Source: a virus. From it: DNA of 47,185 nt. Position numbers and translations under genes: made by a program. The DNA is taken from positions 1 through 47,185 of the IMG/VR virus record IMGVR_UViG_3300034631_000063, one strand, 5' to 3'. The notes below the pieces were generated by a model. It worked only from the letters and a program-made list of their open reading frames with translations, searched no databases and had not been told where the DNA came from. The first letter of the stretch is position 1. Each line of letters opens with the position of its first letter. Positions 1 to 47,185 of the stretch are shown here, one piece after another.

Positions 1-201
1 GGTCTCCGTCAGATGCTCGGCGTAAACGTCCTGCCGGGGGATGTAATAGACGGGGGTCTCGCTGAGACCGTGAACCAGCAGCCCGTTCTTCGTCGAGGCG
101 ATCACCGCGTCGTGCCGGCGGATGATGACCGTGCGGGGATCCCGCTCGATGCGGATGGCGCCGTGCGAACCGGCAGGAACAGTATTTCTCTGATCTTCCA
201 T
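1..201 (-). CDS. DUF427 domain protein, N-terminal part (runs off window)
   Basis: The minus-strand frame is open from an ATG at 199-201 to the window edge, giving 67 residues. It begins MEDQRNTVPAG and includes the segments IRIERDPRTVIIRR, GLSETPVYYIPRQDV and YAEHL. The arrangement of a short beta strand, an 'R-V' rich strand and then 'PVYYIPR-DV' is what I know from DUF427 proteins, small single-domain proteins of unknown biochemical role that are common in alphaproteobacteria. It points away from the prophage and looks like host chromosome at the left junction. The C-terminal part is outside the window, so length and integrity cannot be judged. Confidence 0.75.
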   Translation of the reverse strand, partial: MEDQRNTVPAGSHGAIRIERDPRTVIIRRHDAVIASTKNGLLVHGLSETPVYYIPRQDVYAEHLTET

Positions 202-521
202 GAAGCGACCTCCAAAGCGAGGCTAAGTCTCTGTCGGTGGCTTGGTTCCCTGAAGGTGTCGGAAAGCCACGACCGGCACGGCGGAAGCGCCCGATCATGT
301 TTCCAGGTCGCGGTGGTGACGAAGCAGGCGCCGCCACTCGATTTGCTCCCGGGGCTATTCCGGCCGGGACAGCCGGTAGCGAGGTCGCCCGCGAATGGAC
401 GCACTGACCGGAACACGATGAGCGGGGCGTGGCAGTGGAGGCCTCGGAGGGAGTTCGCCAAGGCATTGCAATCAATGCGTTAGGCGGCGGTGTTGTGGAT
501 TTCGCCGCTATGGGAAATCAG
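202..521. other. Intergenic gap, probable left prophage junction
   Basis: These 320 bases lie between the DUF427 start and the integrase stop. I see no convincing gene; open frames here lack a ribosome binding site and resemble nothing. A short inverted repeat, GCATTG-CAAT-CAATGC, lies near 462-477. Because the integrase is transcribed toward this gap, attL is expected here, but I could not find a matching repeat at the right end. Confidence 0.4.
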
Positions 522-1652
522 TCACTTATCCAAGGCGATGATACACCGGTCGGCGCCCTCGATCATGTCTGAAACGCCCGCGCCGAAGTCTATCATGGAG
601 ATGGCGCGGCGGGCGATGATCTTCTGCCGCGCCTTGCGGGTGTAGGTGTTCGCCTCTCTCGCATTCGACCAGCCGAAGAGCGCCTTCAGATCCTCGTCGC
701 TGGCGCCGTTCTCGGCGGCGATCGTCGCGCCGGCCTTGCGAAGCCCATGGGCGGAGCAGTGCGGCAGCTCGGCCGCGTCACACCATTTGCGGAACCGCTG
801 ACCCAGCCCCTTTGTCGAGAAGGGCTTGCCGTATTCCGTGACGAGATAGGCCATGTGGCCTGTCTTCGACGTGGACAGGATCCTTTCCAGCCCCGGCAGC
901 ACCGGCAGATGCAATTCCTTCGGCGATCGCTCGCGGCCCTTGTACGGGCGGAATACATGCACGTCGCCGCGCCGGTGCTGGGGGCCGATCAAGGCCAGAT
1001 CCGAAATCCGGATGCCCATGAAGAGCAGCAGGCCCAGCGCCAGCCGCGCCTTCGACCCGGCAGGATGAATCTCGAGATAGCGCTCGACCTCTTCCACAGT
1101 CCAGGTGTGGTACCCGTCCGATTTGGAGCGTAGCGCCTTCACGTCCGTCACGGGGTTGTGGCTGACCCATTCGTGCTCGCAGCCCCAGCCGAACACCTGG
1201 CGCAGCAGTTTCAGGCGGTGATTGGCGGCGGCCGGCGCATCGGCCTTCCGGTCCCTCAGCACGCGCACATGCTTCGCCTTGAAGGCCGGCAGCGGGACAT
1301 CGGCGAAGAGTTCCGCCGCGCCCGGCCGCAGTGGCTCGTGGCAGATCGAATCCACGACGCGACGTCTCTGCGCCTGCGTGGCGGGCGAAAGCTCCGCGAA
1401 CTCGACCGAGCCCAGATATGCCGTGAGCAGGGCGCGCAGCGAGCCATCCCTGATCCGGTGGCGCGGCTTCGGCCTGTCGGCTTCCTCTCCGGCCCGCGCC
1501 TTGTGATAGGCGGCGACGAACGCTTCCGACGTCGGGTCGTCAGGCAGGCGCACCAGCGGCTTCCCCGGCTCGCGGTAGTAGTACCGCACGTTGCCGTGCC
1601 GGCTCGCGTTCCGGTGGACGTATTTGAAGCGAATGGCCGCCACGTCGTTCAT
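522..1652 (-). CDS. int: Tyrosine recombinase / phage integrase
   Basis: 376 residues. The N-terminal part (about 1-170) carries an arm-binding and SAM-like core-binding region. The catalytic domain (about 180-350) shows Arg215 in MGIRISDL, His302 and Arg305 in SAHGLRKAG, Trp328 in LFGWSN at the usual second His/Trp position, and the nucleophile Tyr337 in ANTYTRKA. The enzyme would catalyse site-specific integration and excision of the prophage by strand exchange at att sites. Its ATG overlaps the stop of the upstream excisionase-like gene by 4 bp. The 3' end faces the DUF427 gene, the usual position next to attL. All catalytic residues are visible, so it should be active. Confidence 0.95.
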   Translation of the reverse strand: MNDVAAIRFKYVHRNASRHGNVRYYYREPGKPLVRLPDDPTSEAFVAAYHKARAGEEADRPKPRHRIRDGSLRALLTAYLGSVEFAELSPATQAQRRRVVDSICHEPLRPGAAELFADVPLPAFKAKHVRVLRDRKADAPAAANHRLKLLRQVFGWGCEHEWVSHNPVTDVKALRSKSDGYHTWTVEEVERYLEIHPAGSKARLALGLLLFMGIRISDLALIGPQHRRGDVHVFRPYKGRERSPKELHLPVLPGLERILSTSKTGHMAYLVTEYGKPFSTKGLGQRFRKWCDAAELPHCSAHGLRKAGATIAAENGASDEDLKALFGWSNAREANTYTRKARQKIIARRAISMIDFGAGVSDMIEGADRCIIALDK

Positions 1653-1891
1653 GCGGCGACATCATCCCACTTGCCGCCGTCCTCTTCCTCTTCGGGAAGG
1701 GCCATAAAGGCAGCTTTCAGGCTTTCGAGGAACCAGAGTTTCTTCGAGCCGATCATTTTCGGGCGCGGCATCCGGCCCTCGCGGACCATCTTGTCGAAGG
1801 TCGTCCCGCAGACGCCGATCGCGGCGGCCGATTCCTCGCGGTTCAATCCGAGGCGGGGGAGGTCGCGGGCGATATCCGCACGGCGCCCCAT
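1649..1891 (-). CDS. Excisionase-like helix-turn-helix protein
   Basis: 80 residues from the ATG at 1889-1891. Residues about 15-50 (NREESAAAIGVCGTTFDKMV, then REGRMPRPKMIG) form a MerR/Xis-type winged helix: an AlpA-like 'aA--iGvs-ttf-k-v-eG-mP-P' pattern that selects DNA sites. The tail is acidic (PEEEEDGG). It lies directly upstream of int with a 4 bp overlap, and the upstream gene's TGA overlaps its ATG. This placement argues for recombination directionality or control of int. A longer open frame upstream is rejected because its extra 36 residues are Arg/Gly-rich shadow sequence. Confidence 0.7.
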   Translation of the reverse strand: MGRRADIARDLPRLGLNREESAAAIGVCGTTFDKMVREGRMPRPKMIGSKKLWFLESLKAAFMALPEEEEDGGKWDDVAA

Positions 1892-2298
1892 CAAACCTTC
1901 TCCCCCGTGGCCAGCCGCGTCGCCACCTCGACGAGATCGACGCCCGCCAGCCGCGCAAATCGCTGCAGCCCGAGCACGGCGCTCTCTTCCGCCGGCCAAT
2001 GCGGCCAGTAGGCGCCGGCTGCGACGCCGTTCAGGGTCGGCGAACGCGGCAGGCCGAGGATGTGGGCGAGAATGGCGTGCCCGGCTTCGTGGTCACGACT
2101 CATCTGCACCAGGTCACCCCATGTCAGATGGGCGTCGTTTCTCACATAGCCGAGGGAGACGGCGCGGGCGCGATCCTCGGCGCTGGCGCCGGGCCATGCC
2201 TTCACGAAGCTGCCGTCACCGAAGAGCGTCGTCGTGAGGCCGGAGGCTTCCATCTCGATCGATGATCCGGCGAGGTGAATGGATCTCGCGTTGGTCAT
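1891..2298 (-). CDS. Small phage protein with an HExxH-like motif, function unknown
   Basis: 135 residues. I do not recognise a named family. Residues 70-74 read HEAGH, followed by AILAHILGLP. An HExxH on a predicted helix is the zinc-binding signature of many metallopeptidases, but here there is no clear third ligand and the protein is small, so enzymatic activity is only a possibility. The C-terminal part (LGLQRFARLAGVDLVEVATRL) looks like a compact helical segment. Its start overlaps the stop of the next gene upstream by 4 bp and its stop overlaps the excisionase-like ATG, so it is translationally coupled within the left operon. Confidence 0.55.
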   Translation of the reverse strand: MTNARSIHLAGSSIEMEASGLTTTLFGDGSFVKAWPGASAEDRARAVSLGYVRNDAHLTWGDLVQMSRDHEAGHAILAHILGLPRSPTLNGVAAGAYWPHWPAEESAVLGLQRFARLAGVDLVEVATRLATGEKV

Positions 2299-2567
2299 CT
2301 CGCTCCCTTTCCGAGCTGGGACCGTCCGGCGCGGGTGATCTTCAGCCGCGGGTGGCGGCCGGAATAGTCGATGCGGGCGAGACCCTTCGCGGCGAGTGCC
2401 AGACCGTCGGCAGCGGAGATTTGGCCGGCGATGCCCCTGAAGCCGCCGGTGATCCGCGCCAGGCCGAGCGGCCGCGCGGCCTCGATCGTCTGCAGCGCCC
2501 GTCGGGTCGCCGGGTCGAGCGGCGCCGGCGCGGCGGGGCCGCTGCCCTGATGGTCGAGCCCGGTCAT
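2295..2567 (-). CDS. Small hypothetical phage protein
   Basis: 90 residues, not recognised. The sequence from about residue 18 on (DPATRRALQTIEAA ... GIAGQISAADGLALAAKGLA ... PRLKITRAGR) reads like a winged helix: two to three helices and a short beta hairpin ending in 'kiT-aGr'. A DNA-binding role is therefore plausible but inferred. It overlaps the stop of the C5 methyltransferase at its start and the next gene at its end, both by 4 bp, as throughout this operon. Confidence 0.55.
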   Translation of the reverse strand: MTGLDHQGSGPAAPAPLDPATRRALQTIEAARPLGLARITGGFRGIAGQISAADGLALAAKGLARIDYSGRHPRLKITRAGRSQLGKGAR

Positions 2568-4846
2568 TCGGCGGCCTCGAGCGCGAAGGCGGGGACGGGC
2601 GCCGCCGTCGCTACCGGCGCACCGGCGGCGAGGTGCGCGCAGTTGGCCGCGACCAGCGCGGCGGCGAGCGGCGGGCAGACCGAGTTGCCGACGCAGGCGA
2701 TCTGGTCGCTCTTGGTCAGGCGGCGGGTCTCGCCGGTCTCCGGGTCCGGATACTCGATCCCGTCGATCCGGTAGTCAGCCGGGAAGCCCTGGGCGAGGAA
2801 CAGCTCGCGCGGGGTCAGCATGCGCAGGCCAATATCGGTGATGACGTACGGCTCGCCGCCGATCTCGACCGTGACCAGGCCGAAGCGGTCGCGGGTGGTG
2901 ACAGTGGCAAACGGATCGTCTGCCGGCTGCCCTATGCCGGCGCCGTAGTATTTCACCATGAATGCCGAGACGAGCGCGGCGTGGTTCCCTCCACGATCGC
3001 CGCCAGTGGTGATCGTGGGCAGCGGCTCGGTGACGTCGCCGCCCGATGCCGTCTTGTTCGACCCGTAAAGGTGAGAGAGGTGCGCCGCGACCACGCCCTG
3101 CTGCGATCCGGTGGCGGTGATGGTGGAGACTGGCCGGTCCGCAGGCTGGCCCGGGTTCACGCCGCCGATGCGCCGGCTGTCGTTGTTGTGCTGCGCGAGG
3201 AAGGCAGCGACCAGCGCCTGCTTCGCCCCGCCGGCGACGACGGTGCCGAGCGGTTTGCCCAGGTCGAGCGCGCGTAGGGCTTGACCTGGGCGTTCGCCAT
3301 AGCCTGTCTGTATCACGCAGGCGGCTGCTCCTCGATGCAGAGGATCTGCTGGCCCGAGTGAATGTAAAAGTCGTGAGTCGTCCTCGGCTCGACGGTTTGC
3401 GTCGTGACCCTCTTCGCCTGGCCCGGTTCGCCGTGCTTGAGCGTCACCAGCACCGGCCAACCGGCGTGCGCATCGACTGTCACCTTGGTCGTCATGGTTT
3501 TCTCCATCAAATGCCGGGAGGCCGCCCGGCGCGGATGAGGATCGCGCCAGAACCGGCGCGATGATGGCGTGCTGATCCTTGTCGGAGGCGGCGATCGTGC
3601 GCATCGGCTCGTCGGCGCCGCGGATCGAGCCGCCGTGTTGCGCAGCGGTGAGGACGGGAGCGATCATCGCCATCTCGCCTCGATGGGCGGTGGTGACGGT
3701 CCGCAGCGGTTCCTCGGTCGAGTTGTTCCGGTCGCCGCCCTGGTGGGTGAGCGGCATCAGCGACGGCGCGACGACGCCATACTTCTGGCCGCCGGCGTGG
3801 ACGGTGCCGATCGGGTCCGTCGCTGGGTATTCGCGGCGCCCGCCGCTGTCGCCGTGCGCCAGCGAGACCACGCTCGGCACCACCAGACCGATCGGGGCGC
3901 CGCCGCCGGGGCGCTTGAGGAAGCTGTTCGCGGTAACGGTCGGAAGCGGCGCGTCGATCGGCGAGCCGGTCGAGCCGGTCTGGAATTTGGCGACCCAAGA
4001 GGCGGGGAGCGCCCCCGGCGCGACAGGGACCACAAAGGGCTCGGCCGCATCCAGCACGTAGCGCTTCGTGCCGCGCGCCACCCGTGCCATCGTCGCCTCG
4101 GCCAGCGGGCGCACCGCGCGGACACCGTGCTTCGCCATGATCTCTTCCGACGTCTCGAAGATCGACGGGCAGGGCAGCGACCAGTCGATGATCTCGGCCG
4201 CCGTGCGCCAGGGCAGCTTGCGCCCGGCGATCACGTCCGGATCGCTCGGCTTGCCGTGCGTCGGCGCCGGCCAGACGATCTTCTGCCCGTCGCGCCGGGC
4301 AATCAGGAAGAACCGTTTGCGCGTCGTCGGCGCGCCATAGTCTGCGGCGACCAGCTCGCGATGGGCTATCCTGTAGCCGAGGCGCTTCAGCTCGCCGATC
4401 CAGCGCTTGAAGGTCTCGCCGCGGCGCGCCGGATCCGGCACGAACTGGCCTTTCTCGTTTTCGAGCAGCGGGCCCCATGTCTGGAATTCCTCGACGTTCT
4501 CGAGGATGATCACCGAGGGTCGCGCGCGCCGCGCCCAGTTGACCACCGTCCAGGCGAGGTCGCGGATGTTGCGCTTGACCGGCTTGCCGCCCTTCGCCTT
4601 GGAGAAGTGCTTGCAGTCCGGCGAGAACCAGGCGAGCCCGACCGGGCGGTTGCCGACGGCCTCGAGCGGGTCGACCTGCCAGATGTTCTTCGACAGGTGC
4701 CTGGCGTCCGGGTGGTTGGCGAGGTGCATCGCCAGCGCCGCGGCGTTGTGGTTGATGGCGATGTCGGGCGAGCGGCCGAGGGCCATCTCGATTCCGGTGC
4801 TGGCGCCGCCGCCGCCGGCGAAGCTGTCGACAATCAGCGGCATCAT
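2564..4846 (-). CDS. Phage C5-cytosine DNA methyltransferase with repeat-rich C-terminal half
   Basis: 760 residues. Motif I is DSFAGGGGAS (7-16), motif IV is SPDCKHFS with the catalytic Cys at 78, motif VI is ENV (116-118), and motif VIII is TTRKRFFLIARR (174-185). A late motif X-like VGNSVCPPLAAALV lies near the C-terminus. Between about residues 240 and 660 the protein has roughly eight imperfect repeats of the form 'PLxTVTaxxxxxlVAPxL', typical of phage members of this family. It should transfer methyl from SAM to cytosine C5, protecting phage DNA from host restriction. About residues 434-511 do not fit the repeat pattern and coincide with a nested small gene in another frame (3313-3495). 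The start overlaps the DUF5131 stop by 4 bp. Confidence 0.85.
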   Translation of the reverse strand: MMPLIVDSFAGGGGASTGIEMALGRSPDIAINHNAAALAMHLANHPDARHLSKNIWQVDPLEAVGNRPVGLAWFSPDCKHFSKAKGGKPVKRNIRDLAWTVVNWARRARPSVIILENVEEFQTWGPLLENEKGQFVPDPARRGETFKRWIGELKRLGYRIAHRELVAADYGAPTTRKRFFLIARRDGQKIVWPAPTHGKPSDPDVIAGRKLPWRTAAEIIDWSLPCPSIFETSEEIMAKHGVRAVRPLAEATMARVARGTKRYVLDAAEPFVVPVAPGALPASWVAKFQTGSTGSPIDAPLPTVTANSFLKRPGGGAPIGLVVPSVVSLAHGDSGGRREYPATDPIGTVHAGGQKYGVVAPSLMPLTHQGGDRNNSTEEPLRTVTTAHRGEMAMIAPVLTAAQHGGSIRGADEPMRTIAASDKDQHAIIAPVLARSSSAPGGLPAFDGENHDDQGDSRCARRLAGAGDAQARRTGPGEEGHDANRRAEDDSRLLHSLGPADPLHRGAAACVIQTGYGERPGQALRALDLGKPLGTVVAGGAKQALVAAFLAQHNNDSRRIGGVNPGQPADRPVSTITATGSQQGVVAAHLSHLYGSNKTASGGDVTEPLPTITTGGDRGGNHAALVSAFMVKYYGAGIGQPADDPFATVTTRDRFGLVTVEIGGEPYVITDIGLRMLTPRELFLAQGFPADYRIDGIEYPDPETGETRRLTKSDQIACVGNSVCPPLAAALVAANCAHLAAGAPVATAAPVPAFALEAAE
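3313..3495 (-). CDS. Small conserved-looking phage protein nested inside the C5 methyltransferase gene
   Basis: 60 residues from the ATG at 3493-3495, preceded by GGAG eight bases upstream. It starts MTTKVTVDAHAGWPVLVTLK and ends YIHSGQQILCIEEQPPA. I recall a family of small rhizobial phage proteins of this type ('VDAHAGWPV...') of unknown role; the predicted fold is an all-beta sandwich. It uses a different frame of the same strand as the methyltransferase. Its stop falls where recognisable methyltransferase sequence (QTGYGERPGQ) resumes. The simplest reading is that this gene was inserted between two repeats of the methyltransferase without closing its frame. Confidence 0.65.
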   Translation of the reverse strand: MTTKVTVDAHAGWPVLVTLKHGEPGQAKRVTTQTVEPRTTHDFYIHSGQQILCIEEQPPA

Positions 4847-5979
4847 GGCCGGATCTCCGGAAAGCCGTCATGCGTCACGCCGTCGAGGATGCGGCCCGCG
4901 GTCTTCTTGCCGACGCGCTGCATGGGCCATCCGTCGTAGTGACGAGTCCCGTCAGGCAGAAGCCGACACATGGTTTCCGCGTTGGCGGGCCACGAACCGT
5001 CATCCGCCCGAAGCGCCGCCCAATTCCCCCACTGCTTGAACAGGAACGGCACGCCTGCGGCGGCGCATTGGTCGCGGATCGACCGGGCCCAATCCGGGTG
5101 CATCGGCCGCGCGCCGGGGCCGCTCTCGCCGCCTGCGACAATCCAGTCGAGGTTCGGGGTGTCGGGGTGCTGGTAGACCATGTAGTGGCCGCAGTCGGGG
5201 CACACTGGCTCCAGCTCGCCGGAACACTTCGGGCAACCTTCGGAGAAGACGGGCTCGGTATCGGGGCCGCATTCCTCGCCGCACTCGGTGCAGCGCTCGA
5301 CCTTTGGCATCCCCGCCAAGCGGAGTCCGCAGGATGCGCCGCACTCATAGCAAGTCGGAATCCAAGGGCCGAAATCCACCGGCCCGAGCAGCGGCTCGGC
5401 CGAGATCCAGCGCACCGCCGCCGGCGTGTCGAGCAGGACCGGGATGCGCTCGTCGGCGCGCCGCTGATCCTCGACCGAGACGCCCAGCCAGACGTTCGGC
5501 AGGGGGAGGCTAAAGGAGACGTTTTTCTGCGCGCGCAGCACCGCTAGGTCGGCGAGGCGCGTCTGCCGAAGCGGGTTCGCCTGAACTTTTCGAAGGTATT
5601 CCCGCATCCGCTCGGGCCGCTTCGTGAGCACCTGGAACACATGCTGCGGCGCCAGCGCCATGACGGCGAAGACCTGGTCGAGCATGTCGTCGGTGACGCC
5701 CTCGGCGAACAAATCGCCATGGGCGCAGACGAAGATCATGCGCGGCGCCGTCCAGCGCAGCGGCTGGTCGAGCCAGCCTTCGTTGAACCGGATCGCGCCG
5801 GTCCAGACCGGGCCGGCCTTGCTGTCGCGCGTCAGCCCGGCGCGCGAGGGGTGGTGCTTCATCCGGGTGCCGGCGAGGCGCATCGCGTAGCAGTTGGTGC
5901 AACCGGGCGAGACGACGGCGCATCCGGTGACCGGATTCCACGTCGCGTCCGTCCATTCGATCGGGGTGCCGTCAGCCAT
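4843..5979 (-). CDS. DUF5131 / phage Gp37-Gp68 family protein with cysteine-rich insertion
   Basis: 378 residues. The start is the ATG at 5977-5979 (MADGTPIEWTDATWNPVTGC), which has GGAGG just upstream; the longer frame adds Arg/Pro-rich shadow. The N-terminal part has the family signature WNPVTGC ... SPGCTNCYA, then a FVCAHGDLF strand, VFQVLTKRPER and NVWLGVSVED, a TIM-barrel-like order. After LLGPVDFG comes an insertion with several CxxC pairs (CYEC, CTEC, CPKC, CPDC), a likely zinc ribbon, and then DWIVAGGESGPGARPMHPDW and a FKQWG tail. The family is widespread in phages and its biochemical function is not settled. It sits between two DNA-modification or unknown genes in the left operon. 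Confidence 0.85.
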   Translation of the reverse strand: MADGTPIEWTDATWNPVTGCAVVSPGCTNCYAMRLAGTRMKHHPSRAGLTRDSKAGPVWTGAIRFNEGWLDQPLRWTAPRMIFVCAHGDLFAEGVTDDMLDQVFAVMALAPQHVFQVLTKRPERMREYLRKVQANPLRQTRLADLAVLRAQKNVSFSLPLPNVWLGVSVEDQRRADERIPVLLDTPAAVRWISAEPLLGPVDFGPWIPTCYECGASCGLRLAGMPKVERCTECGEECGPDTEPVFSEGCPKCSGELEPVCPDCGHYMVYQHPDTPNLDWIVAGGESGPGARPMHPDWARSIRDQCAAAGVPFLFKQWGNWAALRADDGSWPANAETMCRLLPDGTRHYDGWPMQRVGKKTAGRILDGVTHDGFPEIRP

Positions 5980-6202
5980 GGTCGCCTCCGGTGTAGCCGT
6001 AGGGGCCTGGCGCAGGGCGCTCGGGAATGGCGACCTCGGTGCGCGTCGGGTCGGGCTCCGCCGGCGGGTCGTAGGGCAGCACCTGCGCCATCTCGATCGG
6101 CAGGCCGGCCTTGCGGACGGCTTCGTCGAGCCAGTCCATGACGGCCTGCGCATCCATGTCGGCGCGCTCGCATTTCAGGACGGCGGTCACGAGCATCTTC
6201 AT
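5972..6202 (-). CDS. Small hypothetical phage protein
   Basis: 76 residues, not recognised. The first half (MKMLVTAVLKCERADMDAQAVMDWLDEAVRKAG) is a short beta strand followed by an amphipathic helix. The second half is Pro-rich and ends in GYTGGDHG. Its 3' end overlaps the DUF5131 start by 8 bp and carries that gene's Shine-Dalgarno sequence, which supports real translation of both. Its start overlaps the stop of the gene upstream by 4 bp. Confidence 0.5.
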   Translation of the reverse strand: MKMLVTAVLKCERADMDAQAVMDWLDEAVRKAGLPIEMAQVLPYDPPAEPDPTRTEVAIPERPAPGPYGYTGGDHG

Positions 6203-6501
6203 GGCGTCTGCCTCTGCTGTTCGAGGAAGGTCTTGACGGCGGCGCGGTCGAGCGGCGCCTGTCCGGGGCCGGTGACGAGCAAAAGCTGCACCGGTTCGTC
6301 TGCCCCGCCCTTAAGCTTCGGGCTCACGCCCTCGCTGGCGGGGACCCCGAGTTCCGCCTCGAGGATCCGGATGCCGGTGACGCCCGCCCGCCGCCACTCG
6401 ATCGACACCGCGCCGCAGACGGAGTCGACGAAGGCGCCGACATCCTTGTGCGCGGGGCCGCGGCGGTCGCAGATGGCGATCTGGGCGAGGCGGGCGGTCA
6501 T
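6199..6501 (-). CDS. Hypothetical phage protein carrying a hairpin-repeat insertion
   Basis: 100 residues, function not recognised. Residues about 52-69 (GVPASEG ... LKGGADE) are encoded by a copy of the hairpin repeat described separately (6299-6349), read on its reverse strand, so this stretch is probably not ancestral. Without it the protein would be about 80 residues: a beta-rich core (VSIEWRRAGVTGIRILEAELG and VQLLLVTGPG) and a C-terminal helix. It belongs to the leftward early operon and overlaps the downstream small gene by 4 bp. Confidence 0.55.
   Translation of the reverse strand: MTARLAQIAICDRRGPAHKDVGAFVDSVCGAVSIEWRRAGVTGIRILEAELGVPASEGVSPKLKGGADEPVQLLLVTGPGQAPLDRAAVKTFLEQQRQTP
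6299..6349 (+). repeat. Dispersed hairpin repeat, copy 1
   Basis: 51 bp beginning TCTGCCCCGCCCTTAAGC and ending GCTGGCGGGGACCCCG. CCCCGCC pairs with GGCGGGG; the inner AGC/GCT and GGGC/GCCC add a second stem. It lies inside the minus-strand gene 6199-6501 and keeps its frame open. Related copies are at 8079-8124, 12315-12356 and 12357-12408. The outer stem shows compensatory change (GCC/GGC here, GTC/GAC in copies 2 and 3). Confidence 0.8.
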
Positions 6502-6512
6502 CAGCGGCGCGC

Positions 6513-7538
6513 CTACGGGCAGACGATGGCGCCGTTGGCGCCCATCTCCGGACTGCCTTCGTAGACCGGCAAGCCGGTCTCACGTTCGACGTCGGCCTTC
6601 GCCTGGTCGACCGCCTCGGCAACCATCCGGTCGACGCGGAAGAGCTTGTAGACCCAGATGATCGCCCCGACGCTGACCCGGTAGCGCAGCCGCACCGGCA
6701 CGGTGATCGGGTCCTGGTTGTAGAAGAGCGGGATCGACAGGGCGAAGGCACCCGGCACCGTCACCGGCTGCCCGTCCCGTCCCGAGTGCTCCTCCTCGAA
6801 GACGAGCTTGGCCTCGCCGCTCTGCAGCTTGACGTTCTGTTTCACCTTCGAGGCGACGTTGATCTCGAGCCCGCGGGCCAGTTCGAAGATGTGCGCCGGA
6901 GTGCCGATCCGGTCGAGCTGGAGCTCGCGCGCGAAATGCGCTGCCTCGGCCTCGACCAGCGTCGTCATGTCCGGCGCGCGTTCCTCGATGAACTCGGCGA
7001 AGTCGGCCTGATCCATCGGCTTGCCGTCGTGTTCCAGCCAGACCCTCCACTCATCGGAGAACGGAAACTCGTAGCGGATGCGGTGGCGGCCGTTGTCGGC
7101 GGGGCCGTCCGCTTCATGGGCGTGATAATCGATCACCGCCTGGAGGCTCGGCTTCTTCCAGTCGCTGTCGGCGAACACGACCGAGTGTTCGGTCTTCTGG
7201 CGATTGGTCAGCTCGCAGAAGCTGGCCACGTCGCCGACCCGCGCGACGCTGGCGCGACGCGCCGGAGCGGTGCGCCATTGCTCGGCCAGATCCTTGACGC
7301 CGATCAGCCTGGGGCTTTCGCCGTGGACGATCGCCACCGGGAACTCCAGTGGCAGGCCCGGCTCCTGGTAGTCGAACTCGATCTTGTGGAGCGTCACGCC
7401 GCTGGCGCGCTCGCCGAGCGTCGCCAGCTTCTCCACCGCATCGCCGTCGAGGCGCAGGGCTTCGCTGCTGTTCCATGTGCTCGGCATGATAAATTCGCCG
7501 GAGGGCTCTGCGGGTGTCGTGCTGGTTGTGTCGGCCAT
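6513..7538 (-). CDS. DUF2303 family phage protein
   Basis: 341 residues. Recognised by its overall order: an N-terminal region with HKIEFDYQEPGLPLEFPVAIVHG, then SVARVGDVASFCELTNRQKTEHSVVFAD, AVIDYHAHEADGPADNGRHRIRYEFPFSDEWRVW, DFAEFIEERAPD, and a beta-rich C-terminal half. This is the DUF2303 (YfdQ-like) family found in early operons of many temperate phages, and its biochemical function is not known. It is the largest protein of the left operon apart from the methyltransferase and DUF5131. The next gene upstream (7587-7934) commonly accompanies it. Confidence 0.85.
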   Translation of the reverse strand: MADTTSTTPAEPSGEFIMPSTWNSSEALRLDGDAVEKLATLGERASGVTLHKIEFDYQEPGLPLEFPVAIVHGESPRLIGVKDLAEQWRTAPARRASVARVGDVASFCELTNRQKTEHSVVFADSDWKKPSLQAVIDYHAHEADGPADNGRHRIRYEFPFSDEWRVWLEHDGKPMDQADFAEFIEERAPDMTTLVEAEAAHFARELQLDRIGTPAHIFELARGLEINVASKVKQNVKLQSGEAKLVFEEEHSGRDGQPVTVPGAFALSIPLFYNQDPITVPVRLRYRVSVGAIIWVYKLFRVDRMVAEAVDQAKADVERETGLPVYEGSPEMGANGAIVCP

Positions 7539-7586
7539 GGCCGCATCCTTTCAGGGGTTGGGGAAGTGGGAGGGCTGCGCCGCCGG

Positions 7587-7934
7587 CTATTCGCCGACGG
7601 CATCCTGGCGGGCGGGCACCGGGCGCGGGCCGTCGAACATGTCGTGCTGGCGGGGATGCTGGGTGGAGAGGACGCCGTCCTCGGTCACCCAGAGCACCGT
7701 CGAGCGGCGCTCTTCCTTCGGCCGCTTCGAGGTCAGCTCGGTGGAGATCGTCACCATGCCCGCCTCGACCTTGAGGTTGAGCGCCACCTTGACGTTGCCG
7801 GTCGCCTTGCCCTTCGGCCCGGCGGCTTCGTTGAGCGCCACCAGCGTCTCGGTCAGCTCGCGCTTCATCGACTCGGCGAACTCGCCATCCTCGAGGAAGC
7901 CGATCAGGGCCTGCGGTTCGCGGATCAGTTTCAC
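7587..7934 (-). CDS. Hypothetical phage protein, DUF2303 neighbour
   Basis: 115 residues. It contains FAESMKRELTETLVALNEAAGPKGKATGNV, then alternating strands KVALNLKVEAGMVTISTELTSKRP and STVLWVTEDGVLSTQHPRQ. The pattern of one helix followed by a beta meander, next to DUF2303, is familiar from other alphaproteobacterial prophages, but I know no function. The start overlaps the HD-hydrolase stop by 4 bp. The C-terminal MFDGPRPVPARQDAVGE is likely disordered. Confidence 0.6.
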   Translation of the reverse strand: MKLIREPQALIGFLEDGEFAESMKRELTETLVALNEAAGPKGKATGNVKVALNLKVEAGMVTISTELTSKRPKEERRSTVLWVTEDGVLSTQHPRQHDMFDGPRPVPARQDAVGE

Positions 7935-8650
7935 GCTGCGTCTCCTTCGAGGATGCGCCCGGCGGCCGTGGCGGCGGAGGGGCAGAGGCGGTCAAGGGTG
8001 AGGATGAATCGCTCGGCGCTCTGGCCGACCGGCCAGGGCGTGATCCGGCGGCGGCGCAGCTTCAGGGGCCTAGCTTCGTCTGCCCCGTCCTTAAGCAGCG
8101 CTTCGCTCGCTGACGGGGACCCCGTGCCTGCTCCACGTTTGAGCGGCAGCATCAGGTCGCGGCGCTCGGTCTTGAGCGCGCGGACGTCGAAGAGCTTGAC
8201 GATCGCCCGGCCGCGATCGTCGATCGGCGGCAGGCCGGCGGCGCGGTGGATCGCCGCGTCGATCCGCTCCTCGATCCGCCGCCGCAGGGCCCGCCAGCGG
8301 GCGATCTGCGCCTCGACGATCTGGTCGGGCACGCCCGCTTCTGCGGCGGCGGTGACAAGCTCGGCCTCGAACGCGGCCTTGGCCGGGCTCGGCGTGTCGC
8401 CGAGATAGGCCTCGTGCGCGTCATGCAGCAGGCACCAGGCGGCGAGCGTCGGGTCGCCCGTCTCGTCCTCGCAGGCCTCGGCCATCAGCACCGAGTGCTG
8501 CGCGACGGAAAAGGGCGTGGCGGTCTGTCCGGCATAGCGGGCGATCTGCGCCAGGGCGTGGGCGATCTCGCTGTAGAGATGCTGCGGCTCGACGACGGGC
8601 GCGGCGAACTCCAGCGCCCGGCCGGTGACGGTCTGGCACCAAGCGGTCAT
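7931..8650 (-). CDS. HD-domain phosphohydrolase (YfbR-like), with hairpin-repeat insertion
   Basis: 239 residues. HD-domain metal ligands are visible: His52 in VAQHSVLMA, His76-Asp77 in CLLHDAHEAYLGD, and Asp155 in KLFDVRALKTERRDL. This is the arrangement of YfbR-like 5'-deoxynucleotidases, so it may adjust nucleotide pools during infection (inferred from family). Residues about 175-192 (TGSPSASEALLKDGADEA) are encoded by the hairpin repeat at 8079-8124 and lie between the conserved TERRDLMLP and ITPWP segments, probably a surface loop. The stop overlaps 7587-7934 and the start overlaps the DUF4031 gene, both by 4 bp. Confidence 0.85.
   Translation of the reverse strand: MTAWCQTVTGRALEFAAPVVEPQHLYSEIAHALAQIARYAGQTATPFSVAQHSVLMAEACEDETGDPTLAAWCLLHDAHEAYLGDTPSPAKAAFEAELVTAAAEAGVPDQIVEAQIARWRALRRRIEERIDAAIHRAAGLPPIDDRGRAIVKLFDVRALKTERRDLMLPLKRGAGTGSPSASEALLKDGADEARPLKLRRRRITPWPVGQSAERFILTLDRLCPSAATAAGRILEGDAA
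8079..8124 (+). repeat. Dispersed hairpin repeat, copy 2
   Basis: 46 bp beginning TCTGCCCCGTCCTTAAGC and ending GCTGACGGGGACCCCG. CCCCGTC pairs with GACGGGG, with AGCG/CGCT in the inner stem. It is inserted in frame in the HD hydrolase gene, on the opposite strand to the repeat's reading direction. Four extra bases (TTCG) before the element are shared with copy 1. Confidence 0.8.
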
Positions 8651-8919
8651 GGGCGGGACTCCGGCTTTTCCAGGCGCTGCGCCAAGAGCTCCCCGACCTC
8701 GCTGCGCGTGATCTCCCTCGCGCCCGCCTTAACGGCGAGCGCGCGCTTCGATAGGGCGATGTCGAAGTGCTCGCGGTGTGTCCCGGCGTGCTGCAGCCAC
8801 CGTCGGGAGACGCCGATGCGGTCCGCCATGGCCAGCAATTCGTCGGACGTGTCCGCGAACATGTGACACATGACCATCCGGCCGAACCGCGCCCGCATAT
8901 CGTCGACGTAGACGGTCAC
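8647..8919 (-). CDS. DUF4031 domain protein
   Basis: 90 residues, starting at a GTG (8917-8919) that overlaps the TGA of the preceding gene. The N-terminus MTVYVDDMRARFGRMVMCHM, followed by the segment SDELLAMADRIGVSRRWLQHAG and then HFDIALSKRALAVKAGAREI, is the full DUF4031 pattern. This is a short single-domain family of unknown biochemistry in phages and actinobacterial and proteobacterial genomes. It is in the nucleotide/DNA-metabolism part of the left operon, next to the HD hydrolase. Confidence 0.85.
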   Translation of the reverse strand: MTVYVDDMRARFGRMVMCHMFADTSDELLAMADRIGVSRRWLQHAGTHREHFDIALSKRALAVKAGAREITRSEVGELLAQRLEKPESRP

Positions 8920-9089
8920 GGCTGCCCTCCGGACTTGTCGACCTTGATCTTGCGGATGGTGCGGTCGGGATGGCGGCGCAGCGCCTCGGCGCGGGCGTCA
9001 TCGGCGCTCGCGGCCACGACCGGCGCGGACGAAGCCGCGCCGGCAACGGGGTCGAAATGGACGCGGAAGGGGGTGAGCTTGGCGGACAT
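8916..9089 (-). CDS. Short hypothetical phage protein (57 aa)
   Basis: The frame starts at an ATG (9087-9089) and ends in a TGA overlapping the DUF4031 GTG. The product begins MSAKLTPFRVHFDPVAG and continues with AASADDARAEALRRHPDRTIRKIKV. It reads like a small beta-alpha-beta protein with a short basic end. Support comes from the precise ATGA/GTGA overlaps with both neighbours, which fill the operon without gaps. No function can be assigned. Confidence 0.6.
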   Translation of the reverse strand: MSAKLTPFRVHFDPVAGAASSAPVVAASADDARAEALRRHPDRTIRKIKVDKSGGQP

Positions 9090-9202
9090 CAGGCGCCCCC
9101 GACGATCTCCGCCGCGACGATTAGCGTGGCGACGAAGCCGGAGATCACGGTGAGTTCCAGCAGGGCCCGGGCGCCGTCGCGGAGGAGGGCAAGAGTTGTC
9201 AT
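9089..9202 (-). CDS. Very small single-span membrane protein (37 aa)
   Basis: The ATG is at 9200-9202; the TGA overlaps the next ATG. The sequence starts MTTLALLRDGARALLEL and continues TVISGFVATLIVAAEIV, giving a hydrophobic stretch at about residues 14-34 long enough to cross the membrane once. Such mini-proteins are easily missed. Placement between two coupled genes supports it; function is unknown. Confidence 0.5.
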   Translation of the reverse strand: MTTLALLRDGARALLELTVISGFVATLIVAAEIVGGA

Positions 9203-9207
9203 GGCCG

Positions 9208-9549
9208 TCACCCGATCATCATGGTGACGGTCTCGCCGCGCTTTCGCCCGACCTGCCGGGCCCGCTTAAGGACCGCGCTCGCGAAGTCTGCCGCCTGTTG
9301 CGGTGTCATTCCGAGCCAGTGAACAGGGGTGCCGAAGTCGATCACCACCTTGCCGTTCGCCTCTCCGATGGCGAACTGGATCGCGCCTTCGTCTTCCGGC
9401 GAGCTCTTCTGCTCGACATGTTCGCCGAGCGCGCCGCGAAAGCTCGCCGTGTTCAGCAGGTCGCGCATCAGTTCGCGGCGCTTCTGAAAGTCCGGCTTGC
9501 TCGGATCGTTGAAACCTTCGAACGGGCTCTCTCCGAGGTGATTTGCCAT
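9208..9549 (-). CDS. Hypothetical phage protein
   Basis: 113 residues, not recognised. It contains SPFEGFNDPSKPDFQKRRELMRDLLNTASFRGAL and AIQFAIGEANGKVVIDFGTPVHWLGMTPQQAADFASAVLKRAR. The second half predicts two strands and a helix with a 'lgmtp-qA--fA--l-krA' pattern seen in several small rhizobial phage proteins. The start overlaps the stop of the gene upstream by 1 bp. Confidence 0.6.
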   Translation of the reverse strand: MANHLGESPFEGFNDPSKPDFQKRRELMRDLLNTASFRGALGEHVEQKSSPEDEGAIQFAIGEANGKVVIDFGTPVHWLGMTPQQAADFASAVLKRARQVGRKRGETVTMMIG

Positions 9550-9809
9550 CAGATCGGCCTCCGCTTGCCGGAGCGGATGCCCGCCAGCTGGCGCGCGGCG
9601 TCGCCGTGCCTGGCGAGGTCGTGGGGCGTCCAGCCGCAGCCGATCAGGTCGGCGTCGGTGCAGTTGCCCTCGAGGCCGCCGGCGATGTCGATCATGTCGG
9701 CGGCCATCGCCTCGACGGGATCTTCGGTCCTGCCGTAAAGCAGATTGCCGGCGCGGACCTGGTCGCGCGCCGCGATCTCCTGCGGCGTCATGGAGCGTGT
9801 CTGGATCAT
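9549..9809 (-). CDS. Hypothetical phage protein
   Basis: 86 residues, beginning MIQTRSMTPQEIAARDQV and containing IDIAGGLEGNCTDADLIGCGWTPHDLARHGDAARQLA. The C-terminal 35 residues look like a small helical domain of unknown function that recurs in alphaproteobacterial prophages. No catalytic motif is evident. It is the second gene of the leftward early transcript. Confidence 0.6.
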   Translation of the reverse strand: MIQTRSMTPQEIAARDQVRAGNLLYGRTEDPVEAMAADMIDIAGGLEGNCTDADLIGCGWTPHDLARHGDAARQLAGIRSGKRRPI

Positions 9810-9820
9810 GAGAAAATCCC

Positions 9821-10216
9821 TCAGTTGAGGATGACCGCCAGCCAGCCGAGACCGAGGCCGACGGCGACGGAGGCGAGCGAGGCGAGGACGATGATGACGG
9901 CCGTCATGAGGGCGTCGACCGGATCACGGGTCGAGATCACGAAGAACGGGCCGGAGGCGGGGAGCTCGTCGGGCAGGTCGATCGGCAGGGGCGCGTCTGG
10001 CACCGACCAGTCGACGCCGCGCAGCCGCGCGGAGAGTTCGGCCGCGTCGGCATCGAAGAAGATGTCGGCCGCCGCCCCGGGAGGAGGTGGGACGACGACC
10101 GACGATCCGTCGGCGCAGGGAGGACGACCGGCGGACATGCCGCCACGACCGGGAGGAGGCGGTGCGGCGACGGCGGTGCGCGATAGCGCGATCTGGGAAA
10201 GGGGTGCGGAACGCAT
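9821..10216 (-). CDS. Hypothetical membrane protein, first gene of the leftward early operon
   Basis: 131 residues from the ATG at 10214-10216, preferred over the ATG at 10226-10228 because GGGAG lies five bases upstream. The N-terminal half is Pro/Gly-rich and probably disordered. A C-terminal hydrophobic segment (ALMTAVIIVLASLASVAVG, then LGLGWLAVIL) gives one transmembrane span. It is the first gene behind the operator-controlled promoter at 10250-10276, a position often held by antirepressor, superinfection-exclusion or N-like genes. The sequence itself does not identify which. Confidence 0.55.
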   Translation of the reverse strand: MRSAPLSQIALSRTAVAAPPPPGRGGMSAGRPPCADGSSVVVPPPPGAAADIFFDADAAELSARLRGVDWSVPDAPLPIDLPDELPASGPFFVISTRDPVDALMTAVIIVLASLASVAVGLGLGWLAVILN

Positions 10217-10249
10217 GAAAGCTCCCATCGGGGTTCGATGAGAGCGGAG

Positions 10250-10276
10250 GCTATACCGGTTATTTTACCGGGTCAA
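10250..10276 (-). promoter_or_regulatory. Leftward early promoter PL
   Basis: On the minus strand, TTGACC (10271-10276) is a good -35 box and TATAGC (10250-10255) a good -10 box. They are 15 bp apart; a 17 bp alternative -10, TAGCCT, is offset by two bases. The spacer contains the operator CGGTAAAATAACCG, so repressor bound there would block RNA polymerase. It lies about 35 bp upstream of the first gene of the left operon. Confidence 0.65.
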
Positions 10277-10298
10277 TCCTGATGCGGTGAAAAAACCG
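10257..10298. promoter_or_regulatory. Left operator region OL with two CGGT-N6-ACCG sites
   Basis: Sites at 10257-10270 (CGGTTATTTTACCG) and 10285-10298 (CGGTGAAAAAACCG), 28 bp centre to centre. Both have perfect 4 bp arms and a 6 bp AT-rich spacer. They lie between the repressor stop and the leftward operon; the first is inside PL. Three more sites of the same form flank the repressor start. Confidence 0.75.
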
Positions 10299-10305
10299 GA
10301 TACCT

Positions 10306-11064
10306 TCAGACGCCGAAGAGTTCGTTTAGCGTCAGGACGCGATGCACCGCGTGGACGTAGCGAAGTTCGAAGCGAATCTCTGAGGCCGGTTGAAGCTTGG
10401 CGACCACCACGTGCTCCGACGTACGGCGCAGATAATGCGCGATGAAGGCTTCCATTCCCAGATGCTCGCCGTAGCGCGCCTGCACCACGACGGAGTCTCC
10501 CAGTCGTGCCGGCTTGTGCGGATGCACCATGCGCAGATCGCCTGCCTTGTGCTCCGGGCTCATCGAGTTGCCAGTGACGTAGAATGCATAGGCATCCGGG
10601 ACCGAGAGAAGCGCCGGCGGGCGCCGGACATACTCGACGACACGACTTTCCAGTTCGAAGGCCCCTTCGTGCCGAACCGCGAGTGAGCCGGCGGCAGTCC
10701 CGTATACCGGCAGATCCTGCGGCATGGCCGCGCGCAGCGCCTCGAGATTGAACGCTGCGACTGGTTCAATCTCCTGCGCTGCCGTCTTGCCATCGCCGTT
10801 CCGGCTCTCTGTTCGCGTCTCGGCGGATGGCGTCAACTCCTCCGGACCGGTGCCATCCGCAAGCCACTCGACACTCGTGCGCAAAACTGGTGCCAGGGCG
10901 GAAAGAGAGCGGGAGTTCAGGCCGGGATTACGCCCTTGTGCCGCCATCCGTCTCAGGTTCCGGATGGCATCCTCGCTCAACCCGGCTGCCCGCGAAGCGC
11001 CGGACGCTGACTGTCCGGTGGCCTTCAGGCGTTGCTCGATGCGGGTGAGAAGTAGGCTTTCCAT
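10306..11064 (-). CDS. S24/LexA-family phage repressor (CI/C2 type)
   Basis: 252 residues from the ATG at 11062-11064. The N-terminal HTH (about 5-68) has SASGASRAAGLSEDAIRNL, then a linker (70-115) and an S24 domain with the cleavage-type dipeptide Ala125-Gly126 in VYGTAAGS and Ser167 in TGNSMSP. The position that aligns with the catalytic Lys of lambda CI (before 'LIR') is His210-Tyr211 in IAHYLRRTS, so self-cleavage is doubtful. It should bind the CGGT-N6-ACCG sites on both sides of the gene and maintain lysogeny. An operator ends only 5 bp upstream of the ATG and no Shine-Dalgarno is evident. A longer upstream frame is rejected because it reads through all three right operators. Confidence 0.9.
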   Translation of the reverse strand: MESLLLTRIEQRLKATGQSASGASRAAGLSEDAIRNLRRMAAQGRNPGLNSRSLSALAPVLRTSVEWLADGTGPEELTPSAETRTESRNGDGKTAAQEIEPVAAFNLEALRAAMPQDLPVYGTAAGSLAVRHEGAFELESRVVEYVRRPPALLSVPDAYAFYVTGNSMSPEHKAGDLRMVHPHKPARLGDSVVVQARYGEHLGMEAFIAHYLRRTSEHVVVAKLQPASEIRFELRYVHAVHRVLTLNELFGV

Positions 11065-11068
11065 AGCC

Positions 11069-11140
11069 CGGTAGGATAACCGCAGGCAACTGGTGGCGGT
11101 ATCGGTAATTCCACCGTTGACGAGACCGGTAGAATAACCG
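11069..11140. promoter_or_regulatory. Right operator region OR with three CGGT-N6-ACCG sites
   Basis: Sites at 11069-11082 (CGGTAGGATAACCG), 11103-11116 (CGGTAATTCCACCG) and 11127-11140 (CGGTAGAATAACCG), spaced 34 and 24 bp centre to centre. Two of the three share A-x-x-ATA in the spacer. They fill the divergent gap between the repressor and the Cro-position gene. The rightmost lies in the PR spacer and the leftmost touches the repressor's translation start. Confidence 0.8.
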
Positions 11141-11145
11141 ATGCT
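11117..11145 (+). promoter_or_regulatory. Rightward early promoter PR
   Basis: TTGACG (11117-11122) is a strong -35 match. With a 17 bp spacer, the -10 candidate is GATGCT (11140-11145), a weak match. The operator 11127-11140 covers the spacer. Transcription would begin near 11151-11153, almost at the ATG of the first right-arm gene, so that message may be leaderless. Confidence 0.5.
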
Positions 11146-11152
11146 ATCCGAC

Positions 11153-11524
11153 ATGATGGCGATCAACGACATTCTCGCATTGGCCGACCGCTATGGCACG
11201 GCGAACGACCTCACCCGGCGGCAGGTCAGCTGGCGGGTGTTCAACGACACCAACAAGCTCGACGCGCTCTTCGACGGCGGGGACCTCACGACCCGGCGCT
11301 ACAGCGCAGCGCTCGACTTCTTCTCCGGCAACTGGCCGGACGGGGTGGAGTGGCCCGAGGGCATCGCCCGCCCGGCACCGGACCATGCGGAGGCCGGGCC
11401 TGACATCATTGGCGGGAAGGTTGCTGCGGTTGCTCATGATGGCGAAACTGCGGCAAGCGGCAGCAGCGGTCATGTGAATTCCAGCGCCGCTTCATCACAC
11501 GATGCGCCGGAACTGGTGCGATGA
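11153..11524 (+). CDS. Cro-position early phage protein
   Basis: 123 residues from the ATG at 11153; ATGs at 11141 and 11156 are alternatives. 11141 would lie at or before the predicted transcription start and is disfavoured. It begins MMAINDILALADRYGTANDL and contains RRQVSWRVFNDTNKLDALFDGGDLTTRRYSAALDFFSGNWPDG, a small helical domain I recall as common beside repressors in rhizobial prophages. The C-terminal 45 residues are low-complexity Ala/Ser/Gly. A Cro-like role in switching the immunity region is inferred from position, not from a clear HTH match. Its stop overlaps the next ATG by 4 bp. Confidence 0.6.
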   Translation: MMAINDILALADRYGTANDLTRRQVSWRVFNDTNKLDALFDGGDLTTRRYSAALDFFSGNWPDGVEWPEGIARPAPDHAEAGPDIIGGKVAAVAHDGETAASGSSGHVNSSAASSHDAPELVR

Positions 11525-11967
11525 GTCGGGAGCCACGAAAGCTCACACCCGACGAGATGGCGCTGAAGGTCACGACCGCGGCGCTGATAGAGGCATGCGG
11601 CGGACCCGTTGCCTGCGCCAGCGTTCTCGACTGCGCGCAGTCGCTGATCTCGGCCTACGGCTCCCAGACGTATCCTGACCGGTTCATGCCGATCGCCATC
11701 GTGATGCGGCTCGAGCGGCTGTGCGGCCGTCCGATCGTGTCACGCTGGCTGACCGACCGGCATCGCGTAGAAGCGCCGGACCCGCTTCCGTTGGCGATGG
11801 ACGACGTCGCCCGGATCGCGGTCGAGAGCGGCGAAGCCTGCGCGGCGATCCGCGATGCCCTCGTCGACGGCCGCATCGACGCCGCAGAGCGGCTGCGCAT
11901 CCGTCGCGAGATTGGGCAGGCGCAAGCGGTGTTCTCGGACATCCTGACCAAGGTCGAGCAGCCATGA
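11521..11967 (+). CDS. CII-like phage regulatory protein
   Basis: 148 residues. Residues about 18-75 (TTAALIEACGGPVACASVLD, then QSLISAYGSQTYPDRFMPIAIVMRLERLCGRPIV) follow the pattern of CP76/CII-type phage regulators: a helix-turn-helix that places a second helix on 'S-l-S-Y---' and then '-fMP-dvi--LE---G-P-v'. The C-terminal part is helical (EACAAIRDALVDGRIDAAERLRIRREI). It probably acts in the lysis-lysogeny choice or early gene control. It sits in the classical cII position, two genes after the repressor, with 4 bp overlaps on both sides. Confidence 0.7.
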   Translation: MSREPRKLTPDEMALKVTTAALIEACGGPVACASVLDCAQSLISAYGSQTYPDRFMPIAIVMRLERLCGRPIVSRWLTDRHRVEAPDPLPLAMDDVARIAVESGEACAAIRDALVDGRIDAAERLRIRREIGQAQAVFSDILTKVEQP

Positions 11968-12722
11968 GCGGGCGCCGGACTGAGGAAAGCGCCGCCCGGA
12001 TTGAGCAGGCGGCCATGCTCTGGGCGCAGGACAAGTCGCATGTCGAGATGGCCGCAGCGCTGGGGATAAGCCGCAGCGCGGTGGCGATGATGATCTCCCG
12101 GAACCGGGAGCGCTTTCCGGAGCGGCCCGATCTCCATGCCGCCGAGCGGCAGCGGCGGATCGACCTCGTCCTGCCGCTCTGGCCGACGGGAATGTCGGTC
12201 GTCGATATCGCCGACAAGACCAAGCTGCCGCGCGACGCCGTCTACTCAATCACGAAGACGCGCCGCGACCTCTTCCCGCCGCGGGGGAGGGTGACAAGCC
12301 GGCCACGGAAAGTGTCTGCCCCGTCCTTAAGCGGCAAGCCGCTGACGGGGACCCCGTCTGCCCCGCCCTCAAGCTTCTCGCTTCGCTCCGTCGCTGGCGG
12401 AGGCCCCGGGTCTGCCCCTCCCGAATTTCCGGAAGAGGGCGCGTTGCGTGTATCGCGCATCGCCGCCGCCTTCCGGCCTTTGGCCGGCGCGAAGCCGGCA
12501 GCGCTCTGGCAGGCCTGTGGCTGCAAATGGCCGGTGCATGCCGACGAAACCGACCCGCTGACGACGCCGACGCTGCTCGTCTGCAATGCCGCGCCAATGA
12601 TCAGGGGCCGCACGGCGGGCGGGCAGGCGGTTCTCTCGCCCTATTGCCCGGCGCATCAGGCGATGGCGAGCGGCGAGGCCGAGTGGCGCGCGGCGCGGGC
12701 GAAAGAGAGGCGGGCGGCATGA
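11964..12722 (+). CDS. GcrA-like regulator with N-terminal HTH repeats and hairpin-repeat linker
   Basis: 252 residues. Residues 15-48 (EMAAALGISRSAVAMMISR) and 66-98 (MSVVDIADKTKLPRDAVYS) are two related HTH units of the GcrA/homeodomain-like type. The C-terminal 70 residues carry the GcrA-type Cys/His signature: CGCKWPV at 185-191, LVCNAAP around Cys207, and YCPAHQ at 227-232. GcrA in alphaproteobacteria works with sigma70 at methylated promoters, so a phage copy could redirect transcription according to DNA methylation (inference). Residues 118-149 come from tandem hairpin-repeat copies and separate the two halves. The DNA methyltransferase follows directly with a 4 bp overlap. Confidence 0.75.
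   Translation: MSGRRTEESAARIEQAAMLWAQDKSHVEMAAALGISRSAVAMMISRNRERFPERPDLHAAERQRRIDLVLPLWPTGMSVVDIADKTKLPRDAVYSITKTRRDLFPPRGRVTSRPRKVSAPSLSGKPLTGTPSAPPSSFSLRSVAGGGPGSAPPEFPEEGALRVSRIAAAFRPLAGAKPAALWQACGCKWPVHADETDPLTTPTLLVCNAAPMIRGRTAGGQAVLSPYCPAHQAMASGEAEWRAARAKERRAA
12315..12356 (+). repeat. Dispersed hairpin repeat, copy 3
   Basis: 42 bp, the most compact copy. CCCCGTC pairs with GACGGGG and AGCGGC pairs with GCCGCT around a 2-nt loop, with only the CTTA bulge unpaired. It ends ACCCCG and runs straight into copy 4. It is in frame in the linker of the GcrA-like gene, here on the coding strand. Confidence 0.85.
12357..12408 (+). repeat. Dispersed hairpin repeat, copy 4 (tandem with copy 3)
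   Basis: Begins TCTGCCCCGCCCTCAAGC and ends GCTGGCGGAGGCCCCG; the outer stem is CCCCGCC with a slightly decayed partner. A third TCTGCCCC start follows at 12411 but its hairpin is not of this type, so it may be a remnant of another unit. Confidence 0.7.
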
Positions 12723-13933
12723 CGGCGGAAGCCTTTCTCGACGGCCGCGTGACGCTGCATGTCGGCGACGTGCGGCAGGAATTGTCGAAGCTGCAGGCCG
12801 AGTCGATCGACTGTGTTGTGACTTCTCCTCCTTACTGGGGCCTTCGAGATTATGGGGTGGCTGGGCAGATCGGGCTTGAGCCAACACTCGGCGAGCACCT
12901 GGAAGTGATGGTCGAGGTGTTCCGCGAAGTGCGACGCGTTCTGAAGCAGCACGGCACACTCTGGCTCAACTACGGCGACTGCTATGCCGCGGCGCCCAAC
13001 GGAAGAGCGGCGTCGGATGTGGTTGGCGACGACCGCACGTTCCGCGACAAGCCGTTCTCCACTGTCGGTCCGGTCTATTCTCCAAACCATCACGGCGATC
13101 GTGGTGTCCGAGGCAATGTTTTTCGCCGTAGTGCTGGAGTGACGGCTCCAGGTGCGGTCGTCGCCGGCGGTTATCTGAAACCGAAAGACCTCTGCATGAT
13201 CCCGAACCGGTTGGCGATCGCCCTCCAGGAGGATGGTTGGTGGGTCCGCTCGGAGATCATCTGGCACAAGCCGAACCCGATGCCAGAGAGCGTTTACGAC
13301 AGGCCGACCGGCGCGCATGAAAAAGTCTTCCTTCTTACGAAGGGCGAGTCCTATTTCTACAACCATGAGGCTATCCGTGAGCCGGTCACGGGAGGGACCC
13401 ACGCTCGAAAGGCTGGGCCGGGTAGCCGGCAGAATGTCGACCGGGTTCCTCGATCGAGAAAGGTGGGCGTCGGCCCCCGATCCGCCGCAGAAGACGATGC
13501 TTTTCGAAAGGCCAAAGGTTCTTTCCACTCGTCGACGACTGACCTCGTGGAGACACGCAATGCTCGCAACGTCTGGACTATCGCACCCAAGGCGTTTCGA
13601 GATGCGCATTTCGCGACGTTTCCCCCCGAACTAGCTCGCCGCTGCATCCTTGCCGGTACTCCTGCAACGGTTTGTGCCGCGTGCGGCTCTTTCGAGTCCT
13701 GTGGTGGCATTTGCGGCATGTTTGGGCGGAAGCCCGGCAAGGTCCTTGATCCATTTGGTGGCGCTGGGACGGTCGGATTGGTCGCTGCCGAACTCGGCCG
13801 CGCCGCGGTCCTCGTAGAACTCAATCCCGATTATGCACGGATGTCGCGCCGGCGGATCGAGGCTCAGAGACCTGGTTTTGACGTCTCGGGCCCGGAGCAA
13901 GCTGCGGAACCTGCCACCGAGGCCGCCGAATGA
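12719..13933 (+). CDS. Beta-class DNA adenine-N6 / cytosine-N4 methyltransferase
   Basis: 404 residues. Motif IV is TSPPYWGLRDYG (catalytic SPPY at 36-39) and the SAM-binding motif I is DPFGGAGTVGL (344-354). With IV before I this is a beta-class (circularly permuted) enzyme, which methylates adenine N6 or cytosine N4. The middle (about 95-290) is the variable target-recognition region. A Cys-rich stretch (CAACGSFESCGGIC) directly before motif I is usual in phage members. It can protect phage DNA or, together with the GcrA-like neighbour, mark promoters. The ATG overlaps the GcrA-like stop by 4 bp; the stop overlaps the next gene by 4 bp. Confidence 0.9.
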   Translation: MTAEAFLDGRVTLHVGDVRQELSKLQAESIDCVVTSPPYWGLRDYGVAGQIGLEPTLGEHLEVMVEVFREVRRVLKQHGTLWLNYGDCYAAAPNGRAASDVVGDDRTFRDKPFSTVGPVYSPNHHGDRGVRGNVFRRSAGVTAPGAVVAGGYLKPKDLCMIPNRLAIALQEDGWWVRSEIIWHKPNPMPESVYDRPTGAHEKVFLLTKGESYFYNHEAIREPVTGGTHARKAGPGSRQNVDRVPRSRKVGVGPRSAAEDDAFRKAKGSFHSSTTDLVETRNARNVWTIAPKAFRDAHFATFPPELARRCILAGTPATVCAACGSFESCGGICGMFGRKPGKVLDPFGGAGTVGLVAAELGRAAVLVELNPDYARMSRRRIEAQRPGFDVSGPEQAAEPATEAAE

Positions 13934-14598
13934 GTGCGCTGCCGGCGATTGTCGACCACGGCTTCCAGACCTTTGCGCAGATCCATCTGCGGGCGGATCC
14001 GCACTGCGGCTTTCCCGTCGGCGACGCCTACGCCACCTATGCCGCCTTCGCGCGGCGGCGGGGGGAGGTGCTGCTGCCGCGGGCGCAGTTCGGGGCGTTG
14101 CTGACGGCGATGGCGCGCAGCGTCGGCGGCGGGCGCGACGGCGACCGGATCTCGGCGCTGGCGCTGAAGGATGCCGTCCCGGCGCCGGCCTGCGAAGCCG
14201 TCACGGTGGCGCCGCCGGTTCCGCCGATACCGAGCGCCCAGCGTCTGCTGGTGCCGATCGTTCGAGACGCTCACGAAGCCGCCGTGCCGGCTGCGCCTGT
14301 TCGGGTCGCGTCTCGCGCTGCCGACCCCGCGCCGGATGCCTGGAGGCCCGATGCTGCCGAGGGCAAAAGGCAGGGCGGCGACGCCGTCGACCGGTTCCTG
14401 GCCACGCGGCTCGTCGAGCGGCCCGGCTTCGTCGTGGCAGTGGAGAGCCTGCGCAAGCTGGTGAAGGCGGAAGGCCTGCGCTTTGCCGACGTGGTGGAGC
14501 GGGCGAAGGCGCGCGGCCACGCCGTGCGCAAGAACGCCTGGGGGCCAGACTTTCTGACGGATGCGCAGCTCGTGGACGCGCGGGAGGCAGCCGAATGA
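13930..14598 (+). CDS. Hypothetical phage protein with two domains and Pro/Ala linker
   Basis: 222 residues. An N-terminal helical domain (about 1-85: FQTFAQIHLRADPHCGFPVGDAYATYAAFARRRGEVLLPRAQFGAL) is joined by a low-complexity Ala/Pro/Val linker (85-145). The C-terminal helical domain contains AVDRFLATRLVERPGFVVAVESLRKLVKAEGLRFADVVERAKARGHAVRKNAWG. The N-terminal pattern 'dAY--Y-afcrrrge--lpra-F--ll' resembles the small domain seen in phage primase-adjacent proteins. I cannot name the family. Its place before the primase suggests a replication or regulatory accessory role (inference). Confidence 0.6.
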   Translation: MSALPAIVDHGFQTFAQIHLRADPHCGFPVGDAYATYAAFARRRGEVLLPRAQFGALLTAMARSVGGGRDGDRISALALKDAVPAPACEAVTVAPPVPPIPSAQRLLVPIVRDAHEAAVPAAPVRVASRAADPAPDAWRPDAAEGKRQGGDAVDRFLATRLVERPGFVVAVESLRKLVKAEGLRFADVVERAKARGHAVRKNAWGPDFLTDAQLVDAREAAE

Positions 14599-14759
14599 CC
14601 GTGGTCAAGGCGGCGGCCATCCTGACGCTCTGGCGCGACGGGCGATTCGACACGATGGACATCGCCGCCGCGCTGCCGGTGCACGAAGCGGCGGTCGTGC
14701 GGGTGATCGACGCAGCTCGGGAGCGGGCGCGCGGAACCGTGCCGCTACGGGTGGTCTGA
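14595..14759 (+). CDS. Short HTH-like phage protein (54 aa)
   Basis: The ATG at 14595 overlaps the previous stop, and the TGA at 14757-14759 overlaps the primase ATG. The product (MTVVKAAAILTLWRDGRFDT, then MDIAAALPVHEAAVVRVIDAARER) reads as a short helix-turn-helix unit: 'l-Lwr-Grf-t-dIA-al-vhEaaV-rvi'. Small proteins of this kind are frequent before primases in rhizobial prophages. A DNA-binding role is likely but unproven. Confidence 0.6.
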   Translation: MTVVKAAAILTLWRDGRFDTMDIAAALPVHEAAVVRVIDAARERARGTVPLRVV

Positions 14760-16027
14760 TGAGCGCCGAGACCGACGCCTTCGTTGCCCGTGCTGCAGCG
14801 ACCGACATCATGGAGGGCGCGTCCCGCACCAGCCGCGCCGGCGGCATCGCCGCCTTACGCGGTCGGGTCGAGCGGACCGGACCTTGTCCTGTCTGCGGCG
14901 GCACCGATCGCTTCGGCATCAATCTCGCCAAGCAGGTGTTCCTCTGTCGGCAGTCCGGCACCGCCGGCGGTGTCATCAACCTGGTGCGCTATCTCGACGG
15001 CGTCGACTTCAAGACCGCTTGCGAGATCATCCTCGGCGCCGACTGGCCGGAGCCCGACGGTGCGGCGGAGACCGAAGCGCGCCGGGCCTCACGTGCCGCC
15101 GCGCGTCAGGCGGCCGAAGCCGCCGCGGCCCAGGCAGCGGAACGGGAAGCATCGAGGCGCGAGGACGACAGCGCGTTCCGACAGCGCGAGTTGGCGCGAT
15201 GCCTGGAGGACTGGCGGGCGGCGGCGCCGTTCGATGGCTCTCCCGCCGCCGCCTACCTGACGGCACGCCATGCGGCGATGCCCGACAACGTGTTCGTGCG
15301 GTGCCATCCCGATCTCGCCTATTGGCACGGACGTGGCGCATCCGCGCAGGTCCTGCATCGCGGCCCTGCCATGCTGGTGCTGTTCATGCGGCCCGACGAA
15401 TTCGGCTGGCGTCCGATCGGGCTGCACCGAACGTGGGTCGACCTCGACGCGCCGCCCAAGTTCCGGCCGTCGATCCTCGATCCCGAAACGAAAGAGCCGC
15501 TGGCGACGAAGAAGATGCGCGGCTCCAAGACCGGCGGCCTGCTGCCGCTGCTAGGCCGCTTCTCCACAGCAACGCGGATGGTAGGTGGCGAGGGAACCGA
15601 GACGGTTCTGGCCTATGCGCGGCATGTGGACAGCGAAAACGGCGCGCCCCGCGCCGATACATTCTACTTCGCGGCCGGAGATCTGGGGAACCTCGCCGGC
15701 AAGGCTCTCGACCGGTTGCGCCACCCGAGCCGCTCCAAACTCGACAAGAAGGGGCGGCGGCGTCCGGTCTTCGTGCCCGGCACGACCCCGGACCTCGCCA
15801 GCGAAGCGGTGCCGATTCCCGACAGGGTGACGGAGCTGCTGCTGCTCGCCGACGGCGATTCCGATCCGACCTTCACGGAAGCCGCGATGCATCGCGCCGG
15901 CGCCCGGCATCTGCGGCCAGATCGCCGCGTTCTGATGCATCCCGCGCCGCGCGGAACCGACTGGGCCGAACCAGAGGCGTGGCGCTCCGTCCCGCGCTCG
16001 AGCGGATCGGAAGAGGTTGTCCCATGA
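14759..16027 (+). CDS. Phage primase (CHC2-type zinc finger and Toprim)
   Basis: 422 residues. The N-terminal zinc-finger-like segment has C43-P-V-C46 (CPVCGGTDRFGIN) and C63 in VFLCRQSGTAGGVINLVRYL. The usual fourth Cys is Ser66, so metal binding may be altered. A helical Ala-rich linker (95-150) follows, then a primase region (EDWRAAAPFDGSPAAAYLTARHA ... LAYWHGRG ... WRPIGLHRTWVDL). A Toprim-like core contains GGEGTETVLAYA and LLLADGDSDPTF. It would lay down RNA primers for phage replication. The stop overlaps the helicase ATG by 4 bp, so the two proteins act as one unit. Confidence 0.85.
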   Translation: MSAETDAFVARAAATDIMEGASRTSRAGGIAALRGRVERTGPCPVCGGTDRFGINLAKQVFLCRQSGTAGGVINLVRYLDGVDFKTACEIILGADWPEPDGAAETEARRASRAAARQAAEAAAAQAAEREASRREDDSAFRQRELARCLEDWRAAAPFDGSPAAAYLTARHAAMPDNVFVRCHPDLAYWHGRGASAQVLHRGPAMLVLFMRPDEFGWRPIGLHRTWVDLDAPPKFRPSILDPETKEPLATKKMRGSKTGGLLPLLGRFSTATRMVGGEGTETVLAYARHVDSENGAPRADTFYFAAGDLGNLAGKALDRLRHPSRSKLDKKGRRRPVFVPGTTPDLASEAVPIPDRVTELLLLADGDSDPTFTEAAMHRAGARHLRPDRRVLMHPAPRGTDWAEPEAWRSVPRSSGSEEVVP

Positions 16028-17613
16028 GCACGGTGATCGAATTCAAGGGGCCTCCCGAGCCGCGCAAGCCGAAGGACTCTGGCGGGAGCGATCTCGATGT
16101 CAGGTTGGCGCTGCGGCCGCAGACCGACCTCGGCAATGTCGAGCGCTTCATCGCCCGCTTCGGCGACGCCTTCCGCTGGTGCCAGGAACTGGGCTGGCTC
16201 GCCTGGGACGGCACGCGCTGGCAGGTGGAGAACGCCGAGACGGCCGCGATCCTCGCCGTCTACGAGACCGTGCGCGCGATCCAGGGGGAGGCGCAGGCCC
16301 TCGAGCAGAGCGACCAAGACGTCGTCGTGATCGAGGCGACGAAGACGAAGCCTGACGTGTGGCTGTCGCAGAAGGTCGCGCAGTGGGGCCGCTCGTCGGA
16401 GTCGAAGCAGCGCATCGAGGCAATGGTGGCGCTGGCGCTGCGCAAGCTCTCCGTCCGTCCGTCCGCACTCGATGCGGACCCGATGCTGTTCAACGTGGCC
16501 AATGGCACGCTGGTCTTCCGGCGGCCGGAGGACTGCCCGGAGGGCGAGGACCTGATCGTCCTGAAGCCGCACGACCCGGCTGACCTGATCACCAAGAAGG
16601 CGCCCGTTGCCTACGATCCGGACGCGACGCGCCCGATCTTCGACCGATTCTTCCAACGCGTGCAGCCGGACGCGGGACAGCAGCGCTATCTGGCCCAGTG
16701 GGCCGGCTACAACGCGCTCGGCACCGCCGACGAGCACAAGATCGCGTTCTTCTACGGCAAGGGCCGGAACGGCAAGTCGGTTTTCACTGACACGCTCGGC
16801 TTCGTGTTCGGCGACTATTCCGACACGGTGGCGATCGAGACGTTCCTTGACCAGGGGACCAAGCGAAAGGGCGGCGACGCGACGCCCGAGCTGGCAGACC
16901 TCCGGCGGGTGCGCATGCTGCTCACCTCGGAGCCCGAGAAGGGGGCGAAGCTCGCGGAGGCGAAGATCAAGCTCGTCACCGGCGGCGAAGTGATCAAGGT
17001 CCGCCATCTCAACCGCGATTTCTTCCGCATGAAGCCGGAATTCGCCGTCACCATGGCCGGCAACTACCGGCCTGAGATCTCCGGCTCCGACGACGGCATC
17101 AAGGCACGCGTCGACCTCATCCCCTGGACGGAGTTCATCCCGCGCGAGGAGCGGGACAAGCGGCTGAAGCACAAGCTGGAGAAGGAGGCGCCGGGCATCC
17201 TCAACTTCGTGCTCGACGGGTTGCGCGACTATCTGGAGAACGGCCTCGTCACGCCGGACTCCATTGCCGAGGCGACGAAGCAGTATTTCGCCGACTCCGA
17301 CCCGCTCGGCCGCTTCCTCGAGCTCTGTGTCGCGGAAAAGCCCGGCAGCCGCGTCCAGTCCTCGGAACTGCACCGGCTGCACTCGGCCTGGACCAAGGCT
17401 TCCGGCGAGAACGAATGGTCCAACAAGGGCTTCACCAAGGCGATGAAGGAGCGCGGTTACCGCGCCAAGCAGTCGAACAACGTCTACTGGCTCGACATCG
17501 TGACGCTGAAGACGGTCGACGATTTCCTCGACCATGACGGCAACCCGCATCGCGGCGAGCCAGGCGAGGGCGGCGCAAGGCCGTTCGCCGATCGCGGCTA
17601 CGGTGATCTGTGA
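16024..17613 (+). CDS. P4-type phage primase/helicase (D5-like N-terminal, SF3-type ATPase)
   Basis: 529 residues. The N-terminal D5-like region (about 40-235) contains GWLAWDGTRWQVE and DPMLFNVANGTLVF. The ATPase has Walker A GKGRNGKS (245-252), a Walker B-like LRRVRMLLTSEPEKG and the sensor-like FAVTMAGNYRPEISGSDDGI. A winged-helix C-terminus (GSRVQSSELHRLHSAWTKASGENEWSNKGF) follows. This is the phage/plasmid P4 family helicase that unwinds the origin and recruits the replisome. It is the last large gene of the replication block. The GGGAGGAT repeat cluster starting about 430 bp downstream may be its binding region. Confidence 0.9.
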   Translation: MSTVIEFKGPPEPRKPKDSGGSDLDVRLALRPQTDLGNVERFIARFGDAFRWCQELGWLAWDGTRWQVENAETAAILAVYETVRAIQGEAQALEQSDQDVVVIEATKTKPDVWLSQKVAQWGRSSESKQRIEAMVALALRKLSVRPSALDADPMLFNVANGTLVFRRPEDCPEGEDLIVLKPHDPADLITKKAPVAYDPDATRPIFDRFFQRVQPDAGQQRYLAQWAGYNALGTADEHKIAFFYGKGRNGKSVFTDTLGFVFGDYSDTVAIETFLDQGTKRKGGDATPELADLRRVRMLLTSEPEKGAKLAEAKIKLVTGGEVIKVRHLNRDFFRMKPEFAVTMAGNYRPEISGSDDGIKARVDLIPWTEFIPREERDKRLKHKLEKEAPGILNFVLDGLRDYLENGLVTPDSIAEATKQYFADSDPLGRFLELCVAEKPGSRVQSSELHRLHSAWTKASGENEWSNKGFTKAMKERGYRAKQSNNVYWLDIVTLKTVDDFLDHDGNPHRGEPGEGGARPFADRGYGDL

Positions 17614-17724
17614 TGCGGCTTCCGCCTGTGGCAGTCGCTCGCCATGCTGTGCCCCCAGGACGGTCGTGCTCCGCCGGTTCGGCGTGGCCGTCTTCTCGTG
17701 GAGGACCGGCCGTGAGGACACAGC

Positions 17725-17961
17725 ATGACGAGACACCAGCTTTCCGAACACATCGCCGAGAAGGCCGAGAAAGACGGCTCCTTCGCTATCGCATGGGCGA
17801 TCCTGCAGCTTGCCGAAGCGCAGGCGCAGACGGCGCGGGCGCTTGGCCCGCTCGGCCACAGCGACCTCAACGCGGTGGAGATCGCGAACGGGCTGCGGTC
17901 GGTGGCCAGCGCGCTGACGCCCATCGACGGCATCGCTTCCGCCCTCGAGCGACGCGGCTGA
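17725..17961 (+). CDS. Small hypothetical phage protein (78 aa)
   Basis: Begins MTRHQLSEHIAEKAEKDGSF and ends IDGIASALERRG; almost entirely helical by composition (FAIAWAILQLAEAQAQTARALGPL, VEIANGLRSVASAL). GAGGA lies eight bases before the ATG. No family recognised. The preceding 111 bases (17614-17724) hold a short open frame without a convincing start and are left unannotated. Confidence 0.6.
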   Translation: MTRHQLSEHIAEKAEKDGSFAIAWAILQLAEAQAQTARALGPLGHSDLNAVEIANGLRSVASALTPIDGIASALERRG

Positions 17962-18044
17962 CGCGCGTCCCCGCACCCCTCCACCCGCAAGACGATGGGA
18001 ATGACCCGCCAACGCCGCCAAGCTCCCGAAAATGGGGGCTTGGC

Positions 18045-18201
18045 GGGAGGATGGCCGATTTCGGGAAGCCTTGCTTCGCAGCGGATTGGGAGGGTGCGGG
18101 AGGATTGGGAGCTTTTTGCAGGGCGGCTCCATGATGTGCGCGCGCCCGCAGGTGCGCATGGAAAATGATCGGAATATTCCTCCCAATCCTCCCATCCTCC
18201 C
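18045..18201. repeat. GGGAGGAT repeat cluster with 14 bp inverted repeat, possible replication origin
   Basis: Plus-strand copies of GGGAGGAT lie at 18045-18052 and 18098-18105, with GGGAGGGT at 18088-18095. Inverted copies (ATCCTCCC) lie at 18186-18193 and 18194-18201, after an ATTCCTCCC at 18176-18184. GGGAGGATTGGGAG (18098-18111) and CTCCCAATCCTCCC (18180-18193) are perfect inverted arms 68 bp apart. The cluster sits in the only sizeable gap of the early right arm (17962-18229), behind the primase-helicase gene, where iteron-type origins are plausible. Confidence 0.55.
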
Positions 18202-18229
18202 ATCAGCAAAGCCCAAAGGACTGAAAACC

Positions 18230-18301
18230 ATGGAGAAAGCAGCGGCTATCAAGCGGGAGGTTGCCGGGAGCATTGCGCTCTGGCGGGAGCGTGGACGATG
18301 A
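18230..18301 (+). CDS. Possible leader-size ORF before the last early gene (23 aa)
   Basis: ATG at 18230 with AAGGA eight bases upstream; the product is MEKAAAIKREVAGSIALWRE plus three residues, and the TGA overlaps the next ATG by 4 bp. The ribosome binding site and the overlap favour translation, perhaps only to couple the next gene. The same frame is open further upstream through the repeat cluster, but that part looks non-coding. Confidence 0.3.
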   Translation: MEKAAAIKREVAGSIALWRERGR

Positions 18302-19143
18302 AACGGATCGGGATAGAGGCACTGCTGGCATGGGCCTATCGGCAGGAACTGCCGAAGGCGGGATCCGGCACGGTGCGCGGCTTTGCCGGGCCGGGGGCCG
18401 GGATCGGCGGCTGGGACATGGTCTCCGAGTTCGGTGAACTGCACGCGCTGATCGACATGTCCAACCAGTGGGGCTGCGTCCCGGACTTCGGCGTGGAGGA
18501 TTATCCGCACGAGGACGCGGTGACGGTAGGCAGTACGGTGGCGGCGCTTGCGGACGCCAGCTTCGAGCCGGGAGCGGACTACGACGTCCTCGCCGACCTG
18601 GTGCTCGAGGACGGCAGCCGGCTGACGGACGAGGAGCGGGCGGACTGCCACGCGCGCGGGTTGGCGATCGCCCGGATCAACGAAGGGCGGATGCCGGCGA
18701 CGGTCGTGCGGATGGCGATGCTGGGCGCCGCGCCTGGCTGGGCGATCTGGCCGGTGGGCAGGCAGCGGGTGGCCGGGCCGAACGGGCGAGATGTCTGGGT
18801 CCGGCGGGTGACGCGGCCGGGTCCGGACGGCGCGGCGGACGTGACGGTGGAACTCGACGGCTACGATCGGCAGCGCCAGCGGCCCCATCCCGGCGCGATG
18901 GTGAAGACGCGGCTGACACCGGATCCGGTGCAACTCGTCACCGAACGGGTGGAGTACCAGGCATGGGTGCTGGCGCTTGCCGCGCTTGCCGCCGACCTCC
19001 ACGGGAAGCTGACGGCGCATGTGGTCGATGGGCCGGATCGCGCCCTCTGGCCATGGGAGGGCGAGGCCGCGCGCGAAGCGCCACGGGTGCTTCTTGCGAG
19101 AAATGTGCCGGACGCGAGAAGGCCGGGCTCCTGCGCCGCTTGA
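18298..19143 (+). CDS. Hypothetical phage protein, last gene before the early terminator
   Basis: 281 residues, not recognised. It has an N-terminal segment IEALLAWAYRQELPKAG, a conserved-looking LHALIDMSNQWGCVPDFGVEDYPHEDA, and WAIWPVGRQRVAGPNGRDVWVRRV. It ends with a helical segment including VEYQAWVLALAALAADLHGKL. Its location at the end of the early rightward transcript, just before a strong terminator and the late genes, is where lambdoid phages keep Q. Functional similarity is only positional. Confidence 0.6.
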   Translation: MKRIGIEALLAWAYRQELPKAGSGTVRGFAGPGAGIGGWDMVSEFGELHALIDMSNQWGCVPDFGVEDYPHEDAVTVGSTVAALADASFEPGADYDVLADLVLEDGSRLTDEERADCHARGLAIARINEGRMPATVVRMAMLGAAPGWAIWPVGRQRVAGPNGRDVWVRRVTRPGPDGAADVTVELDGYDRQRQRPHPGAMVKTRLTPDPVQLVTERVEYQAWVLALAALAADLHGKLTAHVVDGPDRALWPWEGEAAREAPRVLLARNVPDARRPGSCAA

Positions 19144-19191
19144 CATGCGGGTGGAATTTGGTGCATCACATGAACACTGTAAAAGGATCAG

Positions 19192-19219
19192 ACGCCTCGG
19201 TGACCAACCGGGGCGTTTT
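19192..19219 (+). terminator. Intrinsic terminator ending the early right operon
   Basis: A 10 bp stem (ACGCCTCGGT with ACCGGGGCGT, one T-G pair), a 5-nt loop GACCA, followed by TTTT. It lies 49 bp after the stop of 18298-19143 and before the late genes, so it separates early from late transcription. Confidence 0.8.
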
Positions 19220-19233
19220 GCGTTGGGGGTGGC

Positions 19234-19767
19234 GTGACCGGCATCATCCAGATCGACGCGGCGGATTTCGACCGACTGGCCGATGCGTTCAAGCGGCTGC
19301 CACCCGACATGCGGGCGAAGGTCTTCGGCCGTGCGATGGGCCGCAGTCGCAACGTCGTCGAGCGGACGTATTCGCAGCTGGCCTCGGCCCGCATGGACGT
19401 CGCGCAGAAGCACATCAAGGCGCGGCTACGCACCACGTCGACGGACGACGAGATGACGCTGACCGTCCGCTCGGCACAGATCCCGCTGCATGAACTCGGC
19501 GCAAGGCAGACGGCACGGGGCGTCAGCGTCCCGCTGCGTGGCTCGTACCGATCGGCGTTCATCGCCAAGGCGGGCCGGGGCAAGGGCAAGGTGCTGAAGC
19601 GGGTGGGCAAGAGCCGCACCCCGACGCGCATGCTGTTCGGCCCGAACCCTGCCGGCGAGGCGACGCGCAACCCGCCGGTCTACGAGACGATGCTGGGTGA
19701 GATCGCCAACGGCGTGTTCCTCGGCGAGATCGCCCGCGGCGTCAGCTTCATGCTCGGCCGCCTCTGA
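19234..19767 (+). CDS. Phage minor tail protein Z (GPZ-like)
   Basis: 177 residues, GTG start preceded by a G-rich sequence. It contains FDRLADAFKRLPPDMRAKVFGRAMGRSRNVVERTYSQ, KHIKARLRTT, ELGARQTARGVSVPLRGSYRSAFIAK, and a C-terminal RTPTRMLFGPNPAGEATRN. This is the order of the prophage minor tail protein Z family, related to lambda gpZ and to HK97 gp10-like head-tail completion proteins. It would act at the neck of the virion. It is separated from the other tail genes and lies ahead of the terminase, a shuffled position. Confidence 0.7.
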   Translation: MTGIIQIDAADFDRLADAFKRLPPDMRAKVFGRAMGRSRNVVERTYSQLASARMDVAQKHIKARLRTTSTDDEMTLTVRSAQIPLHELGARQTARGVSVPLRGSYRSAFIAKAGRGKGKVLKRVGKSRTPTRMLFGPNPAGEATRNPPVYETMLGEIANGVFLGEIARGVSFMLGRL

Positions 19768-19839
19768 GGCGGCGGCGCCGGCAGCAGCTGGTGGCTTGCA
19801 GCAGCCGAGGCCGGGGCAGGCAGCAGCAGCATCAAGGGA

Positions 19840-19871
19840 CCGTACCCGCCACCCCAAGCCGGGCGGTACGG
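19840..19871. other. Bulged inverted repeat upstream of terminase, candidate cos/packaging region
   Basis: The 201 bp gap 19768-19977 contains CCGTACC[C]GCC (19840-19850) pairing with GGCGGTACGG (19862-19871), a 10 bp stem with one bulged base and an 11-nt loop, with no T tract. Further on, CTCAAGAGC occurs twice (near 19927 and 19948). Terminase recognition sites normally lie just before the small-subunit gene, so this is where a cos or pac site is expected. Confidence 0.35.
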
Positions 19872-19977
19872 GCCGTGCGCGGAATCTCTCCAGTCTGAGA
19901 GCGATTTCAGAGCCTAAAGGCCGAGCCTCAAGAGCTAAAACAGCGGCTCAAGAGCGAGCGCCGGAAGGATGGTTGGC

Positions 19978-20640
19978 GTGAGCGAGACGATCGACCGGGA
20001 ACGCACGCTGTCGAAGGGCGACTTCGCCATCGAAATCGGCGTATCGGCCGGGCGCGTGTCGCAGATGATCGCCGAGGGCAAGATTGGCCCGGAAGCGCTG
20101 GCCGGCGAGGGGCGGACGGCCAGGATCAGGGTCGACGTCGCCAAGCAGCAGATCGCGGCGCGGCGTGATCCCGGCCAGGCTCTGGGCAACGGGCTGTCGA
20201 CGCGGGTCGGGAGCGCGACAGTCGCTGCGCCGGCCAGCTTCGAAGGCGCCGGCGATTCTCGGCTGCCGGGCGAGGTGCTCGGCGGCGACGGGTTCGACGC
20301 CCAGTTCAAGCGCGAGAAGCTGGCGGAGATCCAGCGCCGCAACCGCAAGGCCGCCGAGGAAGAGGCGGAACGCCGCGGTCGCTTCATCGAGGCCGCCGAC
20401 GCCAAGACGCAGATGTCGCGGGTCGCGGCGTCGATGCTGTCGAGCTTCGAAGGCTCGCTGCAGACGATGGCCACCGCCATCGCGTCGAAGTACGGCATGC
20501 CGCAGCGCGACGTCCTGCACCTGCTGCGCTCGGAGTTCCGCGGCTTTCGCGACAGCGAAGCGACGCGGTTCCGGGCCGAGGCCGACCGGTTGCCGGAGAC
20601 GGTCGAAAGCGTGCTGGTCGAGGAGGGTGCTGCGCCGTGA
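19978..20640 (+). CDS. Terminase small subunit
   Basis: 220 residues from GTG at 19978, chosen because AAGGA is eight bases upstream; an ATG nine bases earlier would overlap that sequence. The N-terminal winged HTH (SKGDFAIEIGVSAGRVSQMIAEGKI) resembles lambda Nu1 and would bind the packaging site. The middle (FDAQFKREKLAEIQRRNRKAAEEEAERRGRFIEAADAKTQM) is a long helix for oligomerisation and large-subunit contact. The stop overlaps the large-subunit start by 3-4 bp. It selects viral DNA and hands it to the packaging motor. Confidence 0.85.
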   Translation: MSETIDRERTLSKGDFAIEIGVSAGRVSQMIAEGKIGPEALAGEGRTARIRVDVAKQQIAARRDPGQALGNGLSTRVGSATVAAPASFEGAGDSRLPGEVLGGDGFDAQFKREKLAEIQRRNRKAAEEEAERRGRFIEAADAKTQMSRVAASMLSSFEGSLQTMATAIASKYGMPQRDVLHLLRSEFRGFRDSEATRFRAEADRLPETVESVLVEEGAAP

Positions 20641-22601
20641 CCAGCATGATCGTCGAGACGGCCAACGCCGAGCATGTCGCGCTGGTGGTCATCGCCGACG
20701 TCATGACGCCGCCGCCGACGGTCGACTACCTGAGTTGGGCCGAACGCAACATCGTCTTTTCGGGAAGGGAAAGCCCTTTCCCGGGCCCCTACAACCGGAC
20801 GCTGTTCCCGTACTTCGACGAGATCCTGCGGGCGCTCGGTCCCGGCGATCCCTGCCGGATCGTGACGTTGAAGAAGTCGGCGCAGCTTGGCGGTACCGTC
20901 CTTGCCAACATCTTCGTCGGCGGCTCGATCGACATGGATCCGGGCGACGTCCTCTACGTCCATCCGACCGAATCGAACGCGCAGCGCTGGTCGAAGATGA
21001 AGCTGGCGCCGATGCTGAAGGGTACGCCGGCGCTGGCGCGACTGTTTCCGATGCGCTCGCGCGACGGGCTGGACTCGGTGCTCTACAAGGAACGCGTCGA
21101 CGGGCGCGGGGCGATTCAGATTTCGGGCGCGAATTCGCCGGCGTCGCTCAGCCAGGTGACGATGAAGCGGCAGGTCCAGGACGACCTCGCCAAATGGGAG
21201 ATGAACAACGCCGGCGATCCGGAGACGCAGGCCGACAGCCGGTCCCGCGCCCACGAGTTCGCGAAGATCCTCAAGGTCTCGACGCCGCTGGTCGAGCCGG
21301 GTTGCCGGATCACCGACAACTATTCGAAGGGCAGCCAGGAGCGGCTGTTCCTGCCATGCCCGCACTGCGACCACTTCCAGGTGCTGGAGTGGGAGAACAT
21401 GCTGGCGGTCCTCGACGACGAGAAGCCCGAGGACGCGCATTTCACCTGCATCGAATGCGGCTGCGAGATCCGTGAACACCACCGCTCGGCGATGCTGCCG
21501 CGCGGCGAGTGGCGGGCGGAGAACCCGGGCGCCCGGCGCGAGCACCGATCCTTCGATCTCTGGTCGGCGTTCTCGTACCTGCAGAGTTTCGAGCGTATCG
21601 CGCGGGAATGGATCTCGGCCCGGGGCGACCCGTCGTCCGAGCAGACGTTCTTCAACGACACGCTGGGCCGCGCCTACAAGACGCTGGGCGAAGCGCCGTC
21701 CTGGGAAACCCTGCGGGACAGGGCGGCGAACTCGGACTATCCGCGCGGCCGGGTGCCGGAAGGCGCGCTGGTGCTCACGCTCGGCATCGACTGCCAGGGC
21801 GACCGCGTCGAATGGCAACTGGTCGGCTGGGGCCGCGACAAGCGGCGATGGATCATCGAGTACGGAGTCATTCCCGGACATATCTCGGAAGATCGTTGCC
21901 GCACGTCACTCGATGGCCTGCTCGCCCAGCAGTGGCCGAACGCCTACGGCCACCGGCTGTCGGCCGACCTCGCGGCGATCGACGGCAACGCCTACACCGA
22001 GGACGTCTGGGAGTGGGCCAAGCGCTGGCCGACCAACCGGGTGATCATGGTCCGCGGTGTCGGGTCGGAGAGCGCGCCGCTGATCCAGCGGGTAAAGCGC
22101 GAGCGCAACAGCAAGGGCAAACTCGTCCGCTACTCGCGGCGGTTCTACAATTTCGCGACGAGCGTCCTGAAGATGGCGCTCTACCGGCAACTGCCGAAGA
22201 CCGATCCGGCGGCGCGGGGCCATGTCGGGCTGCCGATGGGCCTCGAGGATGAGTTCTATCGTCAGCTGACGGCCGAGAGCCGCCGCCCGAAGAAGAACAA
22301 GACCGGCTTCACCGTCTACGAGTGGGTGAAGGATCCGGGCCAGCCGAACGAAGGCCTCGACACGCATCTGCAGGCCGAGGCCGCTTCCATTCATCTCGGG
22401 CTGCGGACGCTGCCCGACGCGATCTGGGACCGCTACGAGGCTGAACGGGCGGTGCCGGCGCCGGAAGCGCAACTCGACATCGAGGACACGCTGTTCTCGG
22501 TTCCCGTCGAGCCGGACGCGCCGAAGACCTCCGCTCCGCCGCCGACGGCGGCAAAGCAGAAATCCATCCAGGACAAGCTCAAGGCGTGGCGAAACCGATG
22601 A
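20637..22601 (+). CDS. Terminase large subunit, GpA family
   Basis: 654 residues, close to lambda gpA (641). The start is a GTG overlapping the small-subunit stop. The ATPase has the deviant Walker A LKKSAQLGGT (78-87) and Walker B-region GDVLYVHPTESNAQRW. A CPHC ... CIEC pair marks a small zinc-binding insert. The nuclease region contains LTLGIDCQGDRVEWQLVGWG and LAAIDGNAYTEDVWEW, with acidic metal-binding residues. It cuts concatemers and drives DNA into the prohead. The C-terminal tail (VPAPEAQLDIEDTLFSVPVEP ... KLKAWRNR) probably contacts the portal. Confidence 0.95.
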   Translation: MTSMIVETANAEHVALVVIADVMTPPPTVDYLSWAERNIVFSGRESPFPGPYNRTLFPYFDEILRALGPGDPCRIVTLKKSAQLGGTVLANIFVGGSIDMDPGDVLYVHPTESNAQRWSKMKLAPMLKGTPALARLFPMRSRDGLDSVLYKERVDGRGAIQISGANSPASLSQVTMKRQVQDDLAKWEMNNAGDPETQADSRSRAHEFAKILKVSTPLVEPGCRITDNYSKGSQERLFLPCPHCDHFQVLEWENMLAVLDDEKPEDAHFTCIECGCEIREHHRSAMLPRGEWRAENPGARREHRSFDLWSAFSYLQSFERIAREWISARGDPSSEQTFFNDTLGRAYKTLGEAPSWETLRDRAANSDYPRGRVPEGALVLTLGIDCQGDRVEWQLVGWGRDKRRWIIEYGVIPGHISEDRCRTSLDGLLAQQWPNAYGHRLSADLAAIDGNAYTEDVWEWAKRWPTNRVIMVRGVGSESAPLIQRVKRERNSKGKLVRYSRRFYNFATSVLKMALYRQLPKTDPAARGHVGLPMGLEDEFYRQLTAESRRPKKNKTGFTVYEWVKDPGQPNEGLDTHLQAEAASIHLGLRTLPDAIWDRYEAERAVPAPEAQLDIEDTLFSVPVEPDAPKTSAPPPTAAKQKSIQDKLKAWRNR

Positions 22602-24235
22602 CGAAACCAAGGGTGCGGGTGCAGGCGGGGACGATGGCTTTCCCGCCCGCGATTCGCCCCGCGCCGGTGCGCCCGCAGATGCGTTATCTGCGTGACACAG
22701 GATCGTCCGTGCTGGCGACCCGCGGCGTCTCGCTGCCCGACAGCCGGCAGGACATCCGCTGGGCGTGGGACCGGGCCGCCGCGCTGGCCGCCGACTTCAT
22801 CCACAATTCCGGGCGGCTGAAGGGCGCCGTCGACCAGGTCAAGGCCGACACGGTCGGGACCGAGCTGAAGCTGAACGCCCAGCCGGATCTCGTCGGGGTC
22901 GGCTGGACGGACGAGGAGCGCAACGACTGGAAGCGCCTGGTCGAAAAGGATTGGCGGCAGTGGGCGTGGAACCCGGCCGAGTGCGACCTTCGGGGCAAGC
23001 TGACCATTCCGCAGATCGTCGACGTTTCCCTCAACCACTTCATCGCCTTCGGCGAGGCGTGTGGCGCGCTCGAGTACATGCCGGCCTCAATGCGCCAGCG
23101 CTACAACATCCGCACCGGGCTAAAGGTCTGCGCGGCGTCCCCGGTCAATCTGGTGCGCGACACGCTCGAGTTCGAGGGGATGTTCCAGGGCGTCATCCAC
23201 GACGCCGTCGGACGGCCGCAGGCCTATCGGATCCGTACGCGCCGTGACGGCATGATGGAGACGCGGGACTATCTGGCGCGGGACCGGTTCGGCTCGGCGC
23301 TGTTCTACCATGTCTTCGATCCCAAGGATCCGGACGACGTGCGCGGGATTTCCGAACTCGCCCCGGTGATGAAGACCTGGGCGATGTCGGAGAAGCTCGA
23401 CGACGCGACGCTGCAGACCGCGGTACTGCAAACGATCTTCGCGGCAACGCTGACCAGCCCGGAGCCGAGTGCCACGGCTTTCGAGGCGCTGGAAACGCTT
23501 TCGGAGTTCAAGGACCCCGTGACGGGCGAGGCTCTCGGCCAGGAGCTGGTCGGCGATTTCTACGGATCGCTGATGGCGCGCCTCGCCGCGGCGCGGGAGA
23601 GCCGGGTGTCGATCGGCGACAGCCAGGTCAACCATCTTGCGCCGGGCGAGAAGCTGGAGTTCCAGACCGCATCGACGCCCGGCGGACAGTACCTGCCGTT
23701 CTCGATGCATCTGCAGCGGATCATGGCTCGGTGCATCGGGGTGACGTTCTCGGCCTTTACGCTCGATCACAGCAGGGCGACCTATTCGTCGGTCCGGATG
23801 GAGAATGCGTCGATCTGGCCGGTGGTGCTGCGCCGGCGCGAGCGGATTGCGGCGCCGATCTGCCAGTCGATCTACGAGGCATGGCTGACCGAGAGCGTCG
23901 TAGAGGGTAGGATCCCGTTCAAGGGCGGCGTCTCTGTCTTCATGGCGAACCGGGACAAGGCGACCTGGGCCGAATGGGTCGGGCCGCCGCCGCCTACTGC
24001 CGACGATCTGAAGAGCGCCAAGGCAGCCACCGAGCGGCTGGGCAATCGGACCTCGTCGCTGGCAATCGAGAGTGCGTCGGTCGGCTACGACCCGCAGGAC
24101 ATCGCGGCGATGCGGCAGTCCGACATCAGGCTCTACGAGGGCTACAACATGGCCGATCCGTACATGCCGATCGATGCGGCCATGTCACGACCGGTGACCG
24201 AACCCGCGCCAGAGCCGGAGCCGGTCGATGGCTGA
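22598..24235 (+). CDS. Phage portal protein, lambda gpB family
   Basis: 545 residues from the ATG at 22598, which overlaps the terminase stop by 4 bp. It contains RWAWDRAAALAADFIHNSGRL-like N-terminal helices (here SRQDIRWAWDRAAALAADFI), AAECDLRG-type wing residues (NPAECDLRGKLTIPQIVDVSLNHF), RTRRDGMMETRDYLARDRFGSALFYHVFDPKDPDDVRGISELAPVM, and FSAFTLDHSRATYSSVRM, all typical of lambda-type portals. Twelve copies form the DNA gate and head-tail connector. It follows TerL as in lambda. Confidence 0.9.
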   Translation: MTKPRVRVQAGTMAFPPAIRPAPVRPQMRYLRDTGSSVLATRGVSLPDSRQDIRWAWDRAAALAADFIHNSGRLKGAVDQVKADTVGTELKLNAQPDLVGVGWTDEERNDWKRLVEKDWRQWAWNPAECDLRGKLTIPQIVDVSLNHFIAFGEACGALEYMPASMRQRYNIRTGLKVCAASPVNLVRDTLEFEGMFQGVIHDAVGRPQAYRIRTRRDGMMETRDYLARDRFGSALFYHVFDPKDPDDVRGISELAPVMKTWAMSEKLDDATLQTAVLQTIFAATLTSPEPSATAFEALETLSEFKDPVTGEALGQELVGDFYGSLMARLAAARESRVSIGDSQVNHLAPGEKLEFQTASTPGGQYLPFSMHLQRIMARCIGVTFSAFTLDHSRATYSSVRMENASIWPVVLRRRERIAAPICQSIYEAWLTESVVEGRIPFKGGVSVFMANRDKATWAEWVGPPPPTADDLKSAKAATERLGNRTSSLAIESASVGYDPQDIAAMRQSDIRLYEGYNMADPYMPIDAAMSRPVTEPAPEPEPVDG

Positions 24236-24509
24236 CCCGGTGATCATCGGCGGGGTCTCGGTGGATCCGGACGATCCGTGCGCGCTGTGGCAGGCACTCT
24301 ATGCGGTGCGGCTGCAGTTCGTCGCCGGGCAGCGGACCGAAGAGATCGAGGTCCGCTCGCCGGTGTCCAACCGACGCGTCCGGTTCGGCAAGTCCGATAT
24401 CGGTGCGATGGATCAGGAGCTGGCCCGGCTGGCCAGGGCCTGCGAGGAAAAGAACGGCAAGCCGCGCACGCGGTACGCCAAAGCGGTGCGGTTCCGTCCC
24501 ACCTGGTGA
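24228..24509 (+). CDS. gpW-like head-tail joining protein
   Basis: 93 residues: DDPCALWQALYAVRLQFVAGQRTEEIEV, then SPVSNRRVRFGKSDIGAMDQELARLARACEEKNGK. Helix-hairpin-helix order with length and position like lambda gpW, which closes the portal after packaging. The similarity is by pattern and place rather than by a strong motif. It overlaps the portal stop by 8 bp. An alternative reading is a phage-specific connector protein of unknown fold. Confidence 0.6.
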   Translation: MADPVIIGGVSVDPDDPCALWQALYAVRLQFVAGQRTEEIEVRSPVSNRRVRFGKSDIGAMDQELARLARACEEKNGKPRTRYAKAVRFRPTW

Positions 24510-24519
24510 GGTTCGTTTC

Positions 24520-25599
24520 ATGGCTGCGATCTTGGAAGACGGAAAGCTTCGGCTCTCCGGCTATGTCGGCGACTATTACTACGAGGACGGGTTCACCGCG
24601 GCTGATGTCGCCCGTGCCCTCTCGCAGATCGCCGACGACGCCGAACTCGTCGTCCACCTGAATTCCGGCGGCGGCGTCGCGTGGGAGGGGGCGGCGATCC
24701 ACGCGATCCTGTCGGCCCGTAGCGGCACCACCGACATCGTGGTCGAGGGTGTGGCGGCGTCGGCGGCCTCGCTGATAGCGATGGCCGGCGGGACCGTCAC
24801 GATGTCGGCGGGCGCCGTGCTGATGATCCACGATCCTTCCATGATCACCTTCGGCGACAGCGCCGAGCATTCGAAGACGATCGAGATGCTCGAGGCGCTC
24901 GCGTCGTCCTATGCGCGGATCTATGCGGCCAAGTCGGGCAAGTCCGCCGAGGATTGCCGGGCGATCATGAAGGCGGAACGCTGGTTCAACCCGCAGCAGG
25001 CCGTCGACGAGGGTTTCGCGGATGAGACTACCGAGGCTCGCGGCACGGCCGTCGCAGCCTTTCCCTACCAGGCCTATGCCCACGCGCCGAAGCGGCTCGT
25101 CGCCATGGCCTCAAAGAAGAATTGGCGTCTTCCGGACGCCGATACGCGAGCGGCTGCGTCCGCCGCAAACCGTCGAACACAGGAGCCATCCATGACGGAC
25201 AAGGAACGGGCGGACGCTCTGGCCGTCAAAGTCGCCGAGCTCGAAGCTCAGATGAAGACCGGCAAGGACGCGGATGCGACCGCTGCCATGGCGAAGGAAC
25301 TCGACGAGCTTCGCGCCAAGGACAAGGCCCGCGAGAACGCCGCCGCCATCATGGCGCTGGAAGAGGCCACGGGTCGCGAAGCTCAGGCCAAGGCCCTCGC
25401 TGAAGCCGGCGTCGAAGCCGAGAAGGCCAAGGCTATCCTGGCCGCTGCACCGAAAGCCCAAGCGACCGGCGAACTGACGCCGGAGGCGTACGGAAAGGTC
25501 CGCATGGGTCTCGGTCAGCCGAGCAATCCCGATCCGAATGCGGGGGCGGCCACGCTCGCCGCCAACATGCGCAAGCTGCTGGGTAAGGAGGCCGCATAA
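24520..25599 (+). CDS. ClpP-like prohead protease fused to scaffold domain
   Basis: 359 residues. The protease part (1-about 200) has HLNSGGGVAWEGAAIHAIL, the nucleophile Ser81 in GVAASAASLIAMAGG and His104 in LMIHDPS, then RWFNPQQAVDEGFAD. This is a ClpP-fold prohead protease like many gpC analogues. From residue about 225 the protein is a helical, Ala/Lys/Glu-rich scaffold (KERADALAVKVAELEAQMKTG ... EKAKAILAAAPKA). An internal ATG at 25192 with its own AGGAG gives a free scaffold. It matures the prohead by cleavage and removal of scaffold. The TAA overlaps the decoration gene's ATG by 1 bp. Confidence 0.9.
   Translation: MAAILEDGKLRLSGYVGDYYYEDGFTAADVARALSQIADDAELVVHLNSGGGVAWEGAAIHAILSARSGTTDIVVEGVAASAASLIAMAGGTVTMSAGAVLMIHDPSMITFGDSAEHSKTIEMLEALASSYARIYAAKSGKSAEDCRAIMKAERWFNPQQAVDEGFADETTEARGTAVAAFPYQAYAHAPKRLVAMASKKNWRLPDADTRAAASAANRRTQEPSMTDKERADALAVKVAELEAQMKTGKDADATAAMAKELDELRAKDKARENAAAIMALEEATGREAQAKALAEAGVEAEKAKAILAAAPKAQATGELTPEAYGKVRMGLGQPSNPDPNAGAATLAANMRKLLGKEAA
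25192..25599 (+). CDS. Internal-start scaffold protein (Nu3-like)
   Basis: 135 residues from the in-frame ATG at 25192 inside the protease gene. AGGAG at 25181-25185 is six bases upstream. The product begins MTDKERADALAVKVAELEAQ and is highly charged and helical (coiled-coil-like). Lambda makes Nu3 scaffold from the 3' part of gene C in the same way. The internal Shine-Dalgarno sequence is seen; its use is inferred. Confidence 0.65.
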   Translation: MTDKERADALAVKVAELEAQMKTGKDADATAAMAKELDELRAKDKARENAAAIMALEEATGREAQAKALAEAGVEAEKAKAILAAAPKAQATGELTPEAYGKVRMGLGQPSNPDPNAGAATLAANMRKLLGKEAA

Positions 25600-25985
25600 T
25601 GGTTACGCTGAATGAAGGACGCTACGCCAGCGACTGGCTGAAGCGTGAAGCCGACAGCCTCTTCTCCCGCGAAGAAGCCGTCATCGTCTCGGGTGCCGGC
25701 GTCGTCGTCTCCGGCACCGTGGTCGGGAAGATCACGGCTTCGGGCAAGTACACGCCCGTCACCGTCGCCGCCACCGACGGCAGTGAAGATGCCGCTGGCA
25801 TCGTCATGTGGGATGTCGACGCGACCGGCGCCGACGCACCAGCCGTCATCATCGCCCGCGACGCGATCGTGGTGCATCAGGGCCTGAAATACGGCGCCGA
25901 CGTCGACACGTCCGGCGAGCGTGCGGCCATCCACACGGCTCTCGGCGCGCTCAATCCGCCGATCCTCGTGCGCGAAGGAGCGTAA
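25599..25985 (+). CDS. Head decoration protein (lambda gpD family)
   Basis: 128 residues. It contains YTPVTVAATDGSEDAAGIVMWDVDATGADAPAVIIARDAIVVHQGLKYGADVD, the standard gpD beta-tulip pattern 'D-t-p-aGi----vda-----a-v--r-a-v----l---'. Trimers bind at capsid three-fold sites and stabilise the expanded head. Order protease-scaffold, decoration, capsid is as in lambda (C, D, E). Confidence 0.9.
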   Translation: MVTLNEGRYASDWLKREADSLFSREEAVIVSGAGVVVSGTVVGKITASGKYTPVTVAATDGSEDAAGIVMWDVDATGADAPAVIIARDAIVVHQGLKYGADVDTSGERAAIHTALGALNPPILVREGA

Positions 25986-25988
25986 CCG

Positions 25989-27026
25989 ATGGAAAACGTC
26001 CTCGACATCTTCAACCAGTCGGCGTTCTCTGCCACGTCGCTGACCGGTGCGATCAACATCGTGCCGAACGACTATGGCCGGCTCCGGGAACTGAACCTGT
26101 TCCCGGCCGAGCCGATTGCCACCACCTCGGTCGCGATCGCCTTCGCCAACGGGACGCTGAACCTGCTGCCGACCCGCACCCGCGGCGCGCCGTCCTCGCT
26201 GGCCATGCCCGAGAAGCGCTCGGCCAAGCAGTTCTCGGCCTTCCACATCCCGCACGAGGATTTCGTCCTGGCGGAGGACGTCCAGAACGTCGTCGCGCGC
26301 TCCGTCGCCGGCAACGTCCTGGAGAACGTCGAAACGGTCGTGAACCGCCGGCTGATCACCATGCGGCGCAAGCATGCGATCACGCTCGAACATCTGCGCA
26401 TGAGCGCGCTGCGCGGCAACATCCTCGACAGCGACGGCGCCAGCCTGCTGAACCTCTTCACCGAGTTCGGCGTGACGCAGAAGTCGGTAGACTTCGTGCT
26501 CGGCACGGCTACGACCGACGTGAAGGCGAAAGCCCGCGAAGTGGTCTCCTACATGGAGGACAATCTCGAAGGCGAGGTCATGACCGGCATTCACGTGCTG
26601 GCGTCGCCGGAATGGTTCGAGAAGTTCATCGGCCACGCGAAGGTCGAGGAAATCTACAAGTACTACGATGGCGCCAACAACCCGCTCCGGCAGGATGTCC
26701 GCCGCGGGTTCCCCTTCCACGGCCTGACGATCGAGGAATATCGGGGCGCTGCGCAGTATCTTCAGGAAGACGGCACCTATGCCTCCCGGAAGTTCATTCC
26801 GGCGGGCGAGGCGATCGCATTTCCGCTCGGCACGACGGATATGTTCCGCACGTATTTCGCGCCGGCGGACTTCATGGACACGGTCAACACGATGGGCGAG
26901 GAAATCTACGCCCGTCAGGCCCGCGACATGGAGTTCAACCGCTGGGTCAAGCTGCACACGCAGTCGAACCCGCTCCCCATCGTCAAGCGTCCGAAGCTTC
27001 TCGTGAAGCTGACGACCTCGAACTGA
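25989..27026 (+). CDS. Major capsid protein (lambda gpE family)
   Basis: 345 residues, close to lambda gpE (341). It contains LNLFPAEPIATTSVAIAFANGTLNLLPTRTRGAPSS, FHIPHEDFVLAEDVQNVVARS, VVNRRLITMRRKHAITLEHLRMSALRGNILDSDG, and a C-terminal AIAFPLGTTDMFRTYFAPADFMDTVNTMG. These are the P-domain, long helix and E-loop segments of the gpE family. It forms the icosahedral shell. A Shine-Dalgarno GAAGGAG lies a few bases before the ATG. Confidence 0.95.
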   Translation: MENVLDIFNQSAFSATSLTGAINIVPNDYGRLRELNLFPAEPIATTSVAIAFANGTLNLLPTRTRGAPSSLAMPEKRSAKQFSAFHIPHEDFVLAEDVQNVVARSVAGNVLENVETVVNRRLITMRRKHAITLEHLRMSALRGNILDSDGASLLNLFTEFGVTQKSVDFVLGTATTDVKAKAREVVSYMEDNLEGEVMTGIHVLASPEWFEKFIGHAKVEEIYKYYDGANNPLRQDVRRGFPFHGLTIEEYRGAAQYLQEDGTYASRKFIPAGEAIAFPLGTTDMFRTYFAPADFMDTVNTMGEEIYARQARDMEFNRWVKLHTQSNPLPIVKRPKLLVKLTTSN

Positions 27027-27036
27027 GGATGATCCG

Positions 27037-27198
27037 ATGTTGGTGAAGAACAAGAAGTCCGGCGCGACGGAATCCATGCGCTATGGGCCTGCAATGGCGG
27101 CCGTCGAAGCCGGCACCCACACGATCGTGAACGTCGACGCCAACGGCAAGCCGAAGGCCGAAAAGGCCAAGGCGAAGAAGGCCGGGGACGCGAAGTGA
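27037..27198 (+). CDS. Small lysine-rich protein after the capsid gene (53 aa)
   Basis: ATG at 27037 with GAGGAT upstream. It starts MLVKNKKSGATESMRYGPAM and ends in a run of Lys/Ala (KPKAEKAKAKKAGDAK). Small genes at this place correspond by position to lambda FI or capsid accessory proteins. The basic tail could contact packaged DNA. The function is inferred from position only. Confidence 0.55.
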   Translation: MLVKNKKSGATESMRYGPAMAAVEAGTHTIVNVDANGKPKAEKAKAKKAGDAK

Positions 27199-27201
27199 TA
27201 C

Positions 27202-27225
27202 AGGGGCCGGGCAACCGGCCCCTTT
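27202..27225 (+). terminator. Hairpin after the head genes, terminator or attenuator
   Basis: A perfect 9 bp stem AGGGGCCGG / CCGGCCCCT with loop GCAA, followed by only TT. The stem is strong but the T tract is short, so it may reduce rather than stop transcription between highly expressed capsid genes and the tail genes. Confidence 0.6.
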
Positions 27226-27242
27226 GCTGAGGAGGGCGAGCG

Positions 27243-27641
27243 ATGACTTGGTCCGACATGCTAACGCAGACGGACCAGGCCGTCGCCGCCTTCTTCGATG
27301 AGGAGGAGTTTACCGCCAGCGCTTACGTCCGCGCCGCCGGACGGTCCCGCAACGATGATCCGGTTCCGGATCCAGCAAGGGTCGCGTTTCCGTTCAGGGG
27401 GTCGTTCGAGTTCGAGTCCTCGATCAACGCGTTCAGCGGTTCGACCCGCTCGTCGGCGGACGATGTGGCGCCGCGTCAGGTCTCCGAGGCTATCGTCTCG
27501 GCGCTGGTGACCGACATGCCCTGGCGGCCGGGTAAGGGAGACCGTTTCCTGCGCGCGAAGGATGGCAAGGTCTACGTCATTGTCATGGTAGACGGCGACG
27601 GCACCGACCGGGTTGTTTTCCGCGTCAACCGGGGTTCCTGA
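27243..27641 (+). CDS. Head-tail joining protein (FII-like)
   Basis: 132 residues with DNDPVPDPARVAFPFRGSFEFES-type strands (here DDPVPDPARVAFPFRGSFEFE), RQVSEAIVSALVTDMPWRPGKGDRFLRAKDGKVYVIVMVDGDGTDRVVFRVNRG. The beta-barrel C-terminus '-pw-P--GD---r---g--y-v--v--dg-gr----l-r' is typical of lambda FII-like stoppers. It would close the connector and receive the tail. GAGGG lies before the ATG. Confidence 0.7.
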   Translation: MTWSDMLTQTDQAVAAFFDEEEFTASAYVRAAGRSRNDDPVPDPARVAFPFRGSFEFESSINAFSGSTRSSADDVAPRQVSEAIVSALVTDMPWRPGKGDRFLRAKDGKVYVIVMVDGDGTDRVVFRVNRGS

Positions 27642-27643
27642 TC

Positions 27644-28360
27644 ATGCTTGCTGCCGAGGCCATGCGGCTCGCCGCCTACGAGGCGCTGGTGCCAACGGAG
27701 CGGTTGGCCGATGCCGACCCGATATGGCCGACTATGGCCGGCGATCGTGTCTTCGACAGCCAGGCAATCCAGATCGAGGATCTGTCCGCCGGTGCCGACT
27801 TCACGCCTTCGATCGCGCTGTACACGGACGATAGCCGGAGCGTGCGGCGGGGCGATGGGGCGAGGTCGACGATCGGCTTCGCCACCGCAACCCTGACGGT
27901 GGTCTGCGAGCTGTCGGTCATGGCGAGCGACGATAACGGGGCCTTCGCGGATGCGATGGCGAGTACCGATCCGAAGGCACGGCTGGTGCTCGGGGCGCTC
28001 TGTTCGCAGGTTCGCCAGACGCTGGTAAGGGGACCGACCTCTGAGGCGTTCCGGCGGATCGTCAAGAGCATCGACGAGATCCGGATGGACCAGTTCGCGC
28101 TTCCCGAGATGGGGCTGCGCTGGATGCGCAGCACGATGAGCTTTTCCTGCAGCATCGCCGACGACGAGTTCACCGACGATGGCGGGCTGCCGCAGCCGAT
28201 ACGTCGGTTGATGGAGACGTTGCCGGCCAATTCCCACGCGCTGGCGAAGCTGACCGAGCTTGCCGCGCTGTTCCGCGCCACCGACCGGGATGCGTTGGAC
28301 GCGATCATCTTCTCGACGACCGGCGATCCGGTCGCCGACGGGCCGGAAGGCTCGGCCTAA
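27644..28360 (+). CDS. Tail completion / neck protein, family uncertain
   Basis: 238 residues. It begins MLAAEAMRLAAYEALVPTER and contains IQIEDLSAGADFTPSIALYTDDSRSVRRGDG and TIGFATATLTVVCELSVMA, then a helical middle and a C-terminal LTELAALFRATDRDALDAIIF. The N-terminal 'lR--a-eal---' helix and the following strands suit a tail terminator that caps the sheath or tube. It lies where Mu-like phages keep such genes. I cannot assign a named family with certainty. Confidence 0.5.
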   Translation: MLAAEAMRLAAYEALVPTERLADADPIWPTMAGDRVFDSQAIQIEDLSAGADFTPSIALYTDDSRSVRRGDGARSTIGFATATLTVVCELSVMASDDNGAFADAMASTDPKARLVLGALCSQVRQTLVRGPTSEAFRRIVKSIDEIRMDQFALPEMGLRWMRSTMSFSCSIADDEFTDDGGLPQPIRRLMETLPANSHALAKLTELAALFRATDRDALDAIIFSTTGDPVADGPEGSA

Positions 28361-28375
28361 GCACCAGAGGTCCCC

Positions 28376-28654
28376 ATGACAACGAAGCGTTACGTGCTCG
28401 CCAACGCCGGCGAGGCGCTGCCTTTTCGCGGCCGCCGGTTCCGTTCGGACGGCGAGACGATGAACCCGGACGACGCCTACACGCGTCGGCTGCTGGACGA
28501 GGGCGTCATCCGCGAAGTGGAGACGCCGCTGCCGCCGGACCTCGGGACGATGACGAAGGACGAGCTTCTCGCCGAGGCAGCACGCCGCGGCGTGGACGTG
28601 TCCGGCAACGACACCAAGGCCGAGATCATCGCGGCCATCGAAGGAGACAAGTGA
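28376..28654 (+). CDS. Hypothetical protein with C-terminal HeH/SAP-like motif
   Basis: 92 residues. The N-terminal part is KRYVLANAGEALPFRGRRFRSDGET. The C-terminal part, TMTKDELLAEAARRGVDVSGNDTKAEIIAAIEGD, is a clear helix-extended loop-helix of the SAP/LEM/Rho-N kind ('tkdeLla-a--rgv-vsg-dtKaeii-ai'). Phages often carry such proteins between head and tail genes; their role is unsettled. The stop overlaps the sheath start region. Confidence 0.65.
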   Translation: MTTKRYVLANAGEALPFRGRRFRSDGETMNPDDAYTRRLLDEGVIREVETPLPPDLGTMTKDELLAEAARRGVDVSGNDTKAEIIAAIEGDK

Positions 28655-30168
28655 TGTCGATCGGCTTCAATTCCATTCCGGGCAACATCGTCGCCCCGAT
28701 CATCTCGTTCGAGGTCAACTCGGGCGGCCAGTTCGAGAGCCAGTCGCGGCTGGTGCTGCTCGGGCACAAGAACAGCGACGCTGCGTTGCCCCTCGACACG
28801 CTGACCCCGGTGCAGACGATCCAGGAGGCGATCGCGCTGACGGGCAAGGGTTCGATGCTGGCCGAGATGTTCCGGGTCGCGCGGGCGAATGCCCCAGCGC
28901 AGGAAATCTGGCTCGGCGCGGCAGAAGACAGCGGCACCGCCGAAGTGCGGACGATCACCGTGAGTGCCGTTCCTGCCGCCGGCGGTGTCGGCACCATCCA
29001 GATCGCCGGCGAGATACTGCAGGTCGAGATTGCAGCCGGGGATGCTGTCGGCGACGTCGCTGCCGCGCTGGCCGCGGCGATCAACGGCTACCAGAACCGA
29101 CTGACGCTGGCGGCTCTGCCCTTCACCGCGACCGCGGCACTGGGCGTCGTCACCGTCACCGCACGCCACAAGGGGGCGATCACCGCCACGGTCGATATCA
29201 GCGTTCCGGCCAGCCTCGCCGGCAACGCCTTCACTGGCAATGTGGCTTTCGCGGTGACAACGCCCGGCGTCGGGGCGCCGGATCTCTCCGGTCTCCTGGC
29301 CGGCTATGGCGACGATGCCTTCGACTGGACGATCTCGCCCTTCGCCGACGATGCCAATGTCGGTCGCTACGAGACGCTGATGAACGACGTCTCCGGACGA
29401 TGGGCGTGGAACAGGCAGTCCTACGGACACGTCTTCACCGTGAAGACGGACACGCTTTCGGGGCTGACGACGTTCGGCCTCACGAAGGACACACGCCACC
29501 TGTCGACGATCCCCCAGATCAGTGCGGGCGAGAACGGCACGCCGCCCTGGCTGTTTCTGGCCGGTGTGGTGTCCCGCGTGGTGCCCTGGATCTCGGATGG
29601 GGCCACCGGCAACGTCTCTCGCAACCAGACGGGTCTCGTCGTCCAGCAGGTGCTTTCGCCCCGCAAGCGGTCGATGTGGCTGAACGACTATGCCAGCCGT
29701 GATGCCCTGCTGACGTCGGGCGTCTCGACCTTCGGCGTCAATGCCAACGGTGACGTGACGGTCGACAAGATCGTCACCATGCAGCGCACGGACGGGGCCG
29801 GGAACGTCGACACGACCTTCCGCGACATCCAGGCAATCGGTCAGCTGATGTACGCCCTGCGGCGCTTCCGGGCGCGGCTTCAGGCCGAGCATGGGCAGAC
29901 GGCCATCGCCGACAGCAATCCCGGCGATCTGCTGGCGATCACCACGGCGCAGGACATCAAGGCGACGATGGTGGCCACCGCGGCTGCGATGCCGGGCGTG
30001 CTCGAGAACATCCAGGAGTTCGCGCAGCGCCTCGAGGTACGCCGCAACGGCGACAACCCGAATCGGGTCGACGTCTACGCGCCGCTCGACCTCATCAACC
30101 CGCTCGACATCTTCGCCGCCAACGCGGTCATCTACAGGCAGTATCCCGCCACTTCGGTCGCGGCATAA
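28654..30168 (+). CDS. Contractile tail sheath protein (Mu gpL-like)
   Basis: 504 residues from the ATG at 28654, with GGAG seven bases upstream; the overlapping GTG at 28651 is less likely. It begins MSIGFNSIPGNIVAPIISFE and contains RLVLLGHKNSDAALP, FRVARANAPAQEIWLGA, LLAGYGDDAFDWTISPFAD, and a conserved C-terminal region (MYALRRFRARLQAEHGQTAIADSN, DVYAPLDLINPLDIFAANAVIYRQY). This is the FluMu/Mu-type sheath, so the particle is a myovirus. Sheath contraction drives the tube through the envelope. Confidence 0.9.
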   Translation: MSIGFNSIPGNIVAPIISFEVNSGGQFESQSRLVLLGHKNSDAALPLDTLTPVQTIQEAIALTGKGSMLAEMFRVARANAPAQEIWLGAAEDSGTAEVRTITVSAVPAAGGVGTIQIAGEILQVEIAAGDAVGDVAAALAAAINGYQNRLTLAALPFTATAALGVVTVTARHKGAITATVDISVPASLAGNAFTGNVAFAVTTPGVGAPDLSGLLAGYGDDAFDWTISPFADDANVGRYETLMNDVSGRWAWNRQSYGHVFTVKTDTLSGLTTFGLTKDTRHLSTIPQISAGENGTPPWLFLAGVVSRVVPWISDGATGNVSRNQTGLVVQQVLSPRKRSMWLNDYASRDALLTSGVSTFGVNANGDVTVDKIVTMQRTDGAGNVDTTFRDIQAIGQLMYALRRFRARLQAEHGQTAIADSNPGDLLAITTAQDIKATMVATAAAMPGVLENIQEFAQRLEVRRNGDNPNRVDVYAPLDLINPLDIFAANAVIYRQYPATSVAA

Positions 30169-30180
30169 GGAGCTGATCAC

Positions 30181-30552
30181 ATGGCTGGAAACGATTTCGG
30201 CGGCGAGATGCGCCTGCGCCTCGCCAGCGGCCAGAGCCTCGTCCTGCGGGCTGCGGTGACACTCAACACGGCGGGCCTCTCAACGGAGGTGGTGACGAAC
30301 CAGAACGGCTCGGTGTCGCGTATCGTGACGCTGCGCTCCCGTCGCGCGGAACTGACGCTCGAAGACACCGGCGAGAACTTCGACGCGCTGCTGCGCGCCC
30401 CACGCCAGGATATATACATTACCGAGGACTTCACCGGCATCTCTCACATGTTCGGCTCGGCGATGATCACCGGCGACGTGTCGCAGAACCGGGCGAATGG
30501 TGAAGTGTCCGGGCTCATGATCGACGCCGAGAAATACGTGAAGGTCGCCTGA
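30181..30552 (+). CDS. Tail tube protein (Mu gpM-like)
   Basis: 123 residues: FGGEMRLRLASGQSLVLRAAVTLNTAGLSTEVVTNQNGSVSRIVTLRSRRAELTLEDTGENFDALLRAPRQDIYITEDFTG and GSAMITGDVSQNRANGEVSGLMIDAE. It has a beta-barrel tube pattern and sits directly behind the sheath, as in Mu. It forms the inner tail tube. GGAG precedes the start region. Confidence 0.85.
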   Translation: MAGNDFGGEMRLRLASGQSLVLRAAVTLNTAGLSTEVVTNQNGSVSRIVTLRSRRAELTLEDTGENFDALLRAPRQDIYITEDFTGISHMFGSAMITGDVSQNRANGEVSGLMIDAEKYVKVA

Positions 30553-30553
30553 T

Positions 30554-30901
30554 ATGGCGGACGTCACGATCAAGCTGTCCCGGCGCTACGATCACGGCAC
30601 GCCGCCGTTCGACAGCGTCGTTTTGCGGGAGCCAAAGCTGAAGGATCGCCGCATCGGCGGACCTGTGCTGGATATCCAGCGCGGTGTGGTGATCCGGGAC
30701 GACGAGGCGATCTGGCGCTATGTCGACATGCTGCTGGTGGAGCCGCAGGCGCCCGGCGCGATCGGGCTGCTCGACCTCGGCGACGCGGAGGCGCTCGCCG
30801 AGACGGTCGTCGGTTTTTTTACCAAAGCGAGGCTATCCTACATCGAGCGGATGAACTCGTCTTCCGGCTCGGATGGGACGCCGGGCGGGTCGAAGACCTG
30901 A
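30554..30901 (+). CDS. Tail assembly chaperone, zero-frame product
   Basis: 115 residues: MADVTIKLSRRYDHGTPPFD, VVLREPKLKDRRIGGPVLDIQRG, and an acidic helical end. This is the gp41-like half of the Mu tail assembly chaperone, which coats the tape measure during tail assembly. The zero frame passes a run of seven T (30814-30820) and stops at 30899-30901. The last 26 residues are Ser/Gly-rich and do not resemble the family. A frameshifted product is annotated separately. Confidence 0.8.
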   Translation: MADVTIKLSRRYDHGTPPFDSVVLREPKLKDRRIGGPVLDIQRGVVIRDDEAIWRYVDMLLVEPQAPGAIGLLDLGDAEALAETVVGFFTKARLSYIERMNSSSGSDGTPGGSKT

Positions 30902-30975
30902 CCTTCTCGGGTATCGAGTGGTGGTTCAGGCGGGCCGTCGGCTGGCACGAGCGACAGCCGAAGCGGCGGGGCTAG
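30554..30975 (+). CDS. Tail assembly chaperone, -1 frameshift fusion product
   Basis: Joins 30554-30820 to 30820-30975 by a -1 shift at T TTT TTT (30814-30820), a classical slippery heptamer. The fused tail reads FYQSEAILHRADELVFRLGW and ends IEWWFRRAVGWHERQPKRRG, which has the Trp-rich 'l-fs-iewW---a--W' look of the second chaperone domain. The total is about 140 residues. Tail chaperone frameshifting is conserved in long-tailed phages, and the gene sits between tube and tape measure as expected. The site and open frame are seen; the efficiency is unknown. Confidence 0.75.
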
Positions 30976-31128
30976 CGGGCCGAGATATCGATCCCGGGTT
31001 GGGCACCCAGCAACATCATCGCGAGCGTGACTCTCGCGTCACCATCTTCATCTCGGCCTCCTCTGGCGGATCATCAATGATGATTGCTGGAGCAGTGGTC
31101 GACTGTTCAGAGCCAGGGATGCTTACGC

Positions 31129-33192
31129 ATGGCCAAGGAAATCGAAGCCAGGCTGAAGCTCTCGGCAATCGATCGGACGAAGAAGGCCTTCGACAGCGTC
31201 TCCCGCAATCTCGATCGGGTCGACAAGAAGAGCCGTCAGGTGGCGAATGCCGAGCGGGGCATGGCGCGTGCCGACCGAATGAACCGGATGGGCGCGGCTG
31301 CAGCGGTCACCGAGCAGCGGATGATCGGCCTAGGTCGCGCGGTCGCGGTTCTCGCGACGGGGGCCGGTGCGCAGAAGTTCATCTCCACGTCGGCGGATTT
31401 CGAGAGCGCGCTGACCGGCATCCAGAAGAAGGCCGGGACGACCGCCGACGAGACGACGCGGCTCGGCAAGGAAGCCTTGGCGCTCTCGACGTCCGGCGAG
31501 CTGGCTGTTCCTTTGGAAGAGATCCTTTCGGCCATGGAGCGTGGCGCGGCTGCAGGTCTGCCGCTGGACGATCTGCGAGAGTTCGCCCGGCTTTCGGCGA
31601 TGGCGGGCGACGCGTTCGAGATGAGTGCCGAGGAAGTCGGCAACGCGGCCGCCGGCTTCAAGGTCTCCATGGGCATCACCATGGAGGGCATGGAGGAATA
31701 TTTCGGGCTGATCAACAAGCTTGCCGACAGCGGCATCGCCGACGAGCGTGACATCGTGGCGTTCCTCGACCGCGCCGGCGCGAACATGAAACTGTTCGGT
31801 CTGACAGCCGAGCAGGCCGCCGCCTACGCGGCGACGCTGGCGAACATCAAGATGGAGCCGGAGACGGCCGCCCGGATGATGAACACGCTGACGTCGAAGC
31901 TTCTGTCCCCCGGATCGGACAAGGCCGCCGGCGCGCTTGAGGACATGGTCGGCAACCTCTCGGAATTCCAGGAGCTGCTGAAGTCCGACGGCAACAAGGC
32001 GATCGAGGTTTTCCTCGACAAGGTCGGTGAGCTCGACAAATTCGAGGCTGCGGAAGGGCTCACCGGCTTCCTTGGGCAGGGCTTCGCCGATGAGGTGCTT
32101 CGTCTTTCGGCGGCGCGCGAGGAACTGGCCCGCAACCAGCGGATCGCAGCGGACCGCGCTTCATGGAAGGGCTCGCTGGGGGAATCCTACGACCTCAAGC
32201 TCGACGATTTCTGGTCGCGCTGGCAACTTCTCAAGAACGAGGTACAGCGGCTGACGATCGATGTCGGGATGAGCGGCATGCCGGCGCTGAAGAGCGGGCT
32301 GGAGGGCGTGCGCAGCCTCGTCCAGGAAATCGGCCACGGACTCGATGCTTTTCGCATGGAAATCGATGCCGAGGCTCTGGACGCGGCGGGGGATGCGCTT
32401 TCCGAACTGGCAGACCGTATCGGCGACCTCCTCAACATGGACACCGAGGGTGCGGCCCTTACGACGTTCTTCCGGGAGATGGCCACGGCGGTCAACGATA
32501 TTTCCGCCGGCATCGAGGCCACAGCGACCGGCTTGGACGCCATCATCAAGGCGACGAACGATCCGTTCGGCCTAAAGGCTGCCGATAGCGAGACGCCCGG
32601 GGACGAGCAGTGGCGCACCTTCTCCGGCGAGAGTGTCGACGGTGCGCCGAAAGGCTTCGGCCCGGTGGTGCGCGAAGGCAGCGTCGCCGATACCGCTCTC
32701 GGCGCGGTGTCAGGCGCGTGGGATTGGGCGGAGGAGCGTAACCGTGTAGCGCGCCAGCCGTCACCGGAAGACGAGTGGACGGGTTGGACGCAGCCGGGGC
32801 CGATCGTCATCCCCGATCATTCCGCCGAAGGATCGTCCGGATGGCGCGGCGGCGGGTTCGACGAGGGCCGTTTCGGCGACGAGGGCGACGAGGGTGCCGT
32901 GGCAGTCGAAGGGATCGACGCGCTGCGCGAAGCCATGGAGGTCGGCGGCCAGTCGGTTGCGCAGGGCGGCCAGCAGGCGGGCGAGGGCATCGCCCAGGGC
33001 GGTGCGCAGCTTGCGGCTCAGGGCGACGCTGTCGGCGCCGCGATCCGAGGTGCTGCCGACTACATCGCGGCGCAGATCCGCGCAGCGCTGCAGACGCCAG
33101 TGAAGGTCAGCATGCCCAGCGCAGGCGCCATCAAAGCCACCGCACCGTCGGGGCGTGATCTCGGGACAACCATGCCGGAGGCCGGACAGTAA
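31129..33192 (+). CDS. Tail tape measure protein
   Basis: 687 residues from ATG at 31129 with AGGGA upstream; the longer frame adds 15 unlikely residues. The TP901-type core (about 60-330) contains SADFESALTGIQKKAGTTADETTRLGKEALALS, EILSAMERGAAAGLPLDDLREFARLSAMAGDAF and AAAYAATLANIKMEPETAARMMNTLTSKL. The C-terminal half has a Gln/Gly-rich helix (AQGGQQAGEGIAQGGAQLAAQG). It sets tail length and occupies the tube lumen. Its size suggests a tail of roughly 100 nm by the usual length rule. The 153 bp before it (30976-31128) hold no gene that I can see. Confidence 0.9.
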   Translation: MAKEIEARLKLSAIDRTKKAFDSVSRNLDRVDKKSRQVANAERGMARADRMNRMGAAAAVTEQRMIGLGRAVAVLATGAGAQKFISTSADFESALTGIQKKAGTTADETTRLGKEALALSTSGELAVPLEEILSAMERGAAAGLPLDDLREFARLSAMAGDAFEMSAEEVGNAAAGFKVSMGITMEGMEEYFGLINKLADSGIADERDIVAFLDRAGANMKLFGLTAEQAAAYAATLANIKMEPETAARMMNTLTSKLLSPGSDKAAGALEDMVGNLSEFQELLKSDGNKAIEVFLDKVGELDKFEAAEGLTGFLGQGFADEVLRLSAAREELARNQRIAADRASWKGSLGESYDLKLDDFWSRWQLLKNEVQRLTIDVGMSGMPALKSGLEGVRSLVQEIGHGLDAFRMEIDAEALDAAGDALSELADRIGDLLNMDTEGAALTTFFREMATAVNDISAGIEATATGLDAIIKATNDPFGLKAADSETPGDEQWRTFSGESVDGAPKGFGPVVREGSVADTALGAVSGAWDWAEERNRVARQPSPEDEWTGWTQPGPIVIPDHSAEGSSGWRGGGFDEGRFGDEGDEGAVAVEGIDALREAMEVGGQSVAQGGQQAGEGIAQGGAQLAAQGDAVGAAIRGAADYIAAQIRAALQTPVKVSMPSAGAIKATAPSGRDLGTTMPEAGQ

Positions 33193-33659
33193 TGCGCGAC
33201 TGGTCGAAGGCCTTCCTGCCGGCGTCGTTCAAGGGTGTTCGGTTCCACGTCGACCGTGAAGGCGAGGACGGCGGTCGGCGCCTGGCGATCCAACATGTCG
33301 CCTATGGCGAGGCGGCGGTGACCGAGGATTTCGGCGCGCGCGAGCGGGTTTTCCCGGTGATTGCCTATCTCGCCAGCGACGTCGCCGACGCACAGGCGCG
33401 GATTCTGACGGCGGCGCTGCGGTCGCCGGGCGCGGGCCGGCTCGTGCTGCCGATGGAAGGCGGGATGCTGGCCCATGTCGAGGACTTCCGCCGCGACCGG
33501 CGCAAAGACAAGAACGGCTGGATCGCTTTCGACATCGGGTTCGTTCGCGCGGGCAGCGGCGTGGAATTTGCGCCGTCCTTCGACGCCAATGGTGCGCTGG
33601 CGGCTTTCGACGTCATCACCGCCGCAGTTTCGACGGCGATCACACTGGCGGTGCGATGA
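33192..33659 (+). CDS. DNA circularisation N-terminal domain protein (first half of Mu gpN)
   Basis: 155 residues: MRDWSKAFLPASFKGVRFHV, REGEDGGRRLAIQHVAYGEAAVTEDFGARERVFPVIAYL, and LRSPGAGRLVLPMEGGMLAHVEDFRRDR. This is the DNA_circ_N family, the N-terminal half of Mu gpN, a tail hub/baseplate protein despite its historic name. It ends after a GAFDVITAAV-like segment (AAFDVITAAVSTAITLAVR). The ATG overlaps the tape measure stop by 1 bp, and the C-terminal half follows as a separate gene. Confidence 0.9.
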   Translation: MRDWSKAFLPASFKGVRFHVDREGEDGGRRLAIQHVAYGEAAVTEDFGARERVFPVIAYLASDVADAQARILTAALRSPGAGRLVLPMEGGMLAHVEDFRRDRRKDKNGWIAFDIGFVRAGSGVEFAPSFDANGALAAFDVITAAVSTAITLAVR

Positions 33660-34318
33660 TGCAGCCGGAAGACCGCGTCGCCTTCGCCATCTCCGCCACG
33701 GCTGAGCTGGTTGCCCTCGTGACCCCTGCTGCGCTCGCACAGCGTGAGCGCAGCCGTGCCGACGACCTTGCTGCCGCTCTTGCCGATAGCGTGCCGTTGG
33801 CGGGTAACGCGCCTGGTCTGTTTCTCTTGGCCTATGCGGCTCTGGCGCGCCACCTCGCCGCCGAGGGTGACCCTGCCAGCCTGACGCCTTCTCTCGAGGC
33901 GATGGTGATCGACGCCGATATCGCCGATGCGATGACGGCCGCGGCCGCATCTATCCTGGCCGGCGCACTTTGCGTGCTGATGCTCCGGATCTACTATGCG
34001 GCGCAGCCGGACGCGGCCGCTGCACGCGACAGCATCAAGGCAGTCGCGGAAACGATCCTCGAGAAGCTCGGCGACACGCTGGGCTTCAAGGCCATGAACG
34101 CGCTGGACGCGGCAACCGGTGAAACGACGCTGGCGCTGTCACGCATCGCAGCGTCGCGCGCGCCGCTCGTCATAGTGGAGACGGGCGTTTCGCTGCCGTC
34201 GACACTGCTGGCCTGGGAGCTCTACGAGGATCCAGAGCGTGCCGGCGAGCTGGTTGAGAGAAACCGCATCGGCACGCCACTGCTGATGCCGATCGGTTTC
34301 GAAGCGCTGGCGCGATGA
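33656..34318 (+). CDS. Second half of Mu gpN-like tail protein
   Basis: 220 residues. The final segment (LPSTLLAWELYEDPERAGELVERNRIGTPLLMPIGFEALAR) is the C-terminal end typical of gpN/DNA circularisation proteins ('l-s---a-----d--r--El--rN-i-hP-f-p-g-elevl'). The first 150 residues are helical (VPLAGNAPGLFLLAYAALARHLAAEG and others). Together with 33192-33659 it makes a full-length gpN of about 375 residues, so the gene is split into two coupled cistrons with a 4 bp overlap. Whether this is a natural split is discussed in the findings. Confidence 0.8.
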   Translation: MMQPEDRVAFAISATAELVALVTPAALAQRERSRADDLAAALADSVPLAGNAPGLFLLAYAALARHLAAEGDPASLTPSLEAMVIDADIADAMTAAAASILAGALCVLMLRIYYAAQPDAAAARDSIKAVAETILEKLGDTLGFKAMNALDAATGETTLALSRIAASRAPLVIVETGVSLPSTLLAWELYEDPERAGELVERNRIGTPLLMPIGFEALAR

Positions 34319-35406
34319 CCGGCGGTCCGCTGGAGATCATCACGCTCGTCGTCGACGGGCGGGAGTTCGGTGACTGGTCCAGGGTAACCCTTACGGAGAG
34401 TGCCGAAGCGGCTGTGCGCAGCGCGACTTTCGCGGCGCTTCTTCCGCCCCTGCGGCAGATCGCCGGGTTCTTCGTGCGCCCCGACATGGAAGCGGAAATC
34501 CTCGTCTCCGGAGAGCTGTGGGGCACAGGCTACATCGGCGACGTGACGCCCCGGCACGGGGCGGACGGCGGCTCGATTGGCATCGAGTGGCTTTCAAAGA
34601 CGATCGACACCGTCGAAAGCTCGGTCGATCACCCGACCGGCTATGCCGAGGAGAAGGACATTCTGGCGCTGGCGCAGGAGTTCGAAAGCGCCGGGATAGA
34701 GTGGACTTCCGAAGATGCCTTCGAAAAGGAGCCCGATTTCAGCGTCATTCCCGGCGAGTCCAATTTCCAGGCTGCCGAGCGTCTGGCGCGATCCAAGGGG
34801 CTGCTGATCTACGACGATCCGCAGGGGCGCGCGGTGATCGCGAGCAAGCCGGCGGGGCGCCACGACGGCGGCCTGGCGCTCGGGGTCAACATCGTCGCAG
34901 CGAGCGGCAAGCTGTCGGGCAAGGGCCGTCATGACCCGGTCATCGTGCGTGGACAGTCCGCGAAAGGGCACGGTGCGGGGGCTCTGCGGATCGAGGCACG
35001 CGCAAAGGACCCGGCAGTCGGGCGGAAGAGGCCGAAGGTGATCCTCCAGGAGGGGGAGATCAGCCGCGACAAGGCGAAGAAGCGCGCTGAATGGCAGGTT
35101 TCCCGCGCTGCCGGACGTTCGCGCGAAGCGCAGGTGACGACTGCCGGATGGCGCGACGCGGGCGGTCGGCTGTGGACGCGCAACTGGTCTGTGTCGCTGG
35201 ACGATCCCCTGATTTTTCTGCGGCAGGACATGGTCATCAAATCGGTGAGCTTCACGCAAGGTCCGGGCGAGGACGGGGACGGTGCGGCGACGCAGGCGAC
35301 GTTGTCGCTGGCGGACCCGCGGGCGTTGGGCGGCGCAAAATCGCAGGGTTCCTCCGACGAGGCGTGGGCTGTGCCGGAGGAAGAGGCGGAAGTGACGGCG
35401 CAATGA
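34315..35406 (+). CDS. Baseplate hub protein (Mu gpP-like)
   Basis: 363 residues: LEIITLVVDGREFGDWSRVTLTESAEAAVRSATFAA, GYIGDVTPRHGADGGSIGIEWLSKTIDTVESSV, FSVIPGESNFQAAERLARSKGLLIYDDPQGRAVIASKP, and VIVRGQSAKGHGAGALRIEARAKDP. This is the Mu gp44/gpP hub family (late control D-like), which forms the trimeric centre of the baseplate around the spike. Its start overlaps the gpN-like stop by 4 bp and its stop overlaps gp45-like. Confidence 0.9.
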   Translation: MTGGPLEIITLVVDGREFGDWSRVTLTESAEAAVRSATFAALLPPLRQIAGFFVRPDMEAEILVSGELWGTGYIGDVTPRHGADGGSIGIEWLSKTIDTVESSVDHPTGYAEEKDILALAQEFESAGIEWTSEDAFEKEPDFSVIPGESNFQAAERLARSKGLLIYDDPQGRAVIASKPAGRHDGGLALGVNIVAASGKLSGKGRHDPVIVRGQSAKGHGAGALRIEARAKDPAVGRKRPKVILQEGEISRDKAKKRAEWQVSRAAGRSREAQVTTAGWRDAGGRLWTRNWSVSLDDPLIFLRQDMVIKSVSFTQGPGEDGDGAATQATLSLADPRALGGAKSQGSSDEAWAVPEEEAEVTAQ

Positions 35407-35882
35407 GCCAGTTCCAGCCCTACCTCACGCGTTTCGAGATTTCCGAGGACGAGGAGCGCGACGACGGCTTTCTCTACGGCTCGGGCCGGGGCCGCGCCGG
35501 ATCGGCGCCGAAGCGCATCCTTCAGCCACAGCAGTTCGGGATGGCATCGCGCCCTCCTGCCGGATCTGTCGGCATGCAGATGGCGATGGGCGGCGATCAT
35601 TCGACGTCGCTGCTGATCGGCGCCGAGCACCCGACGCATCGGCCCAAGATGGGGGCGGGGCATACCGTGCTCTACGACGCCTATGGCCAGGCGGTCTCCA
35701 TCGTCGAGACGGCGGTGCGGATCGTCGCCAACGAGGAAATCCGCTTCGTCGCGCCGAAGATCGTCCTCGAGGGCGAGGTCCATCTCGGCGGCGAGGGCGG
35801 CAAGCTGGTCCACCGCAAGGACGATATCGACAGTGACGGCGATGCGGCGGTCGGCTCGGCAACCAAGGTCTACGCGCTGTGA
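35403..35882 (+). CDS. Baseplate spike protein (Mu gp45-like)
   Basis: 159 residues from the ATG at 35403, which overlaps the gpP stop by 4 bp. It contains RDDGFLYGSGRGRAGSAPKRILQPQQFGMASRPPAG, HSTSLLIGAEHPTHRPKM, and a repetitive beta end (ETAVRIVANEEIRFVAPKIVLEGEVHLGGEGGKLVHRKDD). This matches the gpV/gp45 family: an OB fold and then a triple beta-helix needle. It punctures the outer membrane on sheath contraction. A single His remains at the C-terminal end (LVHRKDD), compared with the HxH iron site in longer spikes. Confidence 0.85.
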   Translation: MSQFQPYLTRFEISEDEERDDGFLYGSGRGRAGSAPKRILQPQQFGMASRPPAGSVGMQMAMGGDHSTSLLIGAEHPTHRPKMGAGHTVLYDAYGQAVSIVETAVRIVANEEIRFVAPKIVLEGEVHLGGEGGKLVHRKDDIDSDGDAAVGSATKVYAL

Positions 35883-36400
35883 CGATCCGCATCATTCCCC
35901 TGTCGGGCGAGACCTCGACGCAACTCGCGCCGGATCTCGTGTGGAACGGCGTCACCGGCGACCTGGCTATCTCCGGGTCGGGCCTGCGCTCGGAGCAGCA
36001 GATCGCGACGGCCGTGCTGATCTGCCTGATGACAGACATCAGGGTCGACGCGGACGAACTGCGAGACGGGGATATCAACAAGGGCTGGCCCGGCGACGGC
36101 TTCGACCTTCGGGGCGGTGAGACGGCACTCGGCTCGCGGCTCTGGCTGCTGCGACGGCGAACCGTCGACGACAGCGAGACGCCGCGGCTCGCGGAGGATC
36201 ATGCGCGCGACGCGCTGCAGACGCTGATCGACCAGGGCGTCTGCGTCCGGGTGGAGGCGGTCGCCACCGCCGACCCGGCCAGGAACCGGCTGGACCTTGC
36301 CATCGCGCTTTACGGCCGCTCCGGCGCCGAGATCTTCAACCAGCGCTTCGGCGTTCTCTGGGAGCAGTTGAATGGCGTATCAAAGCCGCTCGATCGCTGA
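35879..36400 (+). CDS. Baseplate wedge protein (Mu gp46 / gp25-like)
   Basis: 173 residues, GTG start overlapping the gp45 stop by 4 bp. Residues 1-130 include QQIATAVLICLMTDIRVDADELRDGDINKGWPGDGFD, GSRLWLLRRRTVDDSETPRLAEDHARDALQTLIDQGVCVRVEAVA, the phage GP46 pattern. It joins wedge proteins to the hub. The 3' end overlaps the baseplate J gene by 29 bp, the longest overlap in the tail block. Confidence 0.9.
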   Translation: MTIRIIPLSGETSTQLAPDLVWNGVTGDLAISGSGLRSEQQIATAVLICLMTDIRVDADELRDGDINKGWPGDGFDLRGGETALGSRLWLLRRRTVDDSETPRLAEDHARDALQTLIDQGVCVRVEAVATADPARNRLDLAIALYGRSGAEIFNQRFGVLWEQLNGVSKPLDR

Positions 36401-37445
36401 GCTATCCGGCAAGGTGCGGGCGGCGTTCCGGCGCGAACTTCCCGGCACCGATGCGACGATCGCGCAGAACGTCCTCTACGTCTTCGCCAAGGTCCTCGCG
36501 ATCCTGATGAAGGAAATGGACCTGAGGGCCGGGTGGCTTTACCGGCAGCTCTTCGCGTCGACGGCCGACGGCGAGCATCTGGAGCAGCGGCACGCCTACG
36601 AGTTCGGCATCGCGCGCAAGGCGGCCTCGGCGGCCGCCGGCAACCTGCGCTCGACCGGCACGCCGGGCCTGACCTTTCCGGCGGGGTTGGTCTATCTCTC
36701 CGGCGGCGTGACCTATCGTTCCATCGCGAGCGTGACCGTTTCGGAAGCCGGGACCGTGACGATCCCGGTGAAAGCGGTCGCGACCGGCCTGCGGACGAAC
36801 CGCAAGGCCGAGGAGGAACTGGCACTTTCCGAGCCCGGCCTGTTTCCGGGCCTCGCCAGCTCGGCGGTGGTCGCGACAGGCGGCCTGTCCGGCGGCGCCG
36901 ACGTCGAGAGCGTCGACAGCCTGCGCAGCCGCGTCCTGCAGCGCAAGCGACAGCCGCCGCAGGGCGGCGCCGAGGCCGACTACGAGCGGTGGGCGCGGGC
37001 GCTTCCCTTCGTGTCCAGGGCATGGGCGCGGCGCCTGGTGAACGGGCCGGGCTCGGTCGGCGTCTGGTTCCTGTCGACCGGCGGCGCCGTGCCGAGCGGG
37101 GCGGAGGTCGATGCCGTTGAAGCCGATCTCCTGTCGCGCCGATTGATCGGCCTGCGGGACCTCAGGGTCCATGCGCCGACGCCCACGCCGGTGGCGATCG
37201 TCATCGACCTCGATCCGGACACGGTGGAAACCCGCTTCAACGTCGAAACGGCGCTGGCGACCGTCTTCGCCGAGCGCGTGCGGCCCGGCCTGCCGGACGA
37301 TCCATTCGTGCTGTCGCGGTCGTGGATTTCGGAGGCGATCTCCGACGCGGTCGGCGAGGAGAGTCACGTCCTCGTTTCGCCCGCCGCCGATATCTCCTTC
37401 GGGACCGGTGTCCTCGCCACGCTCGGAACAGTGACCTTCGCCTGA
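36372..37445 (+). CDS. Baseplate J-like protein (Mu gp47)
   Basis: 357 residues: RSIAELSGKVRAAFRRELPGTDATIAQNVLYVFAKVLAIL, YRQLFASTADGEHLEQRHAYEFGI, GLTFPAGLVYLSGGVTYRS, VSEAGTVTIPVKAVATGLRTN, GLSGGADVESVDSLRSRVLQRKRQPPQGGAEADYERWARAL. This is the standard Baseplate_J family, the wedge protein that carries the fibre network. Intact length for Mu gp47 (about 360). Confidence 0.95.
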   Translation: MAYQSRSIAELSGKVRAAFRRELPGTDATIAQNVLYVFAKVLAILMKEMDLRAGWLYRQLFASTADGEHLEQRHAYEFGIARKAASAAAGNLRSTGTPGLTFPAGLVYLSGGVTYRSIASVTVSEAGTVTIPVKAVATGLRTNRKAEEELALSEPGLFPGLASSAVVATGGLSGGADVESVDSLRSRVLQRKRQPPQGGAEADYERWARALPFVSRAWARRLVNGPGSVGVWFLSTGGAVPSGAEVDAVEADLLSRRLIGLRDLRVHAPTPTPVAIVIDLDPDTVETRFNVETALATVFAERVRPGLPDDPFVLSRSWISEAISDAVGEESHVLVSPAADISFGTGVLATLGTVTFA

Positions 37446-38233
37446 TGTCAAAATGGCACGCACTCAAGGGCGCCGATTTCGCGGCCGGTCGCGACGGGGT
37501 CGAGCAGACATTCTGGCCACGTACCGCGGTGGCGGCGGTACCGCGGCAGATGGCGGACGCGCTGTCCGACCCGCGGGGCGAGGATCTCGCCCCCGGCGCC
37601 TGGTCGGTTCTGCCGAAGGGCGCAGCCTGGGGCACGCCCGACGGGGCGTCTCTCGACGGCAACAGCACGCTGGCGCGGTTCTGGCGGGCGCTGATGGACG
37701 GCTTCGCGCCGCTCTATGCCGATCTCTGGCGCGTCACGATGGATTCAACCACCGTCTCGCTGGTCGGCTCACTGGCCGACTGGGAGGCGGAGTACGGGCT
37801 GCCGGAAGCCTGCGTGCGCATCTTCCAGTCCGACGAGGCCCGTTATCTCTGGCTTCGCCAGAAGGTGACGTCCACGGGGACGATCACGCCCGGCGACTTC
37901 CTCAACCTCGCGGCGCTGCTCGGCCATTCGGTGGTGATCGAGGAGCCGGTGACCTGCGAGGCCGGCAGCTTCGAGTGCGGCGGGCCGGACGAGACGGGGC
38001 CTCCGGAAGAGGACTGGAGCGTCGTCTTCTGGGTGCTCGGCGCGGGTGAGTACGGCTTCGAGGCGGGTGTCGGCGAAGCGGGATACACGCCGCTCTACGA
38101 TTTCGACCAGGCCGACAGCGTCGAGTGCTTGTTCGTGAGGATCCTGCCCGCCGTCTACCGGCCGATCTTCGACTATTCCGCCCTCACAACCTTCTCCGGA
38201 TGGCCGTCGATCTGGCCCTCCGCCTGGGAGTAG
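37445..38233 (+). CDS. Mu gp48-like baseplate / tail protein (DUF2313)
   Basis: 262 residues from ATG at 37445 (1 bp overlap with gp47 stop). It contains DGVEQTFWPRTAVAAVPRQM, LLPKGAAWGTP-like WSVLPKGAAWGTPDG, FWRALMDGFAPLYADLWRV, WEAEYGLPEAC, QKVTSTGTITPGDFLNLAALLGHSVVIEEP, and VECLFVRILPAVYRPIFDYS. This is the DUF2313/gp48 family that completes the wedge and attaches tail fibres. An internal Cys pair (VTCEAGSFECGG) is unusual but not clearly functional. Confidence 0.9.
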   Translation: MSKWHALKGADFAAGRDGVEQTFWPRTAVAAVPRQMADALSDPRGEDLAPGAWSVLPKGAAWGTPDGASLDGNSTLARFWRALMDGFAPLYADLWRVTMDSTTVSLVGSLADWEAEYGLPEACVRIFQSDEARYLWLRQKVTSTGTITPGDFLNLAALLGHSVVIEEPVTCEAGSFECGGPDETGPPEEDWSVVFWVLGAGEYGFEAGVGEAGYTPLYDFDQADSVECLFVRILPAVYRPIFDYSALTTFSGWPSIWPSAWE

Positions 38234-38236
38234 ACC

Positions 38237-39064
38237 ATGGACAGACAGCTTCCCCTCGATCCCTACACGCTCACCGAGGTCGCCGAGCCGTGGCGCAACC
38301 GCGCCGCCGGCGTGAAGGGCCATGCCGTCAAGCACGAGGCCTTCACGCAGGCGATGGAGGAGATCGTCCACGTCATCGAGGAGGCGGGGCTCGATCCGTC
38401 CCCCGAGGATCTTACGCAACTGTGGCAGGCTCTGCAGAAGATCACCACGCAGGAAGTGGGCTCCCGCATCCGCCTCGCCTATGGCTCGCCCGGGGCGCAG
38501 AGTTGGACCGTTCCCGCCGACATCACGCGCGTCTTCGTGACGCTCTGGGGCGGCGGGGCTGGCGGCGGCGGTGCAGATGGGCTGCAGTCTGCCGGCGCTG
38601 GAGGCGGGCCTGGCGGATACGCATCCGGATGGCAGGACGTTACGCCCGGCCAGGTGGTCAACTTCGCTGTCGGAGCGGGGGGCGCTGGCGGCTCGGCAGG
38701 CTCCGGCAATGGCTCGGGCGGTGGCACGACGAGCTTTCTCGGCCTTTCCGCAACTGGCGGCAGCGGCGGCGGCGCCGGCGTAGGCGGCATTCAGGGGACG
38801 TCGGCGACGTCCGGCTCCGGCTCCGGGGGATCGCTGAACCTTTCCCTCTCCAACAGCGGCATCGGCTTTCACACCGTCAACGGGGTCGGCGACGTGATCA
38901 CGGTCGGCGGCTTCGGCGGGGCCTCCTACGGCGGGTCTTTCTCTGGACCGAACGTCTCGACGGGGGGGCTGAACGGCTCCTTCTCCGGCGGCGGCGGATC
39001 CGGAGCCAGCGCCAACGCCGCGGGCGGCACCGGCGGCGCCGGCCTTGTTCTCATCGAATACTGA
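38237..39064 (+). CDS. Glycine-rich tail fibre / adhesin-like protein
   Basis: 275 residues. The N-terminal 85 residues are baseplate-attachment-like (LPLDPYTLTEVAEPWRNRAAGVKGHAVKHEAFTQAMEEI). From about residue 90 comes a glycine-rich domain (SWTVPADITRVFVTLWGGGAGGG ... GAGGGPGGYASG ... GGSGASANAAGGTGGAG), ending VLIEY. Such Gly-rich domains form polyglycine-II sandwiches used by phages for receptor binding. The domain starts 'wtvPagvtrv-vt-wGgGgGG', a common phage tail-fibre signature. It is likely a short receptor-binding fibre acting together with the tailspike. Confidence 0.85.
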   Translation: MDRQLPLDPYTLTEVAEPWRNRAAGVKGHAVKHEAFTQAMEEIVHVIEEAGLDPSPEDLTQLWQALQKITTQEVGSRIRLAYGSPGAQSWTVPADITRVFVTLWGGGAGGGGADGLQSAGAGGGPGGYASGWQDVTPGQVVNFAVGAGGAGGSAGSGNGSGGGTTSFLGLSATGGSGGGAGVGGIQGTSATSGSGSGGSLNLSLSNSGIGFHTVNGVGDVITVGGFGGASYGGSFSGPNVSTGGLNGSFSGGGGSGASANAAGGTGGAGLVLIEY

Positions 39065-39074
39065 GGAATTCACC

Positions 39075-39440
39075 ATGCTCGTCGGACGCATCGTCGACAA
39101 CGCCGTGATCGAGACCGCCGTGCTGCCGGACGGATCCAGCATCACCGACTTCTATCCGGAGCGGCTGGGGTTCGAGGAACTTCCGGCCGGCACGAAGGCT
39201 GGAATGATCCGCAACGGCAGCGGCTTCAAAGCCGCGCCACCGCCGTCAGGCCCCTCCTGGGACGCGATCCGCATGCAGCGCGATCAGCGACTGCGGCAGA
39301 GCGACTGGACGATGCTGCCGGACGCGCCGCTTTCGGAAGTGCAGCGATCGGCATGGGCCACCTATCGGACGGCGCTCCGAGATGTGCCGCAGGAGAACAG
39401 CGATCCCGCGGGCATCGTCTGGCCTGACGCGCCGGCCTGA
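39075..39440 (+). CDS. Tail fibre assembly / phage_tail_APC-like protein
   Basis: 121 residues from ATG at 39075 with GAGGA upstream. The N-terminal half is beta (MLVGRIVDNAVIETAVLPDG). The C-terminal half carries WDAIRMQRDQRLRQSDWTMLPDAPLSEVQRSAWATYRTALRDVPQ, the signature 'r--RD-lL--sDWt-lpDap-s---k--w--YRqaLRdip' of the tail-fibre chaperone family. It probably helps fold or attach the neighbouring fibre proteins. Confidence 0.85.
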   Translation: MLVGRIVDNAVIETAVLPDGSSITDFYPERLGFEELPAGTKAGMIRNGSGFKAAPPPSGPSWDAIRMQRDQRLRQSDWTMLPDAPLSEVQRSAWATYRTALRDVPQENSDPAGIVWPDAPA

Positions 39441-39465
39441 CTCCAACCATCCTCGACCATCCACC

Positions 39466-39490
39466 AGCCGCCCATCCGAGGCGGCTTTTT
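39466..39490 (+). terminator. Intrinsic terminator between chaperone and tailspike
   Basis: 7 bp stem AGCCGCC / GGCGGCT, loop CATCCGA, then TTTT. It lies just before the tailspike start. Similar terminators directly before genes occur at 43395 and 43633. Confidence 0.75.
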
Positions 39491-39508
39491 CGTGTCCGGA
39501 GCTGACCC

Positions 39509-41488
39509 TTGATTGACGATCGCACGCCCAATCTCGACCTGCCGCTGCCGAACGTGGCGAATAATCCTCGGAACGAGGATGTCGGCCGCCTGCGGGAGGC
39601 GCTCACGACGATCGACGCTGAGGTCTCGGGGCGGCTTGTTCGCGTCGACACGCGAGAAGCACTGGCGGAACTGCACCCCTCCGCCGCATCCGCCTACCTC
39701 AAGGAAAACGGCAGGGCCGGACAGTTCGCCTTCGTCTCCGGCGACCTTTCCGCGCTCGTCACGTCCGATCCGCTGCATGGCATCTATATCGCGCCCGACA
39801 GCGACCCCTCTGGTGCTTCTGGCGCGTGGGTTCGTCAGCGGGACGGCTTGTCCGTCAACCCGATGTGGTTCGGCGCGAACATGGACGACGAGGCTGACGA
39901 TTTCGCGGCAACGCAGGCCGCCATCGACATGATCCCCGACCTCGACGGGTACGGCTTCATAATCCCGAACGGGGTTCTGCGCACGTCGCAGAAGCTCGTG
40001 TGGGACAAGAAGCGCGCGACGTTCAACTGCCTCGGGCGCATCAGCCCGCACGGGGAGCATGATGACTTCCTGATCGAGTTCCGCTTCGACAATGGCCCCG
40101 TCATCAACAACAATGTCGGGTTTCGACCGAACATCGAGCGGCTGGAACTGGACTGCGAGTGGCAGAGCCGGGGCGTGAAAATCTTCAATCCCTACCTCTG
40201 CCTGTTTCCCGAAATCTACGTTGCCCGGTCTTACGGTACGGCGCTGGAGATCGACGGCGGTTTCGAGTGCAGCTTCCTCTCCACCATTCTCACGCTCGGC
40301 CAGAACCGCAACGAGGCGTGGTTTGAGGCCGGCGGATTCGGAAGCTGGACAGCCGGGCAGGCGTATTCTGTCGGCGATCGCGTGCGTGTCGGCTATTCCG
40401 ACTGGAGCGCCGGTACCACGTACGCGTCCGGAGATTGCGTCAGCTACGGGGGTAAGCCCTATCGCTCGATCATCGATGCGAACACGGGGAATGATCCCAC
40501 GGACATGGCCAACGCCGGCAAGTGGGTGCGAGGGAACTACGAGTATTACCAGTGCCTAGTCAACAATACGGACAAGAACCCCCACGCCGGTTTCACGGTC
40601 AATAACGAAACGCCGGGAAACCGTTATTGGCGAATGATCCCGTGGCACGATCCGCTGCTCAAGATCGACAACTCGACGCCGACGACCCTCGTCGACAACA
40701 TGTATTTCTTCGGCCTGATGATCCGCGACAGCGACAACAAGACCTTCATCTGGGCCGACAGCAATGCCAACGAGAAGATCACGATCAATCTGAAGTTCAT
40801 TGGCTGCCAGATCCATGGCATGACGACGGGCATGCAGGCGGAGATCGCGGGGCAGAACGGCGGGACGCCCATCCTGCTCGATGACATGGAAGACAGCACC
40901 GTCTGCTATTTCGGGCGCGTCGCGCGGTCCTACTTCACCGACACGCATCTTCGCGCCGTCATCAATGACAAGGGCACGGTGCTCCAGCTCGGAGCCAAAG
41001 ACCCGAACAAAATCTGCTTCGCCATCGGCGCGAAGGATCTGGAGCTGAGCGGCGAGGGGGCGCGTCAGGTCGGCATCAACGTCATGCCTTCTGTTTTTGC
41101 AGACGAGTTCTATCTCGGGAGCATCATCAACTATATGGCTGGGACCGGCGCCCTCCTCGCAGCCGACCCAGGCCAGCGCCTCAATGGTCGGATGCCGTTT
41201 CGTCAGCGATTTGCAGACGGCTCAAGCGTTCGTCCTGGCCTCGCATTCTCTAGCGATCCGTCGATGGGGTTCACCTACGTCGCCCCCGGTGTCGCGGAGT
41301 TCTACGCGCAAGGTGTGAAGGTCGCGCGGTTCGGCGTTTCGGGTGGCGAAGCGTATGTCGAACTGCCAGCGAAGGTGAAGTTGGGGCCGCTGCCCAGTGC
41401 GGGCAACGATGTTGACGCAGGGTCCGCCGGAGTTGAGGTAGGTTATCTCTACCGGAACTCCTCGGCGCTTCTCCAGCGGCAGACCTAA
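39509..41488 (+). CDS. Tailspike protein with carbohydrate-binding-like modules
   Basis: 659 residues from a TTG start with GGAG eight bases upstream. The N-terminus (MIDDRTPNLDLPLPNVANNP ... REALTTIDAEV) is the virion anchor. A spike-type pectate-lyase-like region follows (WFGANMDDEADDFAATQAAIDMIPD, a common tailspike start). Residues about 280-370 contain SWTAGQAYSVGDRVRVG and TYASGDCVSYGGKPYRSIIDANTG, two CBM5/12-like motifs, then YYQCLVNNTDKNP and GNRYWRMIPWHD. It probably binds or cleaves a host surface glycan. It ends against a convergent glycosyltransferase gene (4 bp overlap), which may alter that receptor. Confidence 0.8.
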   Translation: MIDDRTPNLDLPLPNVANNPRNEDVGRLREALTTIDAEVSGRLVRVDTREALAELHPSAASAYLKENGRAGQFAFVSGDLSALVTSDPLHGIYIAPDSDPSGASGAWVRQRDGLSVNPMWFGANMDDEADDFAATQAAIDMIPDLDGYGFIIPNGVLRTSQKLVWDKKRATFNCLGRISPHGEHDDFLIEFRFDNGPVINNNVGFRPNIERLELDCEWQSRGVKIFNPYLCLFPEIYVARSYGTALEIDGGFECSFLSTILTLGQNRNEAWFEAGGFGSWTAGQAYSVGDRVRVGYSDWSAGTTYASGDCVSYGGKPYRSIIDANTGNDPTDMANAGKWVRGNYEYYQCLVNNTDKNPHAGFTVNNETPGNRYWRMIPWHDPLLKIDNSTPTTLVDNMYFFGLMIRDSDNKTFIWADSNANEKITINLKFIGCQIHGMTTGMQAEIAGQNGGTPILLDDMEDSTVCYFGRVARSYFTDTHLRAVINDKGTVLQLGAKDPNKICFAIGAKDLELSGEGARQVGINVMPSVFADEFYLGSIINYMAGTGALLAADPGQRLNGRMPFRQRFADGSSVRPGLAFSSDPSMGFTYVAPGVAEFYAQGVKVARFGVSGGEAYVELPAKVKLGPLPSAGNDVDAGSAGVEVGYLYRNSSALLQRQT

Positions 41489-43038
41489 CCGTCCACCGGA
41501 TGCTGTAAAAACAGCCTCTGCATGGCGTTCATGCGGGGGACATTCGTCTGTATCTCGTCGATATAGACGTGCGGCGCGGGCGGAGGTGCGGGCGCAGGCG
41601 GGGGCGGAGCGACGGACTCACGGCGCCGCCTGGTATGGTGGGCGGTGAAGGCTCTCGTCGCGACAGCAGAGAACAGCAGGAAGCCCTCAAGATTGAGCGT
41701 CGGTCGCCGCTGGACCAATGACAAGGCCTTCTCGGAGAAGGGAACCCATAGGCTTTCGTTGTAGCGGGCGAACTTCTCCAGAATGCGTTTGCGCTTCGGC
41801 TTCACTCGGTCGCTGCGGAGCAAGGCGACACGGCTGACAAGTGCGGTTCTCACCACGAAGGGGAAGGCGCTCGAACCATTGTTCAGGACAATACGGGTGG
41901 CCTCCAGAAATCTCTGGGGTGAGTGGATGCGGCTGAGCAGGGCAAGCCCGTACCGAGTGAACCCAGGATGCCCTGAGCCGTAGTTGTGGCCGATGACGTT
42001 GGCGCCGTGCTGCACATAGTCGTAGAGCGGCCGGTCGACATAGCCGATGCCGCCTTCGGCCATGGCTATTACCGCCATCCAGTGGTCGTGATAGGCGTCG
42101 CCTATCCTCATCGGGAGCGGCAGGATCTTGTCGAGAAGGGACGTGCGAAAGAGGCTGGCGGCGCCGGTCACGGTGTTCGCAACAAGCAGGGCCTGGAGAT
42201 TGCGGTAGTTGTTCCGGCGGTTGTGCCAAAAGGTGTCCGCGAGGACGGTGCCTTCGCCGTCTGTCAGCCGGCAGTCACTATAGACGAGCTGGGTGCTGTC
42301 ATCGAAGGCCGACAGCAGCGCCTCGATCTTGTCATCATCCCACCGGTCGTCCTGATCGCATAGGGCAACGAAATCAGCGTCCAGCGGCACGAGCGACATG
42401 GCGCGCTCGAAGTTCCGGTAGAAGTTCAAGCGCTGGTCATTAGGCAGGAGGACGAAGCGCGGGTCGTCACCGATCACCTCCTGCATGTCCTGAAAGGCCG
42501 CGGCGGGCGACTGGTCGTCGGTGATGATGCAGAACCAGTTCCTGTGCGTCTGCAAACGCAGGCTTTCGATCTGGCGGCGGAACAGCGCGGCGGGCGGGTT
42601 GTACGTCGCCATGCAGATCGCGACTTTTGGCCCGTCATCCGGCCACTGCACTGTCAGGGGCTCTCTGGCGGAGGGCTCCATCCAGATAGAGCCGAGCGTT
42701 CTTTCCGAACGTCTCCCGTCAACGGAGATGGCCGTGAACGTCACCGTCGCACTGAACGCCTCCTTGATGGACTCCACCGGGACCATCGCGAAGAAGCCGC
42801 TGAGGAGACTGTTTCCCTCGCGGTCTCTCTCGGAGAACTGATCGTGGAAGACGTCGTGACGCACGATCGAGTGGTTCGGGACCGGGTATGTCTTTCCGCC
42901 CACCGTCACCGACAGGGACGCCAGACGGGAGAATGGGCTGTAGGCCCATCCCTTTAGGAGCAAGACGTTTCCGGCGCCGACGACAAAGCGTTCCGGCAAC
43001 GGTTCATCGAGATAGCAGGGCAGCAGAGCGTTGGTCAT
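41485..43038 (-). CDS. Family 2 glycosyltransferase, probable lysogenic-conversion gene
   Basis: 517 residues from ATG at 43036-43038; a TTG at 43068 is an alternative. Residues 1-120 form a beta-sandwich-like region (LLLKGWAYSPFSRLASLSVTVGG). The GT-A domain has VAICMATYNPP, CIITDDQSP, FVALCDQDDRWDDDKIEALL (DxD-type metal site), and VTGAASLFRTSLLDKILP. A Pro-rich linker and short end close it. GT2 enzymes move sugars from nucleotide sugars to surface polysaccharide. Strand opposite to all late genes and position beside the tailspike suggest a moron that changes the receptor after lysogeny. Confidence 0.85.
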   Translation of the reverse strand: MTNALLPCYLDEPLPERFVVGAGNVLLLKGWAYSPFSRLASLSVTVGGKTYPVPNHSIVRHDVFHDQFSERDREGNSLLSGFFAMVPVESIKEAFSATVTFTAISVDGRRSERTLGSIWMEPSAREPLTVQWPDDGPKVAICMATYNPPAALFRRQIESLRLQTHRNWFCIITDDQSPAAAFQDMQEVIGDDPRFVLLPNDQRLNFYRNFERAMSLVPLDADFVALCDQDDRWDDDKIEALLSAFDDSTQLVYSDCRLTDGEGTVLADTFWHNRRNNYRNLQALLVANTVTGAASLFRTSLLDKILPLPMRIGDAYHDHWMAVIAMAEGGIGYVDRPLYDYVQHGANVIGHNYGSGHPGFTRYGLALLSRIHSPQRFLEATRIVLNNGSSAFPFVVRTALVSRVALLRSDRVKPKRKRILEKFARYNESLWVPFSEKALSLVQRRPTLNLEGFLLFSAVATRAFTAHHTRRRRESVAPPPPAPAPPPAPHVYIDEIQTNVPRMNAMQRLFLQHPVDG

Positions 43039-43100
43039 TCCTGACCTATGCGGCGGCTCCGCTTTCAATGCAAGACATCACCCGGCGCCGGGCCAGAGGA

Positions 43101-43307
43101 TCAGTCCTCAATACAGTAGTGCGTGGGCTCGCAGCCGAGCGGCGATTCACCGTAAAGCGGTCCCGCCCACGTCACCCACTTGCCGTCCTTCTTCCACGCT
43201 TCTCGCGGACCTTCCATCCGGGACTTGTTCCAGACGAGAATTCGATCGTCGAAGCTTTCGGCTTTGGGGGCCTCGGCAATCGGCCACGTTTTGTATCTCG
43301 GTTGCAT
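43101..43307 (-). CDS. Small DUF551-like protein upstream of the glycosyltransferase
   Basis: 68 residues from ATG at 43305-43307 with GAGGAT six bases upstream. The sequence MQPRYKTWPIAEAPKAESFD, then RILVWNKSRMEGPREAWKKDGKWVTWAGPLYGESPLGCEPTHYC, has the 'W-pi-eAP-----iLvw--------a-----w' order of small DUF551-type phage proteins. Together with the glycosyltransferase 62 bp downstream it forms a two-gene opposite-strand cassette. Function unknown. Confidence 0.65.
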   Translation of the reverse strand: MQPRYKTWPIAEAPKAESFDDRILVWNKSRMEGPREAWKKDGKWVTWAGPLYGESPLGCEPTHYCIED

Positions 43308-43394
43308 CCACGATCCTCTGCTGGTGCGGCTGATATCGGCCTGCTCATGGTGAAGGTCGCATAGCCCATTCGGGCGATCAACGCTTTCCCTCAT

Positions 43395-43423
43395 GCCCGT
43401 CCGGTTCGCCGCGGCGGGCTTTT
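43395..43423 (+). terminator. Intrinsic terminator before the 46-aa late gene
   Basis: GCCCG (43395-43399) pairs with CGGGC (43415-43419) around an inner GC-rich arm, followed by TTTT. It would stop rightward transcripts that have run antisense through the glycosyltransferase. It closely resembles the unit at 43633-43665. Confidence 0.6.
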
Positions 43424-43438
43424 CTATGGAGACCTACC

Positions 43439-43579
43439 ATGCCCCTGAACCAGGAAGAGACTGTTGCGCTGCTGCAGGCGCTCAAGTCGCTGGCGGACGC
43501 GCTCGAGCGCCAGATCCAGAACCCGACGCCGCCGGAAACGCCGTCCATGTGGGGCGCGACCTGGCAGACGGTCTGGTAG
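43439..43579 (+). CDS. Small late phage protein (46 aa)
   Basis: ATG at 43439 with GGAG upstream. The product starts MPLNQEETVALLQALKSLAD and ends SMWGATWQTVW. It has one amphipathic helix (about 5-29) and a Trp-rich end. Position between the conversion cassette and lysis genes, terminators on both sides. Not recognised. Confidence 0.5.
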   Translation: MPLNQEETVALLQALKSLADALERQIQNPTPPETPSMWGATWQTVW

Positions 43580-43605
43580 GCCGCTCGCACTCTGACATCC
43601 GATCC

Positions 43606-43628
43606 GGCGCCCACGAGGTGCCTTTTTT
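43606..43628 (+). terminator. Intrinsic terminator after the 46-aa gene
   Basis: GGCGCC / GGTGCC stem (one G-T pair), loop CACGA, then TTTTTT. It lies 27 bp after the stop of the 46-aa gene. Confidence 0.75.
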
Positions 43629-43632
43629 CTTG

Positions 43633-43665
43633 AGCCCGTCTCGGTCCTGCCGCGGCGGGCTTTTT
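43633..43665 (+). terminator. Second terminator directly before the endolysin
   Basis: AGCCCG (43633-43638) pairs with CGGGCT (43656-43661), then TTTT. With the preceding hairpin it makes a tandem terminator 23 bp before the endolysin ATG. The T-rich end and the bases around it are shared with the terminators at 39466 and 43395. Confidence 0.65.
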
Positions 43666-43687
43666 CGTGACCGCAACGGAGACTGTC

Positions 43688-44389
43688 ATGTCGACACAGA
43701 TCGTCCAGTCCGTTCAGACCCGCCTCCAGGAGCTCGGGTACTACGCCGGCAAGATCGACGGCGATGCCGGGCCGAACACCGAAGCGGCGCTCGCCGACTT
43801 CAAGGCCGCGCATGGATTCGTCGCCCGGCCGTACCCTGTGATCCAGACCCTGCACATGCTCTTCGACGAAGACGCGAGGGCGAAGGCCAGGCCGATCGTC
43901 AAAGGCGAGCCGGCGTGGATGGTCGAGGCGCGGTCGGTGACGGGGCTGCACGAGGTCAAGGACTATGCCGAGCTCGCCGCCTGGCTGCGCTCCGACGGCC
44001 CGACGCTCGGCGATCCGCGCAAGCTGCCGTGGTGCGGCGACTTCGTGCAGACGGCGATCAAGCTGACGCTGCCGAATGAGGCCATCCCAGAGAACCCGTA
44101 CCTCGCCCGCAACTGGCTCAAGTTCGGTGTCGAGACCAAGCCCCGCCTCGGCGCGGTGATGGTCTTTTGGCGCGGCTCACGGAACGGCATCTCCGGCCAC
44201 GTCGCCTTCTATGTCGGCGAGGACGCGGGCACCTAACACGTCCTCGGCGGCAACCAATCCAACCAGATCAGCGTGACGCGGATGGCGAAGGATCGCTTCC
44301 TCGGCGCCCGCTGGCCGAAGACGGACAGCACCGCCACTGGATCGGTTGCCAAGGCGGCGACCGGCGCCATCAGCCAGAACGAGGCATGA
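43688..44389 (+). pseudogene. Endolysin (TIGR02594-type) interrupted by an in-frame TAA
   Basis: ATG at 43688. Residues 1-60 are a peptidoglycan-binding domain (VQTRLQELGYYAGKIDGDAG, NTEAALADFKAAHGF). Then a NlpC/CHAP-like peptidase: WCGDFVQTAIKLTLP with the likely catalytic Cys and RNGISGHVAFYVGEDA with the catalytic His. Codon 183 is TAA (44234-44236), where homologues read on into HVLGGNQSN. After it the same frame continues HVLGGNQSNQISVTRMAKDR and ARWPKT to TGA at 44387-44389, overlapping the holin ATG. The truncated 182-residue protein lacks the strand with the expected third catalytic residue. It would otherwise degrade the cell wall at lysis. Confidence 0.8.
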
Positions 44390-44751
44390 CCATGGAAAAC
44401 GCTCTCGACATCACGCTCGCCGTCGTCCTGCCGCTGCTGGCGACGGTCCTGACCACGATCGCGATTCCGGCCGCCGTGGCCTGGCTCCAGGCGAACAAGG
44501 TTATCAAGAGCGCAGAGCAGGCGAAGATCCTGCAGTCGGCTCTGGAGAATGCGGCGCTGACCGCGCTTGCGCGTGCCGGCGGGGCGAAAACCGCATTGGG
44601 CGGCGCGAAGACGGTGCCGCTCGATGCGGCCATCGCCTACATGCGCACCTCGGTCCCGGACACGCTCGACAAGCTCCACCTCGACGACGGCACGATCCGC
44701 GACCTGGTTCTCCCGCATGTGCAGAAGCAGATCGAGGCGGTGCGGCGATGA
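44386..44751 (+). CDS. Holin-like protein (LLH superfamily type)
   Basis: 121 residues from ATG at 44386. The N-terminal transmembrane segment is ITLAVVLPLLATVLTTIAIPAAVAWL, followed by a charged helix (KVIKSAEQAKILQSALENAALTALARAGG) and VPDTLDKLHLDDGTIRDLVLPHVQKQIEA. The order of one membrane span and a long cytoplasmic part fits the phi-LLH/6_1 holin type. It times lysis by opening the inner membrane. The start overlaps the endolysin frame's final TGA, so it relied on translational coupling to the now interrupted lysin. Confidence 0.75.
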   Translation: MTMENALDITLAVVLPLLATVLTTIAIPAAVAWLQANKVIKSAEQAKILQSALENAALTALARAGGAKTALGGAKTVPLDAAIAYMRTSVPDTLDKLHLDDGTIRDLVLPHVQKQIEAVRR

Positions 44752-45005
44752 ATCGCCCCTGGCGCCTCGCTGCTCTGGCCGTGGCAGCCTTCCTGGCTGG
44801 GCTGGCCGTCATCTGGCTGTCTTCGGACGCCCGAGCCAGGCAAACGCCTCCTGAGCCTCCCAAGCGGCTATCTGACGCCGTCTGCCCGCCGGCTCCGCGC
44901 CTGGTCCGGGTGGGGCGCGATGGTGGGCTCGAGGTGCAGCTTCTCGGCCGCGACGGCTGCGTCGTCGGATGGGCGCCTTGGCGGCCGATGGTGAGGAGCC
45001 GATAG
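44748..45005 (+). CDS. Small membrane-anchored lysis-region protein
   Basis: 85 residues. The N-terminal hydrophobic segment LAALAVAAFLAGLAVIWL is followed by a periplasmic part with two Cys (Cys46 and Cys70 in VCPPAPRL and GRDGCVVGW). This resembles signal-anchored accessory lysis proteins; an i-spanin-like role is possible but the part is short for that. It overlaps the holin stop by 4 bp. Confidence 0.55.
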   Translation: MNRPWRLAALAVAAFLAGLAVIWLSSDARARQTPPEPPKRLSDAVCPPAPRLVRVGRDGGLEVQLLGRDGCVVGWAPWRPMVRSR

Positions 45006-45009
45006 AGCG

Positions 45010-45462
45010 ATGACGCTACTTCGCATCTATCGCGGCGTCGCCGACCACTTCCCGATCCGGGTCACCGAGTGGATCATGCTCTGGCCGCCGCTCGGCCTTG
45101 CGGCGGTGCTGCAGCTCATGCCGGACATGTTCGAGGTCTCGCCGTCATATGCCTATCTGGCGCGTTGGGCGAGCGAGGCCGGGTGGGCGTGGATATTCAT
45201 CGGCTGCAGCCTGATGCGCCTGGCCGCGCTGGTCATCAACGGCACCTTTGCCGGCTTCGCGTTCTCGCCGCATATTCGCGCCGCGGCCTCAGTGGTCGGG
45301 GTCGGTATCTGGTCGCAGGTCAGCCTCGGCTTCCTGATGGCAGCGCTCTACAGCGGTGGGGCCCTCTCCGGCGTCGTCGGCTGGTCGACGATGGTGCTGC
45401 TCGAAATCGTCAACGTCTACCGCTCCTGGTCGGACGTCGGAAAGAACATGGCGAGGCGGTGA
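45010..45462 (+). CDS. Phage integral membrane protein
   Basis: 150 residues with about four hydrophobic spans (ITEWIMLWPPLGLAAVLQLM-like 20-36, WAWIFIGCSLMRLAALVING, AAASVVGVGIWSQVSLGFLMAAL, GVVGWSTMVLLEIVNVY). Found in lysis regions of rhizobial phages; its function is unknown, and it may assist the holin. Spacing to the previous gene is 4 bp. Confidence 0.65.
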   Translation: MTLLRIYRGVADHFPIRVTEWIMLWPPLGLAAVLQLMPDMFEVSPSYAYLARWASEAGWAWIFIGCSLMRLAALVINGTFAGFAFSPHIRAAASVVGVGIWSQVSLGFLMAALYSGGALSGVVGWSTMVLLEIVNVYRSWSDVGKNMARR

Positions 45463-45464
45463 GA

Positions 45465-45815
45465 ATGTGGGAATGGCTCGCCGGCGTCGACGTCGAGAAG
45501 CTTGCCAACGCCATCGTCATCCTAGTCCTCGGTCTGGCGGCGGGGCTGGGCTTGAAGAAGGGAAAGGGGGAGGCGCCGCATCCGCCGGCTAATGTGGAAG
45601 TGCTGACCGACTTCATCGACGCGCAGGCGATCGGCAATCTGACGAAGGAAGTCACCGGTCAAGCCATCGCAACCACCGAGGCGGCGCAGGCGACGAAGGT
45701 CAACACCGAGGTGGTTCGGATCCTCGCCAAGGCCATCGAGGAGCATGCGCGGGCCGTCATCGACCACAAGGAAGAAGTCCAGGAGTTGCGGCATGAGATG
45801 AGCCGGAGACGGTGA
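45465..45815 (+). CDS. Single-span membrane protein with coiled-coil tail
   Basis: 116 residues from ATG at 45465. One N-terminal span (NAIVILVLGLAAGLGL) and a long helical, charged end with GNLTKEVTGQAIATTEAAQATKVNTEVVRI and IEEHARAVIDHKEEVQELRHEMSRRR. It is the last recognisable prophage gene. A membrane-attached lysis or exclusion accessory is conceivable; no family recognised. Confidence 0.6.
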   Translation: MWEWLAGVDVEKLANAIVILVLGLAAGLGLKKGKGEAPHPPANVEVLTDFIDAQAIGNLTKEVTGQAIATTEAAQATKVNTEVVRILAKAIEEHARAVIDHKEEVQELRHEMSRRR

Positions 45816-46048
45816 TGCACCCGGGTGCTGCTGACTTGCTGAGGCCACCCACCAGAGTTTTAAGAACCAACGGCCCTCTCCACGCACCACCGCAGCCTTC
45901 AAAGTTGTCTTCGCCACGCAGACTCACCCCTACCGAAGGTAGGGTGGCCAATTCAGTCGGGTGGGGCAACGTCAATCACAAAAAAAGCAACGTGCATTGG
46001 CGAGCCGCAATCACGAGCCCGATTGCCCTTGGGCTGCTAACCTTCCGG
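45816..46048. other. Right-end intergenic gap, expected attR region
   Basis: 233 bases, visibly richer in AT than the genes around it (a CAAAAAAAG run near 45980). It has a perfect 7 bp hairpin CCCTACC-GAA-GGTAGGG (45928-45944) without T tract. No coding frame convinces. attR should lie here if the methyltransferase at 46049 is chromosomal. Confidence 0.4.
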
Positions 46049-47185
46049 TCAACGAACGTGCCGGATCATGCTGTGCGCCTTTGACAGGCGTCCCTCGCCG
46101 ATGCCGTACTGGACGTAATGCATCAGCGGGCTGAGGCCGGCCTTCGCGACGTCGGGGTTGCTGGCTAGGTAATGCACCGGGTCGAAGAGCGGCGAGGGCT
46201 GCAGCCCTGCCGCCTCGCCGCGGTTCAGATAGTCGAGCGCGAGCGTTACGCCGCTCTGCGGCGGCAGCTGCGCCTGCGCTTGGTAGAAGGACGGCGAGAA
46301 CAGACCGCTGGCGAGGATGATCCGCGCCTTGTCGAGCTGCTGCAGGGCGATTGCCTCGGCCTGCAGTCGCTCCCAGTCGGCCTGCATCCGGGCTTCCCGG
46401 TCACGCATTTCCCAATAGACGTCGTAGCCTGCCGTCACCAGGAAGGACGGGGACACATCCGGCAGGCAGTCCTCGCGGGCCGCCGCAAGCGCGAGGAGAT
46501 ACATCGTCGAGGGGATTTCCCGGGCGGAGCGCTCCACGGTGCCGTCGTCGCGGTTGACGCTGGCCGTTCCGTCGCCATCGCCGTCGCAGGGAAGGATGGA
46601 CGACGTGACGGAGAGGCGCTGGCCGAACAGGCGCACCGCCGGAAACTCGCGGCGGAGCAGCGCGGCGAACTCCGGCCCCGTCAGCTCCTTCGTGTGAAAC
46701 CGGTTCGCGTGCCCCTGCTTGACGGCGTAGATCTCGGTGTCCGGAGAGGACATGACGAGGAAGCCGCCCGGCCGCAGGATGCGCCGGATCTCGGCCATCG
46801 CCTTGCCCTGGTCCGACAGGTGCTCGATCGTCTCGAACGACACGACGACGTCCGCCGAGGCGTCGGGCACCGGAATCTCGGCCGCGTCGGCGCAGATGAA
46901 GCGAAGGTTGCCGGCCTCATAGCGCGCCGCGGCGTGATCCACCGCGTCCTGCGCGACGTCGACGCCGATCACCGATCGCGCCCGGCTGGCCAGCATGGAG
47001 GAACCGAACCCCTCGCCGCATGCGACATCGATAACGTCGAGGCCCTCGACCGTCGCCAGCGCCCAGGCGTAACGATGCATGTGTTCCTGCCGTATCTCGC
47101 CGACAAGCTCCGGAAGATAGCGTTCCCCGGTGAATGTCAGGGCAGGCACGTCGGCCACTGCCTGATGCGGCCGTGAATTGTTCAT
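46049..47185 (-). CDS. SAM-dependent methyltransferase with C-terminal polysaccharide-gene motif
   Basis: 378 residues, starting with ATG at the last bases of the window. Class I methyltransferase fold: motif I VIDVACGEGFGSSMLA, then SVIGVDVAQDAVDHAAARY, CADAAEIPVPDASADVVVSFETIEHL and EIRRILRPGGFLVMSSP. After about residue 280 comes LFDPVHYLASNPDVAKAG and LSPLMHYVQYGIGEGRLS, a C-terminal motif I know from rhizobial polysaccharide-biosynthesis glycosyltransferases. It likely methylates a surface glycan. Strand opposite to the late genes; it could be host flank or a second conversion gene. The following gene lies outside the window. Confidence 0.85.
   Translation of the reverse strand: MNNSRPHQAVADVPALTFTGERYLPELVGEIRQEHMHRYAWALATVEGLDVIDVACGEGFGSSMLASRARSVIGVDVAQDAVDHAAARYEAGNLRFICADAAEIPVPDASADVVVSFETIEHLSDQGKAMAEIRRILRPGGFLVMSSPDTEIYAVKQGHANRFHTKELTGPEFAALLRREFPAVRLFGQRLSVTSSILPCDGDGDGTASVNRDDGTVERSAREIPSTMYLLALAAAREDCLPDVSPSFLVTAGYDVYWEMRDREARMQADWERLQAEAIALQQLDKARIILASGLFSPSFYQAQAQLPPQSGVTLALDYLNRGEAAGLQPSPLFDPVHYLASNPDVAKAGLSPLMHYVQYGIGEGRLSKAHSMIRHVR

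Follow-up and report, generated by a model that had tools for sequence, protein, structure and literature searches.

The window analysed here is the whole of the IMG/VR record IMGVR_UViG_3300034631_000063, a stand-alone virus record consisting of a single contig of 47,185 nt. Gene calls and family searches recover an integrase, repressor-like and CII-like regulators and a primase, along with terminase, portal, head protease, capsid, sheath, tail tube, tape measure and baseplate genes. The phage is temperate and contractile-tailed, and its host is probably an Aurantimonas/Fulvimarina-type bacterium in which it resides as a prophage. On the plus strand, a frame opening at ATG 43688, with an SD-like GGAG upstream, runs into an in-frame TAA at 44234–44236 (codon 183), leaving a truncated endolysin ORF of 182 aa (43688–44236) with the N-terminal part of a CHAP/TIGR02594 domain. 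Past the TAA, no further stop interrupts the frame between 44237 and a TGA at 44387–44389, and these remaining 50 codons encode HVLGGNQSN...ARWPKT...ISQNEA, thereby carrying the GGNQ motif, R208, P210 and a C-terminal NEA motif. Homology to relatives is continuous across the stop, which bears out the preliminary description in reading the two sides of codon 183 as one endolysin.

When translated with X at the stop, the read-through protein displays a PG_binding_1 domain at residues 4–44 and covers the TIGR02594 model in full (positions 1–132 of 132, 74.3 bits, above the curated NCBIfam cut-off of 70.55), while the Pfam CHAP profile (PF05257) aligns with residues 110–189 at 25.8 bits, the gathering score being 26. 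It also matches endolysin PHROGs, the best-scoring of which bears the name tail lysozyme, and a sequence search of the PDB matched the PG-binding part only. Endolysin is nonetheless the natural reading because the gene is directly followed, here as in related prophages, by one encoding a small holin-like hydrophobic protein.

Lysis region and the start of the holin-like gene

The holin-like gene (44392–44751, plus strand; phrog_17576) encodes 119 aa with a hydrophobic N-terminus. It is followed on the same strand by an 85-aa ORF with an N-terminal hydrophobic segment, a putatively spanin-like position and no family match (44748–45005), by a 150-aa hydrophobic protein (45010–45462) that is a possible second holin or antiholin and has a 26% match in a Fulvimarina prophage, and by a 116-aa protein with an N-terminal hydrophobic segment, which ends the region (45465–45815). 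Flanking the lysis region are family 2 glycosyltransferase and SAM methyltransferase genes (41485–43038 and 46049–47185, both on the minus strand) that run opposite to the late genes; they are likely cargo, possibly acting in surface modification. Elsewhere in the window, a tail-fibre-like protein (39509–41488, plus strand) contains a CBM_5_12 carbohydrate-binding module at residues 299–330, and a 760-aa DNA methyltransferase (2564–4846, minus strand) has a central insert of about 400 residues between its conserved methylase ends, made up of repeated segments with P..TVT-like motifs at their ends. Inteins had been suspected in the DNA methyltransferases, and none was evident on reading the repetitive insert of this one.

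The preliminary description had the natural stop of the endolysin overlapping the ATG of the holin. An ATGA is indeed present at 44386–44389, but it is not conserved, the last endolysin codon in the five closest relatives checked being GCG, GCC, GCT or GTC. In these relatives the ATG of the next gene lies 2–5 bases past the endolysin stop, a position occupied here by ATG 44392, with which the start of one Fulvimarina homologue aligns. An SD-like AACGAGG (44378–44384, plus strand), consisting mostly of the N and E codons of the NEA motif, ends seven bases before this ATG and presumably serves it. The same arrangement recurs in close relatives, where the NEA codons (AAC GAG GCN) double as the SD-like element of the next gene. 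Going by this sequence conservation, ATG 44392, preceded by a Shine-Dalgarno of its own, is probably the true start, rather than the overlapping ATGA. The further claim that the stop breaks translational coupling to the holin survives in a weaker form: termination at 44236 places the holin start 155 bases away, a gap that may weaken coupling, yet the holin has its own Shine-Dalgarno and its translation need not cease. An RNA structure concealing that start was also considered and rejected, as the region has no unusual fold (z 0.10).

Codon 183 in relatives and the truncated enzyme

Relatives covering the part of the gene with the stop codon are encoded at roughly 80 viral and bacterial loci, and codon 183 is a sense codon in every intact homologue retrieved, most often TAT or TAC for tyrosine, the codons that the preliminary description had proposed looking for in other strains. 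The closest relative (L002), with 87.5% identity along the full 233 residues, has TAT, and the next (L003), 86% identical up to the end of its contig, has TAC, such that one third-position transversion is enough to yield TAA; the preliminary description had likewise placed it a single base from a Tyr codon. Stops flagged in six relatives (L032, L034–L037 and L049) proved to lie upstream of their own start codons, outside the gene. In an alignment of 35 sequences the invariant residues include C116, H171, G187, G188, N189, Q190, R208 and P210, the last six of which fall beyond the stop; the 182-aa product thus keeps C116 and H171, while its Cys/His/GGNQ set is left incomplete by the loss of G187–Q190. 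The NEA motif closes 27 of the 35 proteins.

An AlphaFold2 model of the read-through protein (mean pLDDT 85) has five strands (residues 157–161, 170–178, 182–187, 195–200 and 204–209), with residue 183 falling within the third, so that truncation removes the last three. The model of the truncated form has two strands left, and its last block of residues is at pLDDT 43. The best Foldseek matches of the read-through model, modest at E-values of 0.004–0.02, are MepS, a bacterial peptidase and the CHAP domain of LysK. Cys54 and His117 are indispensable in LysK; replacing Glu134 by Ala strongly lowers its activity, and replacing Asn136 by Ala lowers it (PMC4126393). The spacing from His117 to Glu134 and Asn136 is 17 and 19 residues, against 18 from H171 to N189 here, and this spacing together with the conservation points to N189 as the candidate third active-site residue. 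The expectation that the truncated enzyme lacks the strand bearing this residue is accordingly upheld in the predicted structure, with the invariant GGNQ lying beyond the stop.

With six of the invariant residues, the last three strands and the TIGR02594 score all lost (the 182-aa product reaches 49.1 bits over model positions 1–101 of 132, below the 70.55 cut-off), loss of lysin activity is very likely on these models. Re-initiation past the stop was also considered; the in-frame GTG 44273 and ATG 44282 both lie 3' of GGNQ and would give no active piece. Automatic annotation could nevertheless call the 182-aa ORF an intact endolysin, as its PG-binding domain and half of CHAP still match.

Age and origin of the stop

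Several observations bear on how long the stop has been in place. The dN/dS between the window and its closest relative is 0.132 before the stop and 0.145 after it, and the 50 codons past the stop keep a coding pattern of GC content (58/56/88% by codon position). Changes on the window branch in this stretch comprise five synonymous and no clear non-synonymous ones, a further five non-synonymous changes being ambiguous. As about three-quarters of random changes would be non-synonymous, translation of the region past the stop must have ended only very recently or, should the base be an error, is still going on. On these sequence comparisons, the lesion is either very young or a base-call error.

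Between these two, we favor a real mutation, though by no means with certainty. A serious alternative, to which we give roughly one chance in three, is that the contig, metagenomic or draft, was miscalled or misassembled at the TAA and that the real phage has an intact endolysin. This alternative accords with the lack of decay past the stop, the sense codon in all intact relatives, the sufficiency of a single third-position change and the otherwise sound state of the phage: nearly all other genes that have relatives, among them those of the head, packaging and most of the tail, align along most or all of their length, and no further obvious lesions were found among the genes that could be compared. 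Against it, assembled contigs seldom contain substitution errors that produce a stop codon, and among the approximately 60 called genes no second frame-breaking error is evident.

An older origin is raised by a piece of this endolysin gene, some 160 bases long, that survives as a remnant in Aurantimonas manganoxydans (L084:3999–4165) and a second genome of its genus (L147:1474–1819), where it adjoins a gene that reads as MarR-like. The remnant reads ...AGT(stop), with TAG at the codon equivalent to 183, and trees group it with the window, albeit weakly (bootstrap 67–74). A stop shared with this lineage is, however, improbable: the remnant has TAG rather than TAA, along with a TGA at Trp143 and frame shifts, and an old lesion should have left the 50 post-stop codons decayed, which those of the window are not. 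With two one-step routes from Tyr codons to a stop among some 16 such routes in that stretch, we estimate the chance of one of the remnant's two stops falling at codon 183 at about 0.2. The absence of decay in the window makes independent stops the better reading, and the coincidence at codon 183 is probably due to chance.

Equally improbable is programmed read-through, in which an amino acid would be inserted at TAA during late infection to time lysis. The conserved frame past the stop would suit it, and some phages are known to recode late genes, but in the papers cited this concerns TAG and TGA (PMC11210395; PMC9523058). In the window, TAA terminates six other called genes, including those for the head protease, tail sheath, tape measure and the tail-fibre-like protein, with the TAA-ended sheath matching a relative across all 504 residues. 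The search for suppressor tRNAs that had been suggested gave a negative result for the phage itself, a tRNA scan finding no tRNA gene of any kind in the 47,185 nt, and no intact relative has a stop at codon 183. With TAA ending six other genes and the phage lacking tRNAs, reassignment of this stop is not credible. Least probable of all is a maintained switch, wherein the 182-aa product, which retains the wall-binding domain and the Cys/His pair, would act as a binding-only regulator, with rare read-through to the active enzyme and delayed lysis.

A probable recent lesion in an otherwise largely intact phage

Taken as a whole, the best explanation is a recent nonsense change that inactivates the endolysin, to which we assign a probability of about 0.6. 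Under this reading, the gene has just acquired a change from TAY to TAA at codon 183, and its 182-aa product would keep the peptidoglycan-binding domain and the Cys/His pair while being unable to build the CHAP sheet or present GGNQ, as judged from the models. It would therefore be predicted to have little or no peptidoglycan-cutting activity. On induction, lysis triggered by the holin would then fail or be delayed unless the lysin of another prophage in the same cell complemented it. Family searches recognised no second lysin in the phage, some of whose genes are without known function. By analogy, such complementation in a polylysogen is plausible because two prophages of the related host Fulvimarina manganoxydans, at separate sites, each hold an intact lysin of this family; the prophage, which the preliminary description took as possibly locked in, need therefore not be so. 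If the base is real, the record would capture a temperate phage that has only just begun to lose autonomous lysis, with decay yet to set in, and that is in this lineage taking its first step toward a cryptic state. The several lesions or deletions typical of a cryptic prophage are not seen among the genes with relatives, and the lesion itself is an ordinary kind of prophage damage, not a new mechanism.

The closest counterparts are the TIGR02594 endolysins with an N-terminal PG_binding_1 domain from prophages of Fulvimarina manganoxydans and Aurantimonas sp. 22II-16-19i and from Roseobacter phage RDJL6, which share the domain order, the Cys/His motifs and GGNQ; those of the two prophages additionally share the C-terminal NEA/NEV and the next small membrane-protein gene. 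All these are uninterrupted, whereas that of the window stops at codon 183. At a greater distance, the CHAP domain of LysK (PDB 4csh) and the NlpC/P60 peptidase MepS (8xud) have the same predicted fold and Cys-His-polar active-site layout, though sequence identity is low (17–22%) and half of the sheet is missing from the truncated form. The crAss-like phages with late-gene recoding (PMC9523058; PMC11210395) similarly have an in-frame stop inside a late gene. In contrast to their TAG or TGA, however, the window has TAA, identified within a conserved gene in one case only, with no suppressor tRNA in the window and with TAA used as a terminator elsewhere. Finally, the cryptic or ‘grounded’ prophages with disrupted genes (PMC6379469) are likewise temperate phages with a lesion that possibly holds them in the host; their grounding is excision-related, whereas the lesion in the window affects the lysin, with almost everything else apparently intact.
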